The position numbers and the translations under genes were made by a program. From an uncultured Anaerolineae bacterium (GTDB lineage Bacteria > Chloroflexota > Anaerolineae > Anaerolineales > Villigracilaceae), in contig CAIMZS010000519.1 of the NCBI GenBank assembly GCA_903846015.1, forward strand, positions 1-36,366: 36,366 nt of DNA, in the 5' to 3' direction. This document shows, in pieces, positions 1-36,366 of the stretch. The stretch's first letter is position 1; each line of letters opens with the position of its first letter. The notes below the pieces were generated by a model, which was not told the origin of the DNA, did not search any database, and worked only from the letters and a program-made list of their open reading frames with translations.

Positions 1-21
1 TACACGACGCTCTTCCGATCT
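1..21 (+). other. Illumina TruSeq adapter remnant
   Basis: The first 21 bases match the 3' end of the Illumina universal/read-1 adapter, ending in the diagnostic GCTCTTCCGATCT. This is library sequence, not genome. Genomic sequence begins at about position 22. It also marks this edge as an assembly end rather than a biological boundary. Confidence 0.97.
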
Positions 22-59
22 TGCCATCGTCGTTTTTTTAAAGCGAATTAATGAAAATT

Positions 60-707
60 TTAGGGCTGAATGATGCCTTTCCGAATGGCATAACGGACTA
101 ACTCGGAACGAGAATGCAGGTTGAGCTTACGCATGATATTCTCGCGATGACGCTCAACGGTTTTGGAACTGATTACCAGAGCAGCAGCTATTTCTTCATT
201 GGAAGAACCATTCGCAAGATGCTGAAGCACTTCACTCTCACGCCTGGTCAACTCGTTTTCTGGCGAAACTGGCGCTGGGTGTGTCTGCCCAAGATAGTCT
301 TTGACCAATAGCTTGGCAAGGGATGGATACAAGTACACTTCACCACGCGCCGCAGTCCGGATGGCGATTAATAATTCTTCCGGCGCGGCTCGCTTGGGAA
401 CATAACCACTTGCGCCAGCCTCCAACATCTTAAAGAAATATTCCTGATCTTCATGAATCGTCAAGGCAACGATAAAAATATTGGGCAGGATCTTCTTAAT
501 CTCTCTCGTCGCATCGATGCCAGAAAGATCGGGCAATCCTATATCCATTAAGATTACGGTTGGACGCAGCAAGCTCGCAGACTCGATTGCAGCATGTGCT
601 GATGCAGCCTCTCCCAGGATCTCGATATCAGGTTCACTTTCAAACAACATACGCAAACCCATGCGCACAACAGCGTGATCATCCACTAACAAAAGTCGGA
701 TTTTCAT
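60..707 (-). CDS. NarL/FixJ-type response regulator
   Basis: A 215-residue DNA-binding response regulator, the usual length for the NarL family. The receiver domain (about 1-120) has the acidic pair DD at 9-10, the phospho-acceptor Asp55 in ILMD and a conserved Lys near 105 (PKRA). The LuxR-type helix-turn-helix occupies about 150-213, with the typical LTRRESEVL start and SSKTVERHRENI recognition segment. Its ATG overlaps the stop of the upstream histidine kinase by four bases (ATGA), so the two are translationally coupled and surely form a cognate pair. On phosphorylation it should dimerise and regulate unknown promoters. No terminator is visible downstream before the adapter. Confidence 0.95.
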   Translation of the reverse strand: MKIRLLLVDDHAVVRMGLRMLFESEPDIEILGEAASAHAAIESASLLRPTVILMDIGLPDLSGIDATREIKKILPNIFIVALTIHEDQEYFFKMLEAGASGYVPKRAAPEELLIAIRTAARGEVYLYPSLAKLLVKDYLGQTHPAPVSPENELTRRESEVLQHLANGSSNEEIAAALVISSKTVERHRENIMRKLNLHSRSELVRYAIRKGIIQP

Positions 708-2200
708 GAGATTTCTTCATCCTCGTAGTGATAAGGAACTTTGACTTCGATCTGGGCCCCGTGACCTGGGACGGATGAGATGACACAGGTGCCGTTGAGC
801 AGTGCGGCACGTTCCTGCATCCCGATCAGGCCAAGCGGCAGACGACCTTTCGTATTGCGCACATCTTCCTTCGGATTAAATCCCCTGCCATCATCGCGTA
901 CACACAGACGAATGCCCTTCATCTCAAAACTTAACTGGATGCTTACCTGCCTGGCATTGGCATGCTTGATAATATTATTGAGTGTTTCCTGTGCAATGCG
1001 AAATAAGGCAATTTTGATGGATGAATCGACGTCCTGCTCTGGCCCGTTCGTCTCAACCTTAATTTCCAGACCACTGCGTTCCTGGATGACCCCAGCATAC
1101 CAACGAAGCGCCGCCGGAAGCCCGAGATCATCGATATGCGACGGGCGCAAATCAGCGATGAGACGCTGGAGTTCGGTAAGGGAATTGGCCGACATGGACT
1201 CCAGGTTGCGCAAGGTATGGGTGGCTTGCTCTACATCACCGCGGCGAATGGTGTTGGAAAGACCACGCAGACCCAGCCCAATGGCTGTGAGGGCCTGTCC
1301 AGTTTCATCATGTAAATCACGAGCAATCCGCTGACGCTCAGCCTCTTGGGCTGCAACAACCTGACGGAACAATTCGCCACGCCGGGCCTCACGCTCTTGG
1401 GATTCCTTTAGCTGGGCGGCTTGCAGAGCAGCAATATGGTTATCCATCTCCACCTGAAAAGCCCGTAAGAAACGGATCACAAACAGCGATGCGGTGATAG
1501 CGGCTATCGCGCGAAAAAGCTGAATGGGAATACCGAAGATCTCTAAAAAAGAGGCTTCGTTAAAGTATGGTGATAACAACAAAGTGGTCTTAATACCAAA
1601 GAGCTGCCCTACAACGCCATACCATCCAAAAGCAACCGCCGCCCAGAGGGCATCCTGACCAAAGGAGATCAAACCAGATTGGCGGAAGGCTCTTTGTTGA
1701 TAAATAAGCCCGGCGGAGGCGATCAGGGAGGCGGGAATGGCAAGCGAATAACGTGACCAGACATTCGCAAGCAACCAGATATCGTCGAGCGGGTAGGTGT
1801 TACGAATATTGAAGAGGCCAAATATCCATATAGTCACCAACCCTAGAGGCGCCAAAAGCGCCATGCGAAAGGCAAATTCATCACGCGCAAGCAAATAACT
1901 GCCAAAGGCGCACAAAGAAAGAAAGGAGAACGCCAGGATTGAAAGGCGTATTCCCAACATAATCGGGGTTTCAAGCGAGATCCCGATGGAAGGCGCAAGC
2001 TTGTCAAACATTTCGATCCACTCATAAATGGCATGGATCAAACCAAAAGCGGCTAACGGTCGAAGACCCCGGCGCAGGCGTGTATCAGATGAACGTCCGC
2101 CCTCAAACGCCACCAGCAAGCCCATACTAAAAAAGGCCAGCCCATAGAAAAAATAGATCAGGATGAATAAATATTCTTTTCCGAAGGATCCTGCAGACAT
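704..2200 (-). CDS. Membrane sensor histidine kinase, HisKA_3 (NarX/DegS) type
   Basis: A 498-residue sensor kinase. The N-terminal half (about 10-245) carries roughly seven hydrophobic segments with short loops and no large extracytoplasmic domain, so the signal is probably sensed in or at the membrane. A coiled-coil-like stretch (245-290) leads to the HisKA_3 dimerisation helix with phospho-acceptor His297 in ARDLHDETGQ. The ATPase domain follows, with an N-box (ETLNNIIKHA), a G1 box (DDGRGF) and a G2-like GLIGMQERA. It phosphorylates the response regulator whose start overlaps its stop. The ATG at 2200 has only a weak Shine-Dalgarno (TGGAAAA). The ligand cannot be inferred. Confidence 0.93.
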   Translation of the reverse strand: MSAGSFGKEYLFILIYFFYGLAFFSMGLLVAFEGGRSSDTRLRRGLRPLAAFGLIHAIYEWIEMFDKLAPSIGISLETPIMLGIRLSILAFSFLSLCAFGSYLLARDEFAFRMALLAPLGLVTIWIFGLFNIRNTYPLDDIWLLANVWSRYSLAIPASLIASAGLIYQQRAFRQSGLISFGQDALWAAVAFGWYGVVGQLFGIKTTLLLSPYFNEASFLEIFGIPIQLFRAIAAITASLFVIRFLRAFQVEMDNHIAALQAAQLKESQEREARRGELFRQVVAAQEAERQRIARDLHDETGQALTAIGLGLRGLSNTIRRGDVEQATHTLRNLESMSANSLTELQRLIADLRPSHIDDLGLPAALRWYAGVIQERSGLEIKVETNGPEQDVDSSIKIALFRIAQETLNNIIKHANARQVSIQLSFEMKGIRLCVRDDGRGFNPKEDVRNTKGRLPLGLIGMQERAALLNGTCVISSVPGHGAQIEVKVPYHYEDEEIS

Positions 2201-2267
2201 GATCGTTTTTCCAGGCCAGTCTTTTTTAGGTATATCCCGATCCCTAACTCAGGAGCGGACGATGGAT

Positions 2268-3194
2268 TTAAGCCTCGCCGCGCCTGATGCGGGCACCACA
2301 AGCCCGGCAGAAGCGATCGCCTGGCTGGGCGCGTTTTCCACACTGGGAACAATGCACCTGGCCACTGCTTTCGTCTTTTTCGACTTCGTCACTGCGCTGA
2401 ACATGGCGTTTGCGTGATTTGGTTGCAGCGCGATTTTCACGGCTTGATGCAAAATAGATCCAACCCGCTACCAGCAACAAGGCAAGACCCAACCCACCGA
2501 GCGCCCACGGCAAATAAGTTGTCCAGGTGGATTGGCCCGGAACAGCTTGATCAAGGGGTGTGCTGGGCTGCAGTTTTAGGAAGGTGGTACTGGGCGAATC
2601 TGTAGCGCGTTGATACTTAATCGCAAAAGTCAGTTGTTGATCCTGCTTAACCGAAACTTGCTTTAACTCGCTCAACTGCAAGCCTTCTTCATCCAGACCC
2701 CCACTGGTAAGTGCAGGATCAATCACCGGATTGGAAGACTCTAATGGCTGGCGAAACTCAAACCTGAACTTGTCAACGCTGTAATCACCAAGCCACTGGT
2801 ATGTGTACTCGCGCTGATTGCCGTTCTTCTTCATGGTCAGGTCATAATACTCGAGTTGGATAAATAACCCGGTCGCCGTTATGGAAACACGGTCGTAATC
2901 TGTACCGGTTGTAAATTTGTATGCCACACTCTGATCTGAAACAGTGGTCGGCCCATCACCAACCGCCACCGCATAAGCCTTGCCAACTCCAGCCGGCAGG
3001 CGCAAAGTAACCTGGGCTGGCAGAGGTGTGTTTGGTAAAAGCGCAATCTTGTAAATCACAAGGACAGACGGTTTGTCATATTCGGGCCGAATGCTTACGT
3101 CCACAGAATCAAATCCGATGGCACTCTGTGCCTTCACTGGCGCAGGAGCCAGGATTAACGCTAACATCAATAAAACAAGCAACCATTTACGCAT
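2268..3194 (-). CDS. Secreted/membrane protein with C-terminal zinc ribbon
   Basis: The start is set at 3194, not at the longer frame, because GGAGG lies six bases upstream and the protein then begins with a good signal peptide (residues 1-23, MRKWLLVLLM then a hydrophobic core and APVKAQS). The 308-residue product has a beta-rich extracytoplasmic region (about 25-225), one transmembrane helix (228-250), a basic/acidic stretch and a cytosolic zinc ribbon with CxxC at 282-285 and 296-299. The outer part somewhat resembles domains that bind or present carbohydrate or peptide, but I do not recognise the family. It lies 67 bp upstream of the histidine kinase on the same strand, so co-transcription and a link to signalling are possible but unproven. 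Confidence 0.85.
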   Translation of the reverse strand: MRKWLLVLLMLALILAPAPVKAQSAIGFDSVDVSIRPEYDKPSVLVIYKIALLPNTPLPAQVTLRLPAGVGKAYAVAVGDGPTTVSDQSVAYKFTTGTDYDRVSITATGLFIQLEYYDLTMKKNGNQREYTYQWLGDYSVDKFRFEFRQPLESSNPVIDPALTSGGLDEEGLQLSELKQVSVKQDQQLTFAIKYQRATDSPSTTFLKLQPSTPLDQAVPGQSTWTTYLPWALGGLGLALLLVAGWIYFASSRENRAATKSRKRHVQRSDEVEKDESSGQVHCSQCGKRAQPGDRFCRACGARIRRGEA

Positions 3195-3356
3195 GAAATA
3201 CCTCCAGAAGGGAAAATGCATTAAGCATATTACCATAGGGTTCCGGTCTTTGCACGAGAAAAAAGGGCCCGATTCCCCCACCAAATAGCACATAAACCAC
3301 TGCTTTAACATTCTTGGGACGATCCCCCGCAGAAGCTGGAACCTTTACAGGTAAAG

Positions 3357-4259
3357 TTAACCTGGGTTTAGTGCGCTAATTAACTGCCACATGGTCCAAT
3401 TAACAGGCGCAGAGACACCCCGCGATTGTCCTGCGCGAACGACTGCCCCACAAATGGCATCGATCTCAGTGGGGGCGCCACGTTTTACATCTTGAAACAT
3501 CGATGAGCGATTGGCGGCAGTGCGACGCGCTACGTCCTCCACAACTGAAACTGGGTTGCTAAAAGGCAGACAAATGCCGAGCGCCGAAGCCACATTTGCG
3601 GTCTCACGAGCCAATGCATCCATGACAAGACGAGCAGCAGGCTTTTCGAGCAGGGCCCCATTTGGCACCGATAGTAAAGCTGTAAGCGGGTTAATAGCTG
3701 TATTGATCACTAATTTCCCCCATACCAACATATTGGCATCAGAGACAATTTCCACATTTAACTGGGCGGCACGCAACAACTGATAGAGTGAGTTAATGGC
3801 AGGATGCGCCTCCAATGAGATAAGCCCATCACCACCCATGCGCGCCAATCCCGGACCGAGCAAGGTGGCCCCGGTGGTGGTGACGCCCAACGCCACGCGC
3901 CCGCCACCAAGCTGCTGTGAAAGATATTCGCGATTACCCAGTCCATTCTGCAAGGTGACAACGAGGGCTTGCTCCGGCAGGTATCTCTGAAGTTGATCCG
4001 CCACGCGTGCCGTTTGCCAGGATTTGACCAACACCAGCACCAGGTCTGCATGCCCGCATATCGATGCGTCGCTGCTAGCAAGAACGGGGGCAGTCAATAT
4101 ACTACCATCAGCCATCAACAGCCGAGCGCCACTGCGGTTGAATGCTTCAATGGCATTTTGCCATGTGCCCAGGATACTTACACTTGCGCCAGAAGCGGCC
4201 AACCGCGCCGCGAAAAAAGTCGAAAGTGCGCCAGTTCCTACGATGAGAATATTTTTCAT
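3357..4259 (-). CDS. panE: 2-dehydropantoate 2-reductase (ketopantoate reductase)
   Basis: A 300-residue NADPH-dependent reductase that converts 2-dehydropantoate to pantoate in pantothenate/CoA synthesis. It starts with a Rossmann GTGALS nucleotide-binding turn (residues 8-13). It has the family VKSWQT segment near 95, the catalytic Lys in WGKLVINTAINPLTA, and the C-terminal EIDAICGAVV block that carries the substrate-binding Glu. The ATG at 4259 follows AAAAGG. A GTG at 4274 overlapping the panB stop is an alternative that would add five residues. It lies 11 bp after panB in the same operon, so consecutive steps of the pathway are encoded together. Confidence 0.94.
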   Translation of the reverse strand: MKNILIVGTGALSTFFAARLAASGASVSILGTWQNAIEAFNRSGARLLMADGSILTAPVLASSDASICGHADLVLVLVKSWQTARVADQLQRYLPEQALVVTLQNGLGNREYLSQQLGGGRVALGVTTTGATLLGPGLARMGGDGLISLEAHPAINSLYQLLRAAQLNVEIVSDANMLVWGKLVINTAINPLTALLSVPNGALLEKPAARLVMDALARETANVASALGICLPFSNPVSVVEDVARRTAANRSSMFQDVKRGAPTEIDAICGAVVRAGQSRGVSAPVNWTMWQLISALNPG

Positions 4260-4270
4260 AGCGGGCCTTT

Positions 4271-5167
4271 TCACACCGGGTTAAGTTCGTGCCCAGTTTG
4301 GGCAAGAAACTCAAGCCACTCATCTGCTTCCATCATAATGGTATGCTCAGCAGCCGGAAACTGAAGAGACTGCACATCAGCAATATACGCGCGAAAGCTT
4401 TTGTGCATTTCATCATGCAAATTGGCATATTGTTTGACAAAGCGAGGGGAGAAACGCTCAAACAACCCGAGCAGATCGTGTGTCACTAACACCTGGCCGT
4501 CACAACCCGCACCAGCCCCAATTCCAATGGTTGGGATCGAAATGTGCCGGGTAATATATTCCGCCAGTTGAGCAGGCAAAGACTCAAGCACAATACTAAA
4601 GCAGCCGGCTTGTTCAAGCAAATGAGCATCTTCCAACAAGCGGGCAGCGGCGACGGCGGTTTTACCCTGGGCGCGGAATCCGCCAAGTTGGTGGACCGAC
4701 TGCGGCGTCAGACCGAGATGACCCATAACCGGAATACCTGCTTCGACAATGGCGCGAATGGCTGCAGCGCGCTCGCGACCACCTTCCAGCTTGACGGCAT
4801 CCATGCCGCCATTTTGTAAAAAACGTCCGGCATTGCGGACGGCATCCTCAACGGAAACCTGGTACGACATAAACGGCATATCGCCCACCAATAGGGCATT
4901 TTTGGCCCCGCGGGCAACGGCGCGGCTGTGGTGCAGCATATCTTCCATCGTGACGGGCAGGGTGTTTTCGTAACCAAGCACCACCATCCCAAGCGAATCA
5001 CCCACAAGGATCGAATCGACACCGGCCTGATCCAATGCCAGGGCGGTCGGGTAATCATAGCCAGTCAACATGCTAATCGGCTCACCACGCTGCTTTTTCT
5101 GGCGGAATGTAAGCGTGGTTACTTTTTTACGAAGTGGAGAAACGGGGTAAACACTAACGGTTGACAT
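4271..5167 (-). CDS. panB: 3-methyl-2-oxobutanoate hydroxymethyltransferase
   Basis: A 298-residue ketopantoate hydroxymethyltransferase that transfers a hydroxymethyl group from methylene-tetrahydrofolate to alpha-ketoisovalerate, the first committed step to pantothenate. It has family blocks in order: MLTGYDYPTA, VGDSLGMVVLG with metal- and substrate-binding Asp, GDMPFMSYQ, AVKLEGG, GHLGLTPQS, and the catalytic Glu in VLESLPA followed by TIGIGAG. Length and order are typical of the TIM-barrel family. A GGAGG sits just upstream of the ATG. It is first in a panB-panE operon. No panC or panD lies in this window. Confidence 0.97.
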   Translation of the reverse strand: MSTVSVYPVSPLRKKVTTLTFRQKKQRGEPISMLTGYDYPTALALDQAGVDSILVGDSLGMVVLGYENTLPVTMEDMLHHSRAVARGAKNALLVGDMPFMSYQVSVEDAVRNAGRFLQNGGMDAVKLEGGRERAAAIRAIVEAGIPVMGHLGLTPQSVHQLGGFRAQGKTAVAAARLLEDAHLLEQAGCFSIVLESLPAQLAEYITRHISIPTIGIGAGAGCDGQVLVTHDLLGLFERFSPRFVKQYANLHDEMHKSFRAYIADVQSLQFPAAEHTIMMEADEWLEFLAQTGHELNPV

Positions 5168-5551
5168 GGTACCCTCCGGGTAAATGGTAGAGTCCGTTCC
5201 GACAAAAACCCCTGCGCCGGACGTTTGAATTTGGGATACGAGTAAATTTCATCAATACAACTGCCGTCACGTTCTATAAGGATACGTGCGGCAAAATAAT
5301 TATACGTCAAACCATGCGTACAAACACATTGAAAATCGCAAATCCAAAATCAAAATCCGATCATGCTCATTTTAGGCAGAATAACGTTATACTTAAAAAG
5401 AGATGCTCACCGCTATTCCAATTTGGGCTGCGGGTATTATAATATTTTGAGTATCCCTGTTCCAGGCATGAATTAACTGTTTTGCAAGAAGTGTATGCTG
5501 TGACAATCCCGATATCTGTTTGGGATGGAAAACTTATACAAGGAGAAGCCG
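5168..5551. other. Divergent intergenic region between panB and a YtxH-like gene
   Basis: The 384 bases hold no convincing gene; the frames here are short and lack ribosome sites. Because transcription diverges, promoters for both neighbours must lie here. The only strong promoter-like signal is the self-complementary TATTATAATA at 5435-5444, which contains a perfect -10 hexamer on both strands. Confidence 0.6.
5416..5443 (+). promoter_or_regulatory. Possible promoter of the YtxH-like gene
   Basis: TATAAT at 5438-5443 is preceded after 16 bp by TTCCAA, a poor -35. Because TATTATAATA is palindromic, the same site offers a -10 for panB on the other strand (5436-5441). The -10 match is perfect but the -35 support is weak on both strands. 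Confidence 0.35.
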
Positions 5552-5782
5552 ATGAGAAGAATGTTTGGGTTTTTGATCGGGGTTTTTGTGGGTTGGTTGG
5601 TTGGATCAACCATTGCTCTGCTGTTGGCGCCTGAATCTGGCGAAAAATTGCGCGGTCAACTGCGCTCACGCTCGGGCAATTTCATGGGCGAGGTAAAATC
5701 CGCCGCCGATGCCCGCCGCAAGCAGTTGGAAGACCAGTTGGCAACCATGCGCACGCCGCGCAGCGCCAGCAGAGTGGATTAA
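5552..5782 (+). CDS. YtxH-like small membrane-anchored protein
   Basis: A 76-residue protein with an N-terminal glycine-rich membrane helix (about 4-28, FLIGVFVGWLVGSTIALLLA) followed by the PESGEKLRGQLR signature of the YtxH (general-stress / gas-vesicle-like) family. A charged, probably helical tail runs to the C-terminus. The start at 5552 is preferred because AAGGAG lies seven bases upstream; an in-frame ATG at 5525 has none. Family members are short membrane-tethered coiled-coil proteins linked to stress responses, but their biochemical role is unclear. It is transcribed alone, divergent from panB and convergent with the following glycosylase. Confidence 0.8.
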   Translation: MRRMFGFLIGVFVGWLVGSTIALLLAPESGEKLRGQLRSRSGNFMGEVKSAADARRKQLEDQLATMRTPRSASRVD

Positions 5783-5791
5783 CGCTTCAAC

Positions 5792-5858
5792 CCTGTGCAG
5801 GACAGTCAAGGCATAAGGTAAAGTATCCCGGTTTCTGCACAGGATGGTTCTTGCCTTG
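5792..5858. repeat. Two interlaced inverted repeats between convergent genes
   Basis: CCTGTGCAG (5792-5800) pairs with CTGCACAGG (5835-5843), and CAAGGCA (5807-5813) pairs with TGCCTTG (5852-5858). The arms are interlaced in A-B-A'-B' order. They lie between the convergent YtxH-like and YcaQ-like genes, so a role in ending transcription is possible, but there is no clean U-tract. Confidence 0.4.
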
Positions 5859-5873
5859 CACTTGCCGGGCAAA

Positions 5874-7124
5874 TTACAAATACCATTCTATGGCTCGCGC
5901 CAGCTTGTCTCCAAATTCACCCGGGACGCTTTTTTCGATCAACAGGTCTGTCGCATGGTGGAAGCGCAAAAAATCGCACATCGCCCCGGCCACGTCAGCC
6001 ACCAACTGTTCATCAGGTTGGATGCCCGGCTCAAGGTAAAGCGCCTTGATGCGCAGCAGACCAGTCTTGCGCTCCAGCTTGGGATCGAAGCGCCCGACCA
6101 GGCGATCTTTGTGCAGAATGGGTAAACAGAAATAGCCGTAAACACGTTTTGCTGCCGGGTAATAGGCTTCGAGGCGCTGGCGGAATCCCCAGAAGGCCTC
6201 GTCGCGCCCCTGGGCCCACCACAAATTGTCGAAAGGGTTGATGAATGTGGTACGCTGAGGACTTAACGCGTTGGCAGCCGCCTTTTCCAACCAGGGCAGG
6301 TTGTCAGAATGAATCAGCAGCGTTGTAACGCCGTTCAATGTCTCCCCCTGTACCTCTAATAGTGCTCCTTCTTTAATAAGCGCTGCGATCAGTGGGCGGG
6401 CCTTGGTCAGCTTCATCCAGGTATAATCGGCAGAATTGCGCGGCAAGCTAATTCCCAACGCCCGCGCACCGCATTCCAGCCACGTGCGATCGCGTTCGAT
6501 CATGGTAGGCTCAGTTGTATCAACCCAGGTGGGTAGCACGCGTTCTGTCAAATCGTAGACACGCTGAAACTTAAGACGTTTTGAGATCATCAATTGGCCA
6601 AAGCTGTAAAGATGCTCAAGGGCCATCTTTTCCGGGCGCCAGTTCCACCACGTGCCGTGTTTGAGTTTTTCACCTTCGATGCTGCTGGCGCGTAGTTCAC
6701 CCTCACTGCGGATGCGCTCCAGAATTTCCTGCATTAACACCAAATTACCTGGCTGGCTGGCCCATTCCGTGTACCAGCGGTGACCATTCTCACGCAGGTG
6801 ACGCTGGAGCGGTATCTGGTATCGATATTCGCGCAACGACACAAAACACGCCGCATGGTACCAGCCTTCGAAAACAAGCCGGATGAGCGGATCATTGGCC
6901 AAACCATCAAAAAGAACCGGATCATAACTGCCCAGTCTGGACCACAACGTGACATAATGTGCCCGGGCAACCATCTGGAGCGTATCAATCTGTACAGCGC
7001 CGAGACGTTCAACCATTCCAAAAATGGCATCCTGCCCAGGTGGAGTCTGCCCGATGTTGGCCTGGTCAAGACCGGTGGCATGCAAGGCCAACGCCCGTAA
7101 AGCAGAGAGCGGGTAAATGGTCAT
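5874..7124 (-). CDS. YcaQ/AlkZ-type winged-helix DNA glycosylase
   Basis: A 416-residue member of the HTH_42 superfamily (crosslink-repair DNA glycosylase YcaQ, AlkZ/AlkX). Near the N-terminus, LGAVQIDTLQ carries the Q-x-D catalytic motif that the family uses to activate water for cleaving damaged or crosslinked bases. It is followed by the conserved HYVTLWSRLGSYDP segment. Later blocks (INPFDNLWWAQGRDEAFWGF and KRVYGYFCLPIL) also fit the family. The ATG overlaps the stop of the upstream dihydrouridine synthase by four bases (ATGA), so it is the last gene of an msrA-dus-glycosylase operon. The substrate (interstrand crosslink or alkylated base) cannot be told from sequence. Confidence 0.88.
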   Translation of the reverse strand: MTIYPLSALRALALHATGLDQANIGQTPPGQDAIFGMVERLGAVQIDTLQMVARAHYVTLWSRLGSYDPVLFDGLANDPLIRLVFEGWYHAACFVSLREYRYQIPLQRHLRENGHRWYTEWASQPGNLVLMQEILERIRSEGELRASSIEGEKLKHGTWWNWRPEKMALEHLYSFGQLMISKRLKFQRVYDLTERVLPTWVDTTEPTMIERDRTWLECGARALGISLPRNSADYTWMKLTKARPLIAALIKEGALLEVQGETLNGVTTLLIHSDNLPWLEKAAANALSPQRTTFINPFDNLWWAQGRDEAFWGFRQRLEAYYPAAKRVYGYFCLPILHKDRLVGRFDPKLERKTGLLRIKALYLEPGIQPDEQLVADVAGAMCDFLRFHHATDLLIEKSVPGEFGDKLARAIEWYL

Positions 7125-8113
7125 CTAGCCGCCGCTGGAATCAGACTGATTTGATCGAAAACACCGTCCAGCAGCGCCAGGAATTCCTGTGGATCTTCAC
7201 GCGTGATAATGTGGGTGCGCACGGCGCGCGGCAGCTGCTGCAGCTTCAAATACTGCATGGCGTGCTTGCGGAATAAGATCATGCCCTTGCGTGAGCCATA
7301 AAAGGCCATGTGACGATCCAGATGCTGGCGCACCATATTGTGCACCATCTCAGAGCTGACCTGCTCGCGGTCCAGCCGGGAAAAAATCCACGGGTTGCCA
7401 ATCGCGGCTCGCCCAATCATAACGGCATCGCAACCAGTATATGCTTTCATCCGGTCGATATCGGCCGCTACTTTGACATCACCATTACCAATAACCGGGA
7501 TCTTGACCGCGGCTTTGACCTCAGCAATGGCATCCCAATCCGCCATACCACTGTAGCCCTGCTCCTTGGTGCGCCCATGGATCGCGATCAGTGCACCGCC
7601 GTTTTCTTCAATAATGCGGGCAACCAGTTTGTAGGTACGGCAGGTTTCCCACCCCAGACGAATCTTGCCAGTGACAGGCACATCCAACGCAGCACTGAGC
7701 CGGTGGAAAATGCGCGCGATCTTCAACGGTGTGCGCATCAGGCCTACCCCAGCACCGTTGTGAACCACCTTGCGTGCCGGGCAGCCCATATTGATATCGA
7801 TGATGTCTGGGGTTTTATCCTGGACTCTCAGCGCTGCCTGGAGCAGTTCATCGACATCATCCCCATAGATCTGGAAAACCATCGGGCGTTCAGCCTGCTC
7901 ATATGTCAGACGGGCAGCCATGTGTTTATACGCCTCGACGATATGCTGGGCACGCACAAATTCGGTATAGCTCATGGCTGAACCGAGCGCACGACACAGC
8001 GAGCGGAAAGGCCAATCGGAAAAGCCATCCATTGGTGCCAGGATGGCATCACCATAAACAGGAATTTTACCCACATGGAAAGCAGGGGAGCGGGTTTCAG
8101 GTACAGATGTCAT
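7121..8113 (-). CDS. tRNA-dihydrouridine synthase (Dus family)
   Basis: A 330-residue FMN-dependent enzyme that reduces uridine to dihydrouridine in tRNA D-loops. It shows APMDGFSDWPFR at 26-37 (FMN binding), the catalytic Cys111 in INMGCPARKV, TGKIRLGW, the HGRTKEQGYSG loop, and VIGNGDV and MIGRAAIGNPW for phosphate binding. Length and motif order suit the DusB/DusA group; I cannot assign which uridine it modifies. It follows msrA by 25 bp and overlaps the glycosylase gene by four bases, so the three are probably one transcript. Confidence 0.95.
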   Translation of the reverse strand: MTSVPETRSPAFHVGKIPVYGDAILAPMDGFSDWPFRSLCRALGSAMSYTEFVRAQHIVEAYKHMAARLTYEQAERPMVFQIYGDDVDELLQAALRVQDKTPDIIDINMGCPARKVVHNGAGVGLMRTPLKIARIFHRLSAALDVPVTGKIRLGWETCRTYKLVARIIEENGGALIAIHGRTKEQGYSGMADWDAIAEVKAAVKIPVIGNGDVKVAADIDRMKAYTGCDAVMIGRAAIGNPWIFSRLDREQVSSEMVHNMVRQHLDRHMAFYGSRKGMILFRKHAMQYLKLQQLPRAVRTHIITREDPQEFLALLDGVFDQISLIPAAAR

Positions 8114-8138
8114 TTAATCATTCCACCCAGCCAGGTTT

Positions 8139-8681
8139 CTATTTTTTCAGGCGTTCAAAATAATGCTGGCGGAATTTGGCCACCTTGGGCGCCACCACCG
8201 CGCGGCAGTATGGTTGACCGGCATTGTTTGCAAAGTATTCCTGATGATAATCCTCGGCCATGTAAAAAGCCTCAAATTTTTTGATTTCAGTGACGATCGG
8301 GTCAGGCCATAGTTTTTGGGCTGCCAGATCACGAATTACTTCATCAACAACAGCTTTTTGCTCATCGCTGTGATAAAAGATAGCCGAGCGGTAAGATGTG
8401 CCGACATCATTGCCCTGCCGGTTCAGCGTGGTGGGATCATGAACGGAGAAGAAGATATTCAGCAAGTCACGGTAGCTGATCAAGGCCGGGTTGAAACTGA
8501 TATGCACGACTTCAGCATGACCGGTGGCTTCGGAACACACCTGACGATAAGTAGGGTTGGGGATGTGCCCGCCAGAGTAACCGGATTCAACCGTTTCAAC
8601 ACCCGTTAATTGGTCAAAAACAGCTTCCATGCACCAAAAGCACCCGCCTGCCAACGTTGCGATATCTTTTTTGGGTTCCAT
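8139..8681 (-). CDS. msrA: Peptide methionine-S-sulfoxide reductase MsrA
   Basis: A 180-residue repair enzyme that reduces methionine-S-sulfoxide in oxidised proteins. The catalytic motif GGCFWC is near residue 13, followed by VESGYSGG, the CSEATGHAEVV block with the family Glu and His, and the DPTTLNRQGNDVGTSYRS signature. A further Cys lies near the end (GQPYCRAVV). The ATG at 8681 is preferred, with AAAGGA eight bases upstream; a TTG two codons earlier is too close to that site. It is the first gene of an operon with the dihydrouridine synthase and the glycosylase, and it sits just after the clpC terminator. Confidence 0.96.
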   Translation of the reverse strand: MEPKKDIATLAGGCFWCMEAVFDQLTGVETVESGYSGGHIPNPTYRQVCSEATGHAEVVHISFNPALISYRDLLNIFFSVHDPTTLNRQGNDVGTSYRSAIFYHSDEQKAVVDEVIRDLAAQKLWPDPIVTEIKKFEAFYMAEDYHQEYFANNAGQPYCRAVVAPKVAKFRQHYFERLKK

Positions 8682-8717
8682 AAACAATTTCCTTTCGCCA
8701 ATAAAAGATTAAATAAA

Positions 8718-8742
8718 CAGGGGCGCGGCAACCGCGCCCCTG
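8718..8742 (-). terminator. Rho-independent terminator of clpC
   Basis: A perfect 11-bp G+C-rich stem (CAGGGGCGCGG with CCGCGCCCCTG) closes a three-base loop. On the minus strand it is followed by the T-rich TTTATTTAAT. It lies 12 bases after the clpC stop and before the msrA start, so it separates the two units. A run of seven A on the plus strand makes it potentially bidirectional in shape. Confidence 0.85.
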
Positions 8743-8753
8743 AAAAAAATTAA

Positions 8754-11288
8754 CTATATGCTTGGTTCAGGCGCAGATTCCGGGACAGTTTCTGGCGCTG
8801 CCACCAGCGCGCCTTCGGGTAGATTGGCGCGCGTCAGTATGACTTCGCCTTCCGGGTTGACTTCCACCTGAATATGATCACCATCCACAAAGGCACCAGA
8901 CAGCAAACTGTCTGAAAGTTGATCTTCCACCTTGAGCTGAATGACACGGCGCAGCGGGCGAGCGCCCATATCAGGGTCGTAACCCTGTGTGCCCAGCAGC
9001 GAAAGCGCCTCGGGGGATGCCTCGATGGTGATACGGTGTTCGACCAACCGCAGCGAAACCTTGGCCAGTTCCAGCTTGACAATCTCCTGGATGTTTTCCC
9101 GGCTCAGCGAGCGGAACACGATGACGTTATCGACGCGATTGATAAACTCGGGCCGGAAGGCACGTTTTAGCGTTTCGGTCAACTTCTTACGCATGTCTTC
9201 ATAGGACAGGTGGTCCTCGGTGACTTCATCCCGTTTGAGGGCGAAACCGAGCGAGGCCTGCTTCTTGATCATGTCTGCGCCGACATTGGATGTCATCACG
9301 ATGATGGCGTTGCGGAAATCCACCTTGCGGCCGCGCGCATCAGAGAGATGACCTTCTTCCATGATCTGAAGCAGCATGTTATGAACTTCAGGATGAGCCT
9401 TTTCGATCTCATCAAAGACAACGATCGAATACGGGCGACGGCGCAGAGCCTCGGTAAGTTGACCGGCGTCATCATAACCAACGTATCCGGGAGGCGCACC
9501 CACCAGACGGGCAGCGGTATGGCGTTCCATGAACTCGGACATATCGAGTTGGATGGCGGCATCTTCGCTGCCGAACATGAACTTGGCCAATGTCTTGGTC
9601 AACTCGGTCTTGCCAACCCCGGTTGGACCCAGGAAAATAAATGAACCGATCGGGCGGCGCGGATCCTTGAGACCGGCGCGCGCGCGGCGCACAGCGCGAG
9701 AAATGGCCTCGATGGCCTCTTCCTGTCCGACAATCGAACCCTTCAGTTCATCTTCCATGTGCAGCAGGCGCTCAGATTCTTCCTGGGCAATCTGCATCAA
9801 CGGCACGCCGGTCCACATTGAGATGACCTCGGCGATGTCTTCAGCGGTGACGACCGGGCTGTTGGCGCGGTCCCAAGCGGTGCGCATGCGTTCTAATTGG
9901 TTTTCGATACCGATCTCCTGATCCTGCCAGGAGCGCACCTCATCGACATTGCCTTCTTCCTGAGCCAGCGAACGGTTCTGACGCACTTCACGCAGCTTAG
10001 TGAACAGGTCTTTAGCCTGCTTGGCGGCTGGCGATTTGTACATGCGCACGCGGGAGGATGATTCGTCGATCAGGTCAATAGCCTTATCCGGCAGGAAACG
10101 CTCGGTGACATAGCGGGCCGAAAGATGGGTCGCTGCTTCCAGCGCTTCATCAGAGATGACCAGTTTGTGATGTTCTTCGTAGGCTGAGCGAATACCCTTC
10201 AGAATCTGGATGGTCTCTTCTTCAGAGGGTTCATCCACCTGGACGGGCTGAAAGCGCCGTTCGAGCGCCGCATCCGATTCGATATGCTTGCGATATTCAT
10301 CCAGTGTGGTCGCGCCGATCACCTGCAGCTCGCCTCGTGAAAGCGCTGGCTTCAGAATATTGGCAGCATCGACGGACGAACCGGCAGCACCAGCGCCTAC
10401 CAACATGTGGACTTCATCAATAAAAAGAATCGAACCCGATTGCTTGAGTTCATCGATAACGCGTTTGAGGCGTTCTTCAAACTGACCGCGGTACATAGTG
10501 CCCGCCACAAGCGAGCCAACATCCAACTGCAGCACGCGTTTGTTCATCAGCGGCGCAGGCACATCGCCTTCAGTAATGCGCTGGGCCAGGCCTTCGACAA
10601 TGGCGGTCTTGCCAACGCCCGGCTCGCCGATCAGAGCGGGATTATTCTTGGTGCGGCGCGCCAGGATCTGAATGACGCGCTCGATTTCCATCTGGCGCCC
10701 GATGACAGGGTCTAACTTACCCTGCTCAGCCTTGGTAGTCAGATCGGTGGCGAGTTGGTCAACCATCGGCGTCTTGCCACCCTTCTCGGTCTTTTGCTGA
10801 TCAGCGCCCTTCTGAGCGCCAACGGGAGCAGCGGGCGGGTTGCCGGTGGATGATTCCTGCAAGACCCGGCGGGTCTGACGGCGGATTTCGTCCGGTGTCA
10901 CACCCAGGCGTCGCAGGGTTTCGATGGCAGTGCCATCGGTGCGCACCAGCGCCAGCAACAAATGTTCTGTGCCGATATAATGATGCCCCAGGCGGCGAGC
11001 TTCATCCACCGCAAATTCCAGCACCTGTTGGGTATCGTTGGAAAGTTCAATTTTCCCGCCAGGCGGGTTCTTGCCTTCACCGGTCAGGCGGGTGACCATC
11101 TCGCGCACGCGCTCCAGCTCCATACCCATTTCACGCAAAACGCGCCCGGCTACGCCGCCATCTTCCTCGATCAGGCCAATTAATAAATGCTCAGTACCAA
11201 TGGATACTTGATGGGCGCGTTCAGCCTCCTGATGCGCCAGACTTAATACTCTCCGTGCCCGCTGTGTAAAGCGTTCCATGCCAGCCAT
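8754..11288 (-). CDS. clpC: ATP-dependent unfoldase ClpC (Clp protease ATPase subunit)
   Basis: An 844-residue AAA+ unfoldase that feeds damaged or regulated proteins to the ClpP peptidase. Domains in order: double Clp N-repeat (1-145), a Gln/Lys-rich linker (145-175), AAA-1 with Walker A GEPGVGKT (221-228) and Walker B FIDE (289-292), a UVR/M-domain coiled coil (about 424-460), and AAA-2 with Walker A GPTGVGKT (554-561) and VVFDE (623-627). An ASLGF loop near 678-682 fits the ClpP-binding loop. A Clp C-terminal domain and an acidic Pro-rich tail finish the protein. GAGGAG precedes the ATG by about seven bases. It is transcribed alone. No mcsA, mcsB or ctsR is beside it, unlike in Firmicutes. 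Confidence 0.97.
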
Positions 11289-11302
11289 AATATTCTCCTC
11301 AG

Positions 11303-11321
11303 CCAGGGCGAAATGTCCTGG
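11303..11321 (-). promoter_or_regulatory. Small stem-loop in the clpC leader
   Basis: CCAGGGC (11303-11309) pairs with GTCCTGG (11315-11321) with one wobble and a five-base loop, just upstream of the clpC ribosome site. It is not a CIRCE element (no TTAGCACTC-type arms). Any regulatory role is speculative. Confidence 0.3.
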
Positions 11322-11447
11322 TATTCCAATCAGACCAGATAGGTCGATTTTGATTTTACCAAAAAAGAGACGGGAAACCGTATATGAAAATGATTAGAGT
11401 TTGACAGTTTTCCTCAGTTTCACTTAAGATGCTGAACGGTCATCTGA

Positions 11448-12098
11448 TCAACTGCTTTTGGCCAGCAGCGCCTGTAATTCTGCTTCAATGGCTGTTCGCA
11501 CACGAATAGCAACCGGTGCATTAAGATGGCGACGCAGCGATGCCTCGCTTTTACCGTTATCATAATAGTCGCGAAATACCTGCAAAATGGAAAGGGGCTC
11601 ACCCTGGTATTTCTCCAATTTTACCTGCTCATCCGTCTGAACGGTGCCAGGCTGGATCACGCGGCAATAGCAGCCAGGGCGTTCAGCCTGGCGATAGCGC
11701 TTGACAAAACCCGGGTCACCCATCCGCGCAGCCAGTGTGGCGCAAGGGATACGCGGTGCACTTACTTCCAGAATCACGCTGGCAAGATGCAGCCGGTCGC
11801 CGATCGTAAAAACGGCGCTCTCGAAATCACTGATAGTGAGATTTTCGCCAAACGTGCCTGGGGCCAGTTTATAACCCAATTCCTGCGCCCACCAATCATA
11901 ATCGGACGCGCCATAGATGTAGATGGCCTGATCTGGCCCACCATGATGCCGGGTGCTGGCAATATAATCTGCCTGCATCCCAAGTGTTGTAACCTGAACG
12001 GATGCCGTGACGGGGAGTTTGTATATACCAGTTTCTTCAAGCTTGCTGCCAATCTGCTGTGTGCGATTCTGACCGATGTTTACACTGACAATCTGCAT
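11448..12098 (-). CDS. MOSC domain protein (YiiM-like)
   Basis: A 216-residue MOSC-domain protein, a fold related to the C-terminus of molybdenum cofactor sulfurase that handles sulfur or Moco-dependent detoxification of N-hydroxylated compounds. Typical blocks are HHGGPDQAIYIYG (residues 51-63), GTFGENLTI, VFTIGDRLHL, the PCATLAARM block with its conserved Cys, and YCRVIQPGTV. The C-terminal part after about 170 is helical, as in the YiiM group. The start is the ATG at 12098 with a weak AGGTAGAGA site; an upstream TTG at 12116 is an alternative. Its role here is unknown. It is divergent from the plus-strand reductase at 12387. Confidence 0.88.
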   Translation of the reverse strand: MQIVSVNIGQNRTQQIGSKLEETGIYKLPVTASVQVTTLGMQADYIASTRHHGGPDQAIYIYGASDYDWWAQELGYKLAPGTFGENLTISDFESAVFTIGDRLHLASVILEVSAPRIPCATLAARMGDPGFVKRYRQAERPGCYCRVIQPGTVQTDEQVKLEKYQGEPLSILQVFRDYYDNGKSEASLRRHLNAPVAIRVRTAIEAELQALLAKSS

Positions 12099-12330
12099 GG
12101 ATTCTCTACCTTTCAAGAAAGCGTTTTGACCTGATTGTACCCCCTTCGTTCACAAACGCAAAATATCATCACTGCCAAACCAAAATAAAGCACTCATATC
12201 ATTGGGCGTGCCGGTCTCATGGCTATCCCAATTTCGCAGAAAATGGCGTTTGAGCATGGGAAATTAATACCTGCCCTTGATAAATTCCATACTCTTAAAG
12301 AAAGGCGGCAAAGTGAATTAAAGTACAAAA

Positions 12331-12358
12331 TTGATATTTTCCGAATACTGCCTATAAT
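12331..12358 (+). promoter_or_regulatory. Near-consensus sigma-70 promoter for the reductase gene
   Basis: TTGATA (12331-12336), a 16-bp spacer, and a perfect TATAAT (12353-12358). Transcription would begin around 12365, about 22 bases before the ATG at 12387, leaving room for AAGGAG at 12375-12380. It therefore rules out the longer upstream reading frame from 12219. Confidence 0.82.
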
Positions 12359-12386
12359 CAAATCAATCATAAGCAAGGAGAAAAAG

Positions 12387-13367
12387 ATGAAAAAAGTTCA
12401 ATATGCCAGGCGCGGCCCGGTGCCGCAGGATGTTGTAGAAGTTGTCGACTTTCAACTACCACCGCTCCAGGCCGGACAGGCGCTGGTGCAGGTTTTTGCA
12501 TCCCCCATCAATCCATCCGATGTATTGACGCTGACAGGGCAGTATGGCATGCTGCCGCCCCTGCCAGCAGTAGGAGGCAATGAAGGAGTTGGTTATGTGG
12601 CCGAAATCGGTGAGAACGTCACAAACCTACGCGTGGGACAGGCCGTCCTGCTTCCGATCGGTTCCGGCACATGGACAAGCCACTTGATCGCAGATGCCAG
12701 CCGTTTGATCGTTTTACCTGTTGGCGCTGATATGCGCCAAATGGCGATGCTATCGATCAACCCACCGACCGCATCGCTGATGTTAAGTGAATTTATTAAC
12801 CTTCAAGCTGGCGAATGGGTGATCCAAAACGCAGCAAACTCGGCAGTTGGAGGCTATCTGATTCAGATCGCCAGGATGCGCGGTCTAAAAACCGTCAATG
12901 TTATTCGCCGGTCCTCTGCACAGATGACAGTTATTGAAAACGGCGCTGATGTGGTGCTGGTGGACGGGGATGATCTTCCCAGGCGTGTAAAAGAAGTCAC
13001 TGGGCGTTCAAAAATACGACTGGGCATCGATGCGGTAGGCGGTGAAGCCACCAACAGGTTGAGCAAATGTCTGGCGGAAGGGGCCACACTGGTCAATTAC
13101 GGCGCGATGAGCGGGGAGCCAGGCTTAATTCCGGCGGGAACATTGATCTTCCGAGATATCATCATGCGAGGCTTTTGGCTGGCGCGCTGGTTTCGACAGG
13201 TCAATTCACAGCGACAGATGGAAGTATTTGGGGAACTGGCAGCGATGATTTCAACGGGAGCATTGAAAGCAAATATTGAAGCAAGCTATAAAATTGAGCA
13301 AGCCAGGGAAGCGATCACTGCGGCGGCAGCAGGTGAGCGGAATGGGAAAATCCTTCTCGAACCATAA
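12387..13367 (+). CDS. MDR-family oxidoreductase, enoyl thioester reductase-like
   Basis: A 326-residue zinc-independent medium-chain dehydrogenase/reductase. A GroES-like N-terminal domain (SPINPSDVLTLTGQYG, then PAVGGNEGVGYV) resembles the 2-enoyl thioester reductase (MECR/ETR-like) and quinone oxidoreductase branch. The cofactor-binding block is NSAVGGYLIQIARMRG. No structural zinc-binding Cys cluster is visible. The likely reaction is NADPH-dependent reduction of an enoyl-CoA/ACP or quinone; which one is not settled. The ATG at 12387 is chosen for AAGGAG six bases upstream and a promoter just before it. Monocistronic. Confidence 0.88.
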   Translation: MKKVQYARRGPVPQDVVEVVDFQLPPLQAGQALVQVFASPINPSDVLTLTGQYGMLPPLPAVGGNEGVGYVAEIGENVTNLRVGQAVLLPIGSGTWTSHLIADASRLIVLPVGADMRQMAMLSINPPTASLMLSEFINLQAGEWVIQNAANSAVGGYLIQIARMRGLKTVNVIRRSSAQMTVIENGADVVLVDGDDLPRRVKEVTGRSKIRLGIDAVGGEATNRLSKCLAEGATLVNYGAMSGEPGLIPAGTLIFRDIIMRGFWLARWFRQVNSQRQMEVFGELAAMISTGALKANIEASYKIEQAREAITAAAAGERNGKILLEP

Positions 13368-13499
13368 TGGAGACTCGAATGCGCCCGCGTTGCCAATACA
13401 AAGTGACCCATAAACCGTGGAAAGGCGTTTTGCATCCAACTCGTTAGACCAATAGCGAACTATTTTCCACGATACAGAATTTCGACCAGCGCGCAGTTG

Positions 13500-13593
13500 T
13501 TAGCGCGCCTTGTAGGTCTCTACCAAAATCAGGCGGTCACGGGCCTTAAAGTTTTCAAAAAGCGGATCGGCCAACTCAAAAGCCTGGACGTCT
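13500..13593 (-). pseudogene. C-terminal coding remnant
   Basis: On the minus strand, 13593 to 13500 reads as an uninterrupted protein-like C-terminus (ADPLFENFKARDRLILVETY, ending KAR and TAA). It has a good hydrophobic/charged pattern but no start codon or ribosome site of its own. Upstream its frame continues through the palindromic array at 13594-13682. I do not recognise the parent family. It may be the 3' end of a gene broken by deletion or repeat insertion. Confidence 0.4.
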
Positions 13594-13682
13594 ACGCCCT
13601 GTTTACAGGGCGTTGCTAACCAGCCCGGTGGTAAATCACCGGGCAAAGCGACACAACCACACAAACTTCTGAAGTTTTGTGT
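13594..13682. repeat. Array of three palindromic hairpins
   Basis: Three stem-loops follow each other: ACGCCCTG-TTTA-CAGGGCGT (13594-13613), GCCCGGTG-GTAAAT-CACCGGGC (13623-13644), and ACACAAACTT paired with AAGTTTTGTGT with one bulge (13659-13682). The array starts one base after the sulfotransferase stop. There is no U-tract, so it is not a standard terminator; it looks like a dispersed palindromic repeat element. Confidence 0.65.
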
Positions 13683-13683
13683 T

Positions 13684-14544
13684 TCAGTAAATTAATTCCC
13701 CATGCTCATCCAAATATCCAAAACGTTTCATCACTGCAGCGTGATCGATGATCAATTTCTGCGCCAGTTCAGGCGTCAATTCCTCGCGCCACGAACCAAC
13801 CTGTCCCTTGCGAAAGAATGAATCCGACCCGGGCAGCTTCTCGCCGAAGCCATGTTCAACCTCCTGCTTCTGCGCATCAGCAAATTGTGAAAAACGCACG
13901 GCTTTTTCAATACGCCTCGGGTCATTTTCCAGCCCGCAAAAGCGAATCACATCGCGGAAACCCGCCAACGTATCGGCCTTCAGGTCTTCATAGCGCACCA
14001 CCAACACGCGCAGACCGGGTTCATCCACCCAACTGGTGACGTGCCCCCCCCAGGTCAATAGTTTTTGGCGCAGCTGGTTGTGCAGGCGTTGCGGCTTATC
14101 CACAAAAGCAAAATCCGCTTCGCCCATCTTGCGCACAATCCGATCCACCGTAGAGGCACTGTAATGAGCAAACGAGACGGCCACATCCAGCGGATTGCGC
14201 AGCAGGTAGATCACACCGGCGGTGGCCGCTTTGGAAATGAGCGGGTAACCGTAGGGGGTGTAAGTAAAAGCATCGTGAACCTTGAGAAAAAGCGGCTCTT
14301 TAGCATGCTCCGACATCTGCTCATAAACAAAGGGCCGGTAGCGTTCGATCTCATCATGAGTTAGGTCGGAAGCCTCGAGGCCGACATTATCATCGAAGGC
14401 TTCTCGTGCGCTGGCGATCGGCCCGCCATCCAGGCTGTTGATGTCGGCGGGGTCTTGTGCATCCCGTAGATAATTAGTGAGCAAGATGCGCATCCAGGTG
14501 TTGCCAGATTTTGGGTAGGAAGCCAACCAATAGATGTTACCCAT
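13684..14544 (-). CDS. PAPS-dependent sulfotransferase, in lasso-type cluster
   Basis: A 286-residue cytosolic sulfotransferase-fold enzyme that moves sulfate from PAPS to a hydroxyl or amine. The 5'-phosphosulfate loop is YPKSGNTW at 10-17. FLKVHDAFTY (87-96) has the Lys/His pair expected at the active site, LLRNPLDVAVSFAHYS (114-129) matches the 3'-phosphate site, and RKGQVGSWREEL (245-256) is the family's C-terminal RKGxxGxW motif. It begins one base after the stop of the HPr-kinase-like gene (TGACATG), with GGAGG inside that gene, so it is tightly coupled to the cluster. Its substrate is probably the cluster product, but a polysaccharide or small molecule is possible. The longer upstream frame is a shadow of the kinase gene. 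Confidence 0.93.
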   Translation of the reverse strand: MGNIYWLASYPKSGNTWMRILLTNYLRDAQDPADINSLDGGPIASAREAFDDNVGLEASDLTHDEIERYRPFVYEQMSEHAKEPLFLKVHDAFTYTPYGYPLISKAATAGVIYLLRNPLDVAVSFAHYSASTVDRIVRKMGEADFAFVDKPQRLHNQLRQKLLTWGGHVTSWVDEPGLRVLVVRYEDLKADTLAGFRDVIRFCGLENDPRRIEKAVRFSQFADAQKQEVEHGFGEKLPGSDSFFRKGQVGSWREELTPELAQKLIIDHAAVMKRFGYLDEHGELIY

Positions 14545-14545
14545 G

Positions 14546-15448
14546 TCACACCTCCGCCAGGTCTTGTTCAATCCGATCAGCCAACTCGGTAAGGCGGAAT
14601 GGATGCGACGGACGTGTGACTCGCGTGACACCGCTCTGTTTGGCAACCGCAGCCGCAAGCCCAAAGTGTGGGGCGCGCATCTCCAACCCATCCAGAAACT
14701 GCTGGCGATATGTATTGTGCAGAACAATGCTGAAGGTGTGAATACGCGGCATCGGATCCAGTTTGATTTCATCCCTGTTTGCGGATGTCAGCAAATAGAT
14801 GCGGCGCAAAGATGCGGGCTGATCCCAGAATGAATCGGTCGCCTGGCGTTCGTATTTTTCCATTGTGGGACGGGTACGCTCCATGATGCTGATGTCCTGC
14901 TCCAACTTATGGGCGGCATCGCTCCACAAGCGTGTGCGCGGGTAACCTGGCAAAACGAGTGGAAGACCATCCGAGTCCAGCGTCACCGCACAGACATCAT
15001 CAACCATCATCTTGTAGCCACGCCGCATCAACTCGCCCAAAATGGTACTCTTGCCGCAACCCGAATGACCAGTGAACAACACCGCGCCCTGCCCGGTATG
15101 AATTGCCCCGGCGTGGATCACCAACAATCCGCGTTGGTGCAGGAGCGCCCCAATACACGAGCCGAGCAAAAAGACACGCATATCGCTTTCCAGGCTGTTC
15201 ACGGCCGGCTCAACGATAATCTCGCTCCCGTTTTGAACCAGGTAACGCGCCACATCGTTCAAGCTCAGAAGGAACTGATTGGCAGTGGCCTGATACAGCA
15301 CACCTTTACCGGTCACATTTTCGAGCGCGGCAGGTACAACCCCGTGACGGATATTCACATCCGGTACACCTGGGTTATCATCTTGAGTGAATTCAGGGAT
15401 GGGAAAATCGGATTGAATGTTGAGTTGGTAGGCTTTGTAGTGATGCAT
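14546..15448 (-). CDS. HPr-kinase-like ATPase/kinase of lasso-type clusters
   Basis: A 300-residue protein of the HprK-related group found in RiPP clusters. The N-terminal half (1-100) has no clear motif. It then has IHAGAIH (111-117), a P-loop GHSGCGKST (127-135), VDDVCAV with two Asp (149-155), and GYPRTRLW (168-175), as in HPr kinase-like ATPases with a rigid P-loop. In paeninodin-type clusters a related kinase phosphorylates the C-terminal residue of the precursor. That role is only an inference here because the precursor is not found. It follows the nucleotidyltransferase by 23 bp and is coupled to the sulfotransferase. Confidence 0.87.
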   Translation of the reverse strand: MHHYKAYQLNIQSDFPIPEFTQDDNPGVPDVNIRHGVVPAALENVTGKGVLYQATANQFLLSLNDVARYLVQNGSEIIVEPAVNSLESDMRVFLLGSCIGALLHQRGLLVIHAGAIHTGQGAVLFTGHSGCGKSTILGELMRRGYKMMVDDVCAVTLDSDGLPLVLPGYPRTRLWSDAAHKLEQDISIMERTRPTMEKYERQATDSFWDQPASLRRIYLLTSANRDEIKLDPMPRIHTFSIVLHNTYRQQFLDGLEMRAPHFGLAAAVAKQSGVTRVTRPSHPFRLTELADRIEQDLAEV

Positions 15449-15471
15449 AGTTTTAGAATTGTCCTATGAGA

Positions 15472-16749
15472 TTAACTTGACATTAACCAATCACGCAGTT
15501 CGATGATTTGATTGACATTCTGGGCTATTGATCGCGTTTGCGGGTCTCCGCGCCCCAGATGCCATAAAGAAACGCCATAATGCACGATTAATTCGGTCCA
15601 GCGTACGGGATAATAAAAATAGATGCGCCAGGCGGTGGCTGAGACAGGATACTTGAGGGCCATTATTTCACGCGCAGGCAGCAGACGCTCTCGAATCAAA
15701 GCCAGTTTGCTTCCCAAATCCATTGATCCTGACAATCGGGCCAGGTGGCTCGATTCATGCATGGCGATTGGCGTGCTGCCCCGTTCTGCAAGGATTTGCT
15801 GCCGGGCTAACGCCAGGTAATTCTCATTGAAGTTCTCTGGCTGTAGGGATTGAAGCCAATCTAGTGGCACACCCGCACACAGCAGATCATGCGCCAGTTG
15901 CAAAACCACATATAGTGCGCGAACCGCTCCCCATTGCCGGGCGCGTTCGCCTACTACCTGCCAATCGAGATTCGCTCCGAAACGGCGCAAGACTTCGCCA
16001 ACATCGCACAACATCCGCAGACGCATTTCGTAGTCATCGTGCAGATCATACGCGTGCAAAACAACATGCAGGCAGAGGTGCAACAACAAATCTTCCGGAG
16101 AGAGTGCAAAGGCGGAAGCCTGTGCCAGTGATATGTGCTGCGCCCTGCTCCACAATCCATCCACATCTATACGAAGGGGAAGGCTTTCATCAAAAATCGT
16201 CCAGTGAATTTCTACCCGAAACCTGCTTCCCGGCCGTTTGTAGGAAAAGTGATGAATATCCGGTATTACCACGCGATTGGTGTCATCGGACATATAACCG
16301 CAGGCCAGGAGTACCTGTTCAACGCTCAGCAAATCCTTTTTTGCCACCAGTAAGTCAATATCCCTCATCGTCCGAAGCCCGATCTGATCGTAAACGGCCT
16401 GTGCCAAATAAGCGCCTTTGAGAACAATGACCGCAATGTCCTTATCCTGGAAAAGTCCCAGAAGATTGTTTAACTCCAGATAGAGGCTCATTATTTGCAG
16501 AGTGTTCTTGCGTTGTTCGCGCATTAATTCCTGGGTCAGGTCATCAGGCAGTGTCACATTTAATTGTTGAAGGCGGTAATTAAGCAGGGCAACAAGATTA
16601 TGCGATTGCGCCAGGGCCACAACCTGATGATATTCATCTGCCAACACGCGCGCGAGTCGCTCTTTAGTAACACTTCCATTCTCGTAGCTGAGGCAGGTTA
16701 GAAGTATGCTGGTCGCATCTACAAGCATTGGCTGCTGCACTTGATTCAT
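15472..16749 (-). CDS. NTP_transf_5 family nucleotidyltransferase-like protein
   Basis: A 425-residue member of the putative nucleotidyltransferase family that accompanies lasso and related RiPP genes and polysaccharide loci. The catalytic-type motif is VLKGAYLAQAVY (109-120) followed by RTMRDIDLLV (126-135), with Asp130 and Asp132 as the likely metal ligands. A helical C-terminal region follows, with HxxxH-rich parts (LLLHLCLHVVLHAYD). The start at 16749 overlaps the B2 stop by four bases (ATGA), so a longer upstream frame is a shadow. What it transfers is not known. Its presence with the kinase matches paeninodin-like tailoring sets. Confidence 0.87.
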   Translation of the reverse strand: MNQVQQPMLVDATSILLTCLSYENGSVTKERLARVLADEYHQVVALAQSHNLVALLNYRLQQLNVTLPDDLTQELMREQRKNTLQIMSLYLELNNLLGLFQDKDIAVIVLKGAYLAQAVYDQIGLRTMRDIDLLVAKKDLLSVEQVLLACGYMSDDTNRVVIPDIHHFSYKRPGSRFRVEIHWTIFDESLPLRIDVDGLWSRAQHISLAQASAFALSPEDLLLHLCLHVVLHAYDLHDDYEMRLRMLCDVGEVLRRFGANLDWQVVGERARQWGAVRALYVVLQLAHDLLCAGVPLDWLQSLQPENFNENYLALARQQILAERGSTPIAMHESSHLARLSGSMDLGSKLALIRERLLPAREIMALKYPVSATAWRIYFYYPVRWTELIVHYGVSLWHLGRGDPQTRSIAQNVNQIIELRDWLMSS

Positions 16750-17213
16750 TGCCCGAATATCCCTACAGTTCCAAACTGGCGATGCCCCGCACCGCCAGTA
16801 ACGTAGAGGGGCCCGCACCGCAGCCAGGCATGCGCCTCCAATTCGGTGCGCGCTTTAAAAGCTGCGCCCAAGTAAAGCGTACTGGGGATATCCTTGCGAC
16901 GCAAAAGAGTTTTAGCGGCGATGGCCTGCGGAAAACAGTTACTCTTCCAGGGTGTATAACAGCTGGCGGTCTGCACTGCCCAGGCGATACGGCGCGCCTC
17001 AGCCAGGTGCTCCGCTGTTTCTTCGGCAGGCGTCTCGAAACCGGAGGTACCCAACGATTTAACGATGACATGGAATGTTATGGTGTTAATCCTCAGGCGC
17101 GCCATTCCCAGAAGGATATATGCTTCAATAAAGAGCCATTGATCCCGCCACGAACGGGTAATGAAATGACGCGCACGTTCCATGAAAGATTTCGAGACCG
17201 GAGCAGGGTTCAT
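16746..17213 (-). CDS. Lasso peptide biosynthesis B2 protein (leader peptidase)
   Basis: A 155-residue transglutaminase-like Cys protease of the Transglut_core3 / lasso B2 family, which removes the leader from the precursor. The putative nucleophile is Cys93 in WKSNCFPQA, and the base is His128 in EAHAW. The third triad residue is not obvious: the stretch after HAW is LRCGPLYVTGG. An N-terminal region of about 80 residues is mostly helical (DQWLFIEAYILLGMARLR). AAAGGA lies about seven bases before the ATG at 17213. The gene follows the cyclase by 29 bp and overlaps the nucleotidyltransferase by four. Confidence 0.92.
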   Translation of the reverse strand: MNPAPVSKSFMERARHFITRSWRDQWLFIEAYILLGMARLRINTITFHVIVKSLGTSGFETPAEETAEHLAEARRIAWAVQTASCYTPWKSNCFPQAIAAKTLLRRKDIPSTLYLGAAFKARTELEAHAWLRCGPLYVTGGAGHRQFGTVGIFGQ

Positions 17214-17242
17214 ACAAATTCCTTTATAGAGCAGGGTGTAAG

Positions 17243-19153
17243 TTACAACGCTTTTGGGGTGACAAAAGCCAACCAACGACCGTTCCCAGCATTCCTTTGT
17301 GCCCGCAAACGGCTGCGCTCGATCTCTGACAGATTGTCATCCGCCACCCGGGCAACCTGCTCGGCATCCAATGCCGCTTGTAATTGGGCAACATCCACAT
17401 AGGGATTATCCTTTCGCGCCGAAAGTTCCGTCCTTAGTTGCTCTTCGGCTGCTTTGTGTATGCTTACCGATCCCCGAATCATAGCAGGATCTTCCTTCAC
17501 TTTTTGCCAACGCAGATGATCGGGTAGAATTCCTTGCATGGCGGTGCGATAGAGGTAACGCTTCCAGCCGTTCTTGAAAAAGAGATAATCTGGAATACTC
17601 AGGGCAAACTCCACGATGCGCCGGTCAAGCAGGGGAAAAACGTAACTGATGCCAAGCGTAGCACCGTGACTCGCCCAGGATTCCATGCGATAACTGAGGT
17701 GACCATAATTTAATAAAGCGATCTGAGTGTTCCTTACGCCAGGAAGCTTATGCGCATCTGTCGTGGGCATTGACTTTACACCCAACAGGGATGCGGCAAA
17801 TTCAGGACGCAGATAACCCGACAGAGGCGGCGGAGGTGGGTAATCCTTGGGCCGAAGACGTTTCAAGATGGGAATCGGCAGCAACGGGAGCAGGCCATCG
17901 AAAATCCATTGTCTCCAAACCACGCCGCCATGCAATTGGACACGCAAGCTAATCTCACGCTGCAAGGTCAACCAGCGCCCGCGCATCAGCAGATCGGGAA
18001 AGTAACCACGTCCGTTGAAGGTCACAAGCTCGTCGCCACCCCAACCTGAGAGCAGGGTGCGAATTCCCAAGTGCGCGGCTTCTTCACTGGCAGCCAGTTC
18101 AGCTAGCAGGGTAGTAGTAGGCTGCAGGGTGATATCGCGGCGAGCGTGGGCCAGAACGTGGTCCGGGCGAAGATTTGTATAACAAACGGTCATGCCCTCG
18201 GCGGCGCGTACCTCCTCCACCAGTTTGCGCTCATCATTTGGGAGCAAATCCGCTGGATCGTTGGGCAAGGGCGGAGCCCACGAGAAACCGGTAAACGAAC
18301 GGGCCTCTTTTTGTAAAATGCGATGCGCCAGTACGGCGACACTTGTAGAATCCAGCCCGCCCGTAATGTGCGCGCCGATTGGGTAGGAACTCGCGACCCG
18401 GCAAGCCACAGCTTCGTGTAAGAGGGCGAGTAGTTCTTCCACGTAGTCGCTTTCGTGCGCATAGCGCCGTTCAGGAGTTTGACCCGGCTGCCAGTAAGAC
18501 CAGAGTCTCAAACCGTTTTTGTCCAGCGTCAGAGCATGAGCAGGTGGAAGTTTTTCAATAGCCTGGTAATAAGTGTGCTCCGGGCGCACGACCTGGCGCA
18601 CTGTCGTCTGCAAGGCAACAACGACAAATGGTAGGTCGAGTTCCATCGGCACATCAGGGTGGCTGGCCATCGCCAACAAGTCACTTGCAAAAACCATGCG
18701 GCCCGAAACGTGGTAATAATAAAAGGGCCGTGTGCCAATGAAGTCACGCGCGCAGAACAGCCGCGCATTGGCTTCGTCCCACAACGCAAAAGCGAAATCG
18801 CCCAATAAGTGAGAGGCGCAGTCTGTGCCCCACTTTTGGTAGGCGTGCAAAATCAGATCGGAATCATCAAGGGCAGCGCCTTCCGCGGCAGTCATCCCAA
18901 ATGCGATGTACAGTTCACGGCGGTTGTCAAGACGCACATCTGCGATGATGGTGGGACCGCCATCAATTGGGAGCGCAGCGGAATGTTCGCCTCTGGAATG
19001 AATGCCAAAAACACCGCCCGACAATTCTCGCAGTAAGTGGGAATCCCAAGGGTAACTCCCGAGCGCCGCCATCATGCAGGCAACCTTCTGCTTTTCGGCA
19101 TCAACCTGTTCGCGTGTATTAGCTGGATTAATACTGCCGTAGATCATCCGCAT
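17243..19153 (-). CDS. Asparagine-synthetase-like lasso cyclase (C protein)
   Basis: A 636-residue homologue of asparagine synthetase B. In lasso pathways this enzyme adenylates an Asp/Glu side chain of the core and closes the macrolactam on the N-terminal amine. The N-terminal amidotransferase-like domain (1-200) keeps VRLDNRREL and LGDFAFALWDE but starts MRMIYGS, so it lacks the Cys2 needed to hydrolyse glutamine, as expected for a cyclase. The PPi-loop is TGGLDST (264-270), a variant of SGGxDS. LLSGWGGDEL lies in the synthetase part. AAGGA precedes the ATG. The gap of 153 bases to B1 contains the 65-bp hairpin repeat. Confidence 0.9.
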   Translation of the reverse strand: MRMIYGSINPANTREQVDAEKQKVACMMAALGSYPWDSHLLRELSGGVFGIHSRGEHSAALPIDGGPTIIADVRLDNRRELYIAFGMTAAEGAALDDSDLILHAYQKWGTDCASHLLGDFAFALWDEANARLFCARDFIGTRPFYYYHVSGRMVFASDLLAMASHPDVPMELDLPFVVVALQTTVRQVVRPEHTYYQAIEKLPPAHALTLDKNGLRLWSYWQPGQTPERRYAHESDYVEELLALLHEAVACRVASSYPIGAHITGGLDSTSVAVLAHRILQKEARSFTGFSWAPPLPNDPADLLPNDERKLVEEVRAAEGMTVCYTNLRPDHVLAHARRDITLQPTTTLLAELAASEEAAHLGIRTLLSGWGGDELVTFNGRGYFPDLLMRGRWLTLQREISLRVQLHGGVVWRQWIFDGLLPLLPIPILKRLRPKDYPPPPPLSGYLRPEFAASLLGVKSMPTTDAHKLPGVRNTQIALLNYGHLSYRMESWASHGATLGISYVFPLLDRRIVEFALSIPDYLFFKNGWKRYLYRTAMQGILPDHLRWQKVKEDPAMIRGSVSIHKAAEEQLRTELSARKDNPYVDVAQLQAALDAEQVARVADDNLSEIERSRLRAQRNAGNGRWLAFVTPKAL

Positions 19154-19180
19154 GACAATAATTCCTTGATTTTGCCCGTG

Positions 19181-19245
19181 GCCGTGCTAGCGATAGTCCC
19201 GGCTCCCGCACGGGGCACCGGCACTATCGCAGAACCGGGTACCAT
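19181..19245 (+). repeat. 65-bp hairpin repeat, copy 1
   Basis: Identical at 64 of 65 positions to 22349-22413, in the same orientation; the single change is at its 27th base. Internally GCGATAGT pairs with ACTATCGC, with a C-C mismatch and then CCGG paired with CCGG around a CCCGCACGGGG loop, and it ends in GGTACC. It sits between B1 and the cyclase in the minus-strand operon, so it would also form an intercistronic hairpin in the mRNA. Confidence 0.92.
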
Positions 19246-19306
19246 AGATTGAAGGCGGAAAAACCATTTGTATGACGGGATGGTCCCAGTTTCTGCATGG
19301 GATCGA

Positions 19307-19612
19307 TTATTTTGAGGCAAATCCGTCCAGCACACGGATCAATTCATCGTTCAACATTTCGTTTACAAACGCCAGGGTTTCGCGTTCACAAGTTTCCTGG
19401 TCAACGTCATACTGGGTACGCAAGCGAACGCACACTGCAGCGATGGGGCAAGGCTCAACCAGTTGACTCCAAATTTCTTTAGCGGTTTCCGCCATGCCAT
19501 AGTAGGAGCCGCGTTCGATATTCAACATAACCAATTCAGTCGCGCTTAGTTCCGATGTCATCAGATCAGTGCGGCGAGCGATGACGGTATCGAGGGTAAT
19601 TGCTTCATTCAT
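19307..19612 (-). CDS. PqqD-like RiPP recognition element (lasso B1)
   Basis: A 101-residue PqqD-family winged-helix protein that binds the leader of a RiPP precursor and presents it to B2 and the cyclase. It has the family's N-terminal beta strand (DTVIARRTDLMTSEL), the LNIERGSYYGM turn, TAKEIWSQL, and the C-terminal helix block (CERETLAFVNEMLNDELIRV). The start is set at 19612 (MNEAITLD), with GTGGAG about nine bases upstream; an in-frame ATG at 19705 has no ribosome site. It is the first recognisable gene of the minus-strand cluster and is preceded by a promoter at 19811-19839. Confidence 0.9.
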   Translation of the reverse strand: MNEAITLDTVIARRTDLMTSELSATELVMLNIERGSYYGMAETAKEIWSQLVEPCPIAAVCVRLRTQYDVDQETCERETLAFVNEMLNDELIRVLDGFASK

Positions 19613-19742
19613 GCCAGGTTGCTCCACGATGCAAATGATCGAGTAATTTTTGTTGCGATATGACCACAGATTGACCATGCTGACCAGGAATACAAAAATG
19701 CGCATGAGAAAATCAAGAACATAAGCAATCCCATGCTCCGTG

Positions 19743-19782
19743 GCCGTGCTAGAACCGGCACTATCGCAGGAACCGGGAGTAC
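19743..19782 (+). repeat. Deleted copy of the 65-bp repeat
   Basis: GCCGTGCTAG is joined directly to the right half of the repeat (ACCGGCACTATCGCAG, one extra G, then AACCGGG), as if the central 26 or so bases had been lost. A shorter match, CGGGCACTATCGCAG, lies at 19927-19941. Confidence 0.7.
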
Positions 19783-19810
19783 AGGTTTATTTTTCCCGAT
19801 TTTACATATA

Positions 19811-19839
19811 ATTATAAAGTAGTAAAGCCGTCTTCGCAA
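19811..19839 (-). promoter_or_regulatory. Probable promoter of the lasso-type operon
   Basis: On the minus strand: TTGCGA (19839-19834), a 17-bp spacer, then a perfect TATAAT (19816-19811). Transcription would start near 19804, giving a leader of about 190 bases before the B1 ATG that includes the deleted repeat copy. No other promoter as good is visible upstream. Confidence 0.65.
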
Positions 19840-19844
19840 TGCAA

Positions 19845-20055
19845 GACGTTATCAACGTCACGGCTTTCTTAAAGTCACGACTTCAAATTCTTTATTCACA
19901 GATCACAGATTACGGCCCTGCGAAAACGGGCACTATCGCAGATTTTCAAGAGCATTTTAAGGTCAAAAGCAAGAAAATACTCAGGCATCACGGTAAAAGT
20001 ACGTTTTGCATTGTGATGCAATGACTTTAAGAAAGTCCTGTTGTCAACGTGTCAG
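19845..20055. repeat. Inverted-repeat-bounded segment (MITE-like)
   Basis: CTTTCTTAAAGTCA (19864-19877) recurs as its reverse complement at 20022-20035, and the similarity extends imperfectly outward over about 30 bases on each side to GACGTTATCAACGTC and GTTGTCAACGTG. Each arm also forms local hairpins (GACGTT-ATC-AACGTC at 19845-19859, TTGCAT-TGTG-ATGCAA at 20006-20021, GACTTT-AAG-AAAGTC at 20023-20037). No transposase or target duplication was identified. Confidence 0.5.
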
Positions 20056-20119
20056 GAATGGATATCAAAAAAAGGATAAACATGCCAGCGCTCTTTTGGA
20101 GATGCATGGAAATTGTATT

Positions 20120-20145
20120 GTTTAACCCTTTAAACGCGGTTAAAC
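20120..20145. promoter_or_regulatory. Operator-like inverted repeat upstream of rtcB
   Basis: GTTTAACC (20120-20127) and GGTTAAAC (20138-20145) form a perfect 8-bp inverted repeat with a 10-bp spacer. The arms are 18 bp apart centre to centre, which suits a dimeric regulator. It lies 130 bases before the rtcB ATG. Function is inferred only from position and symmetry. Confidence 0.35.
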
Positions 20146-20203
20146 TTTTAAGTAGATTGACCTAAAAGTATTGTGAGGCTGCTGCAGAGTTCTTCCATGC
20201 CCG

Positions 20204-20220
20204 CGCAGAACCGGGTACCA
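20204..20220 (+). repeat. 17-bp fragment of the 65-bp repeat
   Basis: CGCAGAACCGGGTACCA is identical to the right end of the repeat copies at 19181 and 22349. It is followed by the palindrome AGCGATCGCT and lies about 55 bases upstream of rtcB. Confidence 0.65.
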
Positions 20221-20275
20221 AGCGATCGCTACGGACTTTGCAAAAAAACAAGTTTTTTAGACAGGGAATAACACT

Positions 20276-21451
20276 ATGAAAGCAATTGATGGAATACCAA
20301 TCTGGGGCGATCCGATCGATGAATCTGCGCTTACGCAGATCAAGAACTGCGCACGCAGCGCAGATGCGGCAGCATTGATGGCTGACCACCATAAAGGCTA
20401 TTCCGTCCCAATCGGCGGGGTGTTAGCTTACAGCGAACACATCAGCCCATCGGGAGTAGGTTTTGACATTGCATGCGGAAACAAGGCGGTTTTAACCAAT
20501 ATCCCGGCTGTCGATATATGCGAAAATATCGACAGGATCATGGATCAGATATGGGATACACTATCCTTTGGAATCGGGCAGCACAATAATACCCGCGTGG
20601 AGCATGCATTATTTGACGACCCCACCTGGAAACTACGGGCGATGGCTCCACTCAAACAGGTTGCGCGCGAACAACTTGGCACGATCGGCTCTGGAAACCA
20701 TTATGTTGACCTGCTGGAAGATGAGCAGGGCCGTACCTGGATCGGTGTGCACTTTGGTTCGCGCGGGTTGGGACACAAAACAGCCAGCTATTTTTTGGAG
20801 GCTGGCGGAGCAAAGGACGGCATGGATGTGGATCCACTGCTGCTATCGGTGAGCTCAACCCTGGGGTCGGAATACCTGGCTTGTATGGAATTGGCCGGGC
20901 GTTACGCCTATGCCGGGCGAGACTGGGTCTGCGCCAAGGTGGCGCATTTGTTAGGAGCAAAAATTCTGGATGAAGTGCACAACCATCATAACTATGCCTG
21001 GCGCGAACGCCACAACGGGCAGGATTTGTGGGTCGTGCGCAAGGGCGCCACGCCAGCCTTCCCCGGGCAACGCGGATTTGTGGGCGGATCAATGGGTGAC
21101 ATCTCGGTGATCATCGAGGGTGTCGATTCGGAAGAGTCGAAAACAGCTCTGTATTCAACCGTTCACGGGGCTGGTCGTGTGATGAGCCGCACCGCCGCGC
21201 GTGGAAAAATCAATCGCAAGACCGGGCAGATCATCACCCCGGGGGCAATCTCGCGTGATATGATGATGACATGGGTGCGCGGACAGAATGTCGAATTACG
21301 CGGCGCAGGCACCGACGAAGCGCCACAATGCTACAAACGGCTTCCGCAGGTCTTAAAACACCATCAGGCCACTATCCGCATCCTGCACACACTCAAGCCG
21401 ATCGGCGTCGCGATGGCCGGAGAACATGAGATCGACCCTTATAAAGACTGA
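20276..21451 (+). CDS. rtcB: RNA-splicing ligase RtcB
   Basis: A 391-residue Mn/GTP-dependent RNA ligase that joins 2',3'-cyclic phosphate ends to 5'-OH ends in RNA repair or tRNA maturation. Motifs: DHHKGYSVPIGGV (37-49), GVGFDIACGN with metal-binding Cys67, GTIGSGNHYVDL, VHFGSRGLGH with His159, the HNHHNYAW metal site (236-242), QRGFVGGSMGD, and VHGAGRVMSR with His297 as the GMP-accepting residue. It ends EHEIDPYKD. The length is at the short end of the bacterial family. The ribosome site (AGGGAA) is modest. It heads a plus-strand unit with a zinc-ribbon protein and a HAD hydrolase. No archease or RtcA is adjacent. Confidence 0.96.
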   Translation: MKAIDGIPIWGDPIDESALTQIKNCARSADAAALMADHHKGYSVPIGGVLAYSEHISPSGVGFDIACGNKAVLTNIPAVDICENIDRIMDQIWDTLSFGIGQHNNTRVEHALFDDPTWKLRAMAPLKQVAREQLGTIGSGNHYVDLLEDEQGRTWIGVHFGSRGLGHKTASYFLEAGGAKDGMDVDPLLLSVSSTLGSEYLACMELAGRYAYAGRDWVCAKVAHLLGAKILDEVHNHHNYAWRERHNGQDLWVVRKGATPAFPGQRGFVGGSMGDISVIIEGVDSEESKTALYSTVHGAGRVMSRTAARGKINRKTGQIITPGAISRDMMMTWVRGQNVELRGAGTDEAPQCYKRLPQVLKHHQATIRILHTLKPIGVAMAGEHEIDPYKD

Positions 21452-21512
21452 CAAATCCAGACCGTAAAACCACCTGAAACCTGTCAAAAAAAGATGAATC
21501 AAGGAGATTCCT

Positions 21513-21707
21513 ATGCAACTAAAATGCTCGTTCTGTTCCATGCCATTTGCCCTCAATAACGAACAGGTCGCCGATGCAATTGAAATTTTCAAGAAAGACA
21601 GCCATGCACATTACGATGCGCACTGCCCCAAGTGCCGGCGCTCAACCAAGTTGGCAAAGAAGGCTTTTGAACTCAACCCGACTTACAAGAAAATGCTCGA
21701 AGCCTAG
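21513..21707 (+). CDS. Small zinc-ribbon protein
   Basis: A 64-residue protein with two Cys pairs (CSFC at 5-8 and CPKC at about 38-41) around a helical middle, and a Lys-rich C-terminal helix (TKLAKKAFELNP). This fits a single zinc ribbon that might bind nucleic acid or protein; no named family is recognised. AAGGAG lies six bases before the ATG. It sits 61 bp after rtcB and 12 bp before the HAD gene, so it is likely co-transcribed with both. Confidence 0.85.
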   Translation: MQLKCSFCSMPFALNNEQVADAIEIFKKDSHAHYDAHCPKCRRSTKLAKKAFELNPTYKKMLEA

Positions 21708-21719
21708 GTCATTTCCGTT

Positions 21720-22322
21720 ATGACCATCACAGCGATCTACTTCGATCTGGGCGGTGTGATCGTACGCACCGGTGATAAAACATCGCGTGCTGCGCTGGCA
21801 GCCGAATTCGGCATGAGTTACTCTGAAATGGACAACTTCGTCTTCGGCAGCGCAACCGCCAGACAGGCATCAACCGGAAAAATAAGCGAAGAACAACATT
21901 GGCTGGATGTCGCCCGCCGTCTGAACAGACCGGAAAGCGAAATGCCGCGCATCCGCGCGGAGTTTTTCCGGGGCGATGGGATTGATTTTGACATTGTTGA
22001 AATGCTGCGCTCGCTGCGCAAAACCCACAAAACAGGGCTGATCAGCAATGCCTGGGATGATCTGCGCCGCTGGATTATCAGCCAAAAGTTTGACGATGCC
22101 TTTGATCACATGATCATCTCTGCCGAAGTGGGCATGGCAAAACCGGACCCACGCATCTACCATTATGCGCTGGAAAAACTTGGCGTGCAGGCCGAACAGG
22201 CCATTTTCGTTGACGATGTGGAGATTAATATCACTGCCTGCCAGGCGCTGGGGATGCACGGGATACTCTTCCGCACACCCGGACAGGCTATAGCAGAAAT
22301 TAAACAATTATTACTGGCATAA
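21720..22322 (+). CDS. HAD-superfamily hydrolase (subclass IA)
   Basis: A 200-residue haloacid dehalogenase-like phosphatase. Motif I is FDLGGVIV, with the nucleophile Asp; the usual second Asp is Gly, as in the YihX-like group. Motif II is LISNAWDD, motif III the Lys in EVGMAKPDPRIYHYAL, and motif IV IFVDDVEINI. A helical cap lies between motifs I and II. The substrate is likely a small phosphorylated metabolite such as a sugar phosphate. It begins 12 bp after the zinc-ribbon gene and is followed within 27 bp by a copy of the 65-bp repeat. Confidence 0.92.
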   Translation: MTITAIYFDLGGVIVRTGDKTSRAALAAEFGMSYSEMDNFVFGSATARQASTGKISEEQHWLDVARRLNRPESEMPRIRAEFFRGDGIDFDIVEMLRSLRKTHKTGLISNAWDDLRRWIISQKFDDAFDHMIISAEVGMAKPDPRIYHYALEKLGVQAEQAIFVDDVEINITACQALGMHGILFRTPGQAIAEIKQLLLA

Positions 22323-22348
22323 CCTGTCGCCATCCAAGCGTGCCCGAA

Positions 22349-22413
22349 GCCGTGCTAGCGATAGTCCCGGCTCCGGCACGGGGCACCGGCACTATCGCAG
22401 AACCGGGTACCAT
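22349..22413 (+). repeat. 65-bp hairpin repeat, copy 2
   Basis: Same element as at 19181-19245 with one substitution (CTCCGGCAC instead of CTCCCGCAC). It lies between the HAD hydrolase stop and the acetyltransferase start and ends 23 bases before that ATG. In the mRNA it would form a hairpin of about 13 bp with one mismatch. Confidence 0.92.
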
Positions 22414-22436
22414 GGTTGAAATAAGCAGGAGCTAAA

Positions 22437-23789
22437 ATGATGGATATCAAGAAAAACACCCTTATCCGCGATCTGGGCAACGGATTGGTTTTGCGCTGCT
22501 CCAACCCCGAGGATGCTGAAAAAATTTTTGAATTCAATGCTCTTATTCATGGGGATGATGGCCCGGATGAACGCATCGGCCAATGGGCACGCGACCTGCT
22601 GGAAAAACCCCACCCCACCTTTGGCGTCAATGATTTCACCATTGTGGAAGAGCAGTCCACCGGTCGGATCGTTTCATCACTGAACCTTATCTCTCAAACC
22701 TGGAGCTATGACGGAATTCCGTTCAAGGTGGGCCGCCCTGAACTGGTTGGCACATTGCCTGAATTTCGCAATCGCGGTCTGGTGCGCATCCAAATGAATG
22801 AAGTCCATCGCTGGAGTCTTGAACGGGGGCAACTTGTTCAGGCCATTACGGGTATTCCAAATTATTACCGTATGTTCGGCTATGAAATGTGCGTGGATTT
22901 GGATGGTTCCCGTTCCGGTTTTGAGATGAACCTACCCAAACTTCCTGAAACAGGCGCTGGTAGCACAGGAATGGAGCCGTTTGACTTGCGCCCCGCCAGC
23001 GAAGCCGACATCCCCTTTATAAGCGAGGTTTACCAGTATGCTTCCCGGCGCAGCTTGCTTTCTACCGTGCGCGATGATGCCATGTGGCAATTGGAATTGA
23101 ATGGACGGAGTCCTAACAGCATTGCGAGGCAAATCTGGCACATCATCGAGCGCTGCTCAGATGGTGAACCTGTTGGAATTCTGGCACATCCGTTGTTTTC
23201 GTGGGGAGTTGCTTGCCCAGCACAGATGTATGAATTGAAAGCAGGCATTTCTTGGGCAGAAGTAACGCCCTGCGTGGTACGCTGGTTGTGGAATCTGGGC
23301 GAAAGAGTGTGCGCAAATGAGGGTAAGACACGCTCTGCCTTCACGTTTGCGTTGGGAAGCGATCACCCGGTCTATGAAATCATGCGTGACAACCTGCCCA
23401 GGGTACGCAAACCGTATACCTGGTATATGCGCGTTGCAGACCTGACCAGTTTTATCTGGCACATCACACCCGTGTTAGAGACGCGATTGGAAAATTCGCT
23501 AATCCCGAGGCACAGCGGTGAGATTAAAATCAATTTTTACCGCGATGGACTGCGGCTGGCGTTTAAAGACGGCAAATTGGTAACCATTGAAAATTGGCAG
23601 CCTGACTCAAAAAATGAAGGCGATATTGCCTTTCCAGACCAGGTCTTTTTACAGGCGCTTTTCGGTCACCGCAGCCTGGATGAACTTAAACATGCGTATG
23701 CCGATTGCAGGTGGAACCAGGATGAAGCGCGGGTACTGGTGAACACTCTGTTCCCTCGCAAGGTTTCACAGTTTATGTGTATTTCTTGA
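22437..23789 (+). CDS. Eis-like GNAT family N-acetyltransferase
   Basis: A 450-residue protein. The N-terminal part (about 15-170) is a GNAT acetyltransferase: NPEDAEKIFEFN, a beta-bulge strand FTIVEEQSTGRIVSSL, the acetyl-CoA loop LVGTLPEFRNRGLVR, then ITGIPNYYRMFGYEM. The long remainder fits the second GNAT/SCP-2-like domain of the Eis type (MYELKAGISW in the middle, LRLAFKDGKLVTI and PDQVFLQALFGHRS at the end). It probably acetylates an amine on a small molecule or antibiotic. The ATG at 22437 follows AGGAG; the next codon is also ATG. Monocistronic or co-transcribed with the MFS gene 35 bp downstream. Confidence 0.87.
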   Translation: MMDIKKNTLIRDLGNGLVLRCSNPEDAEKIFEFNALIHGDDGPDERIGQWARDLLEKPHPTFGVNDFTIVEEQSTGRIVSSLNLISQTWSYDGIPFKVGRPELVGTLPEFRNRGLVRIQMNEVHRWSLERGQLVQAITGIPNYYRMFGYEMCVDLDGSRSGFEMNLPKLPETGAGSTGMEPFDLRPASEADIPFISEVYQYASRRSLLSTVRDDAMWQLELNGRSPNSIARQIWHIIERCSDGEPVGILAHPLFSWGVACPAQMYELKAGISWAEVTPCVVRWLWNLGERVCANEGKTRSAFTFALGSDHPVYEIMRDNLPRVRKPYTWYMRVADLTSFIWHITPVLETRLENSLIPRHSGEIKINFYRDGLRLAFKDGKLVTIENWQPDSKNEGDIAFPDQVFLQALFGHRSLDELKHAYADCRWNQDEARVLVNTLFPRKVSQFMCIS

Positions 23790-23824
23790 CTGTTCCAGTC
23801 TCTGCTCGATACCGATGGTGACTC

Positions 23825-25060
23825 TTGAAAAAAATGGACCCAACCAGGCTGTATATTGGCCTGATGTTTTTCAACTCGCTCTTATTCAGCATGATCTTCT
23901 TGGTCACGTCCCTTTACGAAGTCAGCGTGGCTGGCCTGAGCGGCTTGCAGTTAGTACTGGTTGGAACAACGGTAGAAGTGACTATTTTGCTATTTGAAAT
24001 CCCTACCGGGGTGGTGGCTGATGCTTATTCAAGGCGGATTTCGGTCATCATCGGATATTTCATCATGGGCCTGGGTTTTATCGTGGAAGGATCATTCCCT
24101 GTTTTTATTCCAATTTTGCTCGCACAAGTTTTATGGGGAGTGGGTTACACCTTCACCAGCGGCGCAACACAGGCCTGGCTCTCGGATGAGATCGGCGAAG
24201 CACAGGCCAACCGCACATTTTTGCGCGCCAACCAATTCGAACTGGGTGGGGCACTGATGGGGATGTTGGTGGCGATCCCACTCGGGAATCTGGCTCTAAA
24301 CCTGCCAATCGTTTTAGGTGGGTGCGCCATCGCGGGGTTGGCCGGGGTCTTAATGCTGGTCATGCCCGAAAACGGTTTTCACCCTGTCAGTGAGGAAAAA
24401 CGCAATACCTGGCAGGGCATGGCCGCTATCTTCAAAAAAGGGATGAACACAGTCCGTGCCCGCCCAACCTTGCTGGCAATTCTAGGGGTAGGCCTGGTAT
24501 TCGGGCTGTACTCCGAAGGCTGGGACCGGCTATGGACAAAATACCTGGTAGATAATTTTGCCATCCCCAATATTTTTGGGATGAACGCAGCCGCCTTTTT
24601 TGGCTTGCTGCGAGCCGGGGGAATGATCCTTGCCATTCTGGTCACCCGCTGGGTTGAAAAACGATTGGACACCAGCAATCGTTCAGCAATCGCACGCGCA
24701 ATGATGGGATTGACTGCGCTGCTGACAGTGTCTATCATTATGTTTGCATTTTCTCCCGCCCTTGTAGTCAGCATTGGCGCAATTTGGTTGGTGAGCATTA
24801 CCCGCAACGTGATGGCGCCGTTGTACGATGCCTGGGTAAACCAGCGCCTGGATACAGACACGCGCGCCACCGTCATTTCAATGTCAGGGCAAGTTGATGC
24901 CATCGGACAGATAGCCAGCGGGCCGCTGGCTGGCCTGATTAGCCTATGGTCTATTAAAGCAGCGATCACCTGCGCTGGTTTTCTATTGACACCAGCGCTG
25001 CCGTTAATTGCGCGGGTAAACCGGCTGCAATCAGAAGAAAGCGCGCTCAACCAGCCATGA
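23825..25060 (+). CDS. MFS transporter
   Basis: A 411-residue major facilitator with about 12 hydrophobic segments, such as YIGLMFFNSLLFSMIFLVTS at the start and IGAIWLVSI in the second half. The family loop 2-3 motif resembles FEIPTGVVADAYSRR. It is likely an exporter of a drug-like or metabolite substrate. The start is the TTG at 23825 (GGTGA just upstream) or the ATG at 23834, which would remove three residues; I cannot decide. It lies 35 bp after the acetyltransferase, suggesting linked roles, and overlaps the convergent HIT-like gene by 14 bp at the 3' end. Confidence 0.9.
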   Translation: MKKMDPTRLYIGLMFFNSLLFSMIFLVTSLYEVSVAGLSGLQLVLVGTTVEVTILLFEIPTGVVADAYSRRISVIIGYFIMGLGFIVEGSFPVFIPILLAQVLWGVGYTFTSGATQAWLSDEIGEAQANRTFLRANQFELGGALMGMLVAIPLGNLALNLPIVLGGCAIAGLAGVLMLVMPENGFHPVSEEKRNTWQGMAAIFKKGMNTVRARPTLLAILGVGLVFGLYSEGWDRLWTKYLVDNFAIPNIFGMNAAAFFGLLRAGGMILAILVTRWVEKRLDTSNRSAIARAMMGLTALLTVSIIMFAFSPALVVSIGAIWLVSITRNVMAPLYDAWVNQRLDTDTRATVISMSGQVDAIGQIASGPLAGLISLWSIKAAITCAGFLLTPALPLIARVNRLQSEESALNQP

Positions 25061-25496
25061 TTCGTTTTTGAATTGCCGCGCGGATATTTTCGAAAAGCGT
25101 TTTATGGTTTTTGGGGTCAAAATGAGGTGCCAGGGACCAGTCGTAGAACCACACCGGTCCCGTACGCAGATTTTCCGGTTCGGCGTCGTAGCGCGGAATA
25201 ATATGAGCATGCAGAGCCTTCTCGCTGTTACCCAGGATCTCGTAGTTTATCCGCGCAGCGCCGGTAACTTCAAGTACAGCATCTCCAACGATAGACATAT
25301 CGCGCAGGAATTTCTCGCGCTGTGGGATGGTCAGCGCGTTCAAATCTGATGGGACAGGGTCGGGCAACAGCAGGCAGTAGCCGCTGAGAATCTGGACATC
25401 CGCAAAAACAGCCCAGCCGGAATCCATTTTACATAAAACGGTGGGGTTTTCGCCCAATTTCGCAGCCTCGACACGTTGATGAATAAAAGTAGTCAC
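25047..25496 (-). CDS. HIT-like protein
   Basis: A 149-residue HIT-superfamily protein, probably a nucleotide hydrolase or transferase. Family blocks are VFADVQILSGYCLLLP, the helical LTIPQREKFLRDM, and the histidine triad in ALHAHIIPRY. Here the first His of the triad (usually HxHxH) is Ala; the middle (nucleophile) and last His remain. It uses a GTG start at 25496 with AAGGAG six bases upstream; ATG in this position would be followed at once by a stop. Its 3' end overlaps the MFS gene by 14 bases in convergent orientation. Confidence 0.87.
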   Translation of the reverse strand: MTTFIHQRVEAAKLGENPTVLCKMDSGWAVFADVQILSGYCLLLPDPVPSDLNALTIPQREKFLRDMSIVGDAVLEVTGAARINYEILGNSEKALHAHIIPRYDAEPENLRTGPVWFYDWSLAPHFDPKNHKTLFENIRAAIQKRIMAG

Positions 25497-25665
25497 ATTT
25501 TGCTCCTTAAAGAATATGGGAAAAAATTACAACTTTAGCGAAAAAGGCTGAAAGCCTTTACGAAATAGCGCTTTTTATGCTACGATAACTAGTATACATA
25601 ACATTTATAGCACATGGTCTGCAGAGATTTTAAAACCCCGAGAAATCAATCTCCAGGAGAACATC

Positions 25666-27159
25666 ATGAGCACAGTCGTTGGACCTGATGTCAGTTTTTA
25701 CCAAAATGCAATCGAAACCCCGCAAGGAATCGACTTCGCAAAAATGCACACACTGGCGCAATATGTCATTATCCGCGCCGGGCAAAACCTGTGGCTAGAC
25801 CGGGATATTACCGCAAACTGGAGGGATGCCAAGAGCGCTGGTCTCCCTCGCGGCTCGTACTGGTTTTACGATAGCCGCGCCGATCCCAAACGCCAGGCTG
25901 AATTGTGGGTGCAGGCACTGGGCTCCGACCTGGGCGAACTGCCCATGTTTCTGGACCTGGAGGAAAGCTACGGCGGTCCATTTGGCGGTTGGAAAAACTG
26001 GTATGTGTGCCTGGAACGACTCAAGGCACTCACCAACGGAAAAGAAATCGGCATCTATACTGGTTTTTATTACTTCCGTGATAACGCGCCGAGCGCAGTG
26101 ACGCAACCCGCCAACCTGGAATACTTCCACCAATTTCCCCTGTGGATCGCTAATTATGGCGTTGCCAAGCCTAATATCCCCAAGCCGTGGGCGGATACCG
26201 AATGGCTGTTCTGGCAATATACATCCAACGGAGATGGGCTGGCATACGGCGCTGAGAGTGCCAGTATTGACCTGAATAACTACAATGGCGACCTGGCTTC
26301 ATTTCAAACACGCTTCCATCTTTCTACCCAACCCCCGCCGCCACCTCCACCGCCGCCACCGCCGCCACCCCCAGGCACTACGCCGCCCCCGCCCGCCACA
26401 CCTCTGAAACAGGTATTATCCCCGGGCGTGACTTACGTGCGCGATGTGCGCAAAACGCCCCGCCCTTTGATGATACATGTGCTTGCGATCGATCTGGATG
26501 TAAGCAAAGCTAAATTCCTGGTTACTCCACCGACCGGGCCTAAAATCGCGCCTTTGTGCACCCGCACTACATCGGATTTTCTGAAGGCCTTCAAGGTGCA
26601 GATCGCCATCAACGGGGATGGGTTTACCTATCCCAAGCTAACTCCGAATAAATGTGGAACCGGCAGCGACCCGGTCATTCCCAATGGTTTCGCAGCTTCT
26701 GGCGGGACTACCTATCATACTGGCGGCGCAGAAACCACTTTTTACGTCAATCCCAAAAGCCTGGTAACAATCAATTCTGCACCAGGGAATGTGTTAGAGG
26801 CAATTTCGGGCGACCGTTTGCTGGTCGCAAAAGGAAAACCGGTAACAGGGTTGGATATGACGCTGTTAAACCCGCGCTCGGCGCTCGGTATCAGCCAGAA
26901 CAGCCGCAGGTTGATCCTGATGGTGGTTGATGGCCGCCAGCCCGGTTACAGTGAGGGTGTCTATTTTACTGAATTGGCTGCCCTGATGATCTATTACGGG
27001 GCTTACACCGTTATGAATCTGGATGGCGGCGGTTCATCGACTCTGGTGGTACAAGGCCCCGATAAACTGCCTCTGGTCCTGAATTCGCCAATCGACAGCC
27101 TCGTCCAGGGGAAACAACGGGCTGTTGCCAATCACCTTGGGCTTTTCATCACGAAATAA
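25666..27159 (+). CDS. GH25 - polyproline - phosphodiester glycosidase fusion
   Basis: A 497-residue two-domain protein. Residues 5-220 match a GH25 lysozyme-like domain (GPDVSFYQ at the start, IIRAG, catalytic-type MFLDLEES with Asp97 and Glu99, then FWQYTSNG and IDLNNYNG). Residues 223-247 form a Pro run. The remainder matches the NAGPA phosphodiester glycosidase domain (VQIAINGDGF, ISQNSRRLILMVVDGR, MNLDGGGSSTLVV). It probably acts on peptidoglycan or another glycan. It has no recognisable signal peptide, even in the open frame upstream of the ATG. AGGAG precedes the ATG. Monocistronic, ending at a strong terminator. Confidence 0.92.
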   Translation: MSTVVGPDVSFYQNAIETPQGIDFAKMHTLAQYVIIRAGQNLWLDRDITANWRDAKSAGLPRGSYWFYDSRADPKRQAELWVQALGSDLGELPMFLDLEESYGGPFGGWKNWYVCLERLKALTNGKEIGIYTGFYYFRDNAPSAVTQPANLEYFHQFPLWIANYGVAKPNIPKPWADTEWLFWQYTSNGDGLAYGAESASIDLNNYNGDLASFQTRFHLSTQPPPPPPPPPPPPPPGTTPPPPATPLKQVLSPGVTYVRDVRKTPRPLMIHVLAIDLDVSKAKFLVTPPTGPKIAPLCTRTTSDFLKAFKVQIAINGDGFTYPKLTPNKCGTGSDPVIPNGFAASGGTTYHTGGAETTFYVNPKSLVTINSAPGNVLEAISGDRLLVAKGKPVTGLDMTLLNPRSALGISQNSRRLILMVVDGRQPGYSEGVYFTELAALMIYYGAYTVMNLDGGGSSTLVVQGPDKLPLVLNSPIDSLVQGKQRAVANHLGLFITK

Positions 27160-27177
27160 TGTCACACACGATAGGTT

Positions 27178-27213
27178 AAAGAAACAGGCGGTCATCTGAC
27201 CGCCTGTTTCTTT
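27178..27213. terminator. Bidirectional terminator between convergent genes
   Basis: A 17-bp palindromic stem (AAAGAAACAGGCGGTCA with TGACCGCCTGTTTCTTT) spans 27178-27213, with a two-base centre. A core of nine or more G+C-rich pairs is flanked by A-rich and T-rich arms, so both strands end in U-rich RNA. It serves the GH25/NAGPA gene and the convergent deaminase operon. Confidence 0.88.
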
Positions 27214-27241
27214 ATAGCTAGATGCCTGGCTCGCACAGCGT

Positions 27242-27706
27242 CTACTTCCAAAAGCCCTGATGGACCACAACAGCTTCATCTTCGAGCAGCGGTCCAATCA
27301 CTTCCACCAAGCGTCCGCCACAAGCCAACACTGCACGACAGGGCAATTTGAGACTTTCAGGCGAATCTCCCGTCATAGCGTACAGCCTATCCTCGCTGAG
27401 AGCATAAACCAGTTTGCGGATGCCGCTCCAAAAGATGGCCCCGGAACACATCGGGCAGGGTTCGGTGCTGGTGTACAGCGTAGAAGCGACCAACACTTCC
27501 GCTGGAAACTGGCTGGAGGCGATGCGTACCAGGTTCAATTCGGCATGACCAGTAGCATCCGGAGCTGTAATAACGGTATTTTCGGCCGTCAGTAATATGG
27601 CGCCATCTGCGCTGACCAACAAAGCCCCAAAGGGATGGTTGCCATGCTGGCGCGCGCTGGCAGCCAGGGAGATGGCAGTACGCAGCAAGTTTTCTGTCGT
27701 CTGCAT
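27242..27706 (-). CDS. Nucleoside/tRNA deaminase-like protein (CDA superfamily)
   Basis: A 154-residue zinc deaminase. It has HPFGALLV, the GHAELN motif (zinc His and proton-shuttle Glu), and PCPMCSGAIFW with the two zinc Cys. The spacing and FGALLV block suit the guanine/tRNA-adenosine deaminase (GuaD/TadA-like) branch; the substrate is uncertain. It is the last gene of an operon with M42, LLM and epimerase genes, starting two bases after the epimerase stop. Confidence 0.92.
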   Translation of the reverse strand: MQTTENLLRTAISLAASARQHGNHPFGALLVSADGAILLTAENTVITAPDATGHAELNLVRIASSQFPAEVLVASTLYTSTEPCPMCSGAIFWSGIRKLVYALSEDRLYAMTGDSPESLKLPCRAVLACGGRLVEVIGPLLEDEAVVVHQGFWK

Positions 27707-27708
27707 AC

Positions 27709-28692
27709 TTACCCCGGATACCAGGTGATGCGCGGGTCATCTGGCAAGCGTTGTGTGGTCCACGCCAGCTCAATCATCTTATTCATATCGATGCCAGGTC
27801 GCCAGCCAAGCAGCAACCCGGCCTTGGCATTGTCCAACCAGGTGGAATAATAAGGAGTGGGGATCTCGACAAAAGGTAGCCCACGGGTTTCGGCAAGGTA
27901 GCGAGCCACTTCGCCGTAGTCAACAGGTTCATTCATGCAAATGTTAAAGGTCTGCTGGCGTGCGCGCGGATGGTCGAGGGCCAACAAAGTGGCGCTGACC
28001 AGGTCTTCGACATGCACAAAATTCCGTTTGACAGGTTGGCCGTGCGGATCGAGCATGACGGGGATGGTTTGGGCGCGCACATATTCGTCCGCCTGCGGCA
28101 CGCCAACCAGATCGCGCCAGTTTGGGCCGCCAAAAACGTCGTCGCCAAAAGAAAGCTGGTATTTAAAATCATCCTTTTCCATAATCCAGGGCGCGCGCAG
28201 GCAGCAGCCATTCAAACCATATTGGATAAAATACTGTTCCAGCATAGTTTCTTCCAACACCTTTGAAAGCGCATAACAGCCGGGGTAAGCGCTGTGTTTT
28301 TGCTGTTCTGTAACCGGAAGGGCATGTGGATAGACAAAATGCCCAACTGCCGCGTCACCACCGATCAGGATAAACTGTTGGAATGTGGGGCTAACACGGC
28401 AAGTTTCCAGCAGCCAGAAGATACCCTTTACTGCCACGTCCATGATATCGAGCGGAGTCTCCTTGCAAGTAGCCAGGTGAAGGACGTGTGTCACGCCTTC
28501 CAGCGCCGATATGACAGTTTCCAGATTAGAGATGGAACCCTTTACAACTTCAAGGCGTTCGCCTGGCTGCAGCTTTCGATTGTGGCACAGGGCGCGCACC
28601 ACAAAATCAGCATGCATCTCACTGGACAAGAGACGCTCAATAAAGGTACGTCCGACCTTGCCTGTAGCACCGGTCACAAGGATGCGTTTCAT
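27709..28692 (-). CDS. NAD-dependent epimerase/dehydratase family protein
   Basis: A 327-residue extended SDR protein. It has the Rossmann motif TGATGKVGRTF near the N-terminus and the catalytic YxxxK as YALSK in HSAYPGCYALSKVLEE. A Ser near VILIGGDAAVG is not clearly conserved. A C-terminal substrate domain follows. Probable nucleotide-sugar or other carbonyl substrate. The start is taken as the ATG at 28692; an in-frame ATG at 28704 would overlap the upstream LLM gene by eight bases and neither has a strong ribosome site. Confidence 0.87.
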   Translation of the reverse strand: MKRILVTGATGKVGRTFIERLLSSEMHADFVVRALCHNRKLQPGERLEVVKGSISNLETVISALEGVTHVLHLATCKETPLDIMDVAVKGIFWLLETCRVSPTFQQFILIGGDAAVGHFVYPHALPVTEQQKHSAYPGCYALSKVLEETMLEQYFIQYGLNGCCLRAPWIMEKDDFKYQLSFGDDVFGGPNWRDLVGVPQADEYVRAQTIPVMLDPHGQPVKRNFVHVEDLVSATLLALDHPRARQQTFNICMNEPVDYGEVARYLAETRGLPFVEIPTPYYSTWLDNAKAGLLLGWRPGIDMNKMIELAWTTQRLPDDPRITWYPG

Positions 28693-28696
28693 CGCG

Positions 28697-29707
28697 TTAT
28701 TCATCCCGGGCGAATTCGCCCGCCAGTTCACGCCAGAACGCGTCTTTGTCCCCGGGGATAAAAGGCATATAAATCGAGATGCGGTCAGCAATACCTGCAT
28801 AACGCTGTTTAAGGGCGGCGGCCATCTCAGCGGGACTTTCGGCCTGGGTACAGAATTCGGCCAGGATGTCATCCGTGATCAGAGCCGGCATATCGCCCCA
28901 CTGTCCCCGAGCGGCCAGAGCCGAAAGTTTCTCACCTACTTCCAGCCAGCCATGATGCTCCAGCACCGGACGATAGGACGGCGTGGATGCATAAAAAGAA
29001 ATCGACTGGCGGCAGAATTCTCGTTCGTCTGAATTAGTGGCGGCAAAAACAGAGACGGCCACAGTAACATCTGCGCGCATACGTTCAGTTTTAGAAGCGC
29101 CTTCGACAATCGCTGGCAGAAGCACACCACGCAAGTATTGGGGCGTATTGAAGGGATGGGCATGAAATCCATCGCACATCTCACCAGCCAACCGGGCCAA
29201 CCCGGCGTTGACCCCAGCTATATAGATCGGGATTTCGGGATACTCAATCGGTCCAGGATTAAAAAATGGCGACATGAGGGTGATCTTGTAATACTCGCCG
29301 CGAACATTAAGCGGCGCACCAGTCTGCCAGGTGTCCCATAAAGCCCTGATGACCTGGATCTGCTCACGCAGCTTGCCTGTCACCGAGGCAGGCCATTCCA
29401 TTCCAAAGCGCCGTTCGATATGAGCCTTCACCTGTGTTCCAAGCCCCAGAATAAAGCGGCCTTTGGATTGGGAGGCCAGGTCCCAGGCGGTATAGGCAAT
29501 CGTCGTCGGCGAGCGGCCAAACGAAACCGCGATGCCGGTGCCGGAATAAATGCGCCGGGTATGTTCGGCGATCAGTGCGTGCGGCAGGAAAGGGTCATGG
29601 TGAGTCTCAGTGCTCCAGATGGCAGCAAAGCCGGTCTCTTCGGCCAGCCTGGCAATGGCAGGGACATCATTAAGCGGGGCAGGGGGTAGGGCAGCATCCA
29701 GTTTCAT
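28697..29707 (-). CDS. LLM-class (luciferase-like) F420/flavin oxidoreductase
   Basis: A 336-residue TIM-barrel protein of the luciferase-like monooxygenase group. Blocks are LPPAPLNDVPAIARLAEE, GFAAIWSTETHHDPFLP, GTGIAVSFGRSPTTIAYTAW, then RFILGLGTQVKAHIERRFG. These point to the F420-dependent oxidoreductase branch found in Actinobacteria and Chloroflexota; flavin use is the alternative. GAGGAG lies six bases before the ATG at 29707. It begins 10 bp after the M42 peptidase gene and is followed closely by the epimerase, so all belong to one operon. Confidence 0.88.
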   Translation of the reverse strand: MKLDAALPPAPLNDVPAIARLAEETGFAAIWSTETHHDPFLPHALIAEHTRRIYSGTGIAVSFGRSPTTIAYTAWDLASQSKGRFILGLGTQVKAHIERRFGMEWPASVTGKLREQIQVIRALWDTWQTGAPLNVRGEYYKITLMSPFFNPGPIEYPEIPIYIAGVNAGLARLAGEMCDGFHAHPFNTPQYLRGVLLPAIVEGASKTERMRADVTVAVSVFAATNSDEREFCRQSISFYASTPSYRPVLEHHGWLEVGEKLSALAARGQWGDMPALITDDILAEFCTQAESPAEMAAALKQRYAGIADRISIYMPFIPGDKDAFWRELAGEFARDE

Positions 29708-29717
29708 ATTAATCTCC

Positions 29718-30767
29718 TCAGTCGGCAAGCAGGTAGGCGCTGATCCAATTGGAAGTAGCCACAAGCGCATCCAGGTGAGTGCGCTCATAGTTGTGTGAGG
29801 CATCCACACCCGGACCGATTAACGCCACAGCCACATCGCCGCCTGCGCGCCAGAAAGCCTCGCCATCGGAACCGTAGTAGGGGTAAATATCTGTCTTAAA
29901 GGGAATCGCATGTTTCTCAGCCAGTGCGCGCATTTTTTGGCTCAAACCGTGATGGTAAGGCCCACCGCTGTCCTTTACGCACAGGCTGGTGCTGTATTCG
30001 TCCGAGTTTTGCCCCTCGCCGATGGCGGCCATGTCGACAGTCAACAGCTCATGAACATAATGCGGGATGCCTGCCGAGGCGCCATGACCGACTTCTTCGT
30101 AATTGCTGAAATGAAAGTAAACGCTTTGAGCCGGTTGAAGACCGGTATCAAACAGCGCCTTGATCGATGCGACGATTGTCGCCACGCAGGCTTTGTCATC
30201 CAGGAAGCGGGATCGCACGAAGCCATCGGTCACTTCTACACGCGGATCAAAACTGACAAAATCGCCGACTTGAATGCCCAGTGCACGCGTGTCATCGGCG
30301 GACTTTGTGCGGGCATCCAACCGGATTTCCATATTTTCTTCAGTGCGTTTTGTTTCGTTGACCAATGCACCGTGAACATGCGATGAAGCCTTCTCGAACA
30401 GATATGAACCTCGCACCCGGCCTCCGCTGTTGGTAAACACCCAACAACCTTCGGTCTCGACTCCATTAAGCAGCAGCCCGCCGATACGCGAAAGTTTCAG
30501 ACGGCCATTGGGCTTGATTTCCTTGACCATTGCGCCGAGGGTATCCACGTGGGCGGTTAGCGCACGCGGGGCATCCGATTTTTTCCCCTCCCATCTGGCC
30601 ACCAAGGCACCTTTGCGCGTCCGAGTCAGCGTCAAATGGGGGAAAGACTTGAGCGCGTTTTCAACAAAGGCGATCCCCGCTTCGCTATAACCGGTCGGAG
30701 AGGGTGTATTGAGCAGGTCAACGAGGAACTGCATCATGTATTGTTGATCAATGGCAGGTAGTGGCAT
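29718..30767 (-). CDS. M42 family metallopeptidase
   Basis: A 349-residue dizinc aminopeptidase of the M42 (glutamyl aminopeptidase / FrvX-like) family. Metal and catalytic residues are visible in LTAHVDTLG, RFLDDKACVA, NYEEVGHGAS, and the C-terminal ASHNYERTH. The insertion domain (about 70-170) is present. AAGGA is about seven bases before the ATG. It is the first gene of the minus-strand operon M42-LLM-epimerase-deaminase. A TATAAT lies 20 bases upstream but no good -35 is seen. Confidence 0.93.
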   Translation of the reverse strand: MPLPAIDQQYMMQFLVDLLNTPSPTGYSEAGIAFVENALKSFPHLTLTRTRKGALVARWEGKKSDAPRALTAHVDTLGAMVKEIKPNGRLKLSRIGGLLLNGVETEGCWVFTNSGGRVRGSYLFEKASSHVHGALVNETKRTEENMEIRLDARTKSADDTRALGIQVGDFVSFDPRVEVTDGFVRSRFLDDKACVATIVASIKALFDTGLQPAQSVYFHFSNYEEVGHGASAGIPHYVHELLTVDMAAIGEGQNSDEYSTSLCVKDSGGPYHHGLSQKMRALAEKHAIPFKTDIYPYYGSDGEAFWRAGGDVAVALIGPGVDASHNYERTHLDALVATSNWISAYLLAD

Positions 30768-30787
30768 ATTCTCATCCTTTTTCGAAA

Positions 30788-30793
30788 ATTATA
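30788..30793 (-). promoter_or_regulatory. Possible -10 box upstream of the M42 operon
   Basis: A perfect TATAAT on the minus strand, 20 bases before the M42 ATG. A start near 30781 would leave a short leader that still holds the AAGGA site. The -35 region is poor (about TACCTT), so an activator or another promoter may be needed. Confidence 0.35.
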
Positions 30794-30947
30794 AATTGAA
30801 GAGCGAGATCAAGGTATATTCTGCGAACAAACCATAAAAACTGCGATAATCCATCCGATCTGATCATGATTTTCCGAATTAACCCCACAAGAACCGGGGT
30901 CTATCTCGAAGGCTGGGCCTGTTTAGGAAAGGTGGCATAACCTGAAT

Positions 30948-31373
30948 TTACCTGGAAATATTTTCAAACTCAGTAATGGTATTACGCCACGAATCGGGGA
31001 TCGCGATCGATCTATTGTGATGATAATCAAATGAAACCAACACTGTGGAAGCGAGAGCCAGGTCGGTATTTGTTTCAGCATCGAACAAGCGATAGTCCAT
31101 ATTCATGGACTTGTTTCCCAGGCGAGTGATACCCAACCCAACCCGTACCGTCTGCCCAAAAAGAATTGGTTTCAAAAAGGTGATGTGAACATCCGCAATA
31201 ATGATGCCCACATCCAGGAATGACTGGCCTTTTCCAAGCAGACCCAGGTGAACCAGGTATTGGAGGCGCGCCTGTTCAATGTATGTCAGGAACCTGGCGT
31301 TATTGACATGACCCTGTGGGTCCAGGTCACCGTAACGGACTTCGATTGGGTGAGAGAAATTGAAAACCGGCAT
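30948..31373 (-). CDS. Hotdog-fold acyl-CoA thioesterase (4HBT family)
   Basis: A 141-residue hotdog protein. The motif RYGDLDPQGHVNNARFLTY has the conserved Asp of the 4-hydroxybenzoyl-CoA thioesterase branch, followed by the hotdog helix EQARLQYL. It should hydrolyse acyl-CoA or acyl-ACP thioesters. The ATG at 31373 (MPVFNF) is preferred because homologues begin close to it; a longer frame to 31421 lacks a ribosome site. AAGG lies unusually close to the ATG and TATAAT only seven bases before it, so the mRNA could be leaderless. Confidence 0.88.
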   Translation of the reverse strand: MPVFNFSHPIEVRYGDLDPQGHVNNARFLTYIEQARLQYLVHLGLLGKGQSFLDVGIIIADVHITFLKPILFGQTVRVGLGITRLGNKSMNMDYRLFDAETNTDLALASTVLVSFDYHHNRSIAIPDSWRNTITEFENISR

Positions 31374-31546
31374 GCCTTGATTATAAAGCATTGAAGATTG
31401 TAGGGCGAGATTGCCCTGCATGACAACTGGGGTCTAGATTGAAGAGCGAAGAGCAAGGTCAAAACGCAAGGCTTTGTTTGGGTGTTACAATCCCTTGAAA
31501 TAATTTAAGCGAACAAGATGGGTATGATGGTTTTGGAAAGGTAGTG

Positions 31547-33421
31547 ATGTTCGGAATTAAAAACTTCTGGTCAGAAAAAGCCCCACTCCTGCTATCTTTT
31601 GGCGCGTTCATTCTATTCGTTATGTTGAGCCTGAAGGTAACTCACTCGATCCCAGTCAGCATGGACGAAGGCTCATATCTCCTCAAAGGCTGGTGGTATT
31701 TAACGGGGGTTTATCGTCCGTTTCAAGCTTATGGACCCGTCACCAATAAAATGCCGCTCGCATTTCTTGTGCCCGGCCTTTCACAATTGGTTGAACCGGG
31801 TATCCGCTCTGGGCGTTACTTCAGCATTTTTCAAGGTCTTATCATGTTGATCGGGTTGTGGCTGACCGCCCGCAGGTTGTCAAACCGCTGGTTGGCCGCT
31901 CTTTTGGTGTGGGTGGTAGTCGTGAACCAGAACTGGTTGATCTACTATGCCCGCCCGTTCAGCCAGATCACCACAGCTATGTTCCTGACCTGGAGTTTAT
32001 ACTTCCTGTTAGCCGACGAACGTAAACCCTGGGAACAGACACTGGGAGCCTTGTTGGCAGGCCTGGTGCTGCTTACGCGCCAGAACATGGTGACTTATTT
32101 TGTGTTCACTATTTTGTACATGATCTGGCAAAATGGCTGGAAGAAAGGCTTGACCTATTCCACCCCCAGCCTTATCCTGGTGTTTTTTGTCCATATCCTA
32201 TATTGGCCCGGGATCTACATGATGATATGGCGCAGCGCCGCTCCCGCTTTCGTCACCAGCATTCTTTCAAAAACAGGCTTGCTTGGAGACTGGCTGCATA
32301 GCTCCGGCTTCAGACCGGATAAACCCAACTTCAAGCTGATAGCCATAATACAGGAATTATTCGGGGGGGCGCGATATTCGCTTGTGCCCTTATTGGCTGC
32401 AATCTGGGTGGGATTGGCCTTTCCTTTCAGGCAGATGGTGAGCCACCCACAATATAAAAAGATCGTTTTTCTGATTGTGAATTTCGGTGTGCTCACGATG
32501 CTGCACATATTAGCTGTTTTTAAAGATAATACCATCCTGTATAGCTTCCCGGCTTATCTGACCTTTTTTAATCCTTTGGCGTTGCTGCTGATCCCAGCCA
32601 GTTATTCCCATCTAACACGAAAAACAGGTCGGATTCAAACCGTACTGGCCGCCCTGATAGTTCTAATCCTTTCATCCGGTATTGGGATGCATATGTATCG
32701 CGAGATATCTGCGCCGATACTGCAACTCACCATTCCGCGGTTTCGTGAGCTGCACTTTGAAACTGGCACATCGGAATTATGGCGGGTGGTCGTTAATAAA
32801 TTCGGTTGGGATTACTTCTCTCAGGAGCGGATCATGCCTGCGCTGGCTGGGTTAGCGTTTGGTTTGCTGATCCTGTTTATTTCAGCCAGTCTGTGGCTTG
32901 TGTTTAGGAAGAGTGCAGCAGCATCATTTGGAAGCATCGTAATGGCTTCCTTCATGCTTGCCGCAGGTCTTTTGACGCCCACGCCAATCATCCAGGGGCC
33001 GGGGGCTGCGGTTATTTGCGCCAGTGATACCATTCAATCTTTCGAGGCTGCCAGCGCACAGCTCAAGAGCGTTATTCCTAGCGGTTCGCTTGTTTATTGG
33101 GGAACAGAAAAATCACCGTCACCAGCCATGTTATTGTACCTGCCAGGTGTGCGCACTTTTCCAGTCCAAATTAATCTTGAATTCTATTATCGTACAAATA
33201 TGGATGCTGAAACCGCCCTGCATAATAACTACTGGACAGATGAACTAGCCCGGAAATGGATCCAGCAAGCTGATTTTGCCCTTTTGGATGATACCAACGC
33301 GACCTTCTGGACACCAGAAATGAACTTCCACGCCGGAAAGTTTACCCAGATCACACGGACCAACTCGACTTCTTCGTGTGAACCCAAATCATATTTGCGC
33401 ATCTATAAGATCAAGCACTGA
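31547..33421 (+). CDS. GT39/ArnT-like membrane glycosyltransferase
   Basis: A 624-residue polytopic membrane protein with about 11-13 hydrophobic segments. After the first helix, SMDEGSYLLKGW carries the Asp/Glu pair typical of the GT-C catalytic loop (PMT/ArnT type), followed by GPVTNKMPLAF. The last 140 residues form a soluble domain (QSFEAASAQLKSVIPSG, then YWGTEKS). It probably transfers a sugar from a polyprenyl donor to protein or lipid outside the membrane. The start is the ATG at 31547, with AAAGGT just upstream. Transcribed alone, divergent from the thioesterase. Confidence 0.86.
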   Translation: MFGIKNFWSEKAPLLLSFGAFILFVMLSLKVTHSIPVSMDEGSYLLKGWWYLTGVYRPFQAYGPVTNKMPLAFLVPGLSQLVEPGIRSGRYFSIFQGLIMLIGLWLTARRLSNRWLAALLVWVVVVNQNWLIYYARPFSQITTAMFLTWSLYFLLADERKPWEQTLGALLAGLVLLTRQNMVTYFVFTILYMIWQNGWKKGLTYSTPSLILVFFVHILYWPGIYMMIWRSAAPAFVTSILSKTGLLGDWLHSSGFRPDKPNFKLIAIIQELFGGARYSLVPLLAAIWVGLAFPFRQMVSHPQYKKIVFLIVNFGVLTMLHILAVFKDNTILYSFPAYLTFFNPLALLLIPASYSHLTRKTGRIQTVLAALIVLILSSGIGMHMYREISAPILQLTIPRFRELHFETGTSELWRVVVNKFGWDYFSQERIMPALAGLAFGLLILFISASLWLVFRKSAAASFGSIVMASFMLAAGLLTPTPIIQGPGAAVICASDTIQSFEAASAQLKSVIPSGSLVYWGTEKSPSPAMLLYLPGVRTFPVQINLEFYYRTNMDAETALHNNYWTDELARKWIQQADFALLDDTNATFWTPEMNFHAGKFTQITRTNSTSSCEPKSYLRIYKIKH

Positions 33422-33463
33422 ACAGCATTTCATCCATTTCAGCGCTATGTAAAATTCTCTTTT

Positions 33464-34660
33464 TCAAGGCTTTTGTTTGTTCAAAATAGTTTGAAGGGAA
33501 TCGGGCGGCAATGAAAACTCGGGCGGGAGCAAGGTCAGCCCGTGAACAGACTCATCCGGATTGGCTGTGAAGCTGATCCTATCCAGCATACTTTTAGTTT
33601 CTATATCAAAAATCAAAATTTCATTCCCGGCTCCCAACGCAATTTTTCCATCCGGCAGCAAAACCGCGCCGCGCAAGAATTGGTCCGCAATCTTCGTTTG
33701 AGAATGGATCGCGCCTGTTTGCGCATCAAAATGAACAATCAAACCATGAGATGTGTCCAGGTAAATCCCGCTGCCATCAGGGAGGGCGCGGACGGTGTGG
33801 CTGGGGTTGGTGGCTACGTCAATCATGAACAAAACACGCGCAGATCCGTCAGGTTGGAGACGCACCACCGCTGACCTGCCCTGCACCGGTACCGCAACTA
33901 AATCAGATAACATCTTTTTCTTTAAATGCAGCGCATCGCGTATTATGCGATTAATATTCAACACCCAGGGCCAGATCCCGATTTTAAGCAGGAAGCCTTT
34001 TATATCAAGCAGCGCAGAAAAACGCCTGTTGGTGATCAATCCAAGCGATACCAACAAATCCCCGTTATCACACAGGCTCAGACTGTTAAGATGACAATGG
34101 TCGAAATCTTGATCATTAAAATTTCTACGGTCGCGGAAATCGGTCTTACCGCTTAATAATTTACGAGCAGTCATTGGGATAGGCCTGATCCGCATCTGAT
34201 TCATTAAATGATTGTGATTGTGGACAGACCATGCAAAAACGATTTCACCTTGCTCATCCAACCTGACCAGTTGATCCGTTGATGTGGCAGTAACCCATAG
34301 ATCCGCCCCGGCATGTTGAATTTCATGAATGCCCGAGATGGCAGGCTGGGATAAAACCCGGGTCAAGTTCCAATGGGTATCAAAACAAAAAATACTCGCA
34401 TAATTGGCCAGGGCAATTTCCTGGGTTGTGTGGGCAACAGATCCATCTTTTCCATTCAGAGGGCGGGCCTGAGACCAGCTAATTCCGCGCGTACCTCGCA
34501 TTCCCCCACGCGGATTGTAATCAAACATCCTGAATGGGGGATCAATCATTTCGGTTTTTTTGAGAATCTGGCGGCTTTCCAGATCGATCACATATAAATG
34601 CGCAGAAAGTTGGTCCGCAGAAACCTTCCGATGCGAAGATCCAAGAATGAGCCTGGTCAT
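33464..34660 (-). CDS. Beta-propeller protein, arylsulfotransferase-like
   Basis: A 398-residue protein of repeated beta-blade units (for example GDLLVSLGLITN, GSGIYLDTSHGLIVHFDAQTG, ILIFDIETKSML). The His-rich segments HEIQHAG, HNHNHLMNQ and DHCHLNSLSLCDNGDLLVS recall the DxxHxNS block of the arylsulfotransferase (ASST/DUF4915-like) propellers. Catalytic identity is not proved. It has no signal peptide. Its start overlaps the stop of the GT4 gene by four bases (ATGA), so it is the third gene of the flippase-GT4-propeller operon and may act on the same glycan. Confidence 0.75.
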   Translation of the reverse strand: MTRLILGSSHRKVSADQLSAHLYVIDLESRQILKKTEMIDPPFRMFDYNPRGGMRGTRGISWSQARPLNGKDGSVAHTTQEIALANYASIFCFDTHWNLTRVLSQPAISGIHEIQHAGADLWVTATSTDQLVRLDEQGEIVFAWSVHNHNHLMNQMRIRPIPMTARKLLSGKTDFRDRRNFNDQDFDHCHLNSLSLCDNGDLLVSLGLITNRRFSALLDIKGFLLKIGIWPWVLNINRIIRDALHLKKKMLSDLVAVPVQGRSAVVRLQPDGSARVLFMIDVATNPSHTVRALPDGSGIYLDTSHGLIVHFDAQTGAIHSQTKIADQFLRGAVLLPDGKIALGAGNEILIFDIETKSMLDRISFTANPDESVHGLTLLPPEFSLPPDSLQTILNKQKP

Positions 34661-35742
34661 CTTTCTAATATTTCCCTATATTTTTCGATATGAAGTTGAA
34701 TGGACCTGTCCACGTTGAATATAGAGCGTGTATATTCCAATCCGGCCGCACCCTGAATTCTCCAACAGTCGTTCTCCAACAAGTGGCGAAGACCAGCAGC
34801 ATAATCGCCATCGCGCACATGGTAACCAAAATTAGAAGTGAATCCGTCAGGATCCCTCTCGCTCAGGATGGCACAGCCGTGCGCAGCTGCTTCGATAAAA
34901 GTGGTGGGCAGCGCCTCGCGCACAGAAGTATTGACCAGTATCCAACTCTGGCCTAACAGGTCAGAAATTTCTGGCCCTTCAAATTGATTCTCAAAAGCCC
35001 TTATTTCCAGGTTTGGCAAATTGCCATAATGCGCACGCAGCCCGGAATTCCAATCTGAATTTCGCCCCGTTCCAACAGCAATAAAATGAATCTCAGGAAA
35101 TTGGCTTGCCAGTTCGAAGAAAATTTGAGGACGCTTGCGGCGGTCCATGCGTGCCACAAAACAAACCTGTGGGGTTACTGACTTTTGAATGCTTTCTGAA
35201 AAAGGAATTGGAGATGCCAGGAATTGTGGATCGACCGAAAGCCTGTATTTACGACGCGCCCTGGGGATCAGCAGCTTTGATGCGGTAAAACAGGCATCCG
35301 CACCCCGAACGGCACGGTGGACAAGGAAGTTGTCTTCGTACAGATAATTCGCCAACACCTGGGCGTAATTCAATGAAGGATATTTCAGCTCGATCCACCA
35401 ATCGGATAAATCACGCGTATCTCGAAACGTGACGACATGCTTGCGATCAGGCATAGCTTGTTTGGCGAGAAAAGTATGAAAAGATGGTTCCTGGGAATGA
35501 TAGACATCCGCATCCGCCTGGCGAAATAACTCCAGGGCAGCAAAAGGTTGGTGGAACTCAAATCCAAGCACGCGAATACCGTCCAACTCTTCCACCGCTC
35601 GCTGGTCCGCCCTGCGCGGGACTACAGCGGTAACTTCCACCCCACGACGCGCCAGTTCGCGCCCAATCATGCGGGTCGAACGGCCAAATCCACCATATTT
35701 ACCCCAGGCGAAGATCTCCATCGCGATAAGACATACTTTCAT
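34657..35742 (-). CDS. Family 4 glycosyltransferase
   Basis: A 361-residue GT-B glycosyltransferase (GT4-like). The N-terminal domain opens with MKVCLIAMEIFAWGKYGGFG and RELARRGVEVTAVVPR. The C-terminal donor domain contains VCFVARMDRRKRPQIFFELA, NTSVREALPTTFIEAAAHGC with the E-x7-E-like catalytic segment, and a Trp-containing tail. It is retaining and nucleotide-sugar dependent. The ATG at 35742 overlaps the stop of the flippase gene by four bases (ATGA). The longer frame to 35973 is a shadow. Confidence 0.93.
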   Translation of the reverse strand: MKVCLIAMEIFAWGKYGGFGRSTRMIGRELARRGVEVTAVVPRRADQRAVEELDGIRVLGFEFHQPFAALELFRQADADVYHSQEPSFHTFLAKQAMPDRKHVVTFRDTRDLSDWWIELKYPSLNYAQVLANYLYEDNFLVHRAVRGADACFTASKLLIPRARRKYRLSVDPQFLASPIPFSESIQKSVTPQVCFVARMDRRKRPQIFFELASQFPEIHFIAVGTGRNSDWNSGLRAHYGNLPNLEIRAFENQFEGPEISDLLGQSWILVNTSVREALPTTFIEAAAHGCAILSERDPDGFTSNFGYHVRDGDYAAGLRHLLENDCWRIQGAAGLEYTRSIFNVDRSIQLHIEKYREILER

Positions 35743-36366
35743 GCTGAATGGGCCTTTTTTTGATCCATGAGTAAGGTAACCAATTCCACCGCCCCTCCAA
35801 TCAGGCTGACAACCACGCTCCTGAAATACGCCAACAGCGAATATGCGGCAGCCTGTGTGGCTGGTATTCCCAGGCCAGACATGAGAATAACTGTACTTAC
35901 CTCCCGCAGTCCAAACCCGCCTGCCAGTGTAAAGGGCGCCAGTGCCGATAGAAATAAGAGCGCCCGCATCCAACCCAGGTCGACGATCGAGATCGGGATT
36001 TGCAGGGAAAGCGCCACCAGTACATAGGCTGATAATGTGATCAGTTCACCCAATACGGCTGTAAAAGTGAGTACCAGCAGCTCAGAAGTGGAAAATGAGC
36101 GGTAAGTTTCCACGGAACGGAAGGCGCGAGCCAGCAGACCATAAATTTTCGCACGCAACTTATTCGTATTTAACACTGCCCTGCCCTCGAACCAGGCCGA
36201 AAGAGAACCACTGCTCCTGAGAGCTAGCCAAAATAAAACCAGAATTCCCACCAGATAAGCGACCATCACAGGTATATTGACCATCTCATGGTTTAAGGCC
36301 GTTATAGCCCAGAAGAGTCCAACGGCGATGGCAACAAAAATATCAAAAACCCGGTTGGCAGTAACA
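35739..36366 (-). CDS. Lysylphosphatidylglycerol synthase TM-type flippase (partial)
   Basis: At least 208 residues, open to the right edge, so the N-terminal part is missing. It has about six transmembrane helices, and a TANRVFDIF block at the edge is typical of the UPF0104 / LPG_synthase_TM (PF03706) family. Another family-like stretch is FTLAGGFGLREVSTVILMSG. Members are linked to lipid or lipid-linked glycan translocation. It heads the glycan operon and overlaps the GT4 gene by four bases. Confidence 0.87.
   Translation of the reverse strand, partial: VTANRVFDIFVAIAVGLFWAITALNHEMVNIPVMVAYLVGILVLFWLALRSSGSLSAWFEGRAVLNTNKLRAKIYGLLARAFRSVETYRSFSTSELLVLTFTAVLGELITLSAYVLVALSLQIPISIVDLGWMRALLFLSALAPFTLAGGFGLREVSTVILMSGLGIPATQAAAYSLLAYFRSVVVSLIGGAVELVTLLMDQKKAHSA

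Follow-up and report, generated by a model that had tools for sequence, protein, structure and literature searches.

A gene cluster that joins the enzymes of lasso-peptide maturation to a kinase, a nucleotidyltransferase-like protein and a sulfotransferase raises the question of which peptide these enzymes act on and how that peptide is decorated. We addressed this question in a 36,366-nt stretch of bacterial DNA, probably from one of the Chloroflexota (hereafter the window, meaning the whole stretch that was analysed). The six minus-strand genes listed in a preliminary description of the locus are all present, correctly placed and in the order claimed (Table 1), and all six reading frames are open. 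The tight spacing attributed to them holds at some junctions, K and ST being separated by 1 nt and the start codon of N overlapping the stop codon of B2 (ATGA), with gaps of 23 nt between N and K and 32 nt between C and B2; it does not hold between B1 and C, which are separated by 153 nt with a dispersed repeat inside. A purine-rich site precedes B1, B2, K and ST (4/4 genes inspected), and visual inspection of the window ORFs of at least 150 aa brought up no ABC exporter.

Table 1. Features of the operon and its upstream gap, in window coordinates.
Feature	Position	Strand	Length or remark
B1 (PqqD-like RiPP recognition element, leader-binding)	19307..19612	-	101 aa
C (asparagine-synthetase-like lasso macrolactam cyclase)	17243..19153	-	636 aa
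B2 (leader peptidase, Transglut_core3)	16746..17210	-	154 aa
N (PF14907 nucleotidyltransferase-like protein)	15472..16749	-	425 aa
K (HprK-like lasso kinase)	14546..15448	-	300 aa
ST (PAPS-dependent sulfotransferase)	13684..14544	-	286 aa
Gap 5' of B1, partial copies of genome-wide repeat	19613..20275	no strand	precursor not found

Profile searches on the six proteins agreed with a lasso-type operon. B1 matched PF05402 (PqqD; 2.3e-16, over the Pfam cut-off) and the lasso PqqD model NF033536 (1.6e-19, under cut-off); its top PDB match was 9x90_B, annotated 'Lasso peptide biosynthesis PqqD family chaperone' (4.1e-13), and TbiB1 matched at 1.4e-7. B2 scored above the cut-off of the lasso B2 model NF033537 (1.3e-26), matched PF13471 (Transglut_core3; 3.1e-23) and retains the Cys and His motifs (NC, AHAWL) in the alignment. 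C matched Asn_synthase (4.1e-30, Pfam) and the lasso cyclase model NF033535 (1.5e-100, yet at 338 of 525 bits and so below cut-off), and its relatives at L002, L003, L006 and L110 are 62%, 57%, 57% and 55% identical, respectively. A genuine asparagine synthetase was ruled out, as C begins MRMIYG and lacks the glutaminase nucleophile Cys2 (its first Cys is residue 26), and reached 180 of the 267 bits of TIGR01536. The preliminary description had held that a cyclase with the glutaminase Cys, or homologues consistently found without precursors, would tell against a lasso system; C is without Cys2, and by our reading a lasso-conformant precursor lies near 10 of 27 ST loci. With B2 above its NCBIfam cut-off, Cys2 missing from C and lasso-type precursors present in relatives, the six-gene set is almost certainly a lasso-peptide system. 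B2 is the sole PF13471 match in the genome (E 0.001) and the genome holds a single lasso-type PqqD protein; only one lasso-peptide maturation operon was found in this genome.

The kinase and nucleotidyltransferase companions proposed for this core were likewise recovered, N matching NTP_transf_5 (PF14907) at 3.3e-58 and K matching Hpr_kinase_C at 2.6e-5, under the Pfam cut-off. Four residues of K, H112, K133 (P-loop), D150 and D151, are invariant in 16/16 aligned sequences, and from their order and motif they probably represent the His-Lys-Asp-Asp motif that lasso kinases are described as having (PMC9266682). ST matched Sulfotransfer_1 (PF00685) at 3.1e-25, and its AF2 model (pLDDT 88.6) gave Teg12 (3mgb) as the top PDB fold match. 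The YPKSGNTW motif, K88, H90, R116, S124 and the FFRxG....W motif of ST are invariant in 12/12 aligned sequences, and we take them to supply the 5'-phosphosulfate loop, the 3'-phosphate site and the catalytic His. The genome also encodes an APS kinase (2.6e-58).

K lies directly upstream of ST in 26 of 27 ST loci, and in L007/L008 (a single lineage) the two are fused into one protein; L006 carries ST without a K match. On the K tree the ST label required 5 changes against a shuffled mean of 21.9, and 0 of 500 shuffles were as low. K-ST pairs adjoin lasso genes in Chloroflexota, Acidobacteriota, Rhodothermota, Hydrogenedentota and Pseudomonadota records, and a scan for viral contigs carrying ST gave nothing. 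Because K is immediately upstream in 26 of the 27 loci and was once fused to ST, the sulfotransferase is a genuine partner of the operon, as had been proposed from the short junction in the window.

The core had also been called complete, which is true of the maturation enzymes but not of the precursor, as no lasso precursor was found in the 36-kb window by eye, small-ORF conservation, regular expression or homology. Inspection by eye and small-ORF conservation gave nothing convincing, either in the window or in four of its close relatives. A lasso-precursor regular expression returned 4 matches across ten close- and middle-group loci, against 10.8 expected (mononucleotide shuffles), and 15 against 6.7 expected in the ten loci L111-L116 and L128-L131, one L130 match being counted uninspected. 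The window match at 23766-23870 (minus strand) was rejected, since two other genes overlap it and it lacks a partner. Since in the close and middle group the regular expression did not outperform chance, the precursor case was built wholly on homology among precursors. When the window's genome was searched with the cis precursor of genome G068 alone, this query matched contigs C392 (E 3.8e-4) and C210 (E 0.002); a four-sequence profile that includes C392 and C210 added C389 (1.9e-9), two matches on G068 contig C330 and one on G068 contig C5. A further profile match in G028 (E 0.002), with a W-x-x-P-R-M stretch, was dropped; it straddles two large ORFs in antisense and shows no other part of the motif.

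This family of window-type precursors has eight members (three in the window's genome, four in G068 and one at L002), seven of them complete ORFs, the start of the L002 gene being unsure. All eight have a W..P.L leader, Thr(-2), an acid at residue 7 or 8 and a C-terminal Ser; in the three from the window's genome the leader reads Trp-x-x-Pro-x-Leu and the acid is Glu7 or Glu8. Lys1, Glu7 and GPS occur together in 7/8, Lys1 being present in two of the three window-genome precursors, and W-17, P-14, L-12 spacing is found in 3/8. Lys at residue 1 is unusual among lasso peptides. The C392 and C210 precursors are identical at 37/40 leader and 7/14 core residues, the usual pattern of a constant leader and a changing core. 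The lasso monoisotopic masses computed for them are 1447.735 Da (C392) and 1896.958 Da (C210).

The source genome is a 662-contig assembly with 5.85% contamination, and the precursor contigs could be foreign. The C392 and C210 genes lie 286 nt and 399 nt from a contig end, respectively, and the C389 gene more than 11 kb from both ends. The 4-mer correlations of the three contigs to the window (0.95, 0.92 and 0.95) decide little on their origin, because contigs of other genomes (G130, G047) reach 0.91-0.94. Window-type precursors occur in 2 of 152 family genomes, the window's own (G000) and G068, and the close operon occurs in the same two family genomes only (150- and 152-genome searches); by our own arithmetic, the chance of this two-genome overlap is 1/11476. 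The four G068 precursors sit on three contigs and one adjoins the operon, so that the trans location is partial there. Among eight further ST-locus genomes no window-type precursor was found in seven, the sole match being the cis gene of L002 itself, and such precursors accompany 3/5 known close operons; L003 and L006 (outside the family; ST 75-78%) have a similar operon and no detectable window-type precursor. A second precursor type (L111, L113, L114 and L112, the last without ST) is present as one gene per genome on the operon's contig in 4/4 genomes, which indicates that dispersed precursors are not general. Precursors at K-ST loci L115, L116, L129 and L131 have no C-terminal Ser, and those at the proteobacterial loci L020, L065, L067 and L074, as well as L004, have W..P leaders but no acid that stands out at residues 7-9 following Thr(-2). 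We consider it probable that one maturation operon serves, in trans, at least three unlinked lasso precursor genes, and the sequences argue with good confidence that the trans precursors are substrates of this operon.

Phosphorylation of the peptide is likely, with the terminal Ser as the likely acceptor. We lean slightly towards ST sulfating the peptide as well, and placing that sulfate on Ser/Thr6 is doubtful. Tyr sulfation was set aside for the window-type group, 7/8 cores being without Tyr. This lack of Tyr would also fit a different acceptor, a sugar added by N to the phospho-Ser to give a sulfated glyco-phospho lasso, and N is in the operon; for PsmN, hexose transfer to phosphorylated pseudomycoidin has been reported (PMC8498205, PMC9266682). 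We regard sulfation of a sugar as unlikely, since N was matched at only 12/27 ST loci (within the stretch examined), suggesting that ST is generally independent of N. The nearest solved sulfotransferases, Teg12, Teg14 and StaL, act on peptide phenols, which also speaks against a sugar acceptor.

It is quite unlikely that the operon's own precursor was lost or moved, leaving the three trans genes as relics or idle copies in a system on its way out. The window without a detected precursor, the repeats that entered the gap upstream of B1, the divergent ring and tail of the C389 precursor, and the operons of L003 (K truncated, ST in pieces) and L006 (K missing), which may be decayed, are consistent with such a loss; however, the six operon frames are open, B2, K and ST retain their catalytic motifs, the C392 and C210 precursors have open frames and ribosome-binding sites, with 5 synonymous and 3 non-synonymous differences in their leader codons while the cores vary, and G068 likewise retains several precursor copies. 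That ST and K serve another molecule (a lipid, polysaccharide or small metabolite) and are merely co-transcribed is very unlikely, for although PF00685 is broad and has 13 matches in the genome, making other sulfation there likely, K-ST stands beside lasso genes in five phyla, is fused in one lineage and includes a K that bears the lasso-kinase residues.

For one operon acting on dispersed precursors, what the sequences show is the genes, the conserved B2, K and ST motifs, the linkage of K to ST, and a family of precursors that co-occurs with the operon within this bacterial family. From these we infer the chemical steps, their order and the pairing of operon and precursors. B1 would bind the precursors encoded on contigs C392, C210 and C389 through the leader W-x-x-P-x-L; K would phosphorylate the C-terminal Ser hydroxyl on the linear precursor, and ST would use PAPS to sulfate another Ser/Thr hydroxyl of that peptide, for which Ser/Thr6, next to the ring acid, is the best-conserved candidate. 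B2 would then cleave one residue past Thr(-2), and C would close the macrolactam from residue 1 (Lys1 in 2/3) to Glu7 or Glu8 around the tail; N may lengthen the phosphate with a sugar, as reported for pseudomycoidin. The working hypothesis of the preliminary description, a sulfated and/or phosphorylated lasso product, is kept as such. Our fuller version of it is tentative: a single operon with a coupled K-ST pair might mature dispersed Lys1...Glu7...Gly-Pro-Ser precursors into phospho-sulfo lassos with a seven-residue ring that starts with Lys, diversified by duplication of precursor genes around the genome.

Genome mining for lasso peptides usually starts at a precursor adjoining B and C. 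Clusters of the window type would score as precursor-less, so that some share of the lasso chemistry encoded in trans may be going unseen. The K-ST pair, conserved and in one case fused, marks a tailoring step present in several phyla, and predicted cores with exact masses make both the trans precursors and K-ST tailoring directly testable. Our search of open-licence literature brought up no sulfated lasso peptide.

The preliminary description knew of no characterised cluster with this combination; the pairing of a kinase and a sulfotransferase in lasso clusters is in fact already published (2014, and 2016 via a review; PMC4289311, PMC8498205), and it is uncharacterised in the texts consulted. 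Letzel 2014 noted an HPr kinase and a sulfotransferase in lasso clusters of anaerobes (PMC4289311), and Zhu 2016, as related in PMC8498205, a sulfotransferase gene in lasso clusters of Firmicutes, the role being unclear in both. These clusters have the same enzyme types as ours, a likeness of description and not of sequence; unlike here, the passages on them give neither statistics on K-ST linkage nor a fusion or an assigned precursor. Paeninodin-type clusters (PadeK, ThcoK, SyanK) likewise combine B1, B2 and C with a His-Lys-Asp-Asp kinase and a precursor ending in Ser (PMC8498205, PMC9266682), whereas here the kinase is paired with ST, Trp replaces Tyr in the leader, the first residue is Lys or Asn, and the precursors lie outside the cluster. 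The pseudomycoidin cluster (PsmK and PsmN) also has a kinase and a nucleotidyltransferase by the lasso core, N being likened to PsmN by gene type only, and the passages on it in PMC8498205 and PMC9266682 mention no sulfotransferase, unlike the operon here. The Bradymonas bsf cluster is another kinase-bearing one, with YxxPxL at -17 to -12, in which BsfK acts on Ser3 and not on a terminal Ser (PMC10368454); it has Ile(-2) and Gly1/Asp8, whereas the window type has Thr(-2), mostly Lys1/Glu7 and a conserved C-terminal Ser.

Teg12, Teg14 and StaL are among the nearest solved relatives of ST by sequence and fold, at about 21-26% identity. Their acceptor is the phenol of a non-ribosomal (glyco)peptide, a group that is missing from 7/8 window-type cores. 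In prochlorosin-like systems a single enzyme makes lanthipeptides from precursor genes scattered in the genome; scattered precursors are common to both, and here it is a lasso operon with three or four of them.

We found all six minus-strand genes at the places given in the preliminary description, and Pfam and NCBIfam profile searches agreed with the families proposed there: a PqqD-like RRE (B1), a lasso cyclase, a Transglut_core3 leader peptidase (B2), a PF14907 nucleotidyltransferase, an HprK-like kinase and a PAPS sulfotransferase. The tight gene order held at the junctions of B2 with the nucleotidyltransferase (ATGA overlap), kinase with sulfotransferase (1 nt), nucleotidyltransferase with kinase (23 nt) and cyclase with B2 (32 nt), but not between B1 and the cyclase, whose 153-nt spacer holds one copy of a dispersed repeat. 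The core of this repeat, GGCACTATCGCAGAACCGGG, occurs in 46 copies in the genome (≤2 mismatches; reversed control: 0), and two partial copies lie upstream of B1. B2 exceeded the curated threshold for the lasso B2 model, the nearest PDB matches of B1 were lasso B1 proteins, and the best match of the cyclase was the lasso cyclase model, with a score under that model's cut-off. The cyclase has no Cys2, which speaks against a genuine asparagine synthetase with a glutaminase Cys. The kinase and the sulfotransferase retain the residues invariant among their relatives. The genome holds a single Transglut_core3 match and a single PqqD protein of the lasso type; another PqqD match is located within a larger frame on contig C647 whose sequence is radical-SAM-like by eye. 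This 460-aa protein adjoins a similar 382-aa protein, and on visual inspection the locus (L149) resembles those for RiPPs or cofactors of the radical SAM type. Separately, several of the loci L086-L109, which come from genomes of the window's bacterial family, are further clusters of lasso type whose precursors follow the pattern YxxPxLxxLGDLRtLTLGGSPGxGDSG.

Positions of features in the window, its genome and related loci
Feature	Sequence	Position	Strand	Details
Six-gene operon	window	13684-19612	-	
Repeat copies	window	19173-19245, 22341-22413		
Partial repeat copies	window	19754-19787, 19914-19941		
RtcB-family ligase gene	window	20276-21451	+	divergent from operon
Precursor	C392	20986-21150		54 aa; E 3.8e-4; core KFLVPSE-GTFTGPS
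Precursor	C210	400-582		60 aa; E 0.002; core KLFSNSE-STILGEHIGPS
Precursor	C389	18977-19165		E 1.9e-9; core NNNFFAGE-WTNQSGAKEGTLAS
Three Sulfotransfer_1 matches	C392	751-3333		~18 kb from precursor
Protein with PqqD-like match	L149 (C647)	1724-3106	-	460 aa
Kinase-sulfotransferase frame	L007	4782-6725	-	647 aa
Kinase-sulfotransferase frame	L008	4767-6725	-	652 aa
Extra sulfotransferase pieces	L003	3548-3760, 5710-5970		beside operon

The six-gene set was found again in other organisms, indicating that the line-up is not due to chance; the closest loci are Chloroflexota records. That the sulfotransferase belongs to the set was borne out by a scan of genome contigs with the cyclase, which yielded 78 loci selected independently of the sulfotransferase: the kinase was present in 61 and the sulfotransferase in 16, in 15 of which the kinase lay directly upstream on the same strand (a script paired eleven; L007 and L008 are fusions, and in L045 and L074 the two frames were read as neighbours). 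L007 and L008, in which both domains share one open frame, are near-identical contigs recorded under two phyla (Gammaproteobacteria and Gemmatimonadetes) and were counted as one fusion. With the window and eleven whole-genome loci (ten with a sulfotransferase), which were picked for a sulfotransferase or cyclase match and are not independent, the count rose to 26 of 27, the sole exception being L006. On a kinase tree of 77 rows, with four labels assigned by hand, the sulfotransferase label required 5 changes (shuffled mean 21.9; 0/500 shuffles as low), of which well-supported branches alone force just 2; the window kinase grouped with those of L002, L003 and L110, all sulfotransferase-bearing. 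The nucleotidyltransferase was found in 12/27 sulfotransferase loci within the stretch available for each, so the sulfotransferase does not depend on it. The kinase is absent in L006 and truncated in L003, where this truncation and the extra sulfotransferase pieces are suggestive of decay or duplication in the Litorilinea MAGs.

A lasso precursor was not found in the 36-kb window. Sorted by eye, ten of the 27 sulfotransferase loci had a precursor that combines W..P.[hydrophobic] and Thr(-2) with an acidic residue at 7-9 (L002, L110, L111, L113, L114, L115 [two], L116, L128, L129 and L131 [two]); by itself, the regex did not exceed chance for the close and middle group of loci. Seven had a similar leader without a clear ring (L004, L007, with one frame compatible with Glu9, L008, L020, L065, L067 and L074), and none was seen in the window, L003, L005, L006, L017, L019, L042, L045, L058 or, one regex match apart, L130.

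The operon proteins of L110, from the same-family genome G068, are 55–80% identical to those of the window, and its precursor lies antisense between the sulfotransferase and B1, as in L002. Searching the window's genome with this precursor alone retrieved the genes on C392 and C210; a profile of four precursors added that on C389, and three more in G068 (two on C330, one on C5). All eight known members end in Ser and share leader W (at -17, -16 or -15), P and L as well as Thr(-2) and an acidic residue at 7 or 8; seven have Lys1, Glu7 and Gly-Pro-Ser. The C392 and C210 precursors differ chiefly in the core (identity 7/14 aa; leader 37/40 aa); the surroundings of their ribosome-binding sites are alike and their outer flanks mostly different. 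Because the operon lies at least 13 kb from either contig end and the C389 gene >11 kb from the ends of its own contig, these are separate places and not one broken locus. The G068 cores (C267, C330, C5) are longer and end in CGPS, with two Cys in long tails, suggesting a disulfide.

Before curation, window-type precursors matched in 3/152 family genomes; the G028 match, an antisense frame carrying part of the motif only, was dropped. The remaining two, G000 (the window's) and G068, are also the two family genomes with a close operon. Outside the family, the genome of L002 has its cis precursor only, and none of this type was detected in those of L003 and L006, which have operons of about equal similarity; thus the precursor family accompanies three of the five close operons. 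A different precursor type in the same bacterial family is a single gene on the operon's contig in 4/4 genomes, and dispersal therefore characterizes the type found with the window, as observed in two genomes.

The C-terminal Ser of all eight members fits paeninodin kinases, in whose clusters the precursors also have a C-terminal Ser (PMC8498205, PMC9266682), and would be the likely kinase target. The site is not certain, as BsfK acts on Ser3 (PMC10368454) and precursors at four other kinase-sulfotransferase loci do not end in Ser. The AF2 model of the sulfotransferase (pLDDT 88.6) has Teg12 as its nearest structure, and the genome carries an APS kinase gene. Since Tyr is missing from 7/8 cores, their sulfate acceptor would be Ser/Thr or a moiety attached by the nucleotidyltransferase; Ser/Thr6 is present in six of the seven Lys1 members.

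Within open-licence PMC literature, sulfation of lasso peptides was not found in the available passages of PMC9484694, PMC12325987, PMC13352647 and PMC9266682. Parts of lasso systems located elsewhere appear in available passages as transporter parts (PMC7280977) and a deiminase (PMC12971885), not precursors. The survey of Letzel (2014) notes an HPr kinase and a sulfotransferase of unclear role in some lasso clusters (PMC4289311), and a 2021 review citing Zhu (2016) mentions that Firmicutes lasso clusters include a nucleotidyltransferase as well as a gene for a putative sulfotransferase (PMC8498205). The window system appears intact and belongs to a known kind of lasso system; its two unusual traits are the conserved kinase-sulfotransferase pair and the genome-dispersed precursors.
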